Part shown: positions 1-64,000 of the stretch, piece by piece | Numbering within the stretch: the stretch's first letter is position 1 | Layout of the letters: each line of letters starts with the position of its first letter | Notes under the pieces: model-generated | The model's input: the letters and a program-made list of their open reading frames with translations, nothing else | Told to the model about the DNA's origin: nothing | Databases searched by the model: none | NCBI GenBank assembly: GCA_903847205.1 | Contig: CAINDA010000035.1 | Span: 1 to 64,000, forward strand | Source: an uncultured Bacteroidota bacterium | Lineage (GTDB): Bacteria > Bacteroidota > Bacteroidia > 2-12-FULL-35-15 | Length of the DNA: 64,000 bases | Direction of reading: 5' to 3' | Translations under genes and position numbers: made by a program

Positions 1-771
1 ACCCGGGACAACTGCTGTTTCTAAACCTCCCGCTGTAGTGGCGTCAGTACATGATATATGGGTTCCCATGCAGGAACCTGATAACACATCTACAACAGCA
101 TCAAAACTTCCATAGCCCTGAACACTTATAGTTTCTGTTGCTGCCTGAGCTGTGAATTGATACCAAACATCATCATCAGGGTTACCTGAACAAGTTCCAG
201 CAATTGACTGAGTAGCACCTGTGGTAGAACCACTCGTAGTACTGCAAGTTGTTGAAGAAGTTAAAGTGATTGCATTTGCACAGGCATCATTGGCGGGCGC
301 TGCCGGAGCAACATGAGTAACACAGATATCAAAATCGCCGCCGCCATCACCAACATCAAAGTGATATACCCTAATCACATAGGTTGCACCAACAACAAGC
401 CCTGTGAGATTTGCAGTTTCTATTCCATTTGCTCCGCTATTATCAACACACATTAAATTCCCGCCAGAACAAGCCGGAGCATCTCTAACGTCAATTACAG
501 CATCAAAACCTCCATAGCCCTGAACCTGAATAGTTTCATTTGCCGATTGAGCTACAAACCTATACCATACATCATCGTCTCCGTTACCAACACACGTACC
601 CGTAATGGATTGTGTTGCTGCCAAGGTAGATCCTACTGTTGTATTGCAGCTAGTTGAAGATATTAAAGAAATGACATTAGAACAATCGTCATTAGCAGGC
701 TGCGCATATGCATTTTTAAATTGCAACGTAAATAAGGCAGCGAGAAATAAAAAGGGTAGTATTTTTTTCAT
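1..771 (-). CDS. Secreted repeat protein, N-terminal part (cut by window edge)
   Basis: An open frame of 257 codons runs from an ATG at 769-771 off the left edge with no stop. It begins with a signal peptide (MKKILPFLFLAALF..., cleavage probably after AYAQ). The mature part holds two similar domains of roughly 120 residues, each starting PANDxCxNxIxLxSSTxC and containing GDDDVWYxF or PDDDVWYQF, a QGYGxFDAVxDV segment and, in the first copy, a YVIRVYHFDVGDGGGDFDICV ending split here as YVIRVYHF then DVGDGGGDFDIC. This pattern resembles the PPC-type (pre-peptidase C-terminal) beta-sandwich domains common in exported Bacteroidota proteins. The C-terminus, where a T9SS signal would be expected, lies outside the window. 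Family assignment is inference; export is well supported. Confidence 0.85.
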   Translation of the reverse strand, partial: MKKILPFLFLAALFTLQFKNAYAQPANDDCSNVISLISSTSCNTTVGSTLAATQSITGTCVGNGDDDVWYRFVAQSANETIQVQGYGGFDAVIDVRDAPACSGGNLMCVDNSGANGIETANLTGLVVGATYVIRVYHFDVGDGGGDFDICVTHVAPAAPANDACANAITLTSSTTCSTTSGSTTGATQSIAGTCSGNPDDDVWYQFTAQAATETISVQGYGSFDAVVDVLSGSCMGTHISCTDATTAGGLETAVVPG

Positions 772-903
772 AATTTACAATTTGAATGAATTGTAAAAGT
801 AATAAATATTTGTTCCCATTTTCAAATAGAAAATATTTCATACGAATTCAATTCATTAAAACGTAAAGAACAAAAAATTAAAAACGTGTTTCCGATGAAG
901 AAA

Positions 904-1764
904 TTAAAATTCAATTTTCATTTCTTTCTCTATTCTCCCTGCCATATTCATCCTGGCAAAATAGGTTCCGGGAAGTATGTCTTTTGTCCGGAATGTATAA
1001 TAGACTTTGCATTCTCCTTTTTGATGAGCTATATCACGAAAGATTAACTGAACTAAATTTCCATCGGCATCATATATACCAATTGTTACTTTCCCGCTTG
1101 ATGGTACAAAATAATCAAAGATACCTTCAATTTTCACTACTCTGCCACTGACATGAGAATCGCTTTCCTGCTGATAGGTGATGTCGTAAGGGGGGATTTT
1201 TCTTCCAGTAATTTCTGAAATAAAATTACGAAGACTGATTATATCTTCTTTTATTCCACTTGAAATGGACGCAATGGAATTGTTGTCTGATATTGTCCAA
1301 ACAGCCTGCTGGGCTGTATAGAAGGAATAGTATTTGTTTTTATCAATAAACATTGCAAGCTTAATAAGGCTGCTGTCCCCCAATTTCCCAACACTAAAAT
1401 CTGAATTAAACTGAGGTGAAGCGTTATTAGCCTGGCAGCACATTCCAAATACATTTATTGTTTTTAACTGATTCGGACTTACAAAAAAGTCTTGAGGCAG
1501 AGTTACTAAAATATCCTGTTCATTGTTTTTCTTCGAATCTAATATCCGCCCTGCCTCCAATTTTAAATCTATTCTTTTATTAGTCAAATTATTTATTTTC
1601 ATTTCTATCACATCACCGGTAAATCCGCCTTTCCCTTTTATTGAAAGTTTGATTAATCCTTTTTTGGCGGCATCTTCGATTGAATAAACACTGCATGCGA
1701 ATGCGGGTATTTCAGTTATGCTTATTGCCAAAACAATTAAATTTACAGCTTTAAATGATTTCAT
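904..1764 (-). CDS. Secreted protein of unknown function
   Basis: A 286-residue protein with an N-terminal hydrophobic segment (about residues 6-22) ending PAFAC, so it is exported and possibly a lipoprotein (Cys24 follows FA). The middle contains a CC pair near residue 109 (FGMCCQ) and the C-terminal part from about residue 205 looks like a beta-sandwich: GxVTIGIYDADGNLVQ and LPGTYFARMNMAGR are phrases typical of T9SS-type or FlgD-like Ig folds, but no clear sorting signal follows. The ATG at 1762-1764 is chosen because a strong Shine-Dalgarno precedes it. I do not recognise the family and assign no function. Confidence 0.8.
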   Translation of the reverse strand: MKSFKAVNLIVLAISITEIPAFACSVYSIEDAAKKGLIKLSIKGKGGFTGDVIEMKINNLTNKRIDLKLEAGRILDSKKNNEQDILVTLPQDFFVSPNQLKTINVFGMCCQANNASPQFNSDFSVGKLGDSSLIKLAMFIDKNKYYSFYTAQQAVWTISDNNSIASISSGIKEDIISLRNFISEITGRKIPPYDITYQQESDSHVSGRVVKIEGIFDYFVPSSGKVTIGIYDADGNLVQLIFRDIAHQKGECKVYYTFRTKDILPGTYFARMNMAGRIEKEMKIEF

Positions 1765-1769
1765 TTGAG

Positions 1770-1775
1770 CCTCCT
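1770..1775 (-). promoter_or_regulatory. Strong Shine-Dalgarno AGGAGG
   Basis: On the minus strand AAAGGAGG lies five bases before the ATG at 1764. Most Bacteroidota genes, including the others in this window, lack a strong SD, so this site stands out and fixes the start of the downstream gene. Confidence 0.6.
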
Positions 1776-1930
1776 TTTTTTAAGAACTTTATTACATAAC
1801 GCACAAATTGCAACAAATTGCATATTAAGGAGAACTATTTTTTAACTGTACCAAAAACAAGATAAATTACCGCCCTATTTATTTAAGAATTAGGATTTTT
1901 GAGATTAAAAAACTTTTAGGTTTTATTAAA

Positions 1931-1965
1931 AAAAAACACCCCGGCAATGAGCCGGGGTGTTTTTT
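1931..1965 (-). terminator. Intrinsic terminator, bidirectional
   Basis: A perfect 15-bp inverted repeat: AAAAAACACCCCGGC, five-base loop AATGA, then GCCGGGGTGTTTTTT. The GC-rich stem followed by a T run lies 24 bases past the stop of the lipoprotein gene at 1990-2889. Because the A run precedes the stem it would work in either direction. Confidence 0.9.
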
Positions 1966-1989
1966 AAAGGTTTATTTTTTGAGATTTTT

Positions 1990-2889
1990 TTATTGTAATG
2001 TAATATTATAAGTTGTTCCACTAACAACAACAGTTGCCTGATTATCGCAGGATCCATCAGTTCCAAAATCTATATAACGGGTTGGAACTACAGTTCCATT
2101 TATGGTTGGACTAATATTCAAGTGACCGCTTTCGATAAAACCACAATTCAAATGTATTTTTAAAGCAACCAAAGTATCCCTAAAAGTACGAGTGTTAGCG
2201 CTTGAGTAAACTCCATTTGTGTAGCCGCTGATTGAAAAAACATCATCCATACGATGTCCTACCCCTGTAGTGGTGGTATAACCATCTGTCCATTCGCGGG
2301 TGCGATGCGATATCCAGGTAATTGTTCCGGCGCCGGAGGCTTTTACAATTGTTCCGTTTACATCAATGGTATGGTGAGGATGCAAACCAACGTTGGCATC
2401 ACGGGTAATTGTATGTGTACCATTTACTAAATTGCCATTAACAGTGTAACTAGTATAAGTAATTGAAAGTGTTGATCCAATAGCATTGTAATGTCCTTGA
2501 AAATGTACTGTTATTATACCGCTGCGGTATCTAAGATCGCCGCATAAACAAGGAGTTGAGCCGAAATTAATTGTAATAGTATGATTTGGGCCGCTTAATG
2601 TATCAATTGTAATAGATGCACATGAACTCAAAATCCCTTTTTCCTGTGAGCTGCTGTTTGTGGCTAAAAAAGAAGACAAACTGCCCTCTGCGCCCTGATC
2701 GGCAATATTAGAGGCATCATTAAAAGTGGTTTCGGCTAATGCATTATCTGAAGCATCTTTGGCATCGGCGTTTTGGGCGGCAGGCGGAACTACAGGTGCA
2801 GGAGCATCTTCTTTTTTCTTACAGGCTGCAAAAATTATACATATCAAAGCGACAGCGATAAAGCAGTTCAAGAGATTTTTTGTTTTCAT
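1990..2889 (-). CDS. Putative lipoprotein of unknown function
   Basis: A 299-residue protein with a lipoprotein signal: hydrophobic segment IAVALICIIFAAC followed by KKK, with Cys22 as the predicted lipidated residue. Residues 25-70 form an Ala/Pro/Asp-rich linker, typical of a surface tether. The rest is Thr/Gly/Asn-rich beta structure with about six cysteines (CGDLRY, LNCGFIES, DGSCDN). The gene ends just before the strong terminator at 1931-1965 and is monocistronic. Similar lipoproteins of unknown role are frequent in Bacteroidota; I do not assign a function. Confidence 0.82.
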   Translation of the reverse strand: MKTKNLLNCFIAVALICIIFAACKKKEDAPAPVVPPAAQNADAKDASDNALAETTFNDASNIADQGAEGSLSSFLATNSSSQEKGILSSCASITIDTLSGPNHTITINFGSTPCLCGDLRYRSGIITVHFQGHYNAIGSTLSITYTSYTVNGNLVNGTHTITRDANVGLHPHHTIDVNGTIVKASGAGTITWISHRTREWTDGYTTTTGVGHRMDDVFSISGYTNGVYSSANTRTFRDTLVALKIHLNCGFIESGHLNISPTINGTVVPTRYIDFGTDGSCDNQATVVVSGTTYNITLQ

Positions 2890-2939
2890 GTTTATTTGGG
2901 TTTAGATTAGTAATAAATTATTTTCAGGGATAAGACAAG

Positions 2940-2947
2940 CGAAGATA
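2940..2947 (-). promoter_or_regulatory. Candidate -7 element TATCTTCG
   Basis: TATCTTCG on the minus strand, about 50 bases upstream of the lipoprotein start at 2889, is one base from the Bacteroidota -7 consensus TAnnTTTG. The same octamer precedes the glycosyltransferase gene at 58692-58699. No clear -33 TTTG was found. Confidence 0.35.
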
Positions 2948-3128
2948 CAAAAGGTTTAATTGAATTGATAATTATTTAATTTAAACTTTTGCGGCTGCAG
3001 CGGGAGAAAAATAGAATACGGTTGACACTGATTTAATGGATTATCAATAATTCTTTAGGCAAAAACTTCTATTTCATGTCAATGATATTTATTTTACAGG
3101 GGAAAATTTTTCTTTTACAATGCTTTAT

Positions 3129-5867
3129 TTAAACTTTTATTCCAATAATTAAAACATCATCGACTTGCTCTAAACTGCCTCTCCAATTTTCAAATGTATT
3201 ATTTAAAATTTCTTTTTGCTCATTCATTGTTTTTGTTTGAATTGAAAGCAATAATTTTTTAAGTGCTTTGTACTTATATTTCTTTCCTTTTTCACCGCCG
3301 AACTGATCGGCATAACCATCTGTAAAAGTATAAATAATATCACCCTTTCGAAGGCCTGCTGTATTAAGTGAAAATGGTTTTTGTTCGCCGTAATGCATCC
3401 CTACCGGCATTTTATCGGGCTTATATATGATTAAGGCATTATTACGCAAAATCCAGAGCGGATTATTTGCACAGGCAAAACGGAGCCATAAATTTTTGAA
3501 GTCGTATATACAAAGTGCGGCATCCATACCATCTTTACTTTCAATAATTGAACCTTCAGGATTTAATGAATAAATAAGCTGGCTGCGGACATATTCTAAT
3601 ATTTTTTCGGGTGAATCAATTCGTTTTTCAACAACGGCTTCATTCAGATAAGAGATATTGAGCAGGCTCATAAATGCTCCGGGTACACCATGGCCGGTGC
3701 AGTCAGCTGTAATCATTACAAATTTATTGTCAATTATATTTGCCCAATAAAAATCGCCGCTGACAATATCTTTTGGTTTATATAAAACAAAATATTCGGG
3801 CAGCGATTTTTTCAACAATGTATCGCTTGCAAGCAATGCCTGCTGAATTCGTTTTGCAGAATAAATACTGTCGGTTATTTCACGGTTCTTTTCGCGGATA
3901 ATATTTTCGGTTTGTTTTCTATCTGTGATGTCGGTATCTATCACAACTAATTTTTTAATATTCCCCTGTTTATCCAGAATGGGCGTAAGGGTACTATGCA
4001 CCCATAATTTGCGCCCGTCCTTGGTAATGTTTAGTGCTTCATAAGTAATAGTCTGCTTATCGGCAATACTTTTATTTACTTTTTCATTAATGTCTGGGTC
4101 GTGGCTTATTTCCTGAACAGTGTTCCCGCGTTCTTTCCATTCCTCAAGGGTATAACCCAGCAGGCGCACCATACCGTCATTAATCCACTCCAGTGTGCCG
4201 TCAGATTCGCAGATAACAACTCCGTTATCCGTTTCACTTGCAACAATGGAAAGCTTTTCTAATTCAATATTTAATTTTTGTTTGTTGCGATAGCTTCTGT
4301 AAACAAATAAAGTAAAAACAATAAGAACCGCTAATCCCGATAAAACCGACAAAAGAAAAATGCGCTGTTTTTGCTGCTCCGCTTTAGCTTCGGTATCTTT
4401 TTTATCCTGCTCTGCTTTGGCCATGCCGGCTTTCTTTTCAAATTCAAACTGCATTTGTTTTTTCAGTAATGATTTTTGCGCTTCAACATCATTAATTTTA
4501 TCTGCAGTAAGTTTAAATAAGTCCTGCATATCCATTGCCTGCTTATAATGCTCAGCAGCCACGGCCATAAGTCCGGAATTGTAAGCGGCTTTTGCCATCA
4601 TTTTATAAATGATGCTTAACCTTTCGCTGGCATTGCGAATATGTTCGGGATAATTTAGTTCTTTAGCATAAACAAGCGACTGGCTGCAGAATTCTTCAGA
4701 TTTGTTAAGTAAAATTGCTGCTTTATTTTTTTCAAGAATAGGATTATACTGCTTTAAATAAATGCCGCTGATATTATAGAGAGAATTGGTAATACCTCTT
4801 TTATCTCCCGTTTCCTGCCATATTTTTAAACTCTTTTGGTTTAATTCCAATGCTTTGCTGTATTTACTGCTGATAGAATCTTGATTTGTTTCCAGCTCAG
4901 CCTGCATGCCATAAATAAAACCGATGTTATTGAGGGTACGGGCTATTCCTTCTTTTTCTCCTAATTCTTCCTGTATCTTTAAGCCATTATTGTAATATTC
5001 CAATGCTTTGATGAAATACTCTTCTTTAACTGCGCTGCCGAAAAACGAAACACCTTGATCTTTGAAAAGCCCGCCAATATTATTGAAAGAACGGGCAACA
5101 CCTTTTTTATCGCCTGTTTCCTTCAGTATTTTTAAGCTTTTGTGATAATATTCCAAAGCTTTTGGAATGTCACCCTGGCTGCTATAAACCTGACCAATAT
5201 TATGAAGCGAAATTCCAATGCCTTGCTTATCTCCGATTTCATCTTGTATTTTTAAACCTTTGTTATAATATTCTAGTGCTTTGGAAATATCACCCTGACC
5301 ATTATAGATAAGTCCAATATTACAAAGGGATATTGATGCACCTTGTTTATCACCGATTTCATTTTGAATTCGTAAACTTTTAGTGTAACAGTCCAAGGCA
5401 CTTGGTATGTCACCCCGGTTGTTGTAAATACGCCCAATATTATTGAGTGAGTTGGCAATGCCGCGTTTGTCGCCTATTTCTTCGCGGAGTTTTAAACTCT
5501 GGTTATATAATTCCAAAGCCTTGGGAATATTGCCCTGCTCCTTATAAACATAACCCATGTTGTTTAAGGCATTGGCTTTGGCGGTGAGAAATGATTTTTT
5601 TTCTGCATCATCAGCCTTCGGCAATTTTTCATCTGATATTTTAATTGCTTTTAAGCATAATGGCAGCACCGTATCAATTTTTGAAAGATACAGTTCTTCG
5701 GAAAGGGCAACAAAAGCATTTGCTTTTAAGGTATCACTTTGAGCGGTTAACAAAAGCTTTTGAATAGAATCTATTTTTGTATTTACAACAGCGGGTTTAC
5801 TCTGAGAGAAGCAGTTTAAAGTTAAAAGGCCAAAATGTAAAATAGTAAAGAATAGAATTTTTTTCAT
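3129..5867 (-). CDS. TPR / transmembrane / PAS / SpoIIE-type serine phosphatase
   Basis: A 912-residue membrane sensor phosphatase. A signal peptide (1-22) leads to a periplasmic TPR solenoid (about 80-430, repeats of 40 residues with NNIGxIYxxQGDIxKALEYYxKxLKI), a charged coiled coil (450-500), one membrane helix (503-523), a PAS domain (541-655, ending DITDRK) and a PP2C/SpoIIE phosphatase domain (690-912). Metal-binding motifs are intact: SGDFYW (Asp705), ADCTGHG (Asp722), FTDGYADQFGG (Asp849) and VDDVLIIGI (Asp903/904). Such proteins dephosphorylate anti-sigma-antagonist proteins in partner-switching; the partner is not visible here. It lies 11 bases after its paralogue, so the two form an operon. 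The PAS domain is the main difference between the two. Confidence 0.92.
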   Translation of the reverse strand: MKKILFFTILHFGLLTLNCFSQSKPAVVNTKIDSIQKLLLTAQSDTLKANAFVALSEELYLSKIDTVLPLCLKAIKISDEKLPKADDAEKKSFLTAKANALNNMGYVYKEQGNIPKALELYNQSLKLREEIGDKRGIANSLNNIGRIYNNRGDIPSALDCYTKSLRIQNEIGDKQGASISLCNIGLIYNGQGDISKALEYYNKGLKIQDEIGDKQGIGISLHNIGQVYSSQGDIPKALEYYHKSLKILKETGDKKGVARSFNNIGGLFKDQGVSFFGSAVKEEYFIKALEYYNNGLKIQEELGEKEGIARTLNNIGFIYGMQAELETNQDSISSKYSKALELNQKSLKIWQETGDKRGITNSLYNISGIYLKQYNPILEKNKAAILLNKSEEFCSQSLVYAKELNYPEHIRNASERLSIIYKMMAKAAYNSGLMAVAAEHYKQAMDMQDLFKLTADKINDVEAQKSLLKKQMQFEFEKKAGMAKAEQDKKDTEAKAEQQKQRIFLLSVLSGLAVLIVFTLFVYRSYRNKQKLNIELEKLSIVASETDNGVVICESDGTLEWINDGMVRLLGYTLEEWKERGNTVQEISHDPDINEKVNKSIADKQTITYEALNITKDGRKLWVHSTLTPILDKQGNIKKLVVIDTDITDRKQTENIIREKNREITDSIYSAKRIQQALLASDTLLKKSLPEYFVLYKPKDIVSGDFYWANIIDNKFVMITADCTGHGVPGAFMSLLNISYLNEAVVEKRIDSPEKILEYVRSQLIYSLNPEGSIIESKDGMDAALCIYDFKNLWLRFACANNPLWILRNNALIIYKPDKMPVGMHYGEQKPFSLNTAGLRKGDIIYTFTDGYADQFGGEKGKKYKYKALKKLLLSIQTKTMNEQKEILNNTFENWRGSLEQVDDVLIIGIKV

Positions 5868-5878
5868 AAGCAGTACTA

Positions 5879-8239
5879 CTAAACTCTTATTCCAATAATC
5901 AATACATCATCTACCTGTTCAAGGCTGCCTTTCCAGGATTCAAATGTTTTATTTAAAATTTCTTTCTGCACCTCCATAGGCTTATCGGCATTGGCCGCTA
6001 ATAATTTTTGAAGCTGTTTGTATTTAAATTTCTTTTCTTTTTCACCTCCGAACTGATCAGCATAACCATCGGTAAATGTATATACAATATCGCCTTTGCG
6101 GAGCCCGAGAGTATTCAAAGAAAAAGGTTTTTGTTCGCCGTAATGCAGGCCTACAGGCATTTTATCAGGCTTAAATATTATTACTTCCTTATTACGCAAA
6201 ACCCATAAAGGATTATTGGCGCAGGCAAAACGAAGCCATAAGTTTTTAAAATCAAATATACATAAAACGGCATCCATACCGTCTTTACTTTCAACTTCGG
6301 AACCTTCCGGATTTAAGGAATTGATTATCTGGGCGCGGATATAGTCTAATATTTTTTCGGGAGAATTAATTTTTTTCTCGATTATTGCTTCATGCAGATA
6401 GGAGATATTTAATAAACTCATAAAAGCTCCGGGTACACCATGGCCGGTGCAATCGGCTGTAATCATTACCAGCTTATCATCTATAGCTGCTGCCCAGTAA
6501 AAATCACCGCTGACAATATCTTTTGGTTTGTATAAAACAAAATGTTCGGGCAGCTGTTTTTTTAAAAAAGTATCGCTTGCAAGCAAAGCATACTGAATGC
6601 GTTTTGCATACTGGATACTGCTTGTTATATGTTTGTTTTTTTCTTCAACAATCTGTTTCTGCTCTTCAATGGTAACATTTTTTTCTGCAAGCTCTTTGTT
6701 TGCTTTCTGCTTTTGCAGATAACTTTTAAAAATAAGGAGCACCAAAAGCAACACAAAAGTAAAACCGATAATCAATGAATTTTTTATCAATGCCTGTTTC
6801 TGTTTTTCTTCTTTTGCCAAGGCATCTTTTTTATCCTGCTTTGCTTTAGCTGCACTTTCTTTTTTCTCAAATTCATACTGCATCTGCCTTTTGAGGGCTA
6901 GTTTTTGAGCTTCAACATTATTTATTCTGTCGGAAGTTGCTTTAAATAATTCCTGCATATCAACAGCCTGTTTGTACCTGCCTGCTGCCGCTGCTAAAGA
7001 ACCTGAGCTGTACGATGCTTTAGCCATTGCTTTATATATTTCGGCCAATGTCTGACTTGCTTTCAGTATCATTCCCTGATAACTCAAATCCTTAGCTATG
7101 TCTAAAGAGCGCCTGCAATTTTCTTCGGCTTTTTTTAAAAACTCGGCACTTTTTGAAGCATTTAAAGGCACTGAAGCCTGCATAAAATAAATGCCGCCGA
7201 TATTATTGAGGGTATTGGCAATGCCTTGTTTATCGGCAATTTCTTCACGGAGTTTTAAACTTTTATCATACCATTCTAATGATTTATTTAAATTATCTGC
7301 AATAGAATCGGGGCTTTGCTCACGCTTGGCTTTATTCTCATGCATGCTGCCAAGGTTATTAAGCGAAATTGCAATGCCCTGCTTATCACCTATTTCTTCA
7401 TTAATTTTTAAACTTTTGAAATACCATTCCAAAGCTTTGTTGAATTTACTGCGCACCGAATCGGGATTCTCCTCATTTTCCGCCTGCTTTTTATAAACAT
7501 AAGCAATGTTACTAAGCGTAGTGCCGATGCCTTTTTTATCGCCCAGCTGTTCACGGATTCTTAAACTTTTATGATACCATTCGAGGGCCATCGGAATATC
7601 TTCCTGCTCAAGATAAATACTCCCGATGTTATTTAACGAGTTGGCAATATCGTCCTGGTTGCCCAGCTCCTCCCGAATTTTTAAACCTTTCAATATTAAT
7701 TCAAGTGCCTTGGGAATATCGCCCTGGATGCGGTAAACGAGACCTATATTATTGAGCGATGTAGCAATTCCTTTTTTGTCGCCTATTTCATATTGAATTT
7801 TTATGCTTTCGTGATACCATTCTAAAGCACGGGGAATATCGCCCTGAGATTTATGTACATAGCCTATGTTATTTAATGCAAGAGCTTTGGTAACCAGGAA
7901 AGATTTTTTTTCGGCAGCTGCGGCTTTTTCCAAACCAGCATCTGCAATTTGTATTGCCTTTAAACAAAGGGGTATAACTGTATCAATGTTGGTAACATAA
8001 AGTTCTTCAGTGAGAGCAGTATAAATTTTTGCTTTTAAAGTATCATTTTGAGCTGTTTTTAAAAGCTGCCGAAGCGAGTCTATTTTAGGATTGTGCACTT
8101 CTGACAGCTGTAAGCGGGGCTGCACCGTACCATATAAAGAACTGAAAAGGCTGTTCAAAAGAAAGAGAACAGCAAAAAAAGAGAAATTTTGAATTTTGAA
8201 TTTCCCTTTATAAAAATATCCGGATGTTATCCTGTCCAT
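5879..8239 (-). CDS. TPR / transmembrane / SpoIIE-type serine phosphatase
   Basis: A 786-residue paralogue of the next gene downstream. The layout is signal peptide or N-terminal anchor (about 18-37), periplasmic TPR repeats (115-360), coiled coil (430-482), one membrane helix (485-505), a short second coiled coil in place of the PAS domain (515-540), and SpoIIE phosphatase (566-786). The motifs SGDFYW, ADCTGHGVPGAFMS, DGMDA, FTDGYADQFGG and VDDVLIIGI match the paralogue almost residue for residue, indicating duplication with later gain or loss of PAS. The ATG start gives a somewhat long n-region before the hydrophobic core; no better start is seen. It is the first gene of the two-gene operon. 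Confidence 0.92.
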   Translation of the reverse strand: MDRITSGYFYKGKFKIQNFSFFAVLFLLNSLFSSLYGTVQPRLQLSEVHNPKIDSLRQLLKTAQNDTLKAKIYTALTEELYVTNIDTVIPLCLKAIQIADAGLEKAAAAEKKSFLVTKALALNNIGYVHKSQGDIPRALEWYHESIKIQYEIGDKKGIATSLNNIGLVYRIQGDIPKALELILKGLKIREELGNQDDIANSLNNIGSIYLEQEDIPMALEWYHKSLRIREQLGDKKGIGTTLSNIAYVYKKQAENEENPDSVRSKFNKALEWYFKSLKINEEIGDKQGIAISLNNLGSMHENKAKREQSPDSIADNLNKSLEWYDKSLKLREEIADKQGIANTLNNIGGIYFMQASVPLNASKSAEFLKKAEENCRRSLDIAKDLSYQGMILKASQTLAEIYKAMAKASYSSGSLAAAAGRYKQAVDMQELFKATSDRINNVEAQKLALKRQMQYEFEKKESAAKAKQDKKDALAKEEKQKQALIKNSLIIGFTFVLLLVLLIFKSYLQKQKANKELAEKNVTIEEQKQIVEEKNKHITSSIQYAKRIQYALLASDTFLKKQLPEHFVLYKPKDIVSGDFYWAAAIDDKLVMITADCTGHGVPGAFMSLLNISYLHEAIIEKKINSPEKILDYIRAQIINSLNPEGSEVESKDGMDAVLCIFDFKNLWLRFACANNPLWVLRNKEVIIFKPDKMPVGLHYGEQKPFSLNTLGLRKGDIVYTFTDGYADQFGGEKEKKFKYKQLQKLLAANADKPMEVQKEILNKTFESWKGSLEQVDDVLIIGIRV

Positions 8240-8450
8240 AAAAAAATGAAAGGCTGAAGATAGGAATAATTAAAATATAATTTATTTCAGCTGTTGTTTT
8301 TATCAGTGGAATGTAAAAAAACGTAAGCTTGAAAATGTGTGAATGCTGTAACTTATTTAAAAGATTTTATTCCGGATTATTAATCATTTATTCATTTTCG
8401 TAATTTGAACTCTCGGTCAAATAGGGGAGCCTATTGCCATTTACCGCTTC

Positions 8451-8682
8451 GTTTTACGCCGCGCAAAAATAATTTCAGACCGGACTTCAGGCATTTTATC
8501 CCAGCCTTCTGTGATTTTATGCCGGGCTAAAATCATTTTATTCTTAACAATTAGTCATTTTATGCCGGACAAAAATGATTTTATCCCAGCCTTCAGCGAG
8601 TTTATGCCGGGCTTCTGCCATTCTATCCCAGCCTTTTGTCGCCGAAGCCTGACGTAAATCCATTTTATAGCAGCGTAAAATC
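8451..8682. repeat. Degenerate 21-bp tandem repeat array, 11 units
   Basis: The stretch 8240-8731 has no convincing gene; most of it is this array. Units start at 8451, 8472, 8493, 8514, 8535 (22 bp), 8557, 8578, 8599, 8620, 8641 and 8662. Two alternating flavours are visible: ATTTTATCCCAGCCTT plus a variable end, and ATTTTATGCCGGGC or ATTTTATGCCGGAC followed by AAAA. The second flavour is an imperfect palindrome (TTTTA...CCGG...AAAA). Units differ by several bases, so the array is old or under selection for pattern rather than sequence. There are no unique spacers, so it is not CRISPR. Confidence 0.85.
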
Positions 8683-8731
8683 AATGAATCCTCAAAAACA
8701 CAACTCAGCTTGCCTGAGTGTGACATTAGAA

Positions 8732-9085
8732 TTATAATCCATTTAAGAACTGTCCCACTCGATATGTCAGCCTTGTTGTAAACGTGTCGGAATTATAAAT
8801 ATATTGACATCCTCCTTGTGTCAAGGCCGCAGTCAAAACTGTCCCCCCCTTTTGGTTGAATTGAATTTGTCCGATGAATTTGTCCTTTTTCATATTCTCT
8901 TTTTTACCATTAATGATTTCTTTAAAAATAGAAATTGCTATGCTGTCTTTATATGATTTGAAAATTGTGCCGGCCGGAAGATACTGAACTTTTATTTCGT
9001 CCACATTTTTTAGAATGTCTTGGTGTTGCTGCTTAGAGTTACACGAAAAAAGTAAGATTGTAAAAATGTAAATGAGATTTTTCAT
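8732..9085 (-). CDS. Small putative lipoprotein
   Basis: A 117-residue protein with a short lipoprotein signal (IYIFTILLFSC, predicted lipidated Cys15). The mature part has charged residues and a segment KFIGQIQFNQKGGTVLTA, then GGCQYIYNSDTFTTRL. It is the last gene of the accessory run on this strand and lies 66 bases after the lipoprotein gene at 9152-9715. The family is not recognised. Coding is supported by the intact signal, the ATG and normal composition. Confidence 0.7.
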   Translation of the reverse strand: MKNLIYIFTILLFSCNSKQQHQDILKNVDEIKVQYLPAGTIFKSYKDSIAISIFKEIINGKKENMKKDKFIGQIQFNQKGGTVLTAALTQGGCQYIYNSDTFTTRLTYRVGQFLNGL

Positions 9086-9151
9086 TAATGTATTATTGAC
9101 TTATAATATAAGCACTAATAATCAGCTAAGCGAAAGGCATTTTGTTCTTCA

Positions 9152-9715
9152 TTAATTTGTCCATTTACTTATGAGTATTTTTTTGTCAAGATACCACAAC
9201 TTTCCATTTGTTGTTCCGAAGAAAAAGTCAGGATGTCCATGATAATTTTCTTTTGAATTATTCAACTCTGTCAATATCTCTTTGTCTAACCAGTCAAATT
9301 TAAATTCGTCCCGGCTGTAATTTGGTGATGGATAATCTGCATTCCTGTCATAGTTTAAGAACTTTTCAAAAGTCAAAGAATCAAAATAAAGTAATGCTTG
9401 CAAAGAATAGTCCGATGGTCCGGGAACTGACAGCCGTTGGTTTTGTCCAGAGTTGTCAATAGCAGTATAGTTGAATTTAACCTTGGCTGGTTTGTACGTT
9501 TTAAAGTCAAGTAACTGTCCCAATTTTTCGATGTTTGTTGAAATAGCTGCAGTTACATTTCCGTTTTTAATCACGGAGTCCTTAGAAATTATAGATGTTG
9601 TCAGATTATCAATGGGATTAACATTTTTCTCTTTGTTTTCATTTTGTCTGCACGAAACCATTGCTGCCAAAGCAACGATGATAAAGCAGGTTGATATGTT
9701 GTATGGGCGGCCCAT
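9152..9715 (-). CDS. Putative lipoprotein of unknown function
   Basis: A 187-residue protein with a lipoprotein-type N-terminus: hydrophobic TCFIIVALAAMVSC, with Cys22 as likely lipidation site. The mature domain contains KPAKVKFNYTAIDN, SVPGPSDYSLQALLYF and YRDEFKFDWLDKEIL-like phrases and ends near a FFFGTTNGKLWYLDKK segment. It may be transcribed with the small lipoprotein gene at 8732-9085. I do not recognise the family; residues 95-160 (PSDYSLQALLYFDSLTFEKF) recall small Bacteroidota proteins of unknown function. Confidence 0.7.
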   Translation of the reverse strand: MGRPYNISTCFIIVALAAMVSCRQNENKEKNVNPIDNLTTSIISKDSVIKNGNVTAAISTNIEKLGQLLDFKTYKPAKVKFNYTAIDNSGQNQRLSVPGPSDYSLQALLYFDSLTFEKFLNYDRNADYPSPNYSRDEFKFDWLDKEILTELNNSKENYHGHPDFFFGTTNGKLWYLDKKILISKWTN

Positions 9716-9858
9716 ATGATTAATGCTGACGGCTGAATATGCGCCTTTTATATGATATTTTATTTGCTTGCTGAACAGTCAATGTAAAACTATTGAATAA
9801 AAAGATATTATTTATTAAATGAGGGGAAGAAAAAAATAAAAATATTTGCATCATACAA

Positions 9859-10089
9859 ATGAAAAACGACAATCAGGAAAAGCTGTTTAACAGCTTCCTG
9901 CCAAGCGAACGGGTGCCAAGCGAAAACTTTTCTACAGCAATTAAGATTGCAAAACTTGATCAGCTGGAATTGCTGCAACTTTTAATGAATGATTATTTTT
10001 CGAGCACGTTTTTTAAATTTGATAAACTAATATCCATTTGTTTAGCAAACAGTTTTTCAAAAACAAGTATCATTATGTTCTTAGGATAA
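9859..10089 (+). pseudogene. Possible 5' fragment of a gene, overlapping the SRPBCC gene
   Basis: From ATG 9859 about 45 codons read as plausible protein (MKNDNQEKLFNSFLPSERV, then AKLDQLELLQLLMND), after which the frame runs antisense into the end of the SRPBCC gene at 9993-10523 and loses coding character. This looks like the N-terminal remnant of a gene truncated when the neighbouring gene was joined here. It could also be a chance frame. Confidence 0.25.
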
Positions 10090-10523
10090 TTCAATGTACC
10101 GTAATGGCTCAATTTTACTTTGGTTTGATTATCAGATAAAGATTCTGTGTCCATAATTAAAGAGGCAGTGAATGTCATTGGTTTTATAAAACGCATTTCT
10201 GTTTCAATACTTTTCCCTTCAATAATGTTCATGATTTCTTTTTGTCCTTCACCGACATTTTTATTTCCGCTGAATACTATAATAAATCCAACTGTTCCGT
10301 CTGTTCCTTTGAATTCTTCTTTCTTTGCTGGGTCGCCCTTTTCATTTTTGTTCCATTCGTCCTGGTTTTTGAGCAGTTTTGCATAGTCAAATACCTTTTT
10401 CAGGGGCGCATTGATGATCATTTCATGCTCAACATAATGTTCCTTCTTCGTGAAAAGCCCAATTACTAAAAGCAAGGCAATGATGCCCGCTGATATGAGT
10501 AAAACTATGATTAAGATATTCAT
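9993..10523 (-). CDS. Membrane-anchored SRPBCC (START-like) family protein
   Basis: A 176-residue protein. One membrane helix (about residues 3-25) is followed by an SRPBCC ligand-binding fold: HEMIINAPLKKVFDYAKLLKNQ is the typical first strand and helix, with FKGTDGTVGFIIVFSG and a long C-terminal helix (IMILVFEKLFAKQ). Such proteins bind hydrophobic ligands or act as polyketide-cyclase-like enzymes; no substrate can be inferred. It follows the VOC gene by six bases and the DoxX-like gene upstream, so the three form an operon. This trio (DoxX, PhnB-like, SRPBCC) is a familiar grouping in Bacteroidota accessory DNA. Confidence 0.85.
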   Translation of the reverse strand: MNILIIVLLISAGIIALLLVIGLFTKKEHYVEHEMIINAPLKKVFDYAKLLKNQDEWNKNEKGDPAKKEEFKGTDGTVGFIIVFSGNKNVGEGQKEIMNIIEGKSIETEMRFIKPMTFTASLIMDTESLSDNQTKVKLSHYGTLNYPKNIMILVFEKLFAKQMDISLSNLKNVLEK

Positions 10524-10529
10524 TTGAAA

Positions 10530-10967
10530 TTATTTTTTTAAAGGAAAATTGAGCATCCAGCGTATGCCGTACTTATCTAAACAGCAGCCCCAAAGTGCAC
10601 CCCAAAATTGTTCTGCCAAAGGTGCTGTTTCAGTAGAGCCGTCCGATAATAATTTGAATAATCTTTCTGCTTCCTCTCTAGTGTCGGGTTCAAGGCTGAT
10701 TGTAGTGTTGTTACCAATTTTTGTAAAATGTCCCATACTTTCTAAATTGTCAGTACCCATAATTTCTATACCATTTAAAGTGGGCAAAGCTACATGCATT
10801 ACTTTGCTTTTGTCTTCGCCTGAAAGCGGCGGCATTCCTTCGGGCGGGGTCATGTCACCCATTCTCATAATTGGATCAGAAAATTCAGTTTTGAAAACCG
10901 ATTTGTAAAAGTTAAATGCTTCCTCTGTTTTTCCTTGAAAATTTAGATAGATTGAAACTTTTGCCAT
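10530..10967 (-). CDS. PhnB-like VOC family protein
   Basis: A 145-residue protein of the PhnB / 3-demethylubiquinone-methyltransferase-like branch of the vicinal-oxygen-chelate fold. The N-terminal SIYLNFQGKTEEAFNFYKSV, the central MHVALPTLNGIEIMGTDN and the C-terminal FWGALWGCCLDKYGIRWMLN are all characteristic. These proteins usually lack a complete metal site and their reaction is unknown; annotations as glyoxalase are generic. The gene sits 12 bases after the DoxX-like gene and six before the SRPBCC gene. Length is normal for the family. Confidence 0.9.
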   Translation of the reverse strand: MAKVSIYLNFQGKTEEAFNFYKSVFKTEFSDPIMRMGDMTPPEGMPPLSGEDKSKVMHVALPTLNGIEIMGTDNLESMGHFTKIGNNTTISLEPDTREEAERLFKLLSDGSTETAPLAEQFWGALWGCCLDKYGIRWMLNFPLKK

Positions 10968-10979
10968 TTTGATTAATTT

Positions 10980-11363
10980 TTATTTTTGAATGATTAATTT
11001 TCTATTTGAAGGTCTGAAATACCAGGATAATATTATAAAAGATGTCTGCATCAGCGGACCCGCAATCTCTTTTAACCCGTAATTACCAAATGCCAAATGT
11101 GAAACAAAAGCACCAGTCATAACAAAGAATAAACCTGCATAAGCCCATTCTTTTAACAATGGAAATCTAGGAATTAAAATAGCAATTACAGCAAGAATTT
11201 TCCAGACTCCTATTATGCTTAAAAAGTAACTTGGATAACCCAAATTGATTACAATTTCAGAAGCCTCTTTTATTTTAAGCAGTTGCAAGAAACCACTGCT
11301 CAACATGCCAAATGATACAAATACTGTGGCAATCCAGTAAATAATTAATTTACTTTTTTCCAT
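10980..11363 (-). CDS. DoxX-like family membrane protein
   Basis: A 127-residue protein with four predicted membrane helices (about 8-27, 45-66, 72-92, 98-116). The phrase SIIGVWKILAVIAILIPRFP with KEWAYAGLFFVMTGA matches the DoxX-like family of small four-helix membrane proteins. The biochemical role of the family is not established; some members act with redox or stress proteins. It is the first gene of the three-gene operon ending at 9993. Confidence 0.85.
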   Translation of the reverse strand: MEKSKLIIYWIATVFVSFGMLSSGFLQLLKIKEASEIVINLGYPSYFLSIIGVWKILAVIAILIPRFPLLKEWAYAGLFFVMTGAFVSHLAFGNYGLKEIAGPLMQTSFIILSWYFRPSNRKLIIQK

Positions 11364-11480
11364 TTTATTTATTTTTTGTTGTCAAATTTAATATTTTTTG
11401 TTTGATTATTCGACTGACAAAGTTGTCTGCCGCTTTGATCTGCCGGTCGGCTTCCAACTCCCCCTGACGGTTTACAGCTT

Positions 11481-11578
11481 GGCTAAGAAGCGGATTTCGG
11501 AATTAAAAACTGTCTGCCAGCACTGAACTTGATACAAAGCACAATACTTCATTAATGTACTGAGTCCGTTTTTTTGCC
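11481..11578. repeat. Imperfect inverted repeat in the accessory-region spacer
   Basis: The left arm GGCTAAGAAGCGGA (11481-11494) pairs with the right arm TCCGTTTTTTTGCC (11565-11578) at 11 of 14 positions, two of the mismatches being G-T wobbles, across a 70-base loop. CTTGTTAGC follows the right arm. The arrangement resembles a recombination site or a remnant of one, in the 259-base spacer downstream of the GNAT gene. An integron attC is one possibility but the core sites are not canonical. Confidence 0.3.
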
Positions 11579-11622
11579 AAAACACTTGTTAGCAGTTCGG
11601 GCTTATCTTGTCATCAGTGTTT

Positions 11623-12081
11623 TCATTTTTGTTTATATTCCATATTGTACATATCGAACCCTGCTGCCCAATAGTCCTTTTTAATTTCAATTAGTTCAAA
11701 GCCATGTTTCTCATAAAATTTGTATGCAACCTGTGAAGTTCTAACAATAATTTTCTGAATACCGTCAATGGAATTGAGCTTGTTTAAGCGGTGTTTCAAT
11801 AGTTTTGTACCTAAAGATTTTCTTTGATAGCCGGGGTGAAATATATCCCAACTAATTTTTCCTGTTGTATTGTTGTCTGCAAAGTTAATTCCGCCGCATC
11901 CAACAATTTTTTCGTCATATAGTAAAACATAATAAAGTTCAATTTCCGATTCTAAATATTTGTTTAAGTCTTCTTCCTCGTCAACTGCAAAATGGGTTGG
12001 CGTATTTAAACTTATTAACTTAATGACTTCATTTTTATCATTCGTTTCATACTCCCGTATCGTAATCAAGTTTGTCATCAT
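11623..12081 (-). CDS. GNAT family N-acetyltransferase
   Basis: About 152 residues of the GNAT fold: ITIREYETNDKNEVIKLI (strand 1 and helix 1), YYVLLYDEKIVGCGGINF (strands 3-4), then HPGYQRKSLGTKLLKHRL, in which Q/R-x-x-S-L-G-T is a variant of the acetyl-CoA-binding R/QxxGxG/A loop, and a C-terminal IIVRTSQVAYKFYEKHGFEL. The substrate is unknown. The frame is open to a TTG at 12138, but the extra 19 residues are Lys/Pro-rich and precede the natural family start, so the ATG pair at 12081/12078 is preferred. A lone gene with long spacers on both sides. Confidence 0.85.
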   Translation of the reverse strand: MMTNLITIREYETNDKNEVIKLISLNTPTHFAVDEEEDLNKYLESEIELYYVLLYDEKIVGCGGINFADNNTTGKISWDIFHPGYQRKSLGTKLLKHRLNKLNSIDGIQKIIVRTSQVAYKFYEKHGFELIEIKKDYWAAGFDMYNMEYKQK

Positions 12082-12216
12082 TATTTTCAATATTGGCTGC
12101 TTTTTCTTTGGTGGCAGTGTCTTTTTGGCCTTCCCCAAAACAATTGGCTTGGCGCTGCAGTCGATTTCGTAACTGAAATTAAAATATTACAATTGGCAAA
12201 AACCAAATGGAAAATT

Positions 12217-12342
12217 TTATTCATACCACTGTGAAAGTTTTTTGCAACGATCTATTTTTGATGCAGACTCAAATGCTTCGGCTGACCATGAACGGCAACT
12301 GAGCTTTGTCTGCCATTCATTTTTGTTTTCGTCCCAATAATT
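12217..12342 (-). pseudogene. Gene fragment (C-terminal 41 codons, no start)
   Basis: Within the 410-base spacer 12082-12491 one minus-strand frame reads 41 sense codons between stops and ends at TAA 12217. The translation (NYWDENKNEWQTKLSC, RSWSAEAFESASKI, DRCKKLSQWYE) has protein-like composition with two Cys and four Trp but no start codon. It looks like the end of a deleted gene. Nothing else was recognised in this spacer apart from the words TTCTAAC and ACTAACG near 12440 and 12385. Confidence 0.3.
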
Positions 12343-12491
12343 CTACTGTTAAATTGCTGCTAATGTTTGAAGCATTTATGCGTTAGTGCTTCTGTCTGTC
12401 CAAAATGCAAAAAAACAATGTTTTACAATGTTGATTGTTAGAAGCAGGCTGATCATTTCACTTCGGCTTGCTTTGTGTTATTTGTTTGGTT

Positions 12492-12743
12492 TTATCTTAA
12501 GGTAATAATTTCAATTTTCATATAAGGATAGTAAGGAAGTGTTGAAAGTTTTTTGTCTGCGTCCGATTTGTCATCAGCCATTAAAACCAAGTAGATGCCG
12601 GCAGTGTCACCTTTTATGTAAGAAGCCAGCAGTGTTCCATTATCTTCCCACTCTTTTATTATTTCTTGTTCTCTTGCTAATAATTTCAATCTTGTTTCAT
12701 TGTCTATTCCTTGTAAAAGGATGTCAATCATAAATTTTTTCAT
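12492..12743 (-). CDS. YCII-like family protein
   Basis: An 83-residue protein of the YCII-like/muconolactone-isomerase-like alpha-beta fold: FMIDILLQGIDNETRLKLLA, a repeated EWEDNGTLLASYIKGDTAGIYLV-type segment and the C-terminal LSTLPYYPYMKIEIITL. The LPYYPYMKIE ending is typical of members with the KLSTLPxxPxM motif. The family is cytoplasmic, dimeric and mostly uncharacterised. It stands alone, with a 230-base spacer upstream and a 410-base spacer downstream. Confidence 0.8.
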   Translation of the reverse strand: MKKFMIDILLQGIDNETRLKLLAREQEIIKEWEDNGTLLASYIKGDTAGIYLVLMADDKSDADKKLSTLPYYPYMKIEIITLR

Positions 12744-12973
12744 TGTGTTATTTTTTCGTTGCTTACTCTAACCGGTTTTCAGCTTATCCCGTTTATTATA
12801 TTCAAAGTTATTTTTTGCATTCTGTTTCATTTAGCACGTCTTTCAGCATCATGCATAACGGTCAAATATGAGATACCGAACATTCGGCCTTTGAGCGTGC
12901 CGGCAAAGGAATAGCATATTTAATGTTATCGGTTCCTTGTTTTTTTTCTCACGTCAAAATAGATTAATTCTTT

Positions 12974-13303
12974 TTACATTTTTGTTTTTGCAGGTGTTTT
13001 TTCTGGGGCTGAATGAATGTAATCTTCTGTTTTTTTTACAAATTCATCCTTACACCCTTTTCCACAAAAGCCATAAATTTTCCCCTGATAAATAGTAGTG
13101 TCTTCTAAATATTTCCAAACAGGCATTCCGCAAACAGGGTCTTTTTTCATTACCAGCTGTTCTTGCTTTATTACGTTTTTAATATTGCTTTTTATAACAG
13201 CAGGATTAATTTGATTTGTTTTTTGTTCAGGTGTGCGAGAAGGAGCGTTGCACCCTAAAATGGCAATAACGATATAACAACCTATCAATATTTTATTTTT
13301 CAT
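12974..13303 (-). CDS. YHS-domain lipoprotein, probably metal-binding
   Basis: A 109-residue protein with a lipoprotein signal (IVIAILGC, Cys18) followed by a linker and a YHS-type metal-binding domain at about 53-95: KKDPVCGMPVWKYLEDT, then YGFCGKGCKDEFVKKTEDY. The cysteines in DPVCGM and FCGKGC are the expected ligands. YHS domains occur in copper and heavy-metal handling proteins; here it is tethered to a membrane as a free domain. The metal is not predictable. Lone gene between two spacers. Confidence 0.85.
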   Translation of the reverse strand: MKNKILIGCYIVIAILGCNAPSRTPEQKTNQINPAVIKSNIKNVIKQEQLVMKKDPVCGMPVWKYLEDTTIYQGKIYGFCGKGCKDEFVKKTEDYIHSAPEKTPAKTKM

Positions 13304-13366
13304 AAATTTTCAATTAATTTCAATGTTTAATTTTCTTCTTAATAAGCTTTTGATCTGCTTGTATTT

Positions 13367-13443
13367 CATTCCACAAAAAAATGTGGAATGATGAAAAGGG
13401 TAAGCAAAGCCTGCAAGCCAAAATAACACTAAGCAAAGCTTAG
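13367..13443. repeat. Two short perfect hairpins in spacer
   Basis: CATTCCACA (13367-13375) pairs perfectly with TGTGGAATG (13382-13390) around six A residues, and CTAAGC (13429-13434) pairs with GCTTAG (13438-13443) around AAA. They lie between the lipoprotein gene ending at 13475 and the YHS gene, and may include its terminator, though no T run follows. Their role is otherwise unknown. Confidence 0.45.
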
Positions 13444-13474
13444 CGCCCGCCGGCAAAGGTTTTACCGAAAAGCT

Positions 13475-14203
13475 TTAATGATTATTTTGGTTGTAAATTG
13501 TTCCTAGCCCCCATTTAGACATCCTATTGTATCGTGTGCTGTCAATGCGTTTTGTAACTATTTGTCCAGAGGGAAGAATATCACTGATATAATTTATTGA
13601 ATCAAAAATCGAAGACTGTTTAATGGAATCAGGAATAACAAATTCTGTAACTGAATAAGAATAAATTTTATTTCCTTTCAAAAAGGAATTAATAACCGGG
13701 CAAAGTTCAAGTGTCGCATCCGGCCCATCTGACGCCCCAATACACCCTCCGCCGTTCATTATAAAATGTAAAATAGGTTTAAGTGTCTTGTCAAGAAGAA
13801 TATAAATCAATGCTTCATAATCGTCTCCATTAACCCAAACTATTATAGGGGTGAAGTCACCTATCATTTTTTGCTTGGAAACAAATTTTGCGTCCATGTA
13901 TTGTGTAACATAGTTTGAATCAATTCCCAATATAGGACAAAGCAGTCTTCGCTTTTGCAAGCTGTCTAATATTACAAAAGATTGTTTTTTAGAAGAGTCC
14001 GGGTATAGAATGGAACTTTCTTTGTCATGAAAGAAATTATTAACCACAAGAGAGTTTTGAATGTCCTTAAAGGGAAATAAACTGTCAGGCAGTTGAAATG
14101 TATTGTTTTCTGCCTGCTCTTTGTCTATTGTTTTTGGGCTGTTAGAGCAGCCGAAAAGAAACAGCCCTGCTGAAAAATAAATGATTATTCTCGCTCTAGG
14201 CAT
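13475..14203 (-). CDS. Putative lipoprotein of unknown function
   Basis: A 242-residue protein if started at the ATG 14203, which places a lipoprotein signal at the N-terminus (IIIYFSAGLFLFGC, lipidated Cys19). The frame also extends to an ATG at 14293 that would overlap the preceding gene by eight bases, but the added 30 residues push the signal inside, so the shorter form is chosen. The mature part has a DSLQKRRLLCPILGIDSN segment and a Gly/Cys motif FIMNGGGCIGAS near the middle. Not recognised. It probably shares a transcript with the SpoIIAA-like gene upstream. Confidence 0.7.
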   Translation of the reverse strand: MPRARIIIYFSAGLFLFGCSNSPKTIDKEQAENNTFQLPDSLFPFKDIQNSLVVNNFFHDKESSILYPDSSKKQSFVILDSLQKRRLLCPILGIDSNYVTQYMDAKFVSKQKMIGDFTPIIVWVNGDDYEALIYILLDKTLKPILHFIMNGGGCIGASDGPDATLELCPVINSFLKGNKIYSYSVTEFVIPDSIKQSSIFDSINYISDILPSGQIVTKRIDSTRYNRMSKWGLGTIYNQNNH

Positions 14204-14285
14204 AATTAGTTTTATTCCGTCTTTGATGGCTGCATACAATGAAAGTGTGTACGTCCTTTTAATCAGCACTCCAGGCAGTATTGAT

Positions 14286-14693
14286 CTATTCATCAGGTGT
14301 TATGAATTTTAAAGCTTCATCTAATTGTGTATGATCAAAATATTTTTCTTCCAAGGCAGAATTAAAAAAATGAAGGACTTTGTTTTCAATTTTGACTACC
14401 GAATCCATTAAACTCGAATGTGATACCATAGCACAACGTCCTATTTTGCCAAAGTGTTTGATGCCCCATAGTTCACCTTGTATAAAGCCTTTCAAATCCA
14501 TATCTTTCAGCACTGACATATCTTTCAGCACTGACATATCTTTAACCTTAATGAGTATGTTTACATGTTTATAACCTTCCTTCAGTTTTTCTTCGAAAAG
14601 CTGTTCTATCAGCAAGGCATCAGCTTCCGTAAATGTTTCTAGCAACTCTAATGCAAGAGCGTTTTTTTTGAATTGTTTTATTTGATTAATCAT
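14286..14693 (-). CDS. SpoIIAA-like (STAS-fold) protein
   Basis: A 135-residue cytoplasmic protein of the SpoIIAA-like family: an N-terminal strand/helix (LALELLETFTEADALLIEQL), VNILIKVKDM, then LKGFIQGELWGIKHFGKIGRCAMVSHSSLMDSVVKI, matching the family's DlkaahkHfdki-like region. Members are distantly related to STAS anti-sigma-factor antagonists and to CRAL-TRIO-like lipid binders; no function is proven. An in-frame 18-bp duplication gives KDMSVLKDMSVLKDM at residues 52-66. It lies upstream of a lipoprotein gene, probably as a two-gene unit. Confidence 0.78.
   Translation of the reverse strand: MINQIKQFKKNALALELLETFTEADALLIEQLFEEKLKEGYKHVNILIKVKDMSVLKDMSVLKDMDLKGFIQGELWGIKHFGKIGRCAMVSHSSLMDSVVKIENKVLHFFNSALEEKYFDHTQLDEALKFITPDE
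14500..14535. repeat. Perfect 18-bp tandem duplication inside a gene
   Basis: ATATCTTTCAGCACTGAC occurs twice back to back (14500-14517, 14518-14535), followed by eight more matching bases. The duplication is in frame and inserts six residues (KDMSVL) in the SpoIIAA-like protein. It has the form of a replication-slippage site. Confidence 0.85.
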
Positions 14694-14912
14694 AGTATGT
14701 GTTATTCGTCAGTTTTGTATTATTTGATAATTACAATTAATAAGTTTTGCTTAAGTGTATTATTGAATGACTGCCGCCGTTTCGCAGGCTTGTTCAGTGC
14801 TGGATTCGGAAGCACTTCATTGTTCGCCGGCACAAATATAATTAGAATTAACAAAGTTTAATTTACCTCGTCAGCCCGCATTTAACAAGCCTGCTGTCAG
14901 GGGGCTTTGGTT

Positions 14913-15389
14913 TTATATTTTGTTCCAATCCCAAATTCCATATTTTAGTTCGTCAGGTAATTTAAAGCCGCAATTTTTTAATGTCAGTAAAATGCTGCCT
15001 CTGTGATGTCCTTCATGGGAAATAAAATAACCAAGCAAAGGAACAACTCCTCGTTTAAAACCTTTTATTTCAACGTTTTTCTTAATTCCGTCCTCTAAAA
15101 CTTTAGCAATGCGTTCTGCTGAAAGTGTGTGGCAGTCTCTGAGCATCGAAATTGTTTTTGTGTCCTCTGCTGTAATGGTTGTGAGGTCGGCAATCAATGA
15201 TTTGTCATACTTCTCAAGTTTCCAAAATCTTATATTGTAAATGTGCGCAAGCTGGTGTCCGATAGTTCCGCCGCCACGCTTTGAAGTAGAATAATTTAAT
15301 GCTTCTTCGGTGAGGGAATTGATGAGCAATAAATTAGTTCGGTGATTGATGAACCAAGTCTCTATTATCTGCTTTTCAATAGTAGTCAT
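14913..15389 (-). CDS. DinB family protein
   Basis: A 158-residue four-helix-bundle protein. The first metal-ligand His is in GGTIGHQLAHIYNIRF and the paired ligands in YFISHEGHHRGSILLTL, the standard DinB/YfiT pattern (H...HxxxH). Family members are divalent-metal proteins; some are thiol transferases or hydrolases, but the substrate here is unknown. It is the upstream-most gene of the accessory run and stands alone, with a 219-base spacer downstream and about 340 bases upstream. Confidence 0.88.
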   Translation of the reverse strand: MTTIEKQIIETWFINHRTNLLLINSLTEEALNYSTSKRGGGTIGHQLAHIYNIRFWKLEKYDKSLIADLTTITAEDTKTISMLRDCHTLSAERIAKVLEDGIKKNVEIKGFKRGVVPLLGYFISHEGHHRGSILLTLKNCGFKLPDELKYGIWDWNKI

Positions 15390-15571
15390 TGATTTGTTTT
15401 TTCTTTTATGCTGTTGCTTTCGTTATGTGCGGTCTTGGCATTGCGGCCAGCGTTTGAAAGATTTCGGAACAAAAAAATTCCAAACTATTTATTTAAGCCA
15501 TAAAGGAAACGAATATGAAATTAATAAAAATATCTATTTTTGACCTGTACTAAAAAAGGGAGGGTTACAAC

Positions 15572-15733
15572 ATGTTATCACTTTTAGAAGGAATTATGAT
15601 TTTAAACTTGCAAGCGGCTCAGCAGCCTTTACTCGTCAGAACAAAAATTGATGCTAAGAAACCCAACGAGAGAGAAAAAATTCCTAATAACTATTGCTCA
15701 TTGTCAATTGTCAATTGTCTAAAGAACCAATGA
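15572..15733 (+). CDS. Possible 53-codon ORF in spacer
   Basis: The spacer 15390-15733 holds no clear gene. The best candidate is this plus-strand frame, with GGGAGGG eleven bases before its ATG. The first part (MLSLLEGIMILNLQAAQQP) is protein-like, but the end reads through a TTGTCAATTGTCAATTGTC microsatellite and abuts the stop of the convergent adhesin gene. It may be a remnant or chance frame. Confidence 0.2.
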   Translation: MLSLLEGIMILNLQAAQQPLLVRTKIDAKKPNEREKIPNNYCSLSIVNCLKNQ

Positions 15734-18700
15734 CTACCTCACCAGCGTCAGCGATCCATTCTTCTGAAGCGGATTACCATGCCTGTCAATCATATTGAGT
15801 ATAAAAAAATAAGTCCCCGGCGAAGCAGGAACTCCGGCCATAGTTCTTCCGTCCCAGCCCGAACCTCCGGTACTCCATTCATACATTTTTTCGCCCCAGC
15901 GGTTAAAAATACCGGCCGAAACAAAATTTATATTCCCTAAAGTAAAGTTGAAAACATCATTGATCCCGTCGCCGTTCGGACTGAATACATTCGGATAAAT
16001 AATAATAGTCTCTGGATCCACCCGTATAGTCTGCAGTGTTGCAGTATCAATACAGCCGTGAATATCCGTTGCTATAAGAGTAATAACATATCCTTTTGCG
16101 CTGTCGCCGGTATTATAAAATATATGAGAAGGGTTTATATCGGTGGAGGTATGCCCTTCATCAAACAGCCACTGATAAGTAAGGCTGCTGCCTGTGCTGA
16201 GGTTGGTAAAATAAACCGACAGCGGATCAATTCCCGAAACCGGACTGGCCGAAAAGTCGGCAGTAAGTCCGTTGCCCAGCATGGCAACCGAAGCCGAATC
16301 AATATTTATACAGCCTGCTGCATCCGTTACCGTAAGATAATAAATAGTATTAACCCCCACAGCCAAAGCCCAGGGGTTGGCAATCGACGTATTATTTAAT
16401 CCTCCTGCCGGAATCCATGAATAGGTATATGGCGGAGTGCCGCTTGTTCCCGAAGGAGTACCGCCAAGCAAAAAGTCCTGGTTTTTGCAATGCGCTCCGC
16501 TTCCTGCACCGGCATCGGCATGAGGCCCGGCCGGATTAAAAGTAACGGCAACAGAGTCAATATCCTCACAGCCTGCCGCATCAATAATAATTAATGAATA
16601 AATAATATTTGCAGTTACCACCGCATACGGATTAGCAGCATTGGCATTGCTTAAACCCGCTGCCGGAACCCATGTATAAGTGTATGGAGATGTGCCGCTT
16701 AACGCCGATGGGCTGCCGCCCAGCTGTAAGGTGCCTCCCGTGCATAAATTATTGCTGCCATTGCCTGCATGGGCATAAGGCCCGTTCGAATTAAATAAAA
16801 GATTTACCGAATCAAGGTTCTGACAGCCCGTGGCATCCGTTACCGTTACCGTATAAGTACGGTTGGCAGTTATTGAAGCGGTCGGGTTAGAAATAGAAGT
16901 GCTGTTTAAACCCGAAGCAGGTATCCATGCATAGCCGTATGGCGATGTTCCGCCTGTTCCTGTAGGAGTACCTCCCAAAAGCACTGTACCTCCTGTGCAG
17001 ATGCTGTTACTTCCGAATCCCGCATCGGCAAAAGGCCCGCCTGCATGATAGGTTACTGCAACCGAATCAATATCCTCGCAGCCGGCCGCATCAGTAACAA
17101 TTAAATAATAAGCAAAATCAGCTGTTATTGCAGCAATCGGATTTGGGATAATCTGGCTGTTTAAATTATTACCCGGCTGCCACGAATAAGTATAAGGAGC
17201 CGTACCGCCCGAGCTCGTAGGCGCTCCGCCAAGGATAATCAGGCCGCCCGAACATAAGGTATTACTGCCGAAACCTGCTTCGGCATGAGGGCCGTTCGAA
17301 TTAAATAAAAGATGAACCGAATCTAAATTCTGGCAGCCGCCGGCATCGGTAACCACCACAACATAAAAAGTATTTGCAGTAATGGAAGCTGTCGGGTTTG
17401 ACGCAGTAATATTGTTTAAGCCAGCCCCCGGCATCCAGGTATAACTATAAGGCGATGCACCTCCGCTTGCGGAAGGATTGCCTCCTAAAAGCGCAGTTCC
17501 GCCGGTACAGATAGTATTTTGGCCGAAACCCGCATCGGCAAACGGCCCGCTTGAACTATAGGTGAGTGCAACCGAATCAATATCTTCGCAGCCGGCGCCG
17601 TCTCTTACAATCACATAATAAGCGCTGTTGGATGTTACAGTAGCTGTTGGATTAGCCGCCGAGGTAGTATTTAAACCTGCACTCGGAAACCAAGAATAGG
17701 TATAAGGGGTCGTTCCGCCCGAGCTGGTTGGCGCACCGCCCAGAATAATAGTTCCGCCTGTGCATAAAGTGTTATTGCCGAAGCCTGCTTCTGCATGAGG
17801 CCCGGAAGCATTAAAGGTCAATGAAACAGAATCAATATCCTCACAGCCCAGCGAATCAGTTACAATTACAGCATAGGTGCTGTTAGAAGTTATGGATGCG
17901 GTAGGATTAGAAGCCGTAGTGATATTTATGCCCGCTCCCGGAACCCATGAATACGTATAGGGGGCTGTGCCGCCCGATGCAGTCGGCGTACCGCCAAGCA
18001 GTGCTGTTCCGCCTGTGCAGATAGTACCGCTGCCGAACCCTGCCACAGCATGAGGGCCGTTAGAATTAAATAAAAGGTGAACCGAATCTAAATTCTGACA
18101 GCCGCCTGCATCGGTAACAACCACCACATAAAAAGTATTTGCTATTATAGTTGCAGTAGGATTGGCAATTGCAATGCTGCTTAAACCAGCACCCGGCATC
18201 CAGGTATAGCTGTATGGCGATACACCCCCGCTGCCGGTAGGGTTCCCTCCCAAAAGAACTGTTCCGCCTGTGCAGATAGCATTATGCCCGAAACCTGCAT
18301 CGGCAAAAGGCCCTGAAGCATTATACGTCAATGAAACCGAATCAATATCCTGGCAGCCTCCTGCATCCCTTACTATAACATAGTAATTACTGTTAGAAGT
18401 TATTGAAGCTGTCGGATTTGAAACCGAAGTATCATTTATGCCAGCGCTTGAATGCCATGAATAAGTATAAGGCGATGTACCGCCGAAAGCAGTAGGCGCA
18501 CCTCCCAAAATAATTGTTCCGCCGGTGCATAAAGTATTTAGTCCGAAACCCGCTTCGGCATGGGGGCCTGAAGCGTTAAATAAAATATGAACCGAATCTA
18601 AATTCTGGCAGCCTGTAGCATCAGTAACAATAACCACATAAAAAGTATTAGCTGTAACCACTGCTGCCGGATTAGATGCCGTGGCATTATTCAAGCCCGC

Positions 18701-21391
18701 AGCCGGCAGCCAGTTATAGGTATAAGGAGCTGTGCCGCCTGTTCCTGTTGGAGCACCTCCCAAAAGGACGGTACCGCCTGTACACAAGGTATTACTTCCG
18801 AATCCTGCATCGGCAAAAGGCCCGGGAACATTATAAGTAACCGAAACAGTGCTGATATTCTGGCAGCCTGCAGCATCCACAATAGTTACCGCATACGTAA
18901 TATTGGCCGTAATAACAGCTGTAGGATTTGAAGCCGAAGCATTATTTAATCCCGTTACCGGAAGCCAGGCATAAGTATAAGGAGCTGTTCCGCCCGAAGC
19001 CGTAGGAGCGCCGCCCAAAAGAATATTACCGCCTGAACATAAGGAGGCATGACCGAATCCTGCATCGGCATGTGGGCCAATTGCGCTGTATATCAGATGC
19101 ACCGAATCTCTGCTCTGGCAGCCTTTTGAGTCCCTTACTATTACTGAATAAGTGGTGTTCGCGCTCACTGTTGCAACAGGATTAGCAGCTGAAGCATTGT
19201 TTAAGCCAGCAGCAGGAAGCCACGTATAAGTATATGGAGCCTGTCCGCCCGCAGCAGTTGGACTCCCTCCCAGCGTGATGTTTCCTCCGGTGCATAATGA
19301 ACTGCTGCCGAACCCCGCAGTTGCATGTATAGGGGGATTAACAATAAGCGAATGCGTGATTGAATCGCGGCATCCGAAATTTGAAACCATTAGCAAAGAA
19401 ACAGTATAAGTCCCCGGAAGCACATAGCCGTGCAGCGGATTTTGAGTATGATTAATCGGACTGCCGTCACCGAAATTCCAGGTGCGTGATTGGATTACAT
19501 CGGGTGCCGTAATAGTTGATAAATCATTAAATTGTATTGAATCGCCCCGGCATACAATCACTGTATCAAACTGCGCATGAGGCACCGAATGCACCGTAAT
19601 ACTCCGCATAGCAGTATCACTGCAGCCGAAAGTAGTAGTTACTGTTAATATCGCAGTGTAAACTCCCGGATTGGTATAAACATAAGCCGGACTTATATTG
19701 GTATTGGCAGAACTGCCGTCTCCGAAATTCCATGACCAGCCGCTGATGGTTCCTGAGGTACTGGTGGAATGGTCGGTAAACTGGGTGGGACTGCCATTGC
19801 AAACGGAAGTATTGCTGAAAGTGGCAGCAGGTGCATCATGTGCAAGAATGTTGATTGCAACAGTATTGGTGTCGGTTGAATTACCGCAGGATGCAACAAG
19901 CTGCACTCTTTGTATCCCTGATGAACTAAAGATAAGAGACAGCGTATCATGCACGCCCTGGTTTAGGCCGTTCACAAACCATTGTGTACAGGCTGCTCCC
20001 GGCGAAGTGGTATTATAAAAGTTAATGGTATTTCCGATACAGGCAGTAGTGCTGCTTTGAGTAAAAGTAGGGATGATGCCGCAATGCAGGCAGATAAAAT
20101 TATCCGCTGCTGAATAATTATTTGCTGCAATAGGCGGATTTGTGGCAGTAATTCCCGGATCAACTTCCTGCATGCCGGTACCTACAGCAGGGCTTACATT
20201 AGTAACTACAGTGGCACAGTTTGCTTCGTGACAGCCGACAACTCCCATACTGTCGGTTTTCATAAAAACAGGGTCGTAATAATCGGCTCCGAAATTAAGT
20301 GTTATCATGGAAAGCGCAAATCCTTTATCAGGAGCTTCCCTTACCATTTCACCTTTGTCATAAGCAGCATCACCATAGGCTTTTGACCAAAGGAGATTAC
20401 CTGAAACATCGGTTTTTAATAAATAGGCATCCAAATCCCCATGCCCGAAACTTGTAGTGTAACCGCAGATAATATAGCCGCCGTTGCTGATCTGATGAGC
20501 GAAACGGGGCTGGTCATCTGCAGTTCCGCCGTAAGTTTTTGACCATTGAAGATTACCTGAATTATCGGTTTTAACAAGTAAAATATCATTGCTTCCGGCC
20601 CCGTAACTTCCCGTGTTACCGCAGACCATATAACCGCCGTCGCTAGTTGCCTGAGCCGAAATTCCCCAGGAACTGCTTCCTTCGCCGGCAGCGCCGCCGT
20701 ATGTTTTCGACCATTGGATAGTCCCGGCGTTGTTTAACTTCATTAAAAAAAGATCTGTACTGCCTGCCCCATAGCTGGAAGTATAACCGCCTACTATATA
20801 TCCACCGTCGCTTGTCTGCTCAACATAATTCCCCCATTCATTCCCAGCTCCCCCGTAATTTTTTATCCATTGTGTATTGCCATTCGCATCTGTTTTAATT
20901 AGTATAACATCATTCCCCCCAAATGCGCCGGCAGCTGAAAACCCGCTTAATATAAAGCCGCCGTCGCTTGTCTGCTGAACAAAAAGGCCGTAGCCTGCCG
21001 TATATACCCTCGACCATTGCAAGTTGCCCGAGGCATCAAGCTTTAATAACATTACATCATAAACACTGTTATATAAACAGGCTACAATATATCCTCCGTC
21101 GGCTGTCTGCTGTACATATTTCCCGCCGTCATCTCCTGCACCGCCGAATAGTTTTTCCCATTGCAGGTAACCGCAGCTATTTACTTTATAAACATATATA
21201 TCGCATCCGCCGGCACTTCCCGCCTGCTGCTGCCCGGCCCCTACAAAACCGCCATCACTTGTTTCCGCAAGCGATAATCCACCGTTCATTCCCGGTGCTG
21301 TAGCAAGCCGCATAAAGGTTGTGGCAATCTGCGCAAAGGAGCAATTCCCTAAAAATAAAAAAAGTAAAATGAGCTTGTAAATGTGTTTCAT
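15734..21391 (-). CDS. Giant SprB-like repeat adhesin with T9SS type B sorting domain
   Basis: A 1885-residue exported protein. Signal peptide at 1-20; a beta-propeller-like region of about six repeats of TSDGGYIVxGxTxSxG with WSKTYGG (25-400); an Ig-like region; two PKD domains (about 515-688; WNFGDGS motifs); twelve SprB-like repeats of 85 residues (689-1708), each with LCTGGT, LLGGAPT, PYTYxW and DAxGCxxxDSV; one more PKD domain (1709-1795); and the CHU_C-type C-terminal domain beginning YPNVFSPNGDGINDVF with FNRWGEKMYEW and GWDG. That C-terminus directs export by T9SS and surface attachment. SprB-class adhesins are moved along the surface in gliding bacteria; such a role here is inference. 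A TATATTTG promoter lies 90 bases upstream. Confidence 0.93.
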   Translation of the reverse strand: MKHIYKLILLFLFLGNCSFAQIATTFMRLATAPGMNGGLSLAETSDGGFVGAGQQQAGSAGGCDIYVYKVNSCGYLQWEKLFGGAGDDGGKYVQQTADGGYIVACLYNSVYDVMLLKLDASGNLQWSRVYTAGYGLFVQQTSDGGFILSGFSAAGAFGGNDVILIKTDANGNTQWIKNYGGAGNEWGNYVEQTSDGGYIVGGYTSSYGAGSTDLFLMKLNNAGTIQWSKTYGGAAGEGSSSWGISAQATSDGGYMVCGNTGSYGAGSNDILLVKTDNSGNLQWSKTYGGTADDQPRFAHQISNGGYIICGYTTSFGHGDLDAYLLKTDVSGNLLWSKAYGDAAYDKGEMVREAPDKGFALSMITLNFGADYYDPVFMKTDSMGVVGCHEANCATVVTNVSPAVGTGMQEVDPGITATNPPIAANNYSAADNFICLHCGIIPTFTQSSTTACIGNTINFYNTTSPGAACTQWFVNGLNQGVHDTLSLIFSSSGIQRVQLVASCGNSTDTNTVAINILAHDAPAATFSNTSVCNGSPTQFTDHSTSTSGTISGWSWNFGDGSSANTNISPAYVYTNPGVYTAILTVTTTFGCSDTAMRSITVHSVPHAQFDTVIVCRGDSIQFNDLSTITAPDVIQSRTWNFGDGSPINHTQNPLHGYVLPGTYTVSLLMVSNFGCRDSITHSLIVNPPIHATAGFGSSSLCTGGNITLGGSPTAAGGQAPYTYTWLPAAGLNNASAANPVATVSANTTYSVIVRDSKGCQSRDSVHLIYSAIGPHADAGFGHASLCSGGNILLGGAPTASGGTAPYTYAWLPVTGLNNASASNPTAVITANITYAVTIVDAAGCQNISTVSVTYNVPGPFADAGFGSNTLCTGGTVLLGGAPTGTGGTAPYTYNWLPAAGLNNATASNPAAVVTANTFYVVIVTDATGCQNLDSVHILFNASGPHAEAGFGLNTLCTGGTIILGGAPTAFGGTSPYTYSWHSSAGINDTSVSNPTASITSNSNYYVIVRDAGGCQDIDSVSLTYNASGPFADAGFGHNAICTGGTVLLGGNPTGSGGVSPYSYTWMPGAGLSSIAIANPTATIIANTFYVVVVTDAGGCQNLDSVHLLFNSNGPHAVAGFGSGTICTGGTALLGGTPTASGGTAPYTYSWVPGAGINITTASNPTASITSNSTYAVIVTDSLGCEDIDSVSLTFNASGPHAEAGFGNNTLCTGGTIILGGAPTSSGGTTPYTYSWFPSAGLNTTSAANPTATVTSNSAYYVIVRDGAGCEDIDSVALTYSSSGPFADAGFGQNTICTGGTALLGGNPSASGGASPYSYTWMPGAGLNNITASNPTASITANTFYVVVVTDAGGCQNLDSVHLLFNSNGPHAEAGFGSNTLCSGGLIILGGAPTSSGGTAPYTYSWQPGNNLNSQIIPNPIAAITADFAYYLIVTDAAGCEDIDSVAVTYHAGGPFADAGFGSNSICTGGTVLLGGTPTGTGGTSPYGYAWIPASGLNSTSISNPTASITANRTYTVTVTDATGCQNLDSVNLLFNSNGPYAHAGNGSNNLCTGGTLQLGGSPSALSGTSPYTYTWVPAAGLSNANAANPYAVVTANIIYSLIIIDAAGCEDIDSVAVTFNPAGPHADAGAGSGAHCKNQDFLLGGTPSGTSGTPPYTYSWIPAGGLNNTSIANPWALAVGVNTIYYLTVTDAAGCINIDSASVAMLGNGLTADFSASPVSGIDPLSVYFTNLSTGSSLTYQWLFDEGHTSTDINPSHIFYNTGDSAKGYVITLIATDIHGCIDTATLQTIRVDPETIIIYPNVFSPNGDGINDVFNFTLGNINFVSAGIFNRWGEKMYEWSTGGSGWDGRTMAGVPASPGTYFFILNMIDRHGNPLQKNGSLTLVR
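16268..19327 (-). repeat. Twelve 255-bp tandem repeats within the adhesin gene
   Basis: The coding repeats are 85 codons each without indels. They fall into types by their ends: QNLDSVHLLFNSNGP (repeats 3, 5, 8, 10) and EDIDSV or QDIDSV (4, 6, 7, 9, 11). Repeats 4/5, 7/8 and 9/10 form matching pairs, so the array has probably grown by copying of two-repeat (510-bp) blocks. Confidence 0.85.
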
Positions 21392-21481
21392 AATCGCTCA
21401 CATATTTTGAAGTATTTAAACTTTAAACTAAAATAATCTGAAGTTCAATAATATGCTTAATACAGCTTTAATGCGGTAAAG

Positions 21482-21489
21482 CAAATATA
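21482..21489 (-). promoter_or_regulatory. Candidate -7 element TATATTTG
   Basis: An exact TAnnTTTG match on the minus strand, 90 bases before the start of the giant adhesin gene, implying an 80-90-base leader. No clear -33 TTTG at the usual spacing. Confidence 0.45.
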
Positions 21490-21573
21490 AAAAAATTAAG
21501 ACAATCCTGCAGCAGAGTTTTAAAAAGATTTGAAACAATGAGTTAACAGGAGCCAGAAAGGAAACCGAAAATT

Positions 21574-22026
21574 TTATTCCCTGTTTTTTGTATCGATAAT
21601 AATGGTAACAGGCCCGTCATTCAAAAGATTTACTTTCATGTCGGCGCCAAAAACTCCTGTTTGTATCTGTTTCCCTAGATCAAACTGTAATTGAAGAATC
21701 ATTTTTTCATTCAGCGGAACAGCAGTCTCGGCTTTTGCTGCTTTTAAATAGGAAGGGCGGTTTCCCTTTTTTGTTGATGCTTGCAGCGTAAACTGGGAAA
21801 TAAGAAGCAGTGCACCCTTCACATCTTTCAGTGATAAATTCATAACAGAATTCTCATCATTAAAAATACGAAGGTTTATTATTTTAGAGCTCAGCCAGGT
21901 AATATCTTCCAGTGTATCTGCATCTTCAATACCCAGTAAAACAAGCAATCCCAGGTCAATTGAACTTTTTAATTTCCCATCAATGGTTACTGATGCCTGT
22001 GTAACCCGCTGTATTACTACCTTCAT
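21574..22026 (-). CDS. dtd: D-aminoacyl-tRNA deacylase
   Basis: A 150-residue cytoplasmic protein, full length for DTD. It hydrolyses D-amino acids (and glycine) from mischarged tRNA. Diagnostic motifs are MKVVIQRVTQASVTIDG at the start, SQFTL at residues 87-91 and the C-terminal NDGPVTIIIDTKN containing the cross-subunit Gly-Pro motif (GPVT). Its ATG lies two bases after the rsgA stop, so the genes are cotranscribed and probably translationally coupled. Both serve translation quality, which fits the pairing. Confidence 0.95.
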   Translation of the reverse strand: MKVVIQRVTQASVTIDGKLKSSIDLGLLVLLGIEDADTLEDITWLSSKIINLRIFNDENSVMNLSLKDVKGALLLISQFTLQASTKKGNRPSYLKAAKAETAVPLNEKMILQLQFDLGKQIQTGVFGADMKVNLLNDGPVTIIIDTKNRE

Positions 22027-22028
22027 GA

Positions 22029-22961
22029 TTATTGGTAAACAGTTTCTAATTCCTCGCCGTTCAAAATACCCACATAGCTGCTATATCTCGATTTTGCAAT
22101 ACCGCCATTTGAAACAGCATCAATAACGGCGCATTTAGGTTCATTCAAATGAAGGCAGTTATTGAATTTACATTGGTTTTTTATTGCGCGCATTTCAGGA
22201 AAATAATCTGCTATTTCTTCCTTTTCCATATCCACAAGACCTAACTCTTTAATGCCGGGTGTATCAATAATAAATCCGCCGTATGCCAGCGGATGCATTT
22301 CTGCAAAGGTGGTAGTGTGTTTTCCTTTAGAGTGTGCATCTGAAATTTCGCCTGTTTTTAAATCCAGGTTAATATCCATCGCATTTACCAGCGTGGATTT
22401 ACCAACACCTGAATGACCCGATACTAAAGTGATTTTATCTTTCGTTAATTCTTGCAGCAAATCAATATGCAGCTTTTTTACTGCCGAAACTTTATAACAG
22501 GGATATCCTATTTTCTTATAAATGCTGATAAACTCATCCAATTCTTTCATAAATTGAATATCTGCTTCAGCTAAATCAACCTTATTAAATATAATGCTTA
22601 CAGGAATATGATAGGCTTCGGCAGTTAATAAAAACCGGTCAATAAATCCGGCTGATGTACGCGGTGAAGCAAGTGTAACAACTAAAAATGCCTGATCAAG
22701 ATTAGCAGCAAGTATATGCGACTGCTTTGATAAATTAATTGACTTGCGGATGATGTAATTTTTTCGTTCTTCAATTTTATGTATAACCCCTCTCCCATCG
22801 GCCTCCATTTCAAACTCCACCTTATCGCCCACAGCAATAGGATTGGTAGTTTTTATTCCTTTGATACGAAACTTGCCTTTGATACCGCATTCCACAATTG
22901 CTTTGGTTTCTGTTAAAACAGTGTACCAGCTTCCTGTAGATTTTATTACTACACCTTTCAA
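22029..22961 (-). CDS. rsgA: Ribosome small-subunit GTPase RsgA
   Basis: A 310-residue late-assembly factor of the 30S subunit. It shows the circularly permuted GTPase order: N-terminal OB fold (1-70), then G4 NKVD (IIFNKVDLAEAD), G1 (GHSGVGKSTLVNA), the switch region KGKHTTTFAEM, G3 DTPGIKELG, and a C-terminal zinc-binding domain with CKFNNCLHLNEPKCAV. No ATG or GTG fits; the family start MKGxVIKSTGSWYTV begins at a TTG at 22959-22961, so TTG is taken as the initiator. It is the first gene of the operon with dtd. Confidence 0.95.
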   Translation of the reverse strand: MKGVVIKSTGSWYTVLTETKAIVECGIKGKFRIKGIKTTNPIAVGDKVEFEMEADGRGVIHKIEERKNYIIRKSINLSKQSHILAANLDQAFLVVTLASPRTSAGFIDRFLLTAEAYHIPVSIIFNKVDLAEADIQFMKELDEFISIYKKIGYPCYKVSAVKKLHIDLLQELTKDKITLVSGHSGVGKSTLVNAMDINLDLKTGEISDAHSKGKHTTTFAEMHPLAYGGFIIDTPGIKELGLVDMEKEEIADYFPEMRAIKNQCKFNNCLHLNEPKCAVIDAVSNGGIAKSRYSSYVGILNGEELETVYQ

Positions 22962-22996
22962 ATTTAATTATTGATTAATCGTTATTTAGTAATTAG

Positions 22997-23037
22997 TATT
23001 TTTGACGCATCAAATTTATCAAAAAGAATTAGCTTTG
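22997..23037 (+). promoter_or_regulatory. Two candidate -7 elements upstream of the GldA-like gene
   Basis: TATTTTTG at 22997-23004 and TAGCTTTG at 23030-23037 both match TAnnTTTG on the plus strand and precede the ATP-binding protein gene by 83 and 50 bases. The first also contains a TTTG that could act as a -33 box for the second, though the 25-base spacing is long. Confidence 0.4.
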
Positions 23038-23087
23038 CAGGTGTTTAGTTTATTTGTAATGGGTACTGAATAAAAGGGAAAAGAAAA

Positions 23088-23996
23088 ATGTCAATAAAAG
23101 TAAGTAACGTCACAAAAATATATTCCGAACAGCGTGCTCTAGACAATGTTTCGTTTGAAGTAAAAACTGCTGAAGTGGTTGGTTTTCTTGGTCCCAACGG
23201 CGCAGGCAAATCTACCATGATGAAAATCCTGACTTGTTTTATTCCTGCAACAGCAGGCACGGCCTCTGTCTGCGGTTATGATATTGCCGAAGAAAGTTTA
23301 GAAGTCCGTAAAAACGTCGGCTACCTTCCCGAGCACAATCCGCTTTACCTGGATATGTATGTGAAAGAATATTTAGAATTTATTTCCGGCTTGCACCATC
23401 TAAAAAATGTAAAATCACGCATCGCCGAAATGATTGAAATGACCGGGCTGCAGGCAGAGCAGAAAAAGAAAATAGGAGCTCTTTCAAAAGGATACCGCCA
23501 GCGTGTAGGACTTGCACAGGCATTGATTCATGATCCCAAAGTGCTGATATTAGATGAGCCTACAACAGGATTAGATCCCAATCAATTAGCTGAAATCCGC
23601 AATCTTATTATTGAAGTCGGCAAACACAAAACAGTGCTTTTTTCTACACATATAATGCAGGAGGTAGAGGCCGTATGCGACCGCGTTATCATTGTCAACA
23701 ACGGAAAAATAGTTGCTGATGATGTTACCTCAGTGCTGCAGCATTCGCAGGATGCAGATAAACAATTTATAACAGTTGAGTTTGATAAAGCAGCAACTGC
23801 TGTTTCATTAAAAACTATTGAAGGAGTGCTGGATGCTAAAAATCTGAAAGAAAATATCTGGCAGATAGAAGCTGCGGCAACTAAAGATATACGCACCGAT
23901 ATTTTTCAATATGCTGTTAAAAACGGGATGGCTGTTCTCACCCTCCATAAAGAAGAGCAGCGGTTAGAAGATGTATTTAAACAATTAACAAAATAA
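23088..23996 (+). CDS. gldA: ABC transporter ATP-binding protein, GldA-like
   Basis: A 302-residue ABC ATPase. Walker A GPNGAGKST (35-43), Q-loop region GYLPEHNPLYLDMYV, signature LSKGYRQRVGLAQ, Walker B VLILDEPTTGLDPNQL and H-loop FSTHIMQEVEAVCDR are intact. The sequence closely follows GldA, the ATPase of the GldA-GldF-GldG complex needed for gliding in Flavobacterium, including NPLYLDMYV and DPNQLAEIRN. Close relatives in non-gliding Bacteroidota exist, and gldF/gldG are not adjacent, so a role in gliding is plausible but not shown. It is followed after 72 bases by a peptidase gene on the same strand. Confidence 0.85.
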   Translation: MSIKVSNVTKIYSEQRALDNVSFEVKTAEVVGFLGPNGAGKSTMMKILTCFIPATAGTASVCGYDIAEESLEVRKNVGYLPEHNPLYLDMYVKEYLEFISGLHHLKNVKSRIAEMIEMTGLQAEQKKKIGALSKGYRQRVGLAQALIHDPKVLILDEPTTGLDPNQLAEIRNLIIEVGKHKTVLFSTHIMQEVEAVCDRVIIVNNGKIVADDVTSVLQHSQDADKQFITVEFDKAATAVSLKTIEGVLDAKNLKENIWQIEAAATKDIRTDIFQYAVKNGMAVLTLHKEEQRLEDVFKQLTK

Positions 23997-24068
23997 TTTT
24001 TTTCGGCAAAGCAGCACTCTAAAGGCTATCCAGCCCCGAAACCCAATAAAAATAAGATTTTAAAAGAA

Positions 24069-26120
24069 ATGAAAAAAAATTTATTCCTATCAGCTACAGT
24101 TTTTGCCTTATTTTTAGATGCCTGCAGCAATTCCGCAAAAAAATCAGAATCTTCCGTTAAAATATCTGACCCCATTATTGAACATATTGACTCTTCTGTT
24201 TCACCGGGCAAAAACTTTTACCTGTTTGCGAATAACACTTGGTTTAAGAATCATCCAATTCCAGCCTCCGAAAACAGCAACGGCATTTTCAGAACTATAA
24301 ATGATACCATCAATCAATCGGTTCGTAAAATATGTGAATCGTCTGTTTCTGCGCAGTCTGCGAAAGGAAGCAATAAACAAAAAATAGGCGATTTTTATTT
24401 CAGCGGAATGGATACTGCCGGTATTGAAAAGGCAGGTATTTCGCCATTGAATGATGAATTTGCTAAAATAGATGCAGTGAAAAACATCCAGGATTTACTC
24501 AATGCTTCTATTCATCTCCAGACAATGGGTGTAACAACCTTATTTGGATTCAGCGTTGACCGTGATGAAAAAAACAGTTCAAAGAACATGGCATATATTA
24601 CTCAGTGTCACTTAGGACTTCCTGAAAGGGATTATTATTTTAATACTGATACCCGCACAACCGGTATCAGAGGGGAATACGTGAAGCATATTAAATCAAT
24701 GTTTCAACTAATCGGCACTGATGAAAAAACGGCTTCTCAAAACAGCGAAAATGTTATGAAACTGGAAACAGCTATTGCCAAAGCCAGCCGCAAAATGGCC
24801 GATTTGCGCGACCCTTACAAAAATTACAATAAAATGCCTCTTGAAGAGGTAAGCAAATTAATCCCCTCCATTAAATGGCCGGAAGTACTTACTGCACTTG
24901 GCTTAACAAAGGCAGATACGCTTATAGTCGGTCAGCCTGAATTTTTTACCGCTCTGGAAAGCAGCTTAAAAAAAACAAGTATTGCTCATTGGAAAACATA
25001 TTTGAAATGGACTTTGTTAAATGATTTTGCAGACTGTTTAAACAAAAAAATTGAAGAAGAGCATTTCCACTTTTATGCCACAGTTCTTGACGGTGTAAAA
25101 CAGCAGAAACCCCGCTGGAAAAAAATCACAGAAAGCACAAATGGCGCACTGGGAGAATTAATCGGCCAAATTTATGTGGAAGAATATTTACCAAAGGGTA
25201 CCAAAGAAAAACTTCTTGAAATAGGAAACAACATCCGCGATGTATATGCCTCACATATTAAAACATTAGATTGGATGACAGAAGTTACTAAAGAAAAAGC
25301 ATTGAGCAAACTCAATAAAATCAATATGAAAGTCGGTTATCCCGACAAATGGAAAGATATGTCTGCCCTCGAAATCAGCCGGAACAGTTATGTGCAGAAT
25401 GCTTTTGCCGTAAGCAAATGGGACTATAATTATATGATAAACAAATTCGGAAAACCGGTTGACCGCAGCGAATGGAACATGTTTCCTCAGACTTACAATG
25501 CTTATTACGATCCTACAAATAATGAAATTGTTGTTCCGGCATGCAATATTATTGTGCCGGGTTTTGAAGGCAGAATGCCGGATGATGCTGTATTATATGG
25601 TGTAATAGGAGGATCTACATTCGGCCATGAAATTACTCACGGCTTTGATGACCAAGGAAGTTTATATGACGAAAAAGGAAATTTAAAAGATTGGTGGACA
25701 AAAGAAGACAGGGAAAAATTTGTTGCCAAAACAAAATTAATTGTGAGGCAGTTCAATAATTATTCTATTCTCGACAGCCTGCATATTAACGGAGCTAATA
25801 CGCAGGGTGAAAACATTGCTGACCTAGGCGGTGTGATAATGGGATATGAAGCCTTTAAGAAAACAAAGCAGGGACAGTCAACAGAGCTGATCAATGGTTA
25901 CACTCCGGCACAGCGTTATTTTTTATCTTATGGATATGCCTGGATGGTGAAGCAGACGGATGCTGCTGAAGTAAAGCAGGTAATGAGCAATGAGCACTCC
26001 CCTGCTGAATTCCGTATTAACGGCCCTCTTTCCGATATTTACGACTTTTACACCGCATTCAGCATAAAACCGGGTAATGCTATGTACCGCCCCGACAGCC
26101 TGAGAGTGAAGATTTGGTAG
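24069..26120 (+). CDS. M13 family (neprilysin-like) zinc metallopeptidase, lipoprotein
   Basis: A 683-residue peptidase. The N-terminus is a lipoprotein signal (ATVFALFLDAC, Cys19). The N-terminal M13 domain spans about 45-430 (PGKNFYLFANNTWFKNHPIP) and the catalytic M13 domain about 480-683. Zinc ligands are His520 and His524 in GHEITHGFDDQG and Glu581 in GENIADLGG; the substrate-binding NAYYDPTNNEIVVPA is also present. The C-terminus MYRPDSLRVKIW lacks the Cys of the eukaryotic CxxW motif, as usual in bacteria. It should cleave oligopeptides in the periplasm or at the surface. Confidence 0.93.
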   Translation: MKKNLFLSATVFALFLDACSNSAKKSESSVKISDPIIEHIDSSVSPGKNFYLFANNTWFKNHPIPASENSNGIFRTINDTINQSVRKICESSVSAQSAKGSNKQKIGDFYFSGMDTAGIEKAGISPLNDEFAKIDAVKNIQDLLNASIHLQTMGVTTLFGFSVDRDEKNSSKNMAYITQCHLGLPERDYYFNTDTRTTGIRGEYVKHIKSMFQLIGTDEKTASQNSENVMKLETAIAKASRKMADLRDPYKNYNKMPLEEVSKLIPSIKWPEVLTALGLTKADTLIVGQPEFFTALESSLKKTSIAHWKTYLKWTLLNDFADCLNKKIEEEHFHFYATVLDGVKQQKPRWKKITESTNGALGELIGQIYVEEYLPKGTKEKLLEIGNNIRDVYASHIKTLDWMTEVTKEKALSKLNKINMKVGYPDKWKDMSALEISRNSYVQNAFAVSKWDYNYMINKFGKPVDRSEWNMFPQTYNAYYDPTNNEIVVPACNIIVPGFEGRMPDDAVLYGVIGGSTFGHEITHGFDDQGSLYDEKGNLKDWWTKEDREKFVAKTKLIVRQFNNYSILDSLHINGANTQGENIADLGGVIMGYEAFKKTKQGQSTELINGYTPAQRYFLSYGYAWMVKQTDAAEVKQVMSNEHSPAEFRINGPLSDIYDFYTAFSIKPGNAMYRPDSLRVKIW

Positions 26121-26239
26121 ATTTCAATTTATCAGTTAACACTGCATCTTCATTCAATCAATGCAGCAGCCATTATTCAGCTGCAAAAAAAACTTCACTT
26201 TCAGTATTCTAGGGTTCTCAGAGTGAATCCGCTGTGAAA

Positions 26240-26266
26240 CTCTGTGTAACAAAAAATTACACAGAG
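26240..26266. repeat. Perfect hairpin CTCTGTGTAA / TTACACAGAG
   Basis: A ten-base perfect stem with a CAAAAAA loop, in the 375-base spacer 26121-26495. It is preceded by a related word GTGAAACTCTGTG. No T run follows, so it is more likely a dispersed palindromic element than a terminator for the peptidase gene. Apart from it and the terminator at 26443 nothing is seen in this spacer. Confidence 0.55.
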
Positions 26267-26442
26267 ATACATTCAGAAGACACTGAGAAGCACAAAGTAA
26301 AGGATTTAGACTGCGAATCCAGATACAGATTCCAAGCCCTAAGCTTCTTGTTTTAATTTATTGAGAACTTACTAATCAAGCAGAAATAAGTAAAGGATAG
26401 AATAATATTAAACCATAATCATTATTTATTCTTTATAACAAA

Positions 26443-26473
26443 AAAAGGGTTTCACTTATCGTAAAACCCTTTT
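26443..26473 (-). terminator. Intrinsic terminator
   Basis: AAAAGGGTTT (26443-26452) pairs with AAACCCTTTT (26464-26473) around an 11-base loop, 22 bases beyond the stop of the PorE-like gene on the minus strand. A-rich sequence on the other side allows function in both directions. Confidence 0.8.
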
Positions 26474-26495
26474 CAAAAAAATCAATAAATTAAAT

Positions 26496-28133
26496 CTATT
26501 TTTTATATAACAAATAGTGTTTTACAATAGTAGTTGCACCTGTTTTAGCTAATGTAACTTCCACCTTTTCATCAATAGCTTTATAACCTTCAGAATCTAT
26601 TTTAACCAAATAAGTTTTACCGGCCGGAAGCGTAATAAAATACTCACCGCTTCCATCGCTTGACATTGTGCTGCCAACTTTTGCACCAGCCTCATCATAA
26701 ATAACAACCTCAACGGCCATTGCTTTTCCTTCTGATGCATTAAAAATTGTACCTTTCAGAATAGCCATAGCAGGACCTGTTTCAATCGGTTTACGTTTCA
26801 TCTCTTTTTCAAGAACCATATAACTTGATAAATCTACTTTATAGATATCAATATCACCTAAACCGCCTTTTCTGTCGCTGTTAAAATAGCCGGTTTGTGC
26901 GTCAACAGCTAAGGTCATATTCATATCATTGGCAACAGTATTTATTGGATAGCCTAAATTGTAAGGGATCGACCATTTACCATTTTCATTTACGGTTTTA
27001 AAAATATCATAGCCTCCCATTGAGTTAGAACTGTTTGAACTGAAAAACAAGGTTTTTCCATCAGGAGCAAGAAAAATACCGCCTTCATCTTCAGCAGTGT
27101 TAATATCTTTTCCAAGGTTTACAGGTTTATCCCATTCACCGTTAGGTAAATGTTTGGAAGTATAAATATCAGCATGGCCGAATCCTCCTGGACGCTCGCT
27201 TACAAAATAAAGTGTATTTCCATCAGGCGAGATGCATGCTCCTCCTTCAAAAAAGGTAGTATTTACAGGCGATCCCAAAGATTTAGGTGCGCCCCATTTT
27301 CCGGAAGAACTTAATTTTGCAATATAAATATCGCCGCCTCTTGATTCGCCGTCAATATCATTTTTATAGATAAAAAGCGATTTACCGTCAGGTGAAATAC
27401 TTGAACAAGCATCATGGCCTTCAGTATTAATAGAGCCTGGAAGCAGTTCAGCATCTCTCCAATTTTTTTTGATAGAATCCCATCTTGAAATATATATATC
27501 TTCAAAATATTTTTTATCACCTTCAATGTCTAATGCGCTTGATCTACCCGGACGTCTCGAAGTAAAAATCATTGTTTTGCCGTCGGCAGTAATAGAAGGC
27601 GTTTTATCATCATATTCTGAATTAATAACATCGCCGGCATTATCAACTTTAACTTCTAATGCTTTTGCCATTAAATCTTTTGCAACTTTTACCTGGGCAA
27701 TGTAAACATCTACGTCACTGTCTTTTGCTTTTTTACCCTCGCCAACTAAAGCTTTATAAGCGGTAAATTCTTTAAGCGCCCCTTCCAAATCTGCATTCAT
27801 GTGATACAATTTACCAAGCAGCAGAGACAGCCCCTCATTCGCTTTAGGGTCAATGGCTTCAGCTTTTTTTGCATTTTCTAATGCTTCAGCATATTTTGCC
27901 ATTCCAAAATTACATTCAGCAATATGAAAAATAACATTTGCATCAGTAGGTTTGCTTTTCAGCAGGTCGTAATAAACAATTAGGGCACCTTTATAATCTC
28001 CTGCAAAAAAGCGCTGCTGAGCATTAAACAACTTTACCTGATCTTCGCTTTTTTCTAAAACATTTTTTTGAGCTGAAACGGAGTTTATTGAGAATATCAA
28101 TAGAGCCGACAAATACATTATTTTTTTTATCAT
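26496..28133 (-). CDS. PorE-like TPR / beta-propeller / regulatory-domain protein
   Basis: A 545-residue exported protein. Signal peptide at 1-21 (ends SVSAQ); TPR region (about 30-170: FFAGDYKGALIVYYDLLK, YAEALENAKKAEAIDP); a PD40/WD40-like propeller (175-445) with repeated SPDGKSLFIYKN, SPDGNTLYFVSERPGG and APDGKTLFFSSN; and a C-terminal carboxypeptidase-regulatory-like domain (455-540, LKGTIFNASEGKA). The order TPR, propeller, CRD is that of PorE, a T9SS-linked outer-membrane protein of Porphyromonas, but the OmpA-like peptidoglycan-binding domain that normally follows is absent. The protein may anchor differently or be a paralogue. It ends at a good terminator. Confidence 0.85.
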   Translation of the reverse strand: MIKKIMYLSALLIFSINSVSAQKNVLEKSEDQVKLFNAQQRFFAGDYKGALIVYYDLLKSKPTDANVIFHIAECNFGMAKYAEALENAKKAEAIDPKANEGLSLLLGKLYHMNADLEGALKEFTAYKALVGEGKKAKDSDVDVYIAQVKVAKDLMAKALEVKVDNAGDVINSEYDDKTPSITADGKTMIFTSRRPGRSSALDIEGDKKYFEDIYISRWDSIKKNWRDAELLPGSINTEGHDACSSISPDGKSLFIYKNDIDGESRGGDIYIAKLSSSGKWGAPKSLGSPVNTTFFEGGACISPDGNTLYFVSERPGGFGHADIYTSKHLPNGEWDKPVNLGKDINTAEDEGGIFLAPDGKTLFFSSNSSNSMGGYDIFKTVNENGKWSIPYNLGYPINTVANDMNMTLAVDAQTGYFNSDRKGGLGDIDIYKVDLSSYMVLEKEMKRKPIETGPAMAILKGTIFNASEGKAMAVEVVIYDEAGAKVGSTMSSDGSGEYFITLPAGKTYLVKIDSEGYKAIDEKVEVTLAKTGATTIVKHYLLYKK

Positions 28134-28272
28134 AACTGATATATTAAATTGAATAAAAAAATTTAAAAAAAATGAATCAAAAGACTGTCCTTTTTTTACT
28201 TAGTGCAAACTTAATAAAAAAAGTCATATCTCACATAAGATTTGAAATTACATTAAAAAAAAGCTGTAAATG

Positions 28273-29043
28273 TCATTTTGGTTGAATTATTTGCTCGAGT
28301 TTTGGGATATAACTCAGAAACAGCGACAGCGCCTCTTTTTTAGCATCATCATAATCGTAGTTAATGTTTTGGTTCAGGTAAGTTCCTATGTCTGTGGGGT
28401 AAATATTTTTTTTATTCAATTCTTCAATTAATAACGAGCGGTTATCAATCCCATATTTCAGCGCTTTGTTAAATTCACTGATAAAGCTTTCAGGCAGTTT
28501 TTTATTTGATGTCCAGCAGGCAAATACAAATGGCAGCTGGGTGAACTTCTGCCATTCTTCAGCTAAATCATAAGAATACAAATAGGTATTTTCCATCCCA
28601 AACGTGCGGTCGCCGATAATAACTGCTGCGGTATTACCATTGATATTATTTTCATATCCGGCTGCTGCTGGAATCCATTGAGGCCTGATTTTCCAAAAAT
28701 ACCGTGCTAAAATCCTTATCAATGTTATTGATGTCTGCGACTGATAATCCAGCAGAACGTTTTCAATCTGATCTAAAGGCACATTGCTGTATAACATTAC
28801 TGATGCTACTTTACCTAAGGCACCTATGCAGTAATCACTGATAATATATTTTTCTTTTAATTTAGGAAGTACGGCAGCCGGAATCAAACCTATATCAACT
28901 TTCCCTTCAATTAATTTTTGCGCACACACGGATGGCACATCCAAAGATAAATCAATATTATTAAGCAATTCGGAATGCTCCAAGCCAAAAAGAAAGGGCT
29001 TTGAATTCAGATAAGAAACAACTGATAATTTTATTTTATTCAT
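28273..29043 (-). CDS. mqnA: Chorismate dehydratase, menaquinone (futalosine) pathway
   Basis: A 256-residue protein of the MqnA/MqnD family. It opens with LSVVSYLNSKPFLFGLE, the family's substrate loop, and continues with VDIGLIPAAVLPKL and the hinge LDYQSQTSITLIRILARYFW, which fit MqnA (dehydration of chorismate to 3-enolpyruvylbenzoate) better than MqnD. It shows that this organism makes menaquinone by the futalosine route. Other mqn genes are not in the window. A TAATTTCG element at 29123-29130 on the minus strand may be its promoter. Confidence 0.9.
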   Translation of the reverse strand: MNKIKLSVVSYLNSKPFLFGLEHSELLNNIDLSLDVPSVCAQKLIEGKVDIGLIPAAVLPKLKEKYIISDYCIGALGKVASVMLYSNVPLDQIENVLLDYQSQTSITLIRILARYFWKIRPQWIPAAAGYENNINGNTAAVIIGDRTFGMENTYLYSYDLAEEWQKFTQLPFVFACWTSNKKLPESFISEFNKALKYGIDNRSLLIEELNKKNIYPTDIGTYLNQNINYDYDDAKKEALSLFLSYIPKLEQIIQPK

Positions 29044-29212
29044 ATATATAATTTCAAAAAAAGATACTGGTGTAAAAGAAGTCTTCAGTCATTTCTCATC
29101 CTGAAAACACAACTATTTTTTGCGAAATTACGTTTTTTTCACCCTTCCGATTTTAAATTTAATTAGATCCGGGAAGTTTTTATTCATCCATACACTATTA
29201 AAAATCAAACGT

Positions 29213-29220
29213 TATATTTG
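29213..29220 (+). promoter_or_regulatory. Candidate -7 element TATATTTG close to start
   Basis: An exact TAnnTTTG match ends nine bases before the ATG at 29230. Transcription starting five to seven bases downstream would leave almost no 5' leader. Confidence 0.5.
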
Positions 29221-29229
29221 CAGCCTGAA

Positions 29230-31608
29230 ATGAAAAAAGGCCTCCTCATAATTTTGATTTTATGCAGCATTAAAAACTGTATTTCACAAACCTACACGCA
29301 GACTATTCGAGGCCGCGTAATAGATATAGACTCAAAGTCCCCGATTTTCGGTGCAAACATACTTCTTTTAAACAGCGATACATTAATAGGTTCAACCACT
29401 GATGTGGATGGCAAATTCCGTATTGAAAAAGTGCCTGTGGGCAGACGCGCTCTTAAAGTAACCTCTATCGGCTACGAAGAAACAATATTAAACAACCTCA
29501 TTTTAACCTCAGGCAAAGAAATTGTACTAACCGTTGAACTCCGAGAAAAAGTATATTCATCTCAAACAATTGAAATTGTTGCAGAAAAAGATAAATCAAA
29601 AGCGAATAATGATTTGGTTTCTGTAAGCGCAAGAAATTTTCAAGCCGAAGAAGCTAACCGTTATGCAGGCAGCAGAGGCGATCCAAGTAAAATGGTTTCT
29701 AATTATGCAGGAGTATCATCAGGTAACGATGCACAAAATAATATTATTGTGCGCGGGAATTCACCACTCGGTGTATTGTGGCGTTTAGAGGGCGTTGATA
29801 TTCCAAATCCAAATCACTTTTCAACACAAGGTGCTACTGGCGGGCCCGTTAGTATGCTTAACAGCAATCAGCTGGGCAGCTGCGATTTTTTAACCGGTGC
29901 ATTTCCTGCTGAATACGGCAATAAAATGGCTGCAGTATTTGATTTGAAATTACGCAACGGCAATAATGAAAGAACTGAATTTACCGGACAGGTTGGTATC
30001 AATGGCATTGAACTGGGTGCTGAAGGGCCCATATCTAAAAAGCAAGGCAGCTCCTATATTATAAATTACCGCTATTCAACTTTAGAGGTTTTTAATAAAT
30101 TAGGAATTTCATTCGGTGTTTCCGGAAGCCCTCAATACCAGGATTTATCATACAAAATAAATATACCAACCGAAAAATCGGGCATTTTTACTTTTTGGGG
30201 AATCGGCGGCATCAGTAAAATATCTTTATTAGACAGCCAGCAGAAAAAGGGTGATTGGTCATTCACCTCAAAAGGGCAGGATCTGGTTTTCAAATCAAGC
30301 ATGGGTGCTGCCGGACTTTCTCATACATATTTTTTCAAAAGTAATATTTCAGGAAAACTTTCATTATCCGCTTCAGCAAGCGATTTTGATGTTACTGTTG
30401 ATACACTTTCGCCTGTTGATATTTCTAAATTCCGCTATGCAGGCAACAAATCAACTGAAGGAAATATTATAGCCAACTATTCAGTTACTGATAAAATAAA
30501 CGCAAGTCACTTAGTTAAAATAGGCGCAATTTATCAAACTATTTTATTTAATGCTCATTCGTATGTTTATTATTCTTCTTATAGTAAATATATTACCCAG
30601 CTGGATGTAAATAAATCGTCAGCCGGTTTGATGCAATCCTTTGTTGAATGGCAGTACCGCCCTTCTGAAAAAATCACAATCAACAGCGGAGTTCATTACC
30701 AATATTTTTTACTAAACAATACCTGGGCGGTTGAACCCCGTTTAGGAGCCCGTTTTAAGCTTTCTCCGAAACAGGCTTTCAGTATCGGATACGGAGTACA
30801 CAGCCAAATGCAGCCGACTATATATTATTTTTATAAAAATTATGTACCAGCTTCCGACAGCTATTACAGAAGCAACCGAAATTTAGATTTTTCAAAAAGC
30901 CAGCATGTTATTTTAAATTACGATTATAATTTTGCTAACGGAATGAGATTCAAATTCGAAACATATTATCAATATTTATATAATATACCTGTACAGCAAA
31001 ATCTAAATTCATCATTCTCAATGATCAATGAAGGCAATTCTTTGGAGGGGCTTACCCTTATTGATACATTGGTGAATAAGGGAACAGGCAAAAATTACGG
31101 CATTGAATTTACTTTTGAAAAATTCTTCAGCAAACATTATTATTTTTTAGCAACAACATCTATATATCAGTCAAAATATAAAGGGAGCAACAATATTGAA
31201 TACCATACAAGTTATGACGGAGGCTATGTGTTTAATGCACTTGCAGGATATGAATTAGCTTTAGGAAAGAGCAAAAACAAATCTATTTTACTTGATTTGA
31301 AATATACACAGGCAGGCGGAAACAGGTTTACACCGATAGATTTACAAAAATCAATTCTTGCACAGGAAGCTGTTTACAACGACAAAGAAGCATTTTCACA
31401 ACGATTTAAAGACTACTCCAGATTTGATGTTAAGCTATCGTTTAAAACAAACAGAAAAAAAACCTCTCAGAGTTTATTTGTAACTGTTGAAAATATATTC
31501 GATACAAAAAATATTCTCAGGCAATCCTATAATTCTGATTCGAAAACCATTCAAACTGAATATCAATTCGGTTTGTTTCCTTACGGCGGGTACCGGATAG
31601 AATTCTAA
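29230..31608 (+). CDS. TonB-dependent receptor with carboxypeptidase-regulatory-like domain
   Basis: A 792-residue outer-membrane receptor. Signal peptide 1-20 (ends CISQ); N-terminal CarboxypepD_reg-like domain (25-110: IRGRVIDIDSKSPIFGANIL, VPVGRRALKVTSIGYEE); plug domain (about 120-250, NIIVRGNSPLGVLWRLEGVD, then GAFPAEYGNKMAAVFDLKLR); and a beta barrel ending in GGYRIEF with the terminal Phe expected for BAM recognition. The substrate is unknown; no SusD partner follows, so it is not a polysaccharide-utilisation pair. A TTG four codons upstream lies in the promoter element, so the ATG at 29230 is chosen. Confidence 0.93.
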   Translation: MKKGLLIILILCSIKNCISQTYTQTIRGRVIDIDSKSPIFGANILLLNSDTLIGSTTDVDGKFRIEKVPVGRRALKVTSIGYEETILNNLILTSGKEIVLTVELREKVYSSQTIEIVAEKDKSKANNDLVSVSARNFQAEEANRYAGSRGDPSKMVSNYAGVSSGNDAQNNIIVRGNSPLGVLWRLEGVDIPNPNHFSTQGATGGPVSMLNSNQLGSCDFLTGAFPAEYGNKMAAVFDLKLRNGNNERTEFTGQVGINGIELGAEGPISKKQGSSYIINYRYSTLEVFNKLGISFGVSGSPQYQDLSYKINIPTEKSGIFTFWGIGGISKISLLDSQQKKGDWSFTSKGQDLVFKSSMGAAGLSHTYFFKSNISGKLSLSASASDFDVTVDTLSPVDISKFRYAGNKSTEGNIIANYSVTDKINASHLVKIGAIYQTILFNAHSYVYYSSYSKYITQLDVNKSSAGLMQSFVEWQYRPSEKITINSGVHYQYFLLNNTWAVEPRLGARFKLSPKQAFSIGYGVHSQMQPTIYYFYKNYVPASDSYYRSNRNLDFSKSQHVILNYDYNFANGMRFKFETYYQYLYNIPVQQNLNSSFSMINEGNSLEGLTLIDTLVNKGTGKNYGIEFTFEKFFSKHYYFLATTSIYQSKYKGSNNIEYHTSYDGGYVFNALAGYELALGKSKNKSILLDLKYTQAGGNRFTPIDLQKSILAQEAVYNDKEAFSQRFKDYSRFDVKLSFKTNRKKTSQSLFVTVENIFDTKNILRQSYNSDSKTIQTEYQFGLFPYGGYRIEF

Positions 31609-31824
31609 GAAGCCCTTTTCATTAATATCCTAATGTTCATTCTGAATCTCTTCTTTTTTCGGGAGTAAAGAAAGGAGCTTCCCCAAAATAAACAAGACCC
31701 TCATTACTAAAAGCAAGCTCTTCTGCATGACAGTATTTTAATTGAAAATCTGTAAGAATTTAGGATTTATTTCAGCATAAAATATTATAAAACAGCTATT
31801 TAAATGTAATTATACAGAAGTTCA

Positions 31825-32139
31825 ATGTCTACGTACATTACTGCCTTACTTATATACTTAAAGCAGCTGCATACCTGCATTAAGCCGCTACCGATATACA
31901 TCAGGCGATTATCAATTTAGATAACCGCCTTACACATATGAATAAAACGGCTATTAATATAGATAACTGCCTTATACATATGCATAATGGCCTTAGCGAT
32001 ATACATAACGGGCTTTCACATATAGATTTGGCTGTTATCGATACGCGTAACTGTCTTACCGATATACATGAAGCTGTTACCTATATAGGTATCTATATTA
32101 CCTAAATACATAAAGAGTTTACCTATGTATAGCAGAGAG
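31825..32139. repeat. Degenerate 21-bp tandem repeat array, 15 units
   Basis: In the 582-base spacer between two convergent genes (31609-32190), units begin every 21 bases without a single indel: 31825, 31846, 31867, 31888, 31909, 31930, 31951, 31972, 31993, 32014, 32035, 32056, 32077, 32098, 32119. The approximate consensus is TTACCGATATACATAACxGC plus one base. The core has dyad symmetry CCGnTATnnATAnCGG. Individual units match the consensus at roughly 60-85 percent by eye. No gene is seen in the spacer. The sequence differs from the array at 8451 but the period is the same. Confidence 0.9.
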
Positions 32140-32190
32140 TATCAAGTACAAATACGGAGGTGGTGTTGAGAGTTTTCTTGGCAGGAGGAC

Positions 32191-35100
32191 TTATCGCAGT
32201 AATGTAACATCACCCTGCTTGTCAAATATTTTTCCATTATTCAGCTTTACATAAGCTTTCCAGATGTACACATCCTGCTGGCATAATTTCCCTTTATAAA
32301 AGCCGTCCCAGCCTTTTTTAATATCAAAAGATTCAAAAACTTTTTCTCCCCAGCGGTCAAAAATTTCAAATCTATAATCAACAACGCCAGAAGTGTAAGG
32401 AAAGAAAATATCATTATCCAAGCTGAACATTGTGTAAAATCCATCGTTGCCTGATCCCTGCGGATTGGGTGTAAATGCGTTCGGAAAAGTAACATCAGCA
32501 TTTGTTGTAACAGAAGATACAGCAGTATCCTTGCAGCCAAACTGATTAGCCGCAAAAAGCTGTATTGGAAAAACACCAACTGACGTGTAAAGGTGGCTCG
32601 GATTAGTTAAGGTTGAGCCAGAACCATCTCCAAAATTCCAAAGATAAGTTACTGCCCCTGCTGATTGATTATTACAAACCATCTGATCAAATGGAAGCTC
32701 AATATTAGTAGCATTCACAGAAAATGCTGCTATCGGGAACGGATAAGCAGTTACTTTATAAGGCTGGGCTAAATTGTTGCTTGTGCAGCCTCCCATGGTT
32801 TTTACTAATAAACTTACTTGGTAAGTTCCCGGCTGCTGAAAAACATGTGTTGGATTTTTAATGGTTGAAGTATTATTACCTCCAGATAAAGGATCCCCGA
32901 AATTCCAACTCCATCCAATAATTGAATCACCGGGAATTCCAGGCGGAATTGTAGAACCATCGCTGAAGTTAATAGTAAGCGGAAAACACCCCGAAGTATC
33001 ACTTGCATTTATTTTAATTACAGGTAAAATAGTTATAACAGTTATCTGCCCTGCTGTTGGAGCCGGGATCTGACAAAAGCTGCCGTCGGGGAGCACGCTG
33101 CCAAGCAGTAGGGCCGGAGTAGCGACAATATCTGAATTATAGGTGTATTGTACAACAGAATTAGGCGAATTGGATATTACCGTTCCATCACCGAAATCCC
33201 AGGTATAGGATATTGCTGTGGGGCTTACAGCTGTAAAAGTAACTGTAAGCGGCGGACAGCCTATTTTAGGGTTAAACGAAAATGTTCCGGTAGGTCCAGG
33301 TACAACAACGCTGTTCGATAATGTATCGGTGCATCCTGCGCTGTTAGTAACAACCTCCGTAACTGTATAAGTTCCGGGAACAGTATATGCATGCATAGGA
33401 TTTTGCTGTGTTGCAGAAGCATTATCGCCAAAACTCCAATGCCAGGCTGTAATACCTAATCCGGTTGAATGATCGGTGTACTGCATATTTGTAACACCGC
33501 ATCCTATTAAAAGTACAGAATCAGTAAAGGCGGCAGTCGGCATCTGAATAATTATTTGATGCTGTATTGAATTAATACATCCATTTACATCTGTTACAGT
33601 CATTTTTACAGTGTACGTATTATCAGCAGTAAATGAATGGGAAGTAATCTGGCCGGAACCTGCGGCAGAAGCATCCCCGAAATTCCATGAGAAAATTGCG
33701 GGAGCCACGGCTGTAGTTCCTGAAGCATCAAAAGCAACAAGAGCATTTCTACAGGCAAAGCTATCGGCAACAAAAACAGGTGTTGGAAAGGTTGGTAATA
33801 TATAATTGGGCTTTGTCAAAGTCTGAACGCAGCCATTTTTATCAGTTACTGTCATAGTTACAGAATAAGAACCTGATACAGCATAAGTATGATTAACTGA
33901 AGGAATAACTACTGTCTGGCTTGGAGTGCCGTCGCCGAAATTCCATGTCCATTGAACAAGAGTAGAGTCAGAAACAGAAGCATCTGTTAAAATTACGTTA
34001 AACGGTGCGCAGCCAGCTGTTGTATTTGCATTGAAATCAGGAGTAGGCCCCTGCACGGTAACAATCCTGGTAGTGCTGTCCTTACAGCCATTGATGTCGG
34101 TAATAATTAATTTTGCAGTATCTAGTTTTGGAAGAAAATATACATGCAGGAAAGGGGTAACGGATGATGTTAAATCCGGGCTGCCGTCCCCGAATTTCCA
34201 AAGAACAGTATTTGCACTCTGTGATGTGTTGGTGAACGTTACAACTAAAGGATAACAGCCTTTGACGGGTGAAACGCTGAATTGCGCATTAGGAACCGAG
34301 ATAGTAAATGACTGAATAAAAGAACTATGGCATCCGGTTGAAAAATTATATGCAGTAAGAGTAACAATTTTTATTCCGATTGTCGCATATATATGGGTGG
34401 GATGCAGACTGTCGCTTAAATGAGGAGTCCCGTCGCCGAAGTCCCACACAACAGAATCAGCACCGATAGAAGCATCCGTAAAACTTACTGAATATTTATT
34501 TACACAGTTAAGAACGTAGGTAAACCTGGGAATCGGCGGAAAAATTGTTACTATATTATCAATTTTAAGTGTATCAGGGCAGCCGTGATTATAAACAATT
34601 TCCTCAACATAAAAAGTACCCGTGTCCGGAAAAAGATGATTAACAGGAGAAAAAGGCATGGGTGCTCCTGAAGGAGTTGAAAAGGTTCCTTCAGCCAAAT
34701 CAAATTTCCAATAGGCAGAATCCGCGCCGGTTGAAAGATCGGTAAACTGAGCGTTTGTTCCAAAGCAGACTGTAGGATCAACAATGCTGAAATTTGCATG
34801 AGGCTTAGTTCCGGTTTTAACGTAAGCATTTTTTGTAATACTGTCTCTGCAGCCAGCTGCAGTAACAACTTTAAGCGACACATTGTAAGTACCTGTGCCG
34901 GGATAGTTATTGCTTACATTGGGAACAGCGGTTGTTGCTGTACCATTTCCGAAATCCCAGATATAACTGACAATAGGGTCGGAGCCTGATGTGCTGGTGC
35001 TGTTAAAATTCGATACCAACGGGGCACATCCTTTAATTGGCAAGCCGGTAAAACTAGCAACCGGATGAGAAATCACGATGTAAGCAGGCTTTTTCAAAGA

Positions 35101-36393
35101 TGTTACACAGCCGTTTACACTTGTTACAGTAAGTGTTACCGAATCAACTCCCGGCGCTGCATAGGTATGAATAAAAGGTGCTGAAGAAACTGTTGAAAAA
35201 GGAGGAGTCCCGTCTCCAAAATCCCAATTGTAATTTGTACCCCCGATTGATGTATTACTGAATGTTACATTAAAAGGAACAGTGCAGCTATGGGTTTGAC
35301 CAGCGCTGAAGGCCACTGTTGCAGAAGGAGCCACTGTGATATAAGAATTTTTTGTTTTTATATCCTGACAGCCGGCGGATCCCTCTGTTAAAATAACAGT
35401 GTACGTTCCGGCAGCAGCATAAGCATGCGAAGGATTAGGTGCGTTAGAGGTTGTACCATCGCCAAAATCCCATAACTGAATACCCGCCAGCGGAAATGAC
35501 ATATCAGTAAAATTTACTGCATTGTTGGCGCAGACAATTGTATTATCGGCATTAAAATCTGCAACAATATTTTGAATACCGACATAATTTGTTCTCACTT
35601 TTGTATCGCTGCAAGCTCCCTGGGTAACTGTTAGTGATACATTGAAGGTTCCTAAAGTAGTGTATGTATTTGATGGATTTTTAAGAGTTGACGTATTACC
35701 ATCTCCAAAACTCCATGAATAAGTGGGTGTTCCGGCGTAAGTGGAAGTGTTAGTAAAATTGACTGTTAACGGCGGTGAGCAGGCTGAAATAGGGCTGCCA
35801 GTAAAAGAAGCAACAGGGGCAGGTTTAACAACAACATATTTTATGTTACTGTTGGAGCAGCCGTGAATATCAGTAACTATTACAGTTACAGGAAAGGAAT
35901 CGACCGCTGCAAATGCGTGAGTTTCTGAAGGTGTAGAGGTGGTCTGACCATTGCCATCTCCAAAATCCCATGCCCATGTGGAAATCGCACCGCCGCCTAT
36001 AATAGAATTATCTGTAAAAGTAACAGGCTGCCCGGGACATGAAGGAGTTATACTAGTTGTGAAACCTGCGATGGGATCAGCAAAAACTGTTATTGTTGCT
36101 GTGGCCGTACTGGTACCGCCGCCACCTGCAGTTGCAGTTAATGTAATTGTAAATGTACCCGGTGTTGAAAATACAGCGCCAGGACTCGTTCCGGTGGAAC
36201 TATTTCCATTTCCAAAATTCCACGCATAGGAAACCGCTCCGGTAGATGTATTTGTAAAAGATACATTAAGCGGTGCACATCCTGAAGTAACATTGGTAGT
36301 AAAGCCAGCTACTTGAGCCCTGCTGATCAGAGGGGTCAAAATACAGGTTAACAGCCATGGAAAAATAAAAAGACGTACAGATTTTATTTTCAT
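32191..36393 (-). CDS. Multi-PKD adhesin with T9SS type B sorting domain
   Basis: A 1400-residue exported protein counted from ATG 36393. The signal peptide (1-27, ends SRAQ) is followed by about fifteen PKD domains of 80-90 residues, each marked by WxFGDG or a variant (WNFGNGNSS, WDFGDGTTSN, WKFGDGSPDL, WSFGDNASAT, WNFGDPLSGG); the seventh is degenerate (WKFDLAEG). The C-terminus (about 1305-1400) is a CHU_C domain: FPNAFTPNPQGSGNDGF, FDRWGEKVFESFD, GWDGFYKGKLCQQDVYIW. Such proteins are surface adhesins or matrix components exported by T9SS. The frame extends to a TTG at 36417, but that codon lies inside the -7 element, so the ATG is used. Confidence 0.92.
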   Translation of the reverse strand: MKIKSVRLFIFPWLLTCILTPLISRAQVAGFTTNVTSGCAPLNVSFTNTSTGAVSYAWNFGNGNSSTGTSPGAVFSTPGTFTITLTATAGGGGTSTATATITVFADPIAGFTTSITPSCPGQPVTFTDNSIIGGGAISTWAWDFGDGNGQTTSTPSETHAFAAVDSFPVTVIVTDIHGCSNSNIKYVVVKPAPVASFTGSPISACSPPLTVNFTNTSTYAGTPTYSWSFGDGNTSTLKNPSNTYTTLGTFNVSLTVTQGACSDTKVRTNYVGIQNIVADFNADNTIVCANNAVNFTDMSFPLAGIQLWDFGDGTTSNAPNPSHAYAAAGTYTVILTEGSAGCQDIKTKNSYITVAPSATVAFSAGQTHSCTVPFNVTFSNTSIGGTNYNWDFGDGTPPFSTVSSAPFIHTYAAPGVDSVTLTVTSVNGCVTSLKKPAYIVISHPVASFTGLPIKGCAPLVSNFNSTSTSGSDPIVSYIWDFGNGTATTAVPNVSNNYPGTGTYNVSLKVVTAAGCRDSITKNAYVKTGTKPHANFSIVDPTVCFGTNAQFTDLSTGADSAYWKFDLAEGTFSTPSGAPMPFSPVNHLFPDTGTFYVEEIVYNHGCPDTLKIDNIVTIFPPIPRFTYVLNCVNKYSVSFTDASIGADSVVWDFGDGTPHLSDSLHPTHIYATIGIKIVTLTAYNFSTGCHSSFIQSFTISVPNAQFSVSPVKGCYPLVVTFTNTSQSANTVLWKFGDGSPDLTSSVTPFLHVYFLPKLDTAKLIITDINGCKDSTTRIVTVQGPTPDFNANTTAGCAPFNVILTDASVSDSTLVQWTWNFGDGTPSQTVVIPSVNHTYAVSGSYSVTMTVTDKNGCVQTLTKPNYILPTFPTPVFVADSFACRNALVAFDASGTTAVAPAIFSWNFGDASAAGSGQITSHSFTADNTYTVKMTVTDVNGCINSIQHQIIIQMPTAAFTDSVLLIGCGVTNMQYTDHSTGLGITAWHWSFGDNASATQQNPMHAYTVPGTYTVTEVVTNSAGCTDTLSNSVVVPGPTGTFSFNPKIGCPPLTVTFTAVSPTAISYTWDFGDGTVISNSPNSVVQYTYNSDIVATPALLLGSVLPDGSFCQIPAPTAGQITVITILPVIKINASDTSGCFPLTINFSDGSTIPPGIPGDSIIGWSWNFGDPLSGGNNTSTIKNPTHVFQQPGTYQVSLLVKTMGGCTSNNLAQPYKVTAYPFPIAAFSVNATNIELPFDQMVCNNQSAGAVTYLWNFGDGSGSTLTNPSHLYTSVGVFPIQLFAANQFGCKDTAVSSVTTNADVTFPNAFTPNPQGSGNDGFYTMFSLDNDIFFPYTSGVVDYRFEIFDRWGEKVFESFDIKKGWDGFYKGKLCQQDVYIWKAYVKLNNGKIFDKQGDVTLLR

Positions 36394-36414
36394 AATGAAA
36401 TTCTCCAATCCGAA

Positions 36415-36422
36415 CAAAATTA
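36415..36422 (-). promoter_or_regulatory. Candidate -7 element TAATTTTG
   Basis: An exact TAnnTTTG match on the minus strand, 21 bases before the ATG of the PKD adhesin. Confidence 0.5.
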
Positions 36423-36590
36423 TAAAAAAATTATGATGAAATTCAAATTAAGTTACAAGCTTATTCAGAACTGATTCATCTGATGCTATTCTTTAAAAAA
36501 TTAATTTTTAAAATAGACACATCTTATTCCGGAAAGGTTGCAGGGAAAGTTCAATTATACTGACTAAAAAATTGCGGCTTATATTTTTCT

Positions 36591-36598
36591 TACCTTCG
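36591..36598 (+). promoter_or_regulatory. Candidate -7 element TACCTTCG upstream of purB
   Basis: TACCTTCG is one base from TAnnTTTG and sits 109 bases before purB. The spacer 36394-36707 contains this, the divergent adhesin promoter and nothing else that I can identify. Confidence 0.3.
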
Positions 36599-36707
36599 TT
36601 TCCTCAAAAAACAAGTGGTTTATGAAAGCCTAGGAATTACCAGTGAATCAGGGGTATCTTAATCTAGACTTTTTTATTAATCTGAGATACAATATACTAT
36701 TTTAACA

Positions 36708-38054
36708 ATGAATGAACTAACCAAACTTTCTGCCATATCACCTGTTGACGGACGCTACCGAAATGTAACAGAAAAACTTGCAGCATATTTTTCAGAGGCT
36801 GCACTAATAAAATACCGAGTAAAGGTTGAGATTGAATATTTTATTGCTTTATGCCATCTCCCTCTGCCCCAGCTCCAAGGTTTCGATAAAACTTTGTACA
36901 GTGCATTGCGCAGTATCTATATTGATTTTACAGAAGCCGATGCTCAGCAGGTAAAAGACATTGAAAAAATTACCAACCACGATGTAAAAGCTGTAGAGTA
37001 TTTCCTAAAAGATAAATTTGATAAACTTAACCTTACATCGCAAAAAGAATTTATTCATTTCGGTTTAACCTCACAGGATATTAATAATACTGCAATTCCT
37101 TATTCCATAAAGGATGCAATGATTGAATGTGTAATGCCTAAATTAACTGAGATAACATCAAAACTTGCAGCCTTGGCTGATGAATGGGCTGCTGTTCCGA
37201 TGCTTGCCCGGACTCACGGGCAGCCTGCATCACCAACGCGTTTAGGCAAAGAGATACAGGTTTTTGCTGTAAGGCTGCAAAATCAAATTGCACAATTGAA
37301 TGCCGTTCCCTACAGTGCTAAATTCGGCGGAGCTACAGGTAATTTGAATGCACATCATATTGCTTATCCGGAGATTGACTGGCTTGCGTTTGCAGATAAT
37401 TTTGTGAATACATCATTGGGATTGAGCCGCTCCTACCCCACTACTCAGATAGAACATTACGATAATTTTGCTGCTTTCTGCGATGCTTTCAAACGCATTA
37501 ATAATATCCTAATTGATTTGGATCGCGATGTATGGACTTATGTTTCGATGAATTATTTCAAACAGAAAATCAAAGAAGGTGAAATTGGTTCATCGGCAAT
37601 GCCTCATAAAGTAAATCCGATTGATTTCGAGAATTCGGAAGGCAACTTAGGTATTGCAAATGCCCTGTTCGAGCACTTTTCAGCTAAACTACCGATTTCG
37701 CGTTTACAGAGGGATTTAACAGATTCAACAGTGCTGCGTAATGCTGGGATGCCGCTTGCTCACAGTTTAATCGCCTATAAATCCCTGTTAAAAGGGCTTG
37801 ATAAACTGATCTTAAATAAAGAAGCTCTTGAAAATGATTTAGAAAATAACTGGGCGGTGGTTGCTGAAGCGCTTCAGACAATACTGCGCAGAGAGGGCTA
37901 TCCAAAACCCTACGAAGCATTAAAAGAATTGACCCGCACCAATACACATGTTACCAAAGAAAGTATCTCCGCTTTTATTGATACACTGAATGTAAATGAT
38001 GATGTAAAAAAGGAATTGAAAAGAATTTCTCCGAGCAATTATACCGGAATTTAG
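36708..38054 (+). CDS. purB: Adenylosuccinate lyase
   Basis: A 448-residue enzyme of purine synthesis that splits SAICAR and adenylosuccinate, releasing fumarate. Fumarase/aspartase superfamily signatures are present: LTSQDINNTAIPYS, the general-acid region LARTHGQPASPTRLGKE and the flexible signature loop GSSAMPHKVNPIDFENSEGN, whose Ser is the catalytic base. Length and N-terminus (LSAISPVDGRYRNVTEKLA) agree with the long E. coli-type PurB. Monocistronic, or followed by the TPR protein gene after 74 bases. Confidence 0.96.
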   Translation: MNELTKLSAISPVDGRYRNVTEKLAAYFSEAALIKYRVKVEIEYFIALCHLPLPQLQGFDKTLYSALRSIYIDFTEADAQQVKDIEKITNHDVKAVEYFLKDKFDKLNLTSQKEFIHFGLTSQDINNTAIPYSIKDAMIECVMPKLTEITSKLAALADEWAAVPMLARTHGQPASPTRLGKEIQVFAVRLQNQIAQLNAVPYSAKFGGATGNLNAHHIAYPEIDWLAFADNFVNTSLGLSRSYPTTQIEHYDNFAAFCDAFKRINNILIDLDRDVWTYVSMNYFKQKIKEGEIGSSAMPHKVNPIDFENSEGNLGIANALFEHFSAKLPISRLQRDLTDSTVLRNAGMPLAHSLIAYKSLLKGLDKLILNKEALENDLENNWAVVAEALQTILRREGYPKPYEALKELTRTNTHVTKESISAFIDTLNVNDDVKKELKRISPSNYTGI

Positions 38055-38128
38055 ATTTTTTTTCTTTCCGAAAGGATTCTGAATCTTCTGCTTTCTTCAT
38101 TCTGCATTGACTTTTAAATGTTTTTAAC

Positions 38129-39346
38129 ATGAAAAGAATATTCATTTTATTCTTTATTCTTTATTCAATCCTAAGCAGTCAAGGCCAAACTATTGAAGAG
38201 TTTAATAAACGTGCAAGCGAAAAAGCATACATAAACGATTATAAGGGAGCTATTGAAGAATTTAAAAAGGTATTAGAAATTAATCCTAAAAATTCTTATA
38301 CCTTTTTTGATATTGGGATTATGAAAAGCTATCTGCATGACTGTATGAGCGCTATTGCGAACTTCAGTAAGGCAATTGCTATTGACTCCTCTAATCCAGA
38401 TTATTTTTATTTAAGAGGTCTTGAAAAAAATAAATTAAAAGATTACACAGGGGCTGTTTCGGATTACAGCAAGGCGCTTAAGATTGAACCCGAGAATCCT
38501 GATGCGCTTTATTTCAGAGGATCTGCGAAAGCCGCACTTCAAGACTTCAAAAACGCAGTATCAGACTATTCATCAGCAATCACTCTAAATCCGGCCCATG
38601 CAGAGGCTTATGCTGCCAGGGGCAGGGCTGAAGCACAATTACATAATTATTCTGCAGCCATTGCAGACTGCGATAAAGCGGCAGCAATTAATCCTCTTTA
38701 TTTAAACACTTATTATTACAGAGGCTGGGTAAAAGCTGAATTACATGACTTTGATGGGGCATTAGCGGACTATGTTAAAGCAATTCAACTCAATAATAAA
38801 GAGGAAAATGAATACTCTATGAAAGGGATTTTAAAACATAATCTGAAACAGTATCGCCGTGCTTTAAAAAAATATAATAAATCGCTGAAAATAAATCCGG
38901 CTGACGACAGCGCTTACTGCAATAAAGGAATTTTAAATTCTTACCTCCATTATTATAAATGGGCGAAAGATGCTTATACTAATTCAATTTTGATTAATCC
39001 TAAAAACCCCGCTGCTTACTATCGCAGAGGCAACGCAAAAGCTCAATTACATGATTACTCCGGAGCAATTGCAGATTATACAAAAGTAATTGAACTTGAT
39101 CCAAAATTTGAAAATGCTTATAAAAACAGGGGATTAATGAAATCTTATTCATTAGATTATAAAGGAGCTATTGAAGACTACAACTGGGCAATTGAGTTAA
39201 ATCCGTATGATCCTGAAAATTATTTTCAGAGAGGTGAAATGAAAATTAAAACGGGAGAAAAAGATGGCAGCTGCTCAGACCTTACTAAATACAAGACTTT
39301 AGGGGGTGATTACAGCGGCCCTGTAATTAAAATGCCTTGCAATTAA
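38129..39346 (+). CDS. Exported TPR-repeat protein
   Basis: A 405-residue protein with a signal peptide (1-19, ends SSQGQ) and about eleven consecutive 34-residue TPR units (residues 22-390), with the repeated pattern YFYRGxxKxxLxDYxGAxxDYxKAIxLNPxN. It ends in a short Cys-containing tail (SCSDLTKYKTLGGDYSG, then KMPCN). TPR solenoids mediate protein contacts; this one should sit in the periplasm or at the outer membrane. The partner is unknown. It lies downstream of purB but has no functional link to it that I can see. Confidence 0.88.
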   Translation: MKRIFILFFILYSILSSQGQTIEEFNKRASEKAYINDYKGAIEEFKKVLEINPKNSYTFFDIGIMKSYLHDCMSAIANFSKAIAIDSSNPDYFYLRGLEKNKLKDYTGAVSDYSKALKIEPENPDALYFRGSAKAALQDFKNAVSDYSSAITLNPAHAEAYAARGRAEAQLHNYSAAIADCDKAAAINPLYLNTYYYRGWVKAELHDFDGALADYVKAIQLNNKEENEYSMKGILKHNLKQYRRALKKYNKSLKINPADDSAYCNKGILNSYLHYYKWAKDAYTNSILINPKNPAAYYRRGNAKAQLHDYSGAIADYTKVIELDPKFENAYKNRGLMKSYSLDYKGAIEDYNWAIELNPYDPENYFQRGEMKIKTGEKDGSCSDLTKYKTLGGDYSGPVIKMPCN

Positions 39347-39413
39347 TTTCCCTGCAATCACCATCTTTTTTTAAAAATTTCTAACCACTACTGTTCGAAA
39401 CCTTTTGTATCTC

Positions 39414-39480
39414 GCCCCTAATGGGGCTTATAATCGTTCTTTGTTATTGCTTTCTACCAATATTTTGCCCCTATGGGGCA
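39414..39480. repeat. Pair of GCCCC/GGGGC hairpins between convergent genes
   Basis: GCCCCTAATGGGGC (39414-39427) and TGCCCCTATGGGGCA (39466-39480) are short perfect hairpins 38 bases apart, with the conserved-looking word CTACCAATATTTTG before the second. They lie between two convergent stops and may terminate both, but paired similar hairpins also suggest a dispersed repeat element. Confidence 0.6.
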
Positions 39481-39502
39481 TTCAATTGATAATGCGGTCT
39501 CT

Positions 39503-40342
39503 TTAACATTGCTCCGAATCATCAGTGAATGGCAGATGTTTATTGTTTTTAACCGGAGGAGATAATGGAGAGTAAATTGATTCTCCGCCGTCAACAGCCA
39601 AAGTTATTCCGGTTATATAGCTTGCAGCAGGCGAGAGCAAAAACAAAATAGAGGCTGCTACTTCCTCTTCTGTACCCAGGCGCCAGGCTTGATTATTTTT
39701 AATTACATTGTTAAAAATATGACTTCGGAATTCCGGTGCGTAGTTGTCCATACCGCTGGAATTAATAATTCCGGGGGCAATAGCATTTATTCTGACTCCG
39801 TATTTTCCCCATTCGTTTGCTAAACTTTTTGTTAAATTTTCGACTCCGGCTCTTGCTGCGCCTGTGTGCGAAAGCAGCGGAAACCCATTACGGATATCTG
39901 CGAGCACCGAAACAACTGCCCCTCCTTTGTGTTTAAAAACTTTATTGAAAACTTCCTGGGTTATAAAAAATGTTCCGGTAAGATTGGTTTCTATCACGGC
40001 ATTCCAGCCTTTCAGGGTAAATGATTCTGCGGGTGAAGGAAACTGGCCTCCCCCGTTGTTTACTAAAAAATCAATTGTTCCAGCTTTATCAACTGCTTCC
40101 TCAACACATTTTTTTATGCTTTCTTCTTCGCGGATATTGCAAACAATAGGGATTGCTTTCCCTCCTTCATTTTTGATGATGTCCGCTGCTTTATGCAGGT
40201 TGTCGGCTTTGCGGCTTGCAAGTATTACGGTTGCGCCGAGGGATGCGAGTTCCCGTGCGGTACGCAAGCCTATGCCGGTACCGCCGCCGGTGATGAGAGC
40301 AACTTTATTTGCGAATAAATTGGGTTTATAGATTGTGTTCAT
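39503..40342 (-). CDS. Short-chain reductase, peroxisomal enoyl-CoA / dienoyl-CoA reductase-like
   Basis: A 279-residue SDR. The cofactor motif TGGGTGIG (18-25) with SRKADN favours NADP(H), and NNGGG replaces the usual NNAG. The stretch HTGAARAGVENLTKSLANEW with YGVRINAIAPGII and FLLSPAASYITG closely follows the DECR/PECR branch (2,4-dienoyl-CoA or trans-2-enoyl-CoA reductases). At the YxxxK position it has Glu (ENLTK) instead of Tyr, as in mitochondrial DECR-type enzymes that use a different Tyr. Its neighbour is an acyl-CoA dehydrogenase, which supports a role in unsaturated fatty acyl-CoA metabolism. They are 332 bases apart, so separate transcripts are likely. Confidence 0.82.
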   Translation of the reverse strand: MNTIYKPNLFANKVALITGGGTGIGLRTARELASLGATVILASRKADNLHKAADIIKNEGGKAIPIVCNIREEESIKKCVEEAVDKAGTIDFLVNNGGGQFPSPAESFTLKGWNAVIETNLTGTFFITQEVFNKVFKHKGGAVVSVLADIRNGFPLLSHTGAARAGVENLTKSLANEWGKYGVRINAIAPGIINSSGMDNYAPEFRSHIFNNVIKNNQAWRLGTEEEVAASILFLLSPAASYITGITLAVDGGESIYSPLSPPVKNNKHLPFTDDSEQC

Positions 40343-40424
40343 TGCTTTAATTTGGGGGAACTTAAATATGATTTTTGAAATGAATTTATATTATCTATAG
40401 TGATTCCGTTTCATAAGTTGATTC

Positions 40425-40452
40425 TTTCTTTTTGTCTTGAAACAAAAAGAAA
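40425..40452. repeat. Hairpin TTTCTTTTTGT / ACAAAAAGAAA
   Basis: An 11-bp perfect stem with a six-base loop (CTTGAA), immediately before the 67-bp direct repeats. From general acquaintance with Bacteroidota genomes, this phrase commonly precedes dispersed repeat sequences. Confidence 0.6.
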
Positions 40453-40473
40453 CAAAAAATTCCGGAACAAACG

Positions 40474-40608
40474 ATTGCTCCCCGCATCCGACGCGGCATC
40501 ACGTTTGTTCAGGGCTCACGCGCGATTTCATAATATTAATTATTGCTCCCGACATATGACGCGGCATCGCGCTTGTTCATGCCTAACGCGTGGTTTCATA
40601 ATATTAAT
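40474..40608. repeat. Two 67-bp direct repeats
   Basis: Copies at 40474-40540 and 40542-40608 align without gaps at 56 of 67 positions. Both start ATTGCTCCC, contain GACGCGGCATC and end TTTCATAATATTAAT. They occupy most of the 332-base spacer 40343-40674, which has no gene. The GC-rich inner part contrasts with the AT-rich surroundings. Confidence 0.85.
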
Positions 40609-40635
40609 TTTCGAATATAGTTTATTACATCTCGC

Positions 40636-40656
40636 CCTCTCCCTTGAGGGGAGAGG
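40636..40656. repeat. Hairpin CCTCTCCC / GGGAGAGG
   Basis: A perfect 8-bp stem with a five-base loop, 19 bases past the acyl-CoA dehydrogenase stop on the minus strand. It could terminate that gene, but in the minus direction no clear T run follows; it may belong to the adjacent repeat complex. Confidence 0.5.
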
Positions 40657-40674
40657 ATTAAGGAGAGTTTTTTT

Positions 40675-41853
40675 TTAAGACCTCGTACTGATCAGCTGGC
40701 GTTTGTGCTGTACATCATCAATAACTACTTTGCTGATAATCTCATGCATAATTTCTGTAGTGCCTGCTCCAACTGATAAAAGACGCATATCACGCAATGC
40801 ACGGGCTATGCCGTAATCTTCCATATATCCCCAGCCACCATGTATCTGTAATGCGTCGTTTAAAACTTTAAAAGATTCCTCGCCTACAAAGGCTTTTGCC
40901 ATGGATATTATTAATGCGGCCTCAGGTCCTTTTTCGATAAACTCGCTTACTGCGCGGTAAGAGAAGGAACGGCAGGCTTCAACAGTTATAGTCATCTGAG
41001 CAAGCTTGTGGCGGAGCACTTGAAATTTTTCAATCGGCTTGCCGAATGCTTCTCTTTCTTTCATATACTTTTTGGATTTTCCTACCGCCCAATCTGCAGC
41101 AGATGTTCCATTGATAGCAGCTATTAAACGTTCTTCCTGAAAGTTATTCATGATGTAATAGAAGCCGGCATTTTCTTTTCCGATCAAAGCCGATTTAGGC
41201 ACTTTGCAATTTTCGAAAAACAACTGCCCTGTATCTGAAGTATGCATGCCCAGCTTGTTGTGGACTGGTATAGCTGAGAACCCCACAATTGCGGTATCAA
41301 ATAAAAGCAGGCTGAGATTGTGCCCTTCGCCTGTCCGCACTGCCAGCACTATGAAATCAGCCATTGTGCCATTGGTGATAAACATTTTAGAACCGTTCAC
41401 TAAGTAATGATCGCCCATATCTTTCGCCGTGGTTTTTATACCGCCAACATCGGAACCTGCACAAGCTTCAGTAATTCCAAGCGCCGCAATTTTTTCGCCT
41501 TTTAACGCAGGGACAAGATAATTTTGTTTTTGCTCTTCTGTGCCTAATGCATTAATCAATGGCAATGGCAAATAGGTATGTGCAAAAAACGACATTGCCA
41601 AACCGCCGACATTGGTATGCGCTAACTCTTCGGCAACAACTACTGCCGACCATAAATCCATTCCGCTGCCGCCATACTTTACCGGGAAGCTTACACCGAA
41701 AAAGCCCTGTTCGCCCATTTTTCTGAATGTTGCGCGGTCGCAGATTTTATTTTTTTCCCATTCTTCAACATGGGGCGCAATTTCTTTTTCTATAAATTGT
41801 CTGAAGGAAGTTCTGAGCATTTCATGCTCTTCGGTGAATGGGTTTGTGTTCAT
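40675..41853 (-). CDS. Acyl-CoA dehydrogenase (long-chain / isovaleryl type)
   Basis: A 392-residue FAD flavoprotein of beta-oxidation or branched-chain acyl-CoA catabolism. FAD- and substrate-binding motifs are seen: GITEACAGSDVGGIKTTA, MFITNGTMADFIVL, REAFGKPIEKFQVLRHKLA, and ALQIHGGWGYMEDYGIARALRD. The IYEGT position that carries the catalytic Glu in short- and medium-chain enzymes reads VGAGT here, while helix G contains QEERLIAA (Glu241), the position used by LCAD and isovaleryl-CoA dehydrogenase. It therefore should be active with long or branched substrates. An SDR of DECR type lies downstream. Confidence 0.92.
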   Translation of the reverse strand: MNTNPFTEEHEMLRTSFRQFIEKEIAPHVEEWEKNKICDRATFRKMGEQGFFGVSFPVKYGGSGMDLWSAVVVAEELAHTNVGGLAMSFFAHTYLPLPLINALGTEEQKQNYLVPALKGEKIAALGITEACAGSDVGGIKTTAKDMGDHYLVNGSKMFITNGTMADFIVLAVRTGEGHNLSLLLFDTAIVGFSAIPVHNKLGMHTSDTGQLFFENCKVPKSALIGKENAGFYYIMNNFQEERLIAAINGTSAADWAVGKSKKYMKEREAFGKPIEKFQVLRHKLAQMTITVEACRSFSYRAVSEFIEKGPEAALIISMAKAFVGEESFKVLNDALQIHGGWGYMEDYGIARALRDMRLLSVGAGTTEIMHEIISKVVIDDVQHKRQLISTRS

Positions 41854-41903
41854 GTGGTTTTGTTTTATTTATGATGTTAACGTTATCCGAACGCCTCATT
41901 GCA

Positions 41904-42608
41904 CTATTGGCTGGCCCGCAGCGTACTATAAAAATTGTTCAATGAAGGTACTCTTTTTACAACGATTGACTCTTTCCAAATTTGAGGCTCTTCTAAAAAT
42001 ATATACTGCATATTATTGGGAATCGTCTCAAAATTAAAACCATTTCCATCTTTAAATTGAATTCTCCCGGAAATAAATTGCGGACTAATTCCATTAAACT
42101 CATAGTAGGCCTCTTTTTGATTCAAAATATGAGGAATTGCAGACATTGTTTTTGATAAAGAGCTGTTACTTTTAAATAGTACCAAATTGTTCGCTTCGAA
42201 TTTAATTGTTATTATTTCAAGGTCATACCATAATGGCCCTCCGTGCCTTTCTGTGTATCTAATAAGAGGCAGGCTTTCATATTCCGCGTTGATTATGTAT
42301 TTATTTAGTAATTCGTTTTCTAAATATTTTTTTGACTCTTTGGTAATTTCATAGTGACTCATCAATTCTTCTCTTAACGCTGAATCGTTTAGTAACATTC
42401 CAAAACTGCCGACAAATTCTTCTCTTATAAGTTCAAATAAATCTTCGAAAGTGCAATCTGCTTTTTGATATTTAAGCATTAATTTTTCAATACGTATTAT
42501 TTGCTCATCTAGTGTGGCAACCTCAATATAAGCATTTACAGCCTCCTCTTTTATTCTATTAAGGGACTTTATTATTTGCTGAACTGTATTTTGTAGTTGA
42601 AGATTCAT
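41904..42608 (-). CDS. Protein of unknown function
   Basis: A 234-residue protein without signal peptide or membrane helix. Residues 1-55 are helical and probably coiled (QNTVQQIIKSLNRIKEEAVN, LDEQIIRIEKLML); the C-terminal half is mixed alpha-beta with WYDLEIITIKFEANNLVLFK and IQFKDGNGFNFETIP. I recognise no family. Its ATG overlaps the stop of a 37-codon ORF by four bases (ATGA), and the pair follows a TATATTTG element, so the two are probably one unit. Confidence 0.7.
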   Translation of the reverse strand: MNLQLQNTVQQIIKSLNRIKEEAVNAYIEVATLDEQIIRIEKLMLKYQKADCTFEDLFELIREEFVGSFGMLLNDSALREELMSHYEITKESKKYLENELLNKYIINAEYESLPLIRYTERHGGPLWYDLEIITIKFEANNLVLFKSNSSLSKTMSAIPHILNQKEAYYEFNGISPQFISGRIQFKDGNGFNFETIPNNMQYIFLEEPQIWKESIVVKRVPSLNNFYSTLRASQ

Positions 42609-42718
42609 TTTTTTATTGCCAGCATAGAATGTGAATATTTTTTTTCTTTAATTAGGTCAAGATGCTCGTTAAATAAGAGGAGCGGGATGTTCGGCTTAAC
42701 GGGGCGATTTTCTTTCAT
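42605..42718 (-). CDS. Small 37-residue ORF, probably leaderless and coupled
   Basis: ATG at 42716-42718 opens a frame coding MKENRPVKPNIPLLLFNE followed by HLDLIKEKKYSHSMLAIKK, ending in a TGA that overlaps the ATG of the unknown gene 41904-42608 as ATGA. A TATATTTG element ends one base before the start codon. Codon composition is ordinary and the position is gene-like. The peptide is basic, without a signal. It could be a leader peptide or a small partner of the following protein; function unknown. Confidence 0.5.
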   Translation of the reverse strand: MKENRPVKPNIPLLLFNEHLDLIKEKKYSHSMLAIKK

Positions 42719-42719
42719 A

Positions 42720-42727
42720 CAAATATA
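42720..42727 (-). promoter_or_regulatory. Candidate -7 element TATATTTG abutting an ATG
   Basis: Exact TAnnTTTG match on the minus strand, one base before the ATG at 42718. If it is used, the transcript starts at or just after this ATG, giving either a leaderless mRNA or one whose first codon is the ATG of the downstream gene. Confidence 0.45.
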
Positions 42728-42740
42728 CCTAATCGCAGTT

Positions 42741-43649
42741 CTACTTTTTTGCAGGCATCAAAATAATCTCCACACGCCTGTTTTTTTCCTGCCCTTCTTT
42801 GGTATCATTGCTAAATAGTGGGTTGCTCTCTCCAAAGCCCAGGGCCTCTATTTTGTATGCTTTAGCCGACAATTTCTGTTTCAAAAAGTTTTTAACAGCT
42901 GTTGCTCTTGCAAGTGAAAGGTTTTTATTTACTTCTGAAGTTCCAATGCTATCGGTATAGCCGGCTACTATAATTTCGGCAATTGCCGTATTATTAATTT
43001 CTTTCACAAGATTATTTAATGATTCTTTTGCTTCAGCCTTTAAAACGGATTCGTTAAAGTTGAATAAAACACTTCCAGTAAAAGACAATCGTTTGGCTGA
43101 ACCTATTGCTGCAACGGCGTCTATGTCGGCTCCCGGCCAGCTTCCTTTGCAGGCGGTTTTGAGATCAATAAGGCGCACATAATTAAAAACATCGCCCGGC
43201 TTTGTAAAAGTTTCAATATCTATTTCCGATTCAGCACCTTTAATTTCTCCGATAGAAATCCAGTTTACGCCGTCTTTTGAAATTGCCAGATTTGTTGACT
43301 CAATATATTTTCCCATTTCAAAAACCAGCAAATCGGGACCGTCAATATTAACTAATGCATTATCGGTGAATTTAAGAATGAGAGTTCCGCCGCATCCTAA
43401 GGAAACAAAACCATTGGTACCGCCGTCGAAATCAGGTATTCCAAGGCTTGCAGCAGGATTTGATGCCTGTGCTATTGCTGCGGGATTCCCCATGGTAAAT
43501 GATACTACTTCATCGGCAAAAGATTTATCGCCCAAAGGCAGATACACTTTTTTGCCATGGCCGTCGTCGTAACTCTTGCCGGCTTCTTGTGCATGAGTAT
43601 CAAATGAAATCAGAAGGATGAGGAATGAAATAATTACTCTACAAATCAT
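42741..43649 (-). CDS. OmpA family cell-envelope protein
   Basis: A 302-residue exported protein. Signal peptide 1-20 (ends DTHAQ). Residues 25-185 form a lectin-like or cell-surface domain (GNPAAIAQASNPAASLGIPD, LGCGGTLILKFTDNAL, WISIGEIKGAESEIDI, DIDAVAAIG), seen in other exported bacterial proteins. Residues 190-300 are an OmpA-C peptidoglycan-binding domain with FNFNESVLK, AGYTDSIGTSEVNKNLSLAR and EKNRRVEI. The protein should bind the cell wall from the periplasm. No operon partner is obvious. Confidence 0.88.
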   Translation of the reverse strand: MICRVIISFLILLISFDTHAQEAGKSYDDGHGKKVYLPLGDKSFADEVVSFTMGNPAAIAQASNPAASLGIPDFDGGTNGFVSLGCGGTLILKFTDNALVNIDGPDLLVFEMGKYIESTNLAISKDGVNWISIGEIKGAESEIDIETFTKPGDVFNYVRLIDLKTACKGSWPGADIDAVAAIGSAKRLSFTGSVLFNFNESVLKAEAKESLNNLVKEINNTAIAEIIVAGYTDSIGTSEVNKNLSLARATAVKNFLKQKLSAKAYKIEALGFGESNPLFSNDTKEGQEKNRRVEIILMPAKK

Positions 43650-43798
43650 TGAGATAAAGTTAATTTATTTTTTCAGAGAAAATCAAAATAAATTAACCTC
43701 CGAATTACCTCATGCAAATGGTAGGATTCTGAAATGAGCCATTGGGTTTGATCCCAGACAAACATGTTTAAATTATTTTCTTGCGGATAAAATGATTT

Positions 43799-45688
43799 TT
43801 AGTAGGAAGCTGACGGAAGTACAATCTTTGAAGCATATATTGTATTTCTATAAACATGAATTTTAGTGCCGTTGGGAGTTACCTCTTTATAATGATCTTT
43901 ATCTTCGCAGCTGATAGCTACTCTTACTGAATGACCTTTTTTAAATAAAAAGGAGGTAGGCAGCAGATCGAATTCAAGTTTGGCTATTTCACCGTGCTTC
44001 AAAGGCGCTGCACTGCTTTTTCGGTAAGTATATTGCGGCACTAAATCTTTATAACCCAGGTTTCCCAGGCTGTTCCGGTGAATTGCCCTGAATAAACCTT
44101 CGCTGATGTAATGCACTTCTCCCTTTTCATCAACATCTTCGAGGTAAACAAAAAATCCTGCATCAGTAGTATCAGCATCAATATACAGTGTAATCAGGGG
44201 ATGACCGGTAACTTCCATGTCATTCTCCAATTTTTTAGTAGTGTAACAAAGCAGCTTGTTGTCTCTTTGGGTGCGGGAATCATACATATTGCCGGATTTT
44301 AATCTGAACACCAATGATTCGGATCTTGTATTGTGTCCCGTACCTACGGAGGTATCTGCAATATAGGTATCGAACCCTGAAGACTGGCTTTGAGGCTGGG
44401 CAGCCAATTCATTATTCGGATAAAAATAAAATGAACGGTCTGTTAAGCCCACAGGAGGCCATGATACAGCGGTTTTCCATTTGTCTTCTCCCATTGTAAA
44501 ATAGTGAACAGGAGGTTCTTTATCCAAACCGTTTTGTTTCTTTTTTAAGTGGAAATCAAAAAATTTCAAAACCTCCGCCATCCTGTCAAAGGTGCATGCA
44601 CTCTGCTCATAGGGACAGCAGTTATATACGCTGCCATGATCCCAGGGGCCAATGATTAATTTATTCTGGCTGCCTTTTAAATTATTAAACAAGCGTGCAG
44701 AGCCCAAGGCAAAAGAACCGTCAAACCAGCCAGTATAAAGACATATAGGCACATTGGCAGCATTGATATTACTAATCAGAGTATGCAGGCTGAGTTCATC
44801 AATTGACTGAATACTTTTATCCAAAGGCGCATCATCCCTGTAATTAATCTGGTTGGTCTGTTCATAGATATTAAAGTTTGCAGCGTGTTCTTTCACTGCC
44901 TGCCTTAAAAGTTTTCTTCCGTTTTTCTGCACTGGAGTTACTCCTTTTATAATAAAGTTTTTTGTGCGGGTGGAGAGGTTAAAATTATCCTTATCAAGTG
45001 CAGCGCACATTTCCCCGAATGCTTTTACAAAATACTGGTTGTAAATCCCTCCCGGAAAAATCATTTCATCGTAAAAATCCATACCTGTATAAAGCGACAT
45101 CACTGCCTTAATATTAGGATGTTTATCAGCCAGTAAAAATTCTGCGGCCATACCTGTATAAGAGGCTCCCAAAAGCGCCACATTGCTGTCGGACCAGTCT
45201 TGCTTCACAATCCAGTCCATTATTTCATCTCCATCTTTCGTTTGTTCTTTTGGAAAAGGATTCGTCTGCCTGCCGAATGAAGCTCCTGTACCTCTAACAT
45301 CAATGTTCACAACAGCATAGCGGTTCAGAACTAACTGCTTAATTATTTTATTGTACATATCAAAAAACCTGGTGTTAAAAACACTCACAGGCCAGCGCAG
45401 TTCAAGTGAACGCCAATATCTTGTCTGGTGAAAAACCGTCGGCAGTTTTTCTCCTTTTTTTAAATCTTTCGGCAAATGAAGTGTTACAGCAATTTTTTCG
45501 CCGTCTCGCATGGTTAAATAAAAAGAAGTAGTTTTTATTTCTTTGTCGCTGCCTTCTGCCTTATAGGTGTATGGAGTGGGATCAGAAGCCGGCGGATGAT
45601 CACCCATTTTATTTTTCAGACCTCCTGATGTCAGGATAACCACACTCAACAAGGTGCAGGAAATGATAAAATTTTTCTTTAGTTTCAA
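43799..45688 (-). CDS. CocE/NonD family hydrolase (X-Pro dipeptidyl-peptidase-like)
   Basis: A 629-residue exported hydrolase. The N-terminus has a signal-like segment (LKKNFIISCTLLSVVILT). The S15-type alpha/beta hydrolase core (about 50-370) includes NIDVRGTGASFGRQ, the nucleophile elbow LGASYTGMAAEF with Ser176, the Asp region LYTGWFDGSFALG and the His region IGPWDHGS. The C-terminal domain (about 400-625) is the galactose-binding-like PepX_C domain (YLEDVDEKGEVHYISEG, GHSVRVAISCED). Substrate may be a peptide, ester or beta-lactam-type compound. Only a TTG at 45686-45688 fits the signal peptide, so that start is taken. Confidence 0.88.
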   Translation of the reverse strand: MKLKKNFIISCTLLSVVILTSGGLKNKMGDHPPASDPTPYTYKAEGSDKEIKTTSFYLTMRDGEKIAVTLHLPKDLKKGEKLPTVFHQTRYWRSLELRWPVSVFNTRFFDMYNKIIKQLVLNRYAVVNIDVRGTGASFGRQTNPFPKEQTKDGDEIMDWIVKQDWSDSNVALLGASYTGMAAEFLLADKHPNIKAVMSLYTGMDFYDEMIFPGGIYNQYFVKAFGEMCAALDKDNFNLSTRTKNFIIKGVTPVQKNGRKLLRQAVKEHAANFNIYEQTNQINYRDDAPLDKSIQSIDELSLHTLISNINAANVPICLYTGWFDGSFALGSARLFNNLKGSQNKLIIGPWDHGSVYNCCPYEQSACTFDRMAEVLKFFDFHLKKKQNGLDKEPPVHYFTMGEDKWKTAVSWPPVGLTDRSFYFYPNNELAAQPQSQSSGFDTYIADTSVGTGHNTRSESLVFRLKSGNMYDSRTQRDNKLLCYTTKKLENDMEVTGHPLITLYIDADTTDAGFFVYLEDVDEKGEVHYISEGLFRAIHRNSLGNLGYKDLVPQYTYRKSSAAPLKHGEIAKLEFDLLPTSFLFKKGHSVRVAISCEDKDHYKEVTPNGTKIHVYRNTIYASKIVLPSASY

Positions 45689-45733
45689 TTGGTTTTTTAT
45701 AATGTATTAGACTTAATGCTTTTCGCGGATTGC

Positions 45734-45764
45734 AAAACCTGACAGGTTTTAAAAACCTATCAGG
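45734..45764. repeat. Inverted repeat CCTGACAGGTTTT / AAAACCTATCAGG
   Basis: A 13-base stem with one mismatch in the spacer downstream of tyrS. On the minus strand it is followed by TTTTGC, so it could terminate tyrS. The palindrome CCTGACAGG-type word is also commonly dispersed in Bacteroidota genomes. Confidence 0.5.
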
Positions 45765-45801
45765 ATTCAGATATTTTTTTGCTCCAATAGAATGTAAATA
45801 A

Positions 45802-47085
45802 TTAAACGGCTTTAATCACGTAATAATTTTTTTTGCCTTTCTGCACCAAAATATATTTATCATTGATCAAATGCTCTGAGCTGATTTTTAATTCTACATC
45901 CTCTATTTTTGATTTATTAACAGCCACTCCCCCGCCCTGTATCATTTTTCTAGCTTCGCCTTTCGAAGGAAACATTTTTGTTTTTTCGGCAGTAAAATCA
46001 ACTATAGAAATTCCTGCTTCAATTTCGGCCATTGAAATTTCGAACTGCTCAACACCTTCAAACACGCTGAAAAAATCGTCTTCAGATAATTTTCTTAAGC
46101 TTTCGGCAGTGCCTTTTCCAAATAATATTTCTGATGCTTCGAGCGCTGCATTATAATCGGCTTCGGAATGCACGCGGATTGTAATATCTTTTGCCAGTGC
46201 CTTCTGTAATATACGCAGATGAGGCGCTGCTGTGTGTTCAGCTTCCAGCTTTTCAATTTCCACTTTTGTAAATAAAGTAAAAATGCGGATATAATTTTTT
46301 ACATCCTCATCACTTGCATTCAGCCAAAATTGGTAAAATTTATAAGGTGATGTTTTTGCCCTGTCGAGCCAGACATTGCCGCTTTCGCTTTTGCCGAATT
46401 TAGTGCCGTCAGCTTTTTTAATCAATGGCGTTGTAAGTGCGTATGCTTCTCCGCTAGCCTTACGGCGGATTAATTCAGTACCAGTAACAATATTTCCCCA
46501 CTGATCAGAACCGCCCATCTGAAGTTTTACTTTATTATTTTTCCATAAATAATAAAAATCGTATCCCTGCACAAGCTGATAACTGAACTCTGTAAAACTC
46601 ATTCCGTTTTCTAAACGGCTTTTTACCGAATCCTTTGCCAGCATGTAGTTTACACTGATGTGTTTACCTATATCACGTATGAATTCCAAAAAGCTGAAAC
46701 CTTTAAACCAATCGTAATTATTCACTATTTCAGCAGCATTTTCGCCGCATTTAAAATCCAAAAATTTCTCAAGCTGCTTGCGCTGACAGGCTAAATTATG
46801 ATTCAATGTTGTTTCATCCAGGAGGTTTCTTTCGGCGGATTTTCCAGAAGGATCGCCAACCATGCCGGTTGCTCCGCCAACCAGCGCCATAGGCTTATGT
46901 CCTGCTTGCTGCAAATGCAACAGGGTCATAATCTGCACCATGTTGCCTACGCCTAAAGAATCAGAAGTAGGGTCAAAACCAATGTAGCCGGTCACCATTT
47001 CTTTATTCAATAAATCTTCGGTACCCGGCATAATATCGTGCAGCATGCCTCGCCATTTTAATTCTTCAACAAAATTTTTTCTCAT
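45802..47085 (-). CDS. tyrS: Tyrosyl-tRNA synthetase with altered HIGH motif
   Basis: A 427-residue class I synthetase. The catalytic domain (1-320) has [15 protein letters not shown], then [20 protein letters not shown], tyrosine-pocket residues in [14 protein letters not shown] and [20 protein letters not shown], and the KMSKS-loop equivalent KFGKS. The C-terminal S4 RNA-binding domain (about 360-427) contains [20 protein letters not shown]. The HIGH motif, normally H45-x-G-H/N48, reads G45-V-G-N48 with Thr40 kept. The frame is open to a TTG at 47106 inside the promoter element; the ATG at 47085 matches the family start. A single housekeeping copy is expected, so it should be functional. 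Confidence 0.93.
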
Positions 47086-47103
47086 TTTTTTATTTCTGGG
47101 GAA

Positions 47104-47111
47104 CAAAGATA
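47104..47111 (-). promoter_or_regulatory. Candidate -7 element TATCTTTG for tyrS
   Basis: Exact TAnnTTTG match on the minus strand, 18 bases before the tyrS ATG. Confidence 0.5.
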
Positions 47112-47190
47112 ATAAATTGCCAGGCCAATTACGAACGATAACAGCGATAACTAATTCTGGAAAATTCAGGATGCGCGGGACTTAAATTAA

Positions 47191-48258
47191 ATGAGTAAAT
47201 TCGCAATGCTAAAAAACGAAAACGTGATCTTAGTAACAGGAGGAACAGGATTAGCCGGCACACATCTATTATACGATTTATGTAAATCGGGTAAGCGCAT
47301 ACGCGTCCTAAAACGCAGCCGCAGCAATACAGACAATGTAAAAAAAGTATTTTCATATTATACTTCCGACCCTGATCAGCTGCTGAAAAATATTGAATGG
47401 GTAGATGCCTATCTGCTTGACGTTTACTCTTTAATTGATGCAATGGATGGCGTTACGGAAGTATATCACTGCGCTGCTATGGTTTCATTTGAGCCGAAGG
47501 ACGAAGAGGCGATGATGAAAATAAATATTGAGGGAACGGCCAATATGGTAAATGCCGCAATGGAAAAAGGAATCAAAAAATTCTGCCACATCAGCTCCAT
47601 CGCCACAATAGGGCGTGATGAACATTCGCCAGTTTCTTCTGAAGAACAATTTTGGAAATCATCGCCTGACCATTCAAATTACGCCTTAAGTAAATATGCT
47701 GCTGAACGTGAAGTATGGCGGGCTTCAGAAGAAGGTTTGGATGTTGTAATTGTAAATCCCTCATTAATTCTGGGTGCATGCAGCTGGCAGCAGAGCAGCG
47801 GTACTTTGTTTGCGACCGGATATAAGGGCATTAAATATTATACTGAAGGAGTTAACGGTTTTGTTGATGTACGTGATGTTTCCGCAATCATGATCCTGTT
47901 AATGGAAAGTGAAATTAAAAATCAGCGTTACATACTCAATTCGGAAAACATGCCTTACAAAGATTTTTTTGATTTGATGAACATAGAATTCGGCAGACCT
48001 AAGGCCGGTATAAAAGCAGGAAAAGCTTTGAGCAGTTTTGCCTGGAGAGCAGAAAAAATAAAAAGCATGATTACCGGCGCAGCGCCTATGATCACAAAAG
48101 AAACAGCAAATTCCTCACAGCGGATCAGTTGCTTTTCAAATCAAAAAATTCTGAAAGTTTTCCCTGATTATAAATTTATAACTATTGATCAGTCGGTAAA
48201 AGACACTTGTAAATTATTTAAGAGGGATCTAAGCCCCGCTTTAAATCGGCCATTATAA
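47191..48258 (+). CDS. NAD-dependent epimerase/dehydratase family protein
   Basis: A 355-residue extended short-chain dehydrogenase. The Rossmann motif is VTGGTGLAGTHLLYDL (TGxxGxxG, about residues 15-30), with RVLKRSRS suggesting an NADP-compatible pocket, HCAAMVSFEPKDE after strand 4, and the catalytic NYALSKYAAERE (YxxxK). Family members act on nucleotide sugars, flavonoid-like or sterol-like alcohols; this subgroup in Bacteroidota is uncharacterised. Divergent from tyrS with about 100 bases between starts; the downstream DUF4296 gene is convergent. Confidence 0.85.
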   Translation: MSKFAMLKNENVILVTGGTGLAGTHLLYDLCKSGKRIRVLKRSRSNTDNVKKVFSYYTSDPDQLLKNIEWVDAYLLDVYSLIDAMDGVTEVYHCAAMVSFEPKDEEAMMKINIEGTANMVNAAMEKGIKKFCHISSIATIGRDEHSPVSSEEQFWKSSPDHSNYALSKYAAEREVWRASEEGLDVVIVNPSLILGACSWQQSSGTLFATGYKGIKYYTEGVNGFVDVRDVSAIMILLMESEIKNQRYILNSENMPYKDFFDLMNIEFGRPKAGIKAGKALSSFAWRAEKIKSMITGAAPMITKETANSSQRISCFSNQKILKVFPDYKFITIDQSVKDTCKLFKRDLSPALNRPL

Positions 48259-48320
48259 GTTTATGCTTGGCTTCGCGCCGGTTCTTCTTTCCCGGGGAAT
48301 AAAAGGATGTGAAATTTATT

Positions 48321-48671
48321 CTATTTTTTACTTGATACTTCAGCCTGCATTTTACTTAAATCATTTAAAACAATCTGGTACAATTCGTTTAATAATACAG
48401 GATGCTGGGTGTAAAAATCTAGGCTCTCATAATACTGTTTCTGGCTTACTTTAAGTTTTTCCAAAGTGTTATATACCGCCACAGGGTTTGAAGCTGTTGT
48501 CTTATCAGCATTGAAAGTATTAGTACTCAAAGCAGCTTCCATTAAATTAACATTGAGCATAACCTCAGCCATTTTTTGTTTAGGCAAAATGTTATCTGGA
48601 ATTTTCACTTCCTTTTTCTGAGAACAGGAAAAAAGCAGTAAACATGAGAAAAACAAGGTGATTTTTTTCAT
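48321..48671 (-). CDS. DUF4296 lipoprotein
   Basis: A 116-residue lipoprotein: signal ITLFFSCLLLFSC with Cys16, then a DUF4296 domain at about 25-110 (IPDNILPKQKMAEVMLNVNL, LKVSQKQYYESLDFYTQHP). DUF4296 proteins are small lipoproteins found in nearly all Bacteroidota, often close to pyrC and polyprenol-phosphate glycosyltransferase genes, which also occur in this window (54.2 and 58.0 kb) but not adjacent. The function is unknown. Promoter element at 48692-48699. Confidence 0.88.
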   Translation of the reverse strand: MKKITLFFSCLLLFSCSQKKEVKIPDNILPKQKMAEVMLNVNLMEAALSTNTFNADKTTASNPVAVYNTLEKLKVSQKQYYESLDFYTQHPVLLNELYQIVLNDLSKMQAEVSSKK

Positions 48672-48691
48672 TTGAATTTTTTTAGACCGAG

Positions 48692-48699
48692 CAAAGTTA
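48692..48699 (-). promoter_or_regulatory. Candidate -7 element TAACTTTG
   Basis: Exact TAnnTTTG match on the minus strand, 20 bases before the DUF4296 gene ATG. Confidence 0.5.
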
Positions 48700-48781
48700 G
48701 TATAAAATTTAAATCTGTCAGAAGACTCTTCCCATACGTATTATTTTCATAAAGGGATTGAAGGGTAACAGATATTTAACT

Positions 48782-48789
48782 TATTTTTG
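48782..48789 (+). promoter_or_regulatory. Candidate -7 element TATTTTTG close to start
   Basis: Exact TAnnTTTG match ending five bases before the ATG at 48795; with the usual distance to the transcription start this gives a leaderless or nearly leaderless mRNA. It is divergent to the element at 48692-48699. Confidence 0.5.
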
Positions 48790-48794
48790 TGTTT

Positions 48795-49592
48795 ATGAGC
48801 ACATTTCAAAACAAGGTAGTTTGGATTACCGGAGCTTCATCCGGCATTGGGGAAGCATTGGCTGAATCATTTGCAGCTGAAGGAGCAAAACTTATTCTTT
48901 CCTCAAGAAGAATTGAAGAGTTACAGCGGGTGAAAAATGCACTAAAACTTCCTGATTCAAACGTGCTTATTCTGCCGTTAGATTTGGCAGACAGTTCCAA
49001 TACAGCAGCGCTTGCAAAACAGGTAATTGCAAAATTCGGAAGAATTGATATTCTCATTAATAACGGCGGTATAAGCCAGCGATCGCTGACCATAGATACT
49101 TCGCTGGAAACAGACAGGAAAATAATGGAAGTGAATTTTTTCGGAACAATAGCGCTCACCAAGAGTGTGCTGCCTTATATGATTAAACAGAAAAGCGGGC
49201 ACATAGTTACAACCAGCAGTATTGTTGGTAAATTCGGCTTTTATCTACGCTCGGCTTATTCAGCTTCAAAGCATGCTTTGCACGGTTTTTTTGAATCATT
49301 GAGGATGGAAGTTTATAATGATAATATAAAAATACTGCTCGTATGCCCCGGAAAAATACGAACCAATATTTCAATTAATGCTATAACTGGCGACGGCAAT
49401 ACCCACAGTAAGATGGATGAAAGCACTGATAACGGGTTAAGCTCAGAAGCCTGTGCACAGCAGATTTTAAGCGGGATAAAAAACAATAAAGAAGAACTAT
49501 TTATCGGAGGCAGTGATATCCGTGCTGTTTGGATGAAACGTTTTTTCCCGGGTTTGTTTTCGAAAATAATACGGAAGCAGAAAGCGGAATAA
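48795..49592 (+). CDS. Classical short-chain dehydrogenase/reductase
   Basis: A 265-residue SDR close to the DHRS7-like group. Cofactor motif TGASSGIG (about 13-20) followed by SSRRIEEL, indicating NADP(H); NNGG in place of NNAG; catalytic Ser in VTTSSIVGKFG and YSASKHALHGFFESL (YxxxK). The C-terminus ends in a basic tail. The substrate is unknown. A GTG two codons upstream overlaps the promoter element, so the ATG is chosen. The next gene, a VOC protein, is 142 bases downstream. Confidence 0.88.
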   Translation: MSTFQNKVVWITGASSGIGEALAESFAAEGAKLILSSRRIEELQRVKNALKLPDSNVLILPLDLADSSNTAALAKQVIAKFGRIDILINNGGISQRSLTIDTSLETDRKIMEVNFFGTIALTKSVLPYMIKQKSGHIVTTSSIVGKFGFYLRSAYSASKHALHGFFESLRMEVYNDNIKILLVCPGKIRTNISINAITGDGNTHSKMDESTDNGLSSEACAQQILSGIKNNKEELFIGGSDIRAVWMKRFFPGLFSKIIRKQKAE

Positions 49593-49734
49593 TATCAATT
49601 TGAAAATTTCATAATTTGAAAATATGTTAATTAAAAGTGGGACTTCATTACGATCTTAAAAATTTCGCTTTCAACATTAACCTTCAAACACCTTAAACTC
49701 ACAAACTTTTAACTTTCAAACTTTAAACTACAGA

Positions 49735-50796
49735 ATGAGTAAACCAACAATAGCAGGCATACAGCAGATCGGCATAGGCATACCCAATGTAAATGAAGCA
49801 TTCAAATGGTACCGCATACATTTCGGTATGGATATTCCAATTTTTGACGAAGCAGCAGAAGCAAATTTAATGCTCCCTTATACAGGCGGCAAACCGCATC
49901 AGCGCCATGCAATCTTAGCAATCAATATGAAAGGCGGAGGAGGTTTTGAGATATGGCAGTACACCAGCAGAGTGCCGCAACCGCCTGCATTTGAGATACA
50001 ATTAGGCGATTTAGGTTTTTACTGCACACGCATGAAAACCAGTGATGTAAAAGGTTCATACGATTTTTTGAAATCGAAAAATGTTAATCTCATTACTGAA
50101 TTAACAAAAGATGCCGGCGGCAATGATACCTTTTATCTGCGCGATCCCTGGAATAATTTATTCCAGATTGTTAAAAGTGATTCGTGGTTTGGCAAAGGGG
50201 TGCAGCTTACAGGCGGGCCTTCCGGCTGCATGATTGGTGTTTCTGATATAGAGCGTTCAAAAAAATTCTATGCGGCTATTTTAGGCTATGATACCGTAGT
50301 ATATGATAAAGAAGGGGTGTTTGAAGATTTCAAAAATCTTCCGAGGGGGACTGATAAAGTGCGCAGGGTATTGTTAAAACACAGCAAACCTCGTGTCGGC
50401 GCATTTTCCAGACTGCTTGGAGCAAGCGAGATGGAGCTGGTACAAATCTTTGACCACACTCCCAGCAAAATTTTTCAAAACCGCTTTTGGGGTGATCAGG
50501 GCTTTATTCATTTATGTTTTGATATTACAAATCAAAAAGCAATGAAAGAATTATGCGCAGAAAATGGCTGTCCGTTTACGGTTGACAGCGGTGAGAAATT
50601 TGATATGGGTGAAGCGGCAGGGCACTTCAGCTATATAGAAGACCCTGACGGAGCCTTGATTGAATTTGTTGAAACAAAAAAAATTCCGATCATAAAAAAA
50701 ATGGGCTGGTATTTAGATTTACGCAAACGGGATGCGCTGCAACCTTTGCCTGATTGGATGCTGAAGGCTTTGAAGTTTAATAGGGTGAAAGAGTAA
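49735..50796 (+). CDS. Two-domain VOC (glyoxalase-fold) protein
   Basis: A 353-residue protein with two vicinal-oxygen-chelate domains, about 5-145 and 150-320. The first starts IQQIGIGIPNVNEAFKWYRI and ends FYLRDPWNNLFQIV; the second starts CMIGVSDIERSKKFYAAIL and ends GHFSYIEDPDGALIEFVETK. His and Glu ligands typical of the fold are present in the second (GFIHLCFDI, ALIEF). Arrangement resembles ring-cleavage dioxygenase or 4-hydroxyphenylpyruvate-dioxygenase-like proteins, but the reaction cannot be assigned. Basic C-terminal tail. Confidence 0.85.
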   Translation: MSKPTIAGIQQIGIGIPNVNEAFKWYRIHFGMDIPIFDEAAEANLMLPYTGGKPHQRHAILAINMKGGGGFEIWQYTSRVPQPPAFEIQLGDLGFYCTRMKTSDVKGSYDFLKSKNVNLITELTKDAGGNDTFYLRDPWNNLFQIVKSDSWFGKGVQLTGGPSGCMIGVSDIERSKKFYAAILGYDTVVYDKEGVFEDFKNLPRGTDKVRRVLLKHSKPRVGAFSRLLGASEMELVQIFDHTPSKIFQNRFWGDQGFIHLCFDITNQKAMKELCAENGCPFTVDSGEKFDMGEAAGHFSYIEDPDGALIEFVETKKIPIIKKMGWYLDLRKRDALQPLPDWMLKALKFNRVKE

Positions 50797-50862
50797 TATC
50801 TTGCGGGTGATCACACCAACAAGGCAGAAAGATTTAAATTTGGAACGCTCCTCAAATAATTT

Positions 50863-50870
50863 TACTTTTG
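50863..50870 (+). promoter_or_regulatory. Candidate -7 element TACTTTTG close to start
   Basis: Exact TAnnTTTG match three bases before the ATG at 50874, implying a leaderless transcript for the small gene that follows. Confidence 0.45.
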
Positions 50871-50873
50871 TAT

Positions 50874-51068
50874 ATGCCTAAATTAGATAGAACATACAGC
50901 ACTTCCGGTAATATTTATTCTCAAAAAAATGAAGCCTTTTATTACAAAGGACTGAATTTAGAAGAAATTGGTAAAGTGTTTGCCTATCTGAACAGCACAG
51001 CTTATAACTATACTATTTCCTCTCCCCCAAAAATGGATAAAACAACTTTTTCATCCCGCAAAAATTAA
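50874..51068 (+). CDS. Small protein of unknown function
   Basis: A 64-residue polar protein (MPKLDRTYSTSGNIYSQKNE, then FYYKGLNLEEIGKVFAYLN) with no signal or membrane segment. A -7 element just upstream and ordinary codon use suggest a real gene. One base after its stop an 18-codon frame begins at 51070 (MGNIFKPVARAGKLFRRL), a cationic peptide of unknown status. No family is recognised. Confidence 0.45.
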   Translation: MPKLDRTYSTSGNIYSQKNEAFYYKGLNLEEIGKVFAYLNSTAYNYTISSPPKMDKTTFSSRKN

Positions 51069-51128
51069 AATGGGAAATATTTTTAAACCTGTGGCAAGGG
51101 CGGGAAAACTATTTAGAAGACTTTAATT

Positions 51129-51395
51129 TTGAGTAGCAAAAAATATATTTCAAAGCTTTATATAGCAACTTGCATTTCAGTTCTGCTTTTCTTTTTACTG
51201 ACAATTTTGAGTTATTTCCTTCAATTAGAATACAGAGTAAACTTTAAAATCGGCTTGCCACGTACTTTTTATTATCAGTTCTTAATTGACTGTGAAGTTC
51301 AACATGGAACAAACCTGAAAAATTTAATCACAGACGCTGGACTCACTTGGATTGTTACAACTACATTTTGGCTGATAATCAAACGCAAGAAATAA
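51129..51395 (+). CDS. Small membrane protein, two predicted helices
   Basis: An 88-residue protein with a helix at about 9-31 (LYIATCISVLLFFLLTIL), a loop with FYYQFLIDCEVQHG, a second helix at about 66-83 (AGLTWIVTTTFWLII) and a basic KRKK end. No ATG exists; the frame opens with a TTG at 51129 that lies inside a TAATTTTG element (51124-51131), so the start is uncertain and transcription from further upstream may be needed. Similar two-helix proteins occur in Bacteroidota accessory regions; function unknown. Confidence 0.6.
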   Translation: MSSKKYISKLYIATCISVLLFFLLTILSYFLQLEYRVNFKIGLPRTFYYQFLIDCEVQHGTNLKNLITDAGLTWIVTTTFWLIIKRKK

Positions 51396-51472
51396 TATAA
51401 GCTATAACATTACAAAATCAAATTTGCATAACTTAAAAATACTTGTCCATTTAAACCGTTATCTAACAAAAA

Positions 51473-51850
51473 ATGAAACTTGAATTTATTGATGAAGTAA
51501 ATGAGTACGGTGACCAAATCATAAGGCTGTCGTCTTTCGGTAAGGAAGAGGCTGCGCTGTTTCGGCAGGCAATTCAAGACACAATTATTAATGCCAATAA
51601 GCCGCTTGATTTAAATTCACTCAGCTTTATTGAGCCTGTTAACTGCAAACTAATCCTTCATATTTCTGAAACTGACGAAGGAATTTTTTCGATTGACAAT
51701 AAAACCTTTTTCTGTGATTTAACAATTGACGGCTATAAAAACATGCTTCATTTGATAGAACCCTACTGCAATAAAAACACCCGAAGTTTTCAAATGCTCT
51801 ATGATTTAGATACACAGGTAGATTTTCTATTTTCCCCTTTCGGAAATTAA
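51473..51850 (+). CDS. Protein of unknown function
   Basis: A 125-residue acidic, probably cytoplasmic protein. It contains MKLEFIDEVNEYGDQIIRLS, a helix with EEAALFRQAIQDTI, then CKLILHISETDEGIF and FFCDLTIDGYKNMLHLIEPYC. The alpha-beta layout is clear but the family is not recognised. Its stop overlaps the end of the convergent DUF72 gene by four bases. The ATG has an A-rich leader and no SD. Confidence 0.65.
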   Translation: MKLEFIDEVNEYGDQIIRLSSFGKEEAALFRQAIQDTIINANKPLDLNSLSFIEPVNCKLILHISETDEGIFSIDNKTFFCDLTIDGYKNMLHLIEPYCNKNTRSFQMLYDLDTQVDFLFSPFGN

Positions 51851-52760
51851 AATAAACTGCTTTGGCCATTACCGCCTTTTGGCTTTTTAGGAGCAGGTTG
51901 CACAGGAACATGCAGATTCGTCCCTATTTTTTTGTTCAGCTTTTCGATAAAATAAGCCGACAGCAATGGTGATTCAACTTCGTGATTTTGATGAATAAAA
52001 AAGTACAGTTCTTTTAATCCATTTTTCTGCCATTTGCTGATACGCTCAATCCATGGATCCAAACGGGAATAATCACTCTCGTGGTTTGCACCAACATATC
52101 TTACAAATGCAATTGGAGAGGATAACCGCATGTGGATAAGATCTCTTCTTCCGGCAGTATCAACAATTATATTTGACACCTTATACTTTTTAAACAAAGC
52201 CCATACGCGGTCGGCTTCTACTTTAGAATTGAACCATTCCGTATTTCGCAGTTCAACAGCTAAGGGAGTTCCTTTTGGAAATTCGATGATAAATTTTTCA
52301 AGTTTTTCAAAATCTTTCGGTTTGAAATTATTATTCATCTGCAGAAAAACCATGCCGAGCTTTTCTTCCAATCCGGAAGCTGCGTCGCAAAATTCATCCG
52401 TTAATGTTTTAACATTATTCAGCCGTTTTACGTGACTGATGGTTTGCGGAATTTTTGGGAAAAATTTAAAACCTGCGGGCGTTTTACTGCCCCAATTTTC
52501 AAACTGAGATCTGGGGTATGCCCTGTAAAATGTGGCATTCAGCTCAATACTATTAAATTGAGAAGCATAATATGCTAATTCATCTTTTGCATCTTTCGGA
52601 TAAAAGTTTTTCAAATCCGACTTATTCCATTTTGCACAGCCTACAAATACTTTCAATTTTTTTGAAGCTTGTCCGCCTAATATATTTTTGCCGTATCGGT
52701 ATGATCCGGCGGTAGTTTAAGGTCTATGCCTTCTATATTTTCAACGCTTCCAAATTTCAT
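51847..52760 (-). pseudogene. DUF72 family protein gene with a frameshift near its 5' end
   Basis: The main part (frame open from 52656 or slightly before to 51847) codes a DUF72 TIM-barrel-like protein: VFVGCAKWNKSDLKNFYP, YYASQFNSIELNATFY, VELRNTEWF, FFIHQNHEVESPLL. The natural start is the ATG at 52760, three bases after the acyltransferase stop, reading MKFGSVENIEGIDLKLPPD; 27 codons on, it meets a TATATT tract at about 52680-52685 and goes out of frame into a TAG. Removing two bases of the TATA tract joins it to LGGQASKKLKVFVGC. It is therefore either a real frameshift or a sequence error. A TTG at 52656 could restart translation. DUF72 function is unknown. Confidence 0.8.
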
Positions 52761-52763
52761 TTT

Positions 52764-54122
52764 TTATAAATTAGTCTTGATTGATTCAATATATTTTTTT
52801 TTCGCAGATTCTATTTCTGCAATAATCTGCATTCGTTCTTTCATTAAAGATTCTATTTTTTCTTTATCCTTACGTACAAGACCCAGCAGCCTCCAACGGC
52901 CGAATATTTTTTTCATTGCAGGATAATAATGGAGCACATAAAAGCCAGTCAAGGGTATCAATAGTGCATAAATACAAAGAAAAATCCAGCTGTGAAATAT
53001 AAAGAATCCTGCTATCAGCTGAAGCCCAAAATAAATTATCCAGAGAACCATAGAAACGTTCACCCGCATTGATGCATAAAATTCGTCCAGCTTTATTTTT
53101 TTATCGGCATAAATTCTGCCGAGATAGTATGGCGGGAAATTCATTAATAATCCAATAATATAAAAAGGCATTCCAAACCAGATTATAATAAAGTCGAGAA
53201 TAAAATTTCCAATACTTAATTTATTAATTTTTTCAGGATGAAAAAGATGATCGCGTAAATCAAGGTTTTGAAGCTTCCGGAGATAAGAAATAATTTTATC
53301 TTTTAAGGAATCAATCAAAACCGGATTGGCTGCATCGTGATAATTTATCATGTCAGCAATTTCTTTACCTGCATGATATTGCTGCTCGATATTTTTACAA
53401 TCGATTTTTCGTTCAGTCAGCGACTGCTCTAAATATATTTCATTTATGCCGGCAGTTAACTCATCATTGTCCTTATTTTTAATTATAATAATTAACTGCG
53501 ACATTTCCTGCTCAAGAGCTTTCGTAAAATCATTGACAGCCCTTGCTTTATCCTGTTTATATTGAGCTTCATATTTCTCAATAGATAGAGGAGTTCCGAA
53601 ATTTACAAACAGCCTGCTCCTGAATTTTTTCGGAGCAGAATAATTCAATCCGATTGGAACAACGTAAACTTCTTTTTTAAAATCAAAAGCTTCTTCCGTT
53701 TGAAAAATAATACGTGACAAACCCTTTTTTAATGGACGTAAACGTTTTTCCTGAACACAGATAGCTTCAGGAAATAGTAGCAGCACCTTATTTTCAGACA
53801 TTAAAGTCAGGCACTCTTCAAATGTTTTATCATTTTTTTTTACCTCTCCAAAGCCTTCCTGCAGGCGGTACATAGGGCTGACGTTCATACTGTTCAGCGC
53901 CCATTTTGCAAGGCGGTTCTTAAAAACATCTCCGCGCGCTATCATCCGTACCTTTCTGGGCAGCGTCATAACCACAACTCCCGGGTCTATGAATCCATTG
54001 ACATGATTAGGTGAAAGAATTATTGGTTTTCCAAAAGGTATTTTTTCAAGCCCCTTAAACTCTATCTTGTAAAAAACACGATAAAATATATTGACAAGAG
54101 GTTTTATAATCAGGTATAACAC
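52764..54122 (-). CDS. Membrane acyltransferase, PlsC-like
   Basis: A 452-residue protein. The N-terminal acyltransferase domain (about 1-210) has the HxxxxxD motif in SPNHVNGFIDPG, VRMIARGDVFKN and LLFPEAICVQEKRLRPLKKG, equal to the FPEG motif, as in phospholipid-synthesis acyltransferases. Residues 215-300 are charged helices; residues 310-400 hold two or three membrane helices (FILDFIIIWFGMPFYIIGLL, VLWIIYFGLQLIAGFFIF), and the C-terminus is a coiled coil (KDKEKIESLMKERMQIIAEI). It probably acylates glycerol-phosphate or lysophosphatidate at the inner membrane. A GTG at 54120-54122 is the only suitable start. The DUF72 gene follows after three bases. Confidence 0.87.
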   Translation of the reverse strand: MLYLIIKPLVNIFYRVFYKIEFKGLEKIPFGKPIILSPNHVNGFIDPGVVVMTLPRKVRMIARGDVFKNRLAKWALNSMNVSPMYRLQEGFGEVKKNDKTFEECLTLMSENKVLLLFPEAICVQEKRLRPLKKGLSRIIFQTEEAFDFKKEVYVVPIGLNYSAPKKFRSRLFVNFGTPLSIEKYEAQYKQDKARAVNDFTKALEQEMSQLIIIIKNKDNDELTAGINEIYLEQSLTERKIDCKNIEQQYHAGKEIADMINYHDAANPVLIDSLKDKIISYLRKLQNLDLRDHLFHPEKINKLSIGNFILDFIIIWFGMPFYIIGLLMNFPPYYLGRIYADKKIKLDEFYASMRVNVSMVLWIIYFGLQLIAGFFIFHSWIFLCIYALLIPLTGFYVLHYYPAMKKIFGRWRLLGLVRKDKEKIESLMKERMQIIAEIESAKKKYIESIKTNL

Positions 54123-54146
54123 TTGCTGAGAATTTTTGAATTGTTG

Positions 54147-54199
54147 ATTTAGTGAATTGGAGATTTTTGTGAAGAAGATATTTAGTGAATTGGAGATTT
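54147..54199. repeat. 20-bp direct repeat pair
   Basis: ATTTAGTGAATTGGAGATTT occurs at 54147-54166 and 54180-54199, exactly identical, in the spacer between the dihydroorotase and acyltransferase genes. Function unknown; possibly from local duplication. Confidence 0.8.
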
Positions 54200-54245
54200 G
54201 AATATTTAATAATTTTTCAACCCTTCATTTTCTATTTCTTTTTCT

Positions 54246-55592
54246 CTACCTCGCCAATTTATTAAACGTTAAGCGCATTCCTTTCCTGCTTTCATCAAAC
54301 TTTCCGGAATCATACACAAGATTCCCATTTACAAAGGTATGAGTAACTTTTGAATGAAATGTAAAGCCTTCAAAAGGCGACCATTTGCATTTGTATAAAA
54401 GATTTGATTTATCCACTGTCCATGGGCTGTTCAAGTCAACCAGAACTAAATCGGCAAAATAACCTTCACGGACGTAACCTCGTTTTTCAATTTGAAAACA
54501 ATCAGCGGGAGCATGCGCCATTTTTTCAGCGATTTTTTCAAGTGTGATTTTTCCCGTGTGAAAAAACTCCAACATTGCAGTTAATGAATGCTGAATAAGC
54601 GGTCCTCCGGAAGGAGCTTTAAAATACGACTGTTGTTTTTCTTCTAATGTATGAGGTGCATGATCAGTGGCAATGACATCAATTTTATTATCCAGCACAG
54701 CTTGGAAAATTGCATCACCGTCGCTCGCTTTTTTTACTGCCGGGTTCCATTTTATTAAGGAGCCTTTTGTTTTATAATCGGCATCGCTGAACCATAGATG
54801 GTGAATGCAGGCTTCAGCAGTTATGCGCTTTTGTTTTAAAGGTATTTTGTTATCAAACAAAGCAAGTTCTTTTGCAGTTGAAATATGTAAAATATGCAGG
54901 CGTGAATTGTGCTTTTTTGCAAGCTCAACAGCTAATGAGGAAGACTTGAAACAGGCTTCTTCACTGCGTATTAAGGGGTGGCATTCCATCGGCACATTAT
55001 CGCCGTATTTTTCTTTGAATACTTCCATGTTATGCCTGATAATTCCTTCATCTTCGCAGTGAGTTGCAATCAGCATTTTACATTTCGAGAAAAGAGCTTC
55101 CAATGTTTCTCGGTTATCAACCAGCATATTCCCGGTGGACGAACCCATAAAAACCTTGATCCCGCATACATCCCGAGGATTTGTTTTAAGCACTTCATCA
55201 ATATTATCATTTGAAGCACCCATAAAAAAAGAATAATTTGCCAATGATACTTCTGAGGCACGTTTGTACTTTTCTTCAAGAAGTTCCTGTGTAAATACAT
55301 TGGGTATTGTATTCGGCATTTCCATATAGGATGTTACACCGCCTGCGACACCTGCTTTTGCTTCAGTATAAATGTCGCCCTTATGCGTTAATCCCGGCTC
55401 CCGGAAATGCACCTGATCATCAATACATCCGGGAAACAAATATTTTCCTTCGGCATCAATCACTACAGCAGCATTTGTGGCAATTTCAAATTCTGAAATT
55501 TTTGCGATCAAATTATCTTCCAATAAAACATTGCCGATGAAAATTTTCCCTTCATTAACAATCGAAACATTTTTAATTAAAATCCCTTCCAT
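54246..55592 (-). CDS. pyrC: Dihydroorotase
   Basis: A 448-residue zinc amidohydrolase of pyrimidine synthesis that interconverts carbamoyl-aspartate and dihydroorotate. Metal and substrate motifs: DDQVHFREPGLTHKG (the HxH-type site, here VHFRE with preceding D), the carbamylated Lys in CGIKVFMGSSTGNM, ATHCEDEG and HILHIS for His ligands, and the Asp in DVIATDHAPHTLEEK. It belongs to the long type I form of amidohydrolase-like DHOases typical of Bacteroidota. Its ATG overlaps the stop of the M28 peptidase gene by one base (TGATG), so translation is coupled. Confidence 0.92.
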   Translation of the reverse strand: MEGILIKNVSIVNEGKIFIGNVLLEDNLIAKISEFEIATNAAVVIDAEGKYLFPGCIDDQVHFREPGLTHKGDIYTEAKAGVAGGVTSYMEMPNTIPNVFTQELLEEKYKRASEVSLANYSFFMGASNDNIDEVLKTNPRDVCGIKVFMGSSTGNMLVDNRETLEALFSKCKMLIATHCEDEGIIRHNMEVFKEKYGDNVPMECHPLIRSEEACFKSSSLAVELAKKHNSRLHILHISTAKELALFDNKIPLKQKRITAEACIHHLWFSDADYKTKGSLIKWNPAVKKASDGDAIFQAVLDNKIDVIATDHAPHTLEEKQQSYFKAPSGGPLIQHSLTAMLEFFHTGKITLEKIAEKMAHAPADCFQIEKRGYVREGYFADLVLVDLNSPWTVDKSNLLYKCKWSPFEGFTFHSKVTHTFVNGNLVYDSGKFDESRKGMRLTFNKLAR

Positions 55593-56818
55593 CAGAATGT
55601 AACTTTTAATTTCACTTCATTCCCGTTTCTCAAAACTTTGATTTCCGCAGTGTCCCCGCTTTTAAATTTCGACAGCGCTTTCATGTAATCCATAGTACTC
55701 TCTACTTTTGTTTCGCCTAGCTGAATAACAACATCTCCTTTTTGGACTCCTGCTTTTGATGCGGGTTTACCATCAGTCACGCCATCAACCCGCATTCCTT
55801 TTCCTTCAAAAGTATAATCGGGCATTACTCCCATTGTAACCTTATATTTATGAGTTCCCATTTCTGGATTCTTAGTTTTTAAAAATTGAAGTTTCGGAAG
55901 CTTCTCCGTTTCTTCCTCAATCTTTATAATGTATTCCAGCACTTTTTTTTCACCGGGGAAATTAATCTTTTTAAACTTATCACTCGGTTTGTGATAATCC
56001 GAATGCTGTCCGGTAAAAAAATGAATCACCGGAATATCTTTTAAATAAAAGGATGTTTGATCAGAAGGTCCTATTCCTGCGCTGTCTTTTTTTATGCTGA
56101 AATCAGTCGGCGTTTTTTCAATTAATGGCACCCAGTCGGGCGCTGTACCGACTCCATAAATGATCAGTTTTTTTGTAGAATCATTCAAACGTCCTATCAT
56201 ATCCATGTTTATCATATAATTTACTTTCGAAAAATCGATGGTAGGATTCTCACAGAATTTTTTTGAACCGAACAATCCAAGCTCTTCGCCAGAAAAGCAG
56301 ATGAATAAAAAATTAAATTTTTCTTTTCTATTGTTTTCAGAAAAATAGCGGGCAAGTTCCAATACGCCGGCAGTACCGGATGCATTATCATCTGCGCCGT
56401 TATGTATTTTTCCTTCCGGATTTGCATCAAGCGAATTATGATCATGTCCCATCCCCAGGTGATCGTAATGAGCTCCGATAACAACAGTATATTCTGCGCC
56501 GTTATCCAGATATGCAGCAACATTAATTGCAGAGATCAGTTCTCCGCCAATGGTGTCCAGCTTATCTTTTGGTTTTTTAAATTTAAATGAATAGAAATAA
56601 CTGTTAAGATTTCCTTTCGGCTCAAGCTTGTATTTGATAAAATTTTCGCGGATGTAATTAGCTGCGGTAAGTTCCTCCCGGCTCCCGGTTCCCCTTCCTT
56701 TCAATTTATCGCTGGCAAGAAATTTAATGTGTTTTTTAATCAGCGAAGTGCTTATGTCCTGCGCAGTTATGCAATGAAATAAAAAGAAAAATATAAAAAG
56801 AGTTTGATATTTTTTCAT
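55592..56818 (-). CDS. M28 family zinc aminopeptidase with C-terminal PDZ domain
   Basis: A 408-residue exported peptidase. Signal peptide 1-20 (ends CITAQ). The M28 domain (about 25-300) carries the paired zinc ligands: GAHYDHLG (His, Asp), GADDNASGTAGVLE (bridging Asp), FSGEELGLFGS (catalytic and ligand Glu), MINMDMIGRL (Asp) and VIHFFTGQHSDYH (His). Residues about 315-408 form a PDZ domain (GVTDGKPASKAGVQKGDVVI). The substrates are probably periplasmic peptides. Counting from ATG 56818, the TTG just before is ignored. It is the middle gene of a minus-strand series TolB-like, M28, pyrC. Confidence 0.92.
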   Translation of the reverse strand: MKKYQTLFIFFFLFHCITAQDISTSLIKKHIKFLASDKLKGRGTGSREELTAANYIRENFIKYKLEPKGNLNSYFYSFKFKKPKDKLDTIGGELISAINVAAYLDNGAEYTVVIGAHYDHLGMGHDHNSLDANPEGKIHNGADDNASGTAGVLELARYFSENNRKEKFNFLFICFSGEELGLFGSKKFCENPTIDFSKVNYMINMDMIGRLNDSTKKLIIYGVGTAPDWVPLIEKTPTDFSIKKDSAGIGPSDQTSFYLKDIPVIHFFTGQHSDYHKPSDKFKKINFPGEKKVLEYIIKIEEETEKLPKLQFLKTKNPEMGTHKYKVTMGVMPDYTFEGKGMRVDGVTDGKPASKAGVQKGDVVIQLGETKVESTMDYMKALSKFKSGDTAEIKVLRNGNEVKLKVTF

Positions 56819-56840
56819 CAATAATTGTTTTCAGATTTTA

Positions 56841-57884
56841 TCATTCTTTCCAATCTGCAATAAACACATTGGTATCTGTTGTGCCGTAATTATGCCTGTT
56901 AGAAGAAAATACTAATCTTTTGCCATCCGGCGAAAACATTGCAAAGGCATTAAAAATACTTTGATCGGTGATCTGCTCCAAACCTGTTCCGTCTTCATTA
57001 ATCATATACAACTGAAAATTAAATCCGTTTACAGCTTTGCAGTTAGAAGAGAAAATTATTTTTTTTCCTGAAGGATGGTAAAACGGCGCCCAATTGGCTT
57101 TACCGAGATGTGTTACCTGTTTAATATCAGTACCGTCAACGTTGCAGACAAAAATTTCCATTGCAACAGGAGCTACTAAACCCTGGGCATAAAAATCTTT
57201 GTATTCCTTAATCTCTGCTTCTGTTTTGGGCCTTGATGCCCGGAAAACAAGTTTGCTGCCATCAGGTGAAAAAAATGCACCGCCGTCGTAGCCAAGCTCG
57301 TGAGTGATCTGCTTCAAATTTGTACCGTCAATATTCATTGTCCACAATTCGAGATCTCCCGATCGAGTGGATGTAAAAACAATTTTGTCACCCTTTGGAG
57401 AAACTGTTGCTTCAGCATCGTATCCGGGAGAATCTGTCAGCTGTTTAGTTATATTCCCATTTAAATCGGCAATAAAAATATCATACGAATCGAAAATCGG
57501 CCAAAGATATTTTCCGCCTTTTCTCAGGTCACCCGTTTCAGGACATTTATCTCCTGCTTTGTGGGTGGAGGCGTAAAGAATGTGTTTTCCATCAGGCAGA
57601 AAATAAGAACATGTTGTTCTCCCCTTGCCAGTGCTTATTTCAGCAGGCTTATATAAGGTATCTTTTTCAGCATCCGCAATATTCATCATAAATATTTGAT
57701 CGCAGCTTAAACCCCATTTTTTATAATTCGACTGGAACGAAAGATTTTTACCGTCAAAGCTGAAATAAGCTTCGGCATTGTCGCCTCCGAATGTTAACTG
57801 TTTAAGATTAAGTAAATGATTTTCGTTCTGCGCACTTAATAGCTGGCTGAAACCAAGAATAATAACAAGAATACTATTTTTCAT
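56841..57884 (-). CDS. TolB-like beta-propeller protein
   Basis: A 347-residue exported protein from the ATG at 57884 (signal KNSILVIILGFSQLLSAQ). The rest is a six-bladed PD40/TolB-type propeller, each blade having a SPDGKxLVFSSNR-like phrase (YFSFDGKNLSFQSN, LPDGKHILYAS, SPKGDKIVFTSTRSGD, SPDGSKLVFRASRPKT, HPSGKKIIFSSN, SPDGKRLVFSSNRHNYG). It has no OmpA or TPR part. Such proteins may be Tol-related or may bind periplasmic proteins; function is not assignable. It lies 22 bases before the M28 gene, so the two are cotranscribed. Promoter element at 57900-57907. Confidence 0.87.
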   Translation of the reverse strand: MKNSILVIILGFSQLLSAQNENHLLNLKQLTFGGDNAEAYFSFDGKNLSFQSNYKKWGLSCDQIFMMNIADAEKDTLYKPAEISTGKGRTTCSYFLPDGKHILYASTHKAGDKCPETGDLRKGGKYLWPIFDSYDIFIADLNGNITKQLTDSPGYDAEATVSPKGDKIVFTSTRSGDLELWTMNIDGTNLKQITHELGYDGGAFFSPDGSKLVFRASRPKTEAEIKEYKDFYAQGLVAPVAMEIFVCNVDGTDIKQVTHLGKANWAPFYHPSGKKIIFSSNCKAVNGFNFQLYMINEDGTGLEQITDQSIFNAFAMFSPDGKRLVFSSNRHNYGTTDTNVFIADWKE

Positions 57885-57899
57885 AGAATAAATTTTCGA

Positions 57900-57907
57900 C
57901 AAAAATA
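57900..57907 (-). promoter_or_regulatory. Candidate -7 element TATTTTTG
   Basis: Exact TAnnTTTG match on the minus strand, 15 bases before the ATG of the TolB-like gene; a TTTTTTG run 16 bases further upstream could serve as the -33 box. It would drive TolB-like, M28 and pyrC. Confidence 0.55.
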
Positions 57908-57958
57908 GAATAAAAGCGGGGAACAAAAAATGACAAAAAAAAGAGCAGATAAAAAGGA

Positions 57959-58672
57959 TCAGGAAATAGTCATGAAACGCATTTGGAGCACACCCCAGAA
58001 AGCCTCTTTAAAAATGCCTTTGCTCATTTTTGAAACTCCTTCTGTCCTGTCGGTAAAAGTAATTGGAACTTCACTAACCTTGAATCCGAGCTTATGAGCA
58101 ATATATTTCATTTCTATCTGAAACGCATAGCCAACAAATTTTATTTCATTAAAATCAATACGTTCAAGCACTTTACGTTTATAACATTTAAAGCCTGCTG
58201 TTGTATCGTGAATGGGAATCCACAGAACCATGCGAGCATAAACGGATGCGAAATAGGACATTAATACACGTGCCTTTGGCCAATTCTCAATCTTACCGCC
58301 CGGTACATAACGAGAGCCGATTGCCACATCTGCGCCGTTCACACAGGCTTCGCGCAGACGGATTAAATCAGCAGGGTTATGCGAAAAATCGCAGTCCATT
58401 TCAAAAATATATTCGTAGCTGCGTTTCAATGCCCACTGGAAACCATGAATATAAGCAGTGCCTAAACCTAACTTTCCTTTTCGTTCTTCAATAAATAATT
58501 TATCGGGGAATTCTTTCATCAACCGCTTTACAATATCTGCGGTACCATCGGGCGAACCGTCATCAACAATCAACAAATGGAAAGGGCATGCAAGTGAAAA
58601 TACTTTGCGAATCATTCGCTCAACATTTTCTTTTTCGTTATAGGTTGGGATGATAACTAAACTATCTGACAC
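57959..58672 (-). CDS. Polyprenol monophosphomannose synthase-like glycosyltransferase (GT2)
   Basis: A 237-residue GT-A fold enzyme. Motifs IIPTYNEKENVERMI, IVDDGSPDGTADIVKRLM, the DxD-like EMDCDFSHNPADL, GSRYVPGG and the acceptor loop DTTAGFKCYKRKVLE are those of dolichol- or polyprenol-phosphate mannose synthases without C-terminal membrane domain. It should transfer a sugar, probably mannose, to a polyprenyl phosphate at the inner membrane face for later glycan assembly; Bacteroidota use this in protein and surface glycosylation. The start is a GTG at 58670-58672. Confidence 0.92.
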   Translation of the reverse strand: MSDSLVIIPTYNEKENVERMIRKVFSLACPFHLLIVDDGSPDGTADIVKRLMKEFPDKLFIEERKGKLGLGTAYIHGFQWALKRSYEYIFEMDCDFSHNPADLIRLREACVNGADVAIGSRYVPGGKIENWPKARVLMSYFASVYARMVLWIPIHDTTAGFKCYKRKVLERIDFNEIKFVGYAFQIEMKYIAHKLGFKVSEVPITFTDRTEGVSKMSKGIFKEAFWGVLQMRFMTIS

Positions 58673-58691
58673 GCCGTGTTTTTTGGAGTAG

Positions 58692-58699
58692 CGAAGATA
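58692..58699 (-). promoter_or_regulatory. Candidate -7 element TATCTTCG
   Basis: Minus-strand octamer 19 bases before the glycosyltransferase GTG, one base from TAnnTTTG and identical to that at 2940-2947. Confidence 0.35.
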
Positions 58700-58824
58700 A
58701 AGGAATTTTAGTAACTAATAAAATTTTAACATTTTTTAGATATTGTGCCCGAAATTGCCAGCAAAATTTAAGGATTTGATAACATTGAAAATGACTGTAG
58801 CGGCTTGTTAAGCCTCTAATTAAA

Positions 58825-60843
58825 TCAATGCTGAATCACTATTTTTTTTGTAAGCGTTTTGTTATTTGTTACAATCCTGCATAAATAAATACCATCAGCT
58901 AATCTGCCGGTATCGAAATGAAACTGACAGATTCCTTGGGCAAATTTTGAATCAGCAATTACGTCTTTTTCTTTTCCGGCAATGTCGGTTATACAAATTT
59001 TTAAAGAAGAAGGCTCCGACAAATAAATTTCAAATGTACACGATGTTTTTGCAGGGTTAGGAAAAAACTTTGCTGATAAATTATCTACAGGATTCTCATT
59101 TATACCGATTGTTGTTCCCGCTAAAACAGTAACATTTTTAAAATCTTCTACGCTGTCACCCAATGTATTTTTTACCAGAAGGCGTAAAATATAAGTACCC
59201 GGGCTAAGGCCTGCAGTGTTCCATTTTGCGAGCTCACTGTGCCGTATTTCAACTAAAGAATCACGCACATTTTTTGTCCAGCTGACAGCACCTTGACGCT
59301 GGTAATACATACTGTAACTGGTGAAATCCATCCAGCTGCCCTGCGGTCCCTGGTCAATCCATGCAGAGCCTCGTATTGAAATTAATGAATCACTGTGTGC
59401 TGTTGAAGGCGATTCTATATTTTCCATCCATGCAATACTGCCATCGTAGGGTATAGGATCTGCAGCCAGGCTGTTCTGCACTGAAACAAGAAGGCTGCTC
59501 CCAATTGAAGACGGGCCTTGAAAAGGCAGTGTGCTGTATGACAAAACAAAAATTCCGTTCCGTTCGCTTCTTGCTGTTGAATATACGGTCGTATTCGAAG
59601 CAAAAATGGTACTTGTATCGGTTGCCCAGAAATAACCTCCTGAACCATCCAATAAAAACTGCTGTGATAAAATTTGAGCATGCTGCTGGGTTCCAACCTC
59701 ACCAAGAGTGCAGCCGCTTATATTCACGTGCGATGAATCAAAAGCGTATAAGCTCCATGTTTGAACATTACAATTCATCAGATGCAAATGTCTGTCAGAA
59801 AGCGGTAGCACAGTATTTGAATAAAAAGTATTGTCAACTAAACCTGTAACGCTCACAGAGTCCCGATGCTGGAACCATGCGCCTACTGCTCTTATATTGG
59901 AATTAGAAAGAGTAATATTAGAACCATTAACAGGCATCAAAGCCCACCAAACATTGTAGCAGGTATCTGCATTTACATGATAATTTATTCCGGCCACACC
60001 GGCTGTAGTGTTATTAAAAACATAATGCGGCACAGTATCTCCCTGAGGAAAAGAATAATTAACAACAGCAGTATTTGGAAGCTGATGCCAGAGCAATAAG
60101 GTATCAACATGATTAAATGAAGCATTACACTTATCTGATAAAATATATTCGCCGCCAAGATTTAAACCATGAATTTGAATAGATGCGCTTCCAAAAAGTC
60201 CTGCAGTAGTCCAGTCGCGCTGATGTATATTATTCATTGATACCAGGCCCGAATCGCCGATAACTAAATTGTGAGACATGCCGCTGTAATTAAACGAGCA
60301 AGAATTAAAGTAAGCAGAGCCATGCTGGACCACAATGAAAGAACGCTGGTAAAAATATTGCTGCGGGAATGTGAGAGAACTTGAATCGGCAATCACCTTA
60401 CCGGTTTGAAAGACATATACATCGCCATATTCAGTAACTGATGCATTGCGAATTATCAGAACACCGTTGTTAAAAACAAAGATTGGTCCTGTATGCACAT
60501 ACTGGCCGGTAATAATAAGTGTATCATGCGGCACAGCACCCACAAAAACGGTATCAAGGGATTTGCTGTGTGGAAGAGATGAAAAATTCTGCAGCTGCAT
60601 TTTTTTTACCTCATTCATTTTATTAATGATGCTGAGTGCACTATGCGTATGAGCAGATTTAACAGCACTTATTGATGCATCTGGAGACTTACCTCCTTCG
60701 CTTGTAAAGGAATTATATACAGCATTGTTGATAGCACTCTGGGGAAAATCGGGATGATTTGCCGCCGGGACTTTTTCGTTTTGAGCCTTCCCTTTATTAA
60801 ATGAACAAGCATATATAAGTGTAAGCAGTAAGAGTTTTTTCAT
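58825..60843 (-). CDS. Secreted protein with T9SS type A sorting domain
   Basis: A 672-residue exported protein. Signal peptide 1-20 (ends NKGKAQ). Residues about 125-470 look like a right-handed parallel beta-helix, with short repeating turns (GVLIIRNASVTEYGDVYVFQ, HLHLMNCNVQTWSLYAFDSS, HVNISGCTLGEVG). Residues 505-575 are an Ig-like segment (SPGTYILRLLVKNTLGDSVE), and the last 80 residues are the T9SS type A domain with FFPNPAKTSCTFEIYLSEPS, ITDIAGKEKDV, DGIYLCRIVTNNKTLTKKIV. It is surface-bound or released. Beta-helix proteins often bind or degrade polysaccharides; no catalytic motif is recognised. Confidence 0.88.
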   Translation of the reverse strand: MKKLLLLTLIYACSFNKGKAQNEKVPAANHPDFPQSAINNAVYNSFTSEGGKSPDASISAVKSAHTHSALSIINKMNEVKKMQLQNFSSLPHSKSLDTVFVGAVPHDTLIITGQYVHTGPIFVFNNGVLIIRNASVTEYGDVYVFQTGKVIADSSSLTFPQQYFYQRSFIVVQHGSAYFNSCSFNYSGMSHNLVIGDSGLVSMNNIHQRDWTTAGLFGSASIQIHGLNLGGEYILSDKCNASFNHVDTLLLWHQLPNTAVVNYSFPQGDTVPHYVFNNTTAGVAGINYHVNADTCYNVWWALMPVNGSNITLSNSNIRAVGAWFQHRDSVSVTGLVDNTFYSNTVLPLSDRHLHLMNCNVQTWSLYAFDSSHVNISGCTLGEVGTQQHAQILSQQFLLDGSGGYFWATDTSTIFASNTTVYSTARSERNGIFVLSYSTLPFQGPSSIGSSLLVSVQNSLAADPIPYDGSIAWMENIESPSTAHSDSLISIRGSAWIDQGPQGSWMDFTSYSMYYQRQGAVSWTKNVRDSLVEIRHSELAKWNTAGLSPGTYILRLLVKNTLGDSVEDFKNVTVLAGTTIGINENPVDNLSAKFFPNPAKTSCTFEIYLSEPSSLKICITDIAGKEKDVIADSKFAQGICQFHFDTGRLADGIYLCRIVTNNKTLTKKIVIQH

Positions 60844-61006
60844 GTTTAAATATTATTTAGTATTTCAGTGCATTAGTCAAATTTAGTTTTATTTTTTTTA
60901 ATGATCCGGATGCGAGTTATAAAAAAAGTGCAGATGCGGAATGAAATTAGCAAAACCGTAATAAAAACTGAAAGTCGAAATGTAATTTTAACTCATTCTT
61001 TATCCT

Positions 61007-61014
61007 TATTTTTG
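61007..61014 (+). promoter_or_regulatory. Candidate -7 element TATTTTTG
   Basis: Exact TAnnTTTG match 17 bases before the ATG of the M43 metalloprotease gene. Confidence 0.5.
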
Positions 61015-61031
61015 AATTAAATTTTACTGTA

Positions 61032-63137
61032 ATGAAACAACTTTTATTTTTTATTCTTACAATCACTACTGCAATAAATAGTTTTGCTCAGGAAGAAATA
61101 AAACACTGCGGAGCCGATGAAATGCGTATTTCAACGCTTAAACAATATCCGAAAATTGCAGCTGCCGTTGTAAAGCGGGATGCTCAATTAGAAACCTTTA
61201 CCCAGCAGTTTACTGCCGATTTTTATAATAAAAGAGTAAGCGCTGCAACTTATATTATTCCGGTAGTATTTCATGTAATTCATAATTACGGTGTTGAAAA
61301 TATTTCAGATGCTCAGATACTTGACGGCATAGATATTTTGAACAAAACATTCCGTAAACAGCTGGCAGATACGGCTTCTATTGTATCAGTTTTTAAACCT
61401 CTTCATGCCGACTGCGATATTGAGTTCCGATTGGCTCAGTTAGATCCAAACGGGCATTGCACCAGCGGTATCAATCGTATTGCCTCGCCATTAACTGCTA
61501 TAGGCGATCAGTCAGTAAAAGCACTTATTCATTGGCCTCCTGCTAAATATTTGAATGTATATATCGTTGCCAATGCAGCAGGACTCGCCGGGCATTGTGT
61601 TTGGCCGAGTGATGCAGACACAATTCCCGCATGGGACGGTATTGTTATAGGTTATAATTATGTCGGCAGCATAGGTACATCCAATTATACTCAGTCGGTT
61701 GCTCTGGCACATGAGTGCGGGCATTACCTGAATTTACAGCACATTTGGGGCGGCAACAATGTTCCGGGATTTTATTATTATCCCTGCGCCGATCCAAACA
61801 AAGACTGCGCTGTAGATGATTTGGTTGCCGATACACCTCCCACAATCGGATGGCTCAGCTGCAACCTCACAGGTGCTTCATGCGGTAATACTGTGGATAT
61901 GGTTCAAAATGCTATGGATTATTCTTATTGCAACAGGATGTTCACCTACGGGCAGAAAGCAAGAATGCAGGCCTGTTTAAACTCACCGATTGCTTCAAGA
62001 AATAATTTATGGCAGACTGCCAACCTCATTGCAACAGGAGTATTAAACCCTCCTGCCCCGCTGTGCGGAGCCAATTTCACAAGTAACAAAACTGTAGTAT
62101 GCCAGAATTCATCCAATGCAATTACCTATACAAACACTTCTTATAACGGAACATTTACCAGTGTTTTATGGACATTCCCAGGAGGAACCCCGTCTTCATC
62201 AACAGCAAACAGCCCGGTAGTTACCTATACAGTTCCCGGAAAATATGATGTAACATTAAAAGTAAAAAACGGAAACGATTCAGCAGTTTTGGCTAAAACA
62301 GCCTGCGTTTCTGTACTTCCAAGCACTGGAAATGTATATCCCTTCACTGAAAGTTTTGAAACCACTGCTTCTCTTGACGGCCTGCAATGGTTCTCCAACA
62401 GCTTTGATACTATCAATAAATGGCAGCTCACAAATACTGCATCATTCAGCGGTTCAAAATCAATAATGCTCAATAATTTTAATAATACAATGAGCACAAA
62501 AGATGAACTGTACAGCAGCATCATTAATTTAACAGGGGCATCGGCATTGAACCTCAGCTTCAAATATGCTTATGCCAGAAAAGATACCAGCAGCCATGAC
62601 CATCTTCAATTATATATTTCAAGCAACTGCAACAATACGTGGATACAGCGCCTTGATCTGGTAAGCCCTGAATTGGAAACAGTGCCTTTAACTGCAGCTT
62701 CTTTTACTCCGGCAAACAGCAGTGAATGGAAACAGGCATCAGCTGTGATTCCTGTGCCCTTTATGAATTCTAGTTTCAGATTTAAATTTGTTTATATTTC
62801 GAATGGAGGAAACAATATTTATATCGACGATATAAATTTAGATGTAAACGCGGGGATAAATAATTTTGATGCTCTAAACAGTTCTTTCAGGCTGTTTCCT
62901 AATCCAGCAAAGGAGCAGGTTAATATTGCGTTTACATTACCGGAAGCAAAAAAAATCAACTTCTCAGTTTTAAATGTATTAGGGCAGACAATTTATAATG
63001 CAGGCAGCGAATATTATGGAGCAGGAGAACACAGTATAAACCTTGATATTACGGCTATTCCATCAGGAATGTATTTTGTAAAAGTATCTGATGGAATAAG
63101 TGATTTTAAGAAACCTCTGGTAATTATATCAAATTAA
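61032..63137 (+). CDS. M43 (pappalysin-like) zinc metalloprotease, T9SS cargo
   Basis: A 701-residue secreted protease. Signal peptide 1-19 (ends NSFAQ); propeptide (about 20-70); M43 catalytic domain (about 75-330) with zinc motif ALAHECGHYLNLQHIWGG (His227, Glu228, His231, His237) and Met-turn region NAMDYSYCNRMF; a PKD domain (345-425, VLWTFPGGTPSSS, VPGKYDVTLKVKNG); a jelly-roll-like domain (440-615); and a T9SS type A C-terminal domain (620-701, LFPNPAKEQVNIAFTLPEAK, NVLGQTIYN). It resembles cytophagalysin-class enzymes that cut extracellular proteins. A lipoprotein gene follows after 13 bases. Confidence 0.94.
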   Translation: MKQLLFFILTITTAINSFAQEEIKHCGADEMRISTLKQYPKIAAAVVKRDAQLETFTQQFTADFYNKRVSAATYIIPVVFHVIHNYGVENISDAQILDGIDILNKTFRKQLADTASIVSVFKPLHADCDIEFRLAQLDPNGHCTSGINRIASPLTAIGDQSVKALIHWPPAKYLNVYIVANAAGLAGHCVWPSDADTIPAWDGIVIGYNYVGSIGTSNYTQSVALAHECGHYLNLQHIWGGNNVPGFYYYPCADPNKDCAVDDLVADTPPTIGWLSCNLTGASCGNTVDMVQNAMDYSYCNRMFTYGQKARMQACLNSPIASRNNLWQTANLIATGVLNPPAPLCGANFTSNKTVVCQNSSNAITYTNTSYNGTFTSVLWTFPGGTPSSSTANSPVVTYTVPGKYDVTLKVKNGNDSAVLAKTACVSVLPSTGNVYPFTESFETTASLDGLQWFSNSFDTINKWQLTNTASFSGSKSIMLNNFNNTMSTKDELYSSIINLTGASALNLSFKYAYARKDTSSHDHLQLYISSNCNNTWIQRLDLVSPELETVPLTAASFTPANSSEWKQASAVIPVPFMNSSFRFKFVYISNGGNNIYIDDINLDVNAGINNFDALNSSFRLFPNPAKEQVNIAFTLPEAKKINFSVLNVLGQTIYNAGSEYYGAGEHSINLDITAIPSGMYFVKVSDGISDFKKPLVIISN

Positions 63138-63150
63138 TTTCAAAAAGGAA

Positions 63151-63786
63151 ATGGCTCCCAATTTACATTTGAAAAATATCGCATTTATATTTCTTATTAT
63201 TCCATTGCTTAATTCATGTGTTACTCAGCATAAATTAATGACAGCAAAAACATTGCGTGTTATAGATAGAACTCCATATTTAATTGACCCCTTTGAAGAC
63301 TCCAAATACTTGCAGTTTTCTTCTGTGCAGATCTATAAAAAAGATTTTCTAACAACTTTAAAAAGCAAATTAGAAGAAGACAATATATCTGTAGTAGTTG
63401 ATTCAGTGCAACAAATTACAGATTACACACTTATTCTGTCAAAACTAAATATTAAGGAAACTATTATTGATTCTATTCTAGATGATATTTCTTCACCGGA
63501 TAACGGACAGACATTCTCTCTGCATGTTTGCACCATCTCTGCGGAAACTTCTATCTATAATTCAAAAGCTGTTCTTCTGGATGATTTTGCAAAAACTGAT
63601 TACAGTATTGAAGATTTGAGGGAGAGTCCCACTTTCACTGACTTTTTACTCGCTTTAATTTTCAGACACACCAAATGCTGCAGGTGCAAGGTGAGAAATC
63701 TTGCCTACAATATTTTTGAATACGTTGCCGAAGGCTGTGCAAAAAGTACTGCCAATGCAGTTGTTAACAGGATTATTAAACTATAG
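63151..63786 (+). CDS. Putative lipoprotein of unknown function
   Basis: A 211-residue protein with a lipoprotein signal ([14 protein letters not shown], Cys23). AAAAAGGAA just before the ATG is a fair ribosome-binding site. The mature part is mixed alpha-beta ([52 protein letters not shown]) and near the end has a Cys-rich spot [10 protein letters not shown]. It follows the M43 protease by 13 bases, so both are on one transcript. The stop overlaps the end of the convergent acetyl-CoA synthetase gene by six bases. Not recognised. Confidence 0.75.
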
Positions 63787-64000
63787 AACAGCTCCTATTT
63801 TAATTTCTTCAACCACTGACGGATCAAGCAATGTAGAAGTATCGCCGATATTAGCTAAATCATTTTCTGCGATCTTGCGTAAAATTCTTCTCATAATTTT
63901 TCCGCTTCTCGTTTTCGGAAGTCCTTTCACGATCTGTATTTTATCAGGCTTTGCAATAGGGCCCATATATTTTGTAACAGTCTGAATTATTTCACTCTTC
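63781..64000 (-). CDS. acs: Acetyl-CoA synthetase, C-terminal part (cut by window edge)
   Basis: The last 72 codons of a longer gene entering from the right edge. The translation contains [20 protein letters not shown] followed by [17 protein letters not shown], and ends [16 protein letters not shown] plus a short tail. This is the conserved C-terminal domain of acetate-CoA ligase, including the Lys of PKTRSGK that adenylates acetate and is the site of regulatory acetylation. The main domain and start are outside the window. Acs activates acetate to acetyl-CoA. Confidence 0.9.

Follow-up and report, generated by a model that had tools for sequence, protein, structure and literature searches.

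Intergenic arrays of period 21 bp with private unit sequences stand upstream of uncharacterised gene families in Bacteroidia and may be multi-site operators

Introduction

Between two minus-strand reading frames of a Bacteroidota genome lies a short tandem array, and elsewhere in the same stretch of DNA a second array repeats at the same interval with another sequence. The question raised by this locus is what such arrays are, and why a period should be shared when the sequence is not. The stretch analysed, hereafter the window, comprises the 64,000 nucleotides at the start of contig C35 (381,789 bp), which belongs to a genome of 5.49 Mb in 72 contigs. A sequence-only reading of the window had proposed a general class of element in which the period is the conserved property. 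Two turns of B-DNA measure 21.0 bp. Genomes, contigs and loci are cited below by G, C and L numbers.

The two arrays of the window

Wrap-around alignment of the first array (array A, Table 1) to the unit of a related array on contig C58 (identity 0.70) gave 11 unit starts with spacings of 21, 21, 21, 21, 22, 21, 21, 21, 21 and 21 bp, i.e., nine of 21 and one of 22, which agrees with the earlier count of eleven 21-bp units, one of them 22 bp long. The alignment score was 179, against 28 for the highest of 100 dinucleotide shuffles. Over 105 bp the lag-21 match is 0.56, and none of 1000 dinucleotide shuffles reached the lag score of array A when lags 10-65 were searched, which excludes a chance origin; TRF detects the array as well, as periods 42 and 21. 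Both unit flavours that had been described, ATTTTATCCCAG and ATTTTATGCCGGGC, are present, and the palindromy about CCGG that had been ascribed to some units is found in the unit with GCCGGGCTAAAAT, an imperfect palindrome centred there. The array also includes the palindrome TAAAATCATTTTA, similar to a core, AAATNATTT, that is considered below. The open reading frame at 8544-8726, previously regarded as a product of the repeat, does exist on the minus strand, mostly within array A, and is taken as a by-product here too.

Table 1. Coordinates, in the window, of the two arrays and of features in and beside array A.
Feature	Position	Strand	Remarks
Array A	8449..8683	+	11 units, 21 bp each, one of 22; orientation matches related C58 array
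Single 22-bp unit ATTTTATTCTTAACAATTAGTC of array A	8535..8556	+	C58 array counterpart likewise 22 bp
60-aa ORF through array A	8544..8726	-	judged spurious (period = seven codons)
Flanking gene, TPR repeats and SpoIIE domain	5879..8239	-	Pfam TPR_12 3.8e-37, SpoIIE 3.5e-17
Flanking 117-aa ORF at expected module-gene position	8732..9085	-	no module protein matches
Array B, 21-bp period	31797..32182		unit unrelated to array A

That the window holds two arrays of equal period and unrelated sequence was confirmed for array B, which sits between the 3' ends of the convergent genes 29218-31608 (+) and 32191-36417 (-). Its lag-42 match is 0.69, and 0 of 1000 dinucleotide shuffles reach its score. 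Array B is strongly diverged, and an array further along the same contig (C35:371811) is nearly perfect. Array B is probably another solo array, without a partner gene of the kind described below.

The start codon of the flanking TPR and SpoIIE gene lies about 210 bp from array A. This gene is the second of two neighbouring minus-strand genes (3129-8239; 912 and 786 aa) that adjoin array A and have similar ends. Elsewhere in the window, a 68-bp tandem duplication with an 83% match occupies 40474-40609.

A class of period-21 arrays across genomes

A lag scan was performed on samples, not on the whole genome, that amounted to 1.53 Mb from seven genomes: 860 kb (0.86 Mb, 16%) of the window's own genome; 238.5 kb of the congener G015 and 200 kb of two others, G009 and G010; 160 kb of G120, from another family; and 68 kb of G025 and G038. 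Non-coding DNA shows an excess at period 21, with 35 arrays at 21, nine at 14 and seven at 16, and coding repeats show no peak there (one at 21). The sampled DNA thus bears out the proposal of a general class that conserves period and not sequence. The class is represented by 25 non-coding rows in the own genome, 17 in G015 and seven in G120, a part of them weak, and by none in the sampled 200 kb of G009 and G010 or the 68 kb of G025 and G038. Neither G009 nor G010 has the partner gene families, and with no array in their 200 kb the class is confined to some lineages.

A comparison of unit families, which the sequence-only reading had called for, indicates that units are private to each array: an all-vs-all blastn of 49 rows returned a single match of 26 bp. 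The set excludes the array at C58:41620, whose unit is common to array A, and shared units occur only between duplicates such as array A and C58:41620 or the C8 and C68 copies. Two arrays of the own genome (G000) were also seen to have period 20 (G000:C35:66008-66535 and 312864-313525), the first of which changes its unit sequence half way.

Decay of coding repeats, named beforehand as an explanation that would overturn the proposal, explains the arrays poorly. A fully open frame is present in 41 of 48 arrays, near the 37.8 +/- 2.4 of column-permuted arrays; a weak residual remains in the total of open frames (100 vs 84.9 +/- 6.6, 2.3 s.d. high). The arrays form a class of Bacteroidia intergenic arrays of about 3-22 units, with a spacing of two helical turns and private sequence, of which no published description was found in the open-access literature searched.

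Gene families that face the arrays

The flanks of the first arrays held genes for unknown proteins, two of them mutually homologous, whose start codons face the array. These partner genes are a new element that the sequence-only reading had missed. When the genus was searched with one partner protein, most loci had an array with lags at multiples of 21 (21x) just upstream, each with another unit. Partner genes were sought with a family-1 profile and a second family, and 52 homologs with fetched loci were examined. A 21x-lag array lies within 1.5 kb upstream in 43 of the 47 genus homologs with at least 400 bp of upstream sequence, and downstream in 3 of 41. The four misses are L085, where a weak signal (0.524) lies 1.3 kb away, and the partial genes L102, L103 and L111. 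Family matches without a fetched locus are left out of this count, as are L132 and L180, which have no upstream sequence; a further homolog beyond the 47, L178, has an array (0.92). As a background, an array stands upstream of 16 of 259, 20 of 250 and 14 of 96 genes on three sampled contigs (6-15% of all genes). The upstream counts are not independent, since the homologs are related by descent; the units being private, the arrays cannot simply have been carried along unchanged with the homologs.

This association bears directly on whether the arrays are neutral minisatellites whose 21-bp period reflects a mutational bias of the lineage. Neutrality would suit solo arrays that lie, like those of the window, in unremarkable intergenic DNA, and the slippage-like homogenisation of units, but it does not predict so strong an upstream bias over the downstream side and over genes at large, nor the lack of any non-coding array in 200 kb of two congeners without the families. 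It is regarded as very improbable and, as a full explanation, is contradicted by the gene association, although it may hold for single solo arrays.

Family 1 occurs sporadically in the wider class, in 29 of 395 genomes. For other taxonomic families in the wider class, 14 of the 21 loci with more than 300 bp of upstream sequence (23 fetched) show an array, and these 14 are spread over seven or eight families other than the window's own; the array is absent upstream of L186, L193, L197, L198, L200, L202 and L203, several of which are partial genes. At L195 (G230) and L199 (G307), both among the 14, lag 14 outscores the multiples of 21, slightly or clearly. Loci fetched by name had an array in all 11 cases with enough upstream sequence (14 fetched), nine of which apparently repeat, with identical proteins, same-genus genomes already counted.

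Sampled arrays were also surveyed by eye, with eight weak rows of the lag scan dropped and C58:41620 added to give 42. A gene of the module kind, i.e., with a helical N-terminus and FN3, a CarboxypepD_reg-like domain or no known domain, faces 9 of the 21 arrays from the own genome, 7 of the 14 from G015 and 5 of the 7 from G120. These fractions are biased upward, since some stretches were chosen for holding a module gene; in an unselected stretch of G120 the proportion is 3 of 5. The other 21, like the two arrays of the window, lack a module-type gene and either are isolated or precede ordinary genes; five of the 42 arrays lie between convergent genes, and one solo array (C58:59675) adjoins a fragment of a module gene (41.7% identity, 72 aa, E 5.5e-6).

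No sequence relatives of family 1 above noise were found in Pfam, NCBIfam or PDB. An AlphaFold2 model from 14 sequences (pLDDT 89.8, pTM 0.70) predicts a helical hairpin (residues 9-30 and 34-73), short helices and an FN3 domain (144-229). The best 50 of 1679 PDB matches are essentially FN3 or other Ig-like folds at a TM of about 0.3 of the query, as are the viral structure matches listed; the helical hairpin had no structural match among the PDB and viral matches listed. A plasmid- or phage-borne element is not supported, as neither PLSDB plasmids nor INPHARED phages matched (tblastn, one family-1 protein each) and IMG/VR gave no match to profile A3. Likewise, a known anti-phage defence gene was rejected, 0 of 10 effector proteins matching PADLOC models at E 0.05. 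A ParE-type toxin gene (Pfam ParE_toxin 1.4e-6) was noticed 3' of one module gene, at L190:395-685.

Duplicated cassettes and the origin of array A

Copies within a genome share the array, the leader between array and gene, and the gene, and similarity is lost beyond. In L126 and L133, homology (92.5% over 1116 bp) begins at the array and extends past the gene; the C8 and C68 copies show a block edge on the 5' side, and the C63/C5 and C55/C5 copies one about 60 bp beyond the 3' end of the gene. The ends of blastn blocks are the only evidence on cassette ends. Two further matches lie upstream, namely a 57-bp stretch, 98% identical, about 490 bp upstream of the array in L126 and L133, with different sequence between, and, in L115 and L118, a 49-bp match that contains a hairpin and lies about 46 bp before the arrays; these leave a longer left end or a larger element possible. 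Six of ten family-1 matches of the own genome touch contig ends (C55:44, C5:11, C5:116781, C63:11, C8:11 and C68:24591), the draft assembly being broken inside duplicated modules.

The sole relative of array A found among 40 related genomes and its own genome is the array at C58:41636-41892, which lies upstream of a family-1 gene and contains the AAATNATTT core. The search of the 40 relatives used the C58 array as query and found no DNA relatives outside the own genome. Array A and G000:C58:41655-41892 are 75% identical over 238 bp, with their 22-bp units opposite each other, and the similarity ends within about one unit of the array ends. Downstream of array A, the place of the module gene is taken by an unrelated convergent ORF, and a remnant of a module gene beside array A was looked for and not found, so that array A is a gene-less relative of a module array. 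Judged from sequence comparison alone, the best explanation is that array A and the array in the module G000:C58:41620-42754 have a common origin, and that array A lost its gene or never carried one and is decaying.

Leaders, unit spacing and symmetry

Leaders are A-rich and 12-268 nt long in 48 modules (about 500 in C8 and C68), six of the 48 having leaders of only 12-51 nt. The Bacteroidota promoter consensus does not occur in them above the level of the reverse strand (3 vs 3). Upstream of the arrays, TAnnTTTG sites number eight on the sense strand and three on the reverse, which is not significant. By a strict test, no intrinsic terminator was found in any of the 48 leaders; the sensitivity of this test is low, since it finds only 12 of 45 after module genes, where a hairpin and T tract following the stop are visible by eye in most of 40 module sequences.

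Spacing was assessed in 58 module arrays, picked because the array was visible; loci without an array and L124, whose array is 1.3 kb away, were excluded. Among periods 19-23, 21 fits best in all 58. Unit spacings are 21 bp in 516 of 567 cases, 20 bp in 22 and 22 bp in 20, and their mean is 20.998 bp without three double steps; the alignment to a 21-bp consensus from which they derive somewhat favours 21. Consensus units are enriched in dyads, with 5.96 of 10 pairs against 5.36 in shuffled units (z 6.2) and a longest arm of 4.2 against 3.5 (z 6.7; 57 units in both tests). A perfect arm of at least 5 bp is present in only 23 of the 57, i.e., the dyad symmetry is statistical and not a property of every unit. 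Unit similarity falls to about background once the module proteins are below about 60% identity. In the 33 arrays with all spacings of 21, to which the folding test was limited, predicted RNA folds exceed those of column-permuted controls in stability by nearly the same margin in sense (mean z -1.61) and antisense (-1.60). Arrays are clearly inverted relative to the gene between L096 and L104 (67% protein identity) and between L115 and L118 (92%), and keep their orientation in three close pairs (L108/L109, L121/L130 and L126/L133). Strand-neutral folding and inversion between paralogs together favour an element that acts at the DNA level and independently of orientation.

These observations weigh on a model in which the arrays act as RNA, in the manner of toxI-toxN. 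The gene order is the same as there, with tandem repeats directly 5' of a single gene, the shortest leaders could hardly accommodate a promoter, and the surplus of sense-strand TAnnTTTG sites, though not significant, points the same way. Opposed to it are the lack of a strand preference in folding, the inversions between close paralogs, the absence of a leader terminator by a test of low sensitivity, the modelled fold of hairpin and FN3 with no nuclease among the best 50 of 1679 PDB matches (only family 1 was modelled), and units that are not conserved within protein groups. Nor did any array in the window and ten loci match Rfam at the gathering threshold, by which a known Rfam RNA as the identity of these arrays was rejected. 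With no transcript data at hand, a small-RNA role is not favoured and is considered unlikely. The one Rfam hit noted, a DUF805b RNA (RF02914, 42.8 bits) at L158:3264-3300, lies outside the array, 3' of the module gene, and probably belongs to the next gene.

Equally unlikely is a helical-phase spacer, in which no protein reads the unit and the array is filler, grown by slippage between an upstream site and the promoter and tolerated only in whole double turns. The mean spacing combined with free sequence fits this well, as does a unit similarity that is near background already at 45-60% protein identity. A spacer has no need of dyad-enriched units, however, and would not be expected between convergent genes, where five of 42 arrays lie; moreover, the duplicated block of L126 and L133 starts at the array, so that no adjacent upstream site travels along.

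Small HTH genes on the far side of the arrays

Small HTH proteins recur on the side of the array that faces away from the module gene. XRE types stand there in L097, L099, L107, L113, L116, L125 and L133, LuxR/GerE types in L119, L123 and L127 and, weakly or by eye, in L120, L121, L130 and L192, and a TetR stands beside L104. At E 0.01, about 11 of 55 far-side ORFs carry a Pfam HTH in group scans whose members are not all listed singly (25 of 48 and 25 of 103 families are listed); the matches listed are HTH_3 in six, GerE in three, HTH_26 in two and TetR in one of the 55, and some fall below the curated cut-off. Downstream ORFs, scanned singly, gave 0 of 40 (44 in total, four long ones excluded). 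An XRE profile built from 13 other XRE genes of the genus matched 5 of 55 far-side, 0 of 44 downstream and 1 of 835 background ORFs, the lone background match lying about 640 bp from an array. The profile excludes the five far-side matches; the test is still not fully independent, since its seeds were retrieved by a search with those five.

The enrichment is far from universal, no recognised HTH gene being present in about 35 of the 46 modules with at least 300 bp of far-side sequence, and none was seen among the ORFs flanking array A or its C58 relative. At L126, an XRE-like frame with a stop lies about 300 bp upstream of the array and is open in the paralog (L133:810-1118). Conversely, most other XRE genes of the genus that were examined do not adjoin arrays: of 25 further loci, two gave a 21x-lag signal of any kind (L259, where it lies at the end of the locus, and L260, where it is weak), and ten stretches from array-bearing genomes, two of which repeat the 25 loci, yielded clear arrays in L275 and L279 and a weak one in L274; a further XRE gene stands back to back with the array C24:149112. 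The AAATNATTT core is present in the array of four of five modules with an XRE of the SYxSxxE type, one of which has it a single time, and in 3 of the remaining 43. This pairing is suggestive only, as the core was chosen post hoc and the five modules are related.

Far-side HTH genes are left unexplained by a model in which the array marks the end at which a mobile cassette transposes or recombines, being recognised through its structure like attC sites or MITE ends, and gene control is secondary. Such an end would account for the cassette copies, for an array without a gene such as array A, for the sporadic occurrence of family 1 and for dyad symmetry combined with free sequence. Without a dedicated search, no transposase or integrase came to notice among the flanking ORFs, and this explanation is considered doubtful, on a par with the RNA and spacer models.

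A proposed operator model

With a probability of roughly one half, the arrays are private multi-site operators of their own regulators in mobile regulator-array-effector modules. Beyond the observed class, with its private units, upstream association, block duplication, statistical dyads and far-side HTH enrichment, binding and regulation are inferred. The putative cassette would run from the 21-bp array, preceded in some cases by a small HTH regulator gene, through a short A-rich leader to an effector gene and a terminator, the effector being a predicted helical protein, often with FN3 or another small beta domain. Each array would act as an operator with many sites for one dedicated HTH dimer, whether XRE, LuxR-type or other, and a spacing of 21 bp would set the dimers on one face of the DNA, allowing cooperative binding and control of the effector gene. 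Regulator and unit may drift together, which would render the array private, and slippage would homogenise the units. More tentatively, the modules may be an undescribed mobile type of many Bacteroidia, in which a period-locked private array is the address of a co-evolving regulator and drives unknown helical/FN3 effectors.

A fixed helical-repeat length combined with free sequence and unknown gene families is unusual in bacteria and offers a handle on poorly known proteins. Extrapolation from the samples, if it holds true, implies at least a hundred mutually orthogonal arrays per genome, including solo arrays of dead modules. Should the arrays be operators, each genome would contain many orthogonal regulator-site pairs and natural series of co-evolved HTH specificities, which could help to decipher how proteins recognise DNA and supply parts for synthetic control. 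The arrays also help to account for breaks in the assemblies of these genomes and for their spurious ORFs.

Comparison with known systems

The nearest known systems are type III toxin-antitoxin loci and BrickBuilt, and, as far as the parts of the sources consulted allow, the arrays fail the defining features of both. Like ToxIN, they are tandem repeats of fixed length directly upstream of one gene (43 of 47 here), and repeat number varies and sequence differs between systems, according to the sections available (PMC5086642). ToxI repeats are described there as 34-36 nt long and present in 2.8-5.5 copies; a terminator precedes the toxin gene, the toxin is an endoribonuclease, and repeats are conserved within toxin groups (PMC5086642). 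The arrays described here, in contrast, have a period of 21 and about 3-22 copies, no leader terminator was found, the modelled fold is not a nuclease, and the units turn over faster than the protein. Membership among type III toxin-antitoxin systems was rejected: the repeats do stand upstream of the gene, but no leader terminator was found, by a test of low sensitivity, and the fold modelled for family 1 is not ToxN-like.

With BrickBuilt of Porphyromonas gingivalis the arrays have in common that, in the portions of the source seen, it is an intergenic minisatellite without spacers that occurs many times in a Bacteroidota genome and is probably mobile (PMC4596501). BrickBuilt has one 23-nt unit in 19 copies and small inverted-repeat ends, and no partner gene was seen in those portions (PMC4596501), unlike the present arrays, which have gene families attached, a period of 21 and a unit of their own in each array. 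The single unit common to all BrickBuilt copies has no counterpart here, since comparison of the 49 rows gave one 26-bp match and only duplicates share units.

Repeats linked to a gene, or dyads with free sequence in the case of attC, are also known from REP/RAYT, CRISPR arrays and integron attC cassettes. The present modules differ in having no spacers, and no cas, RAYT or integrase gene was noted in their neighbourhood, although membership was not tested. Clustered HTH operators, the cooperative repressor sites of the lambda CI/XRE kind, consist of palindromic sites at helical spacing, with the regulator gene alongside and the controlled gene downstream, and usually comprise two or three sites. 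The arrays resemble them in having palindromic sites in helical register, as a statistical enrichment and not in every unit, and depart from them in holding about ten sites in exact register, in many unrelated arrays per genome.
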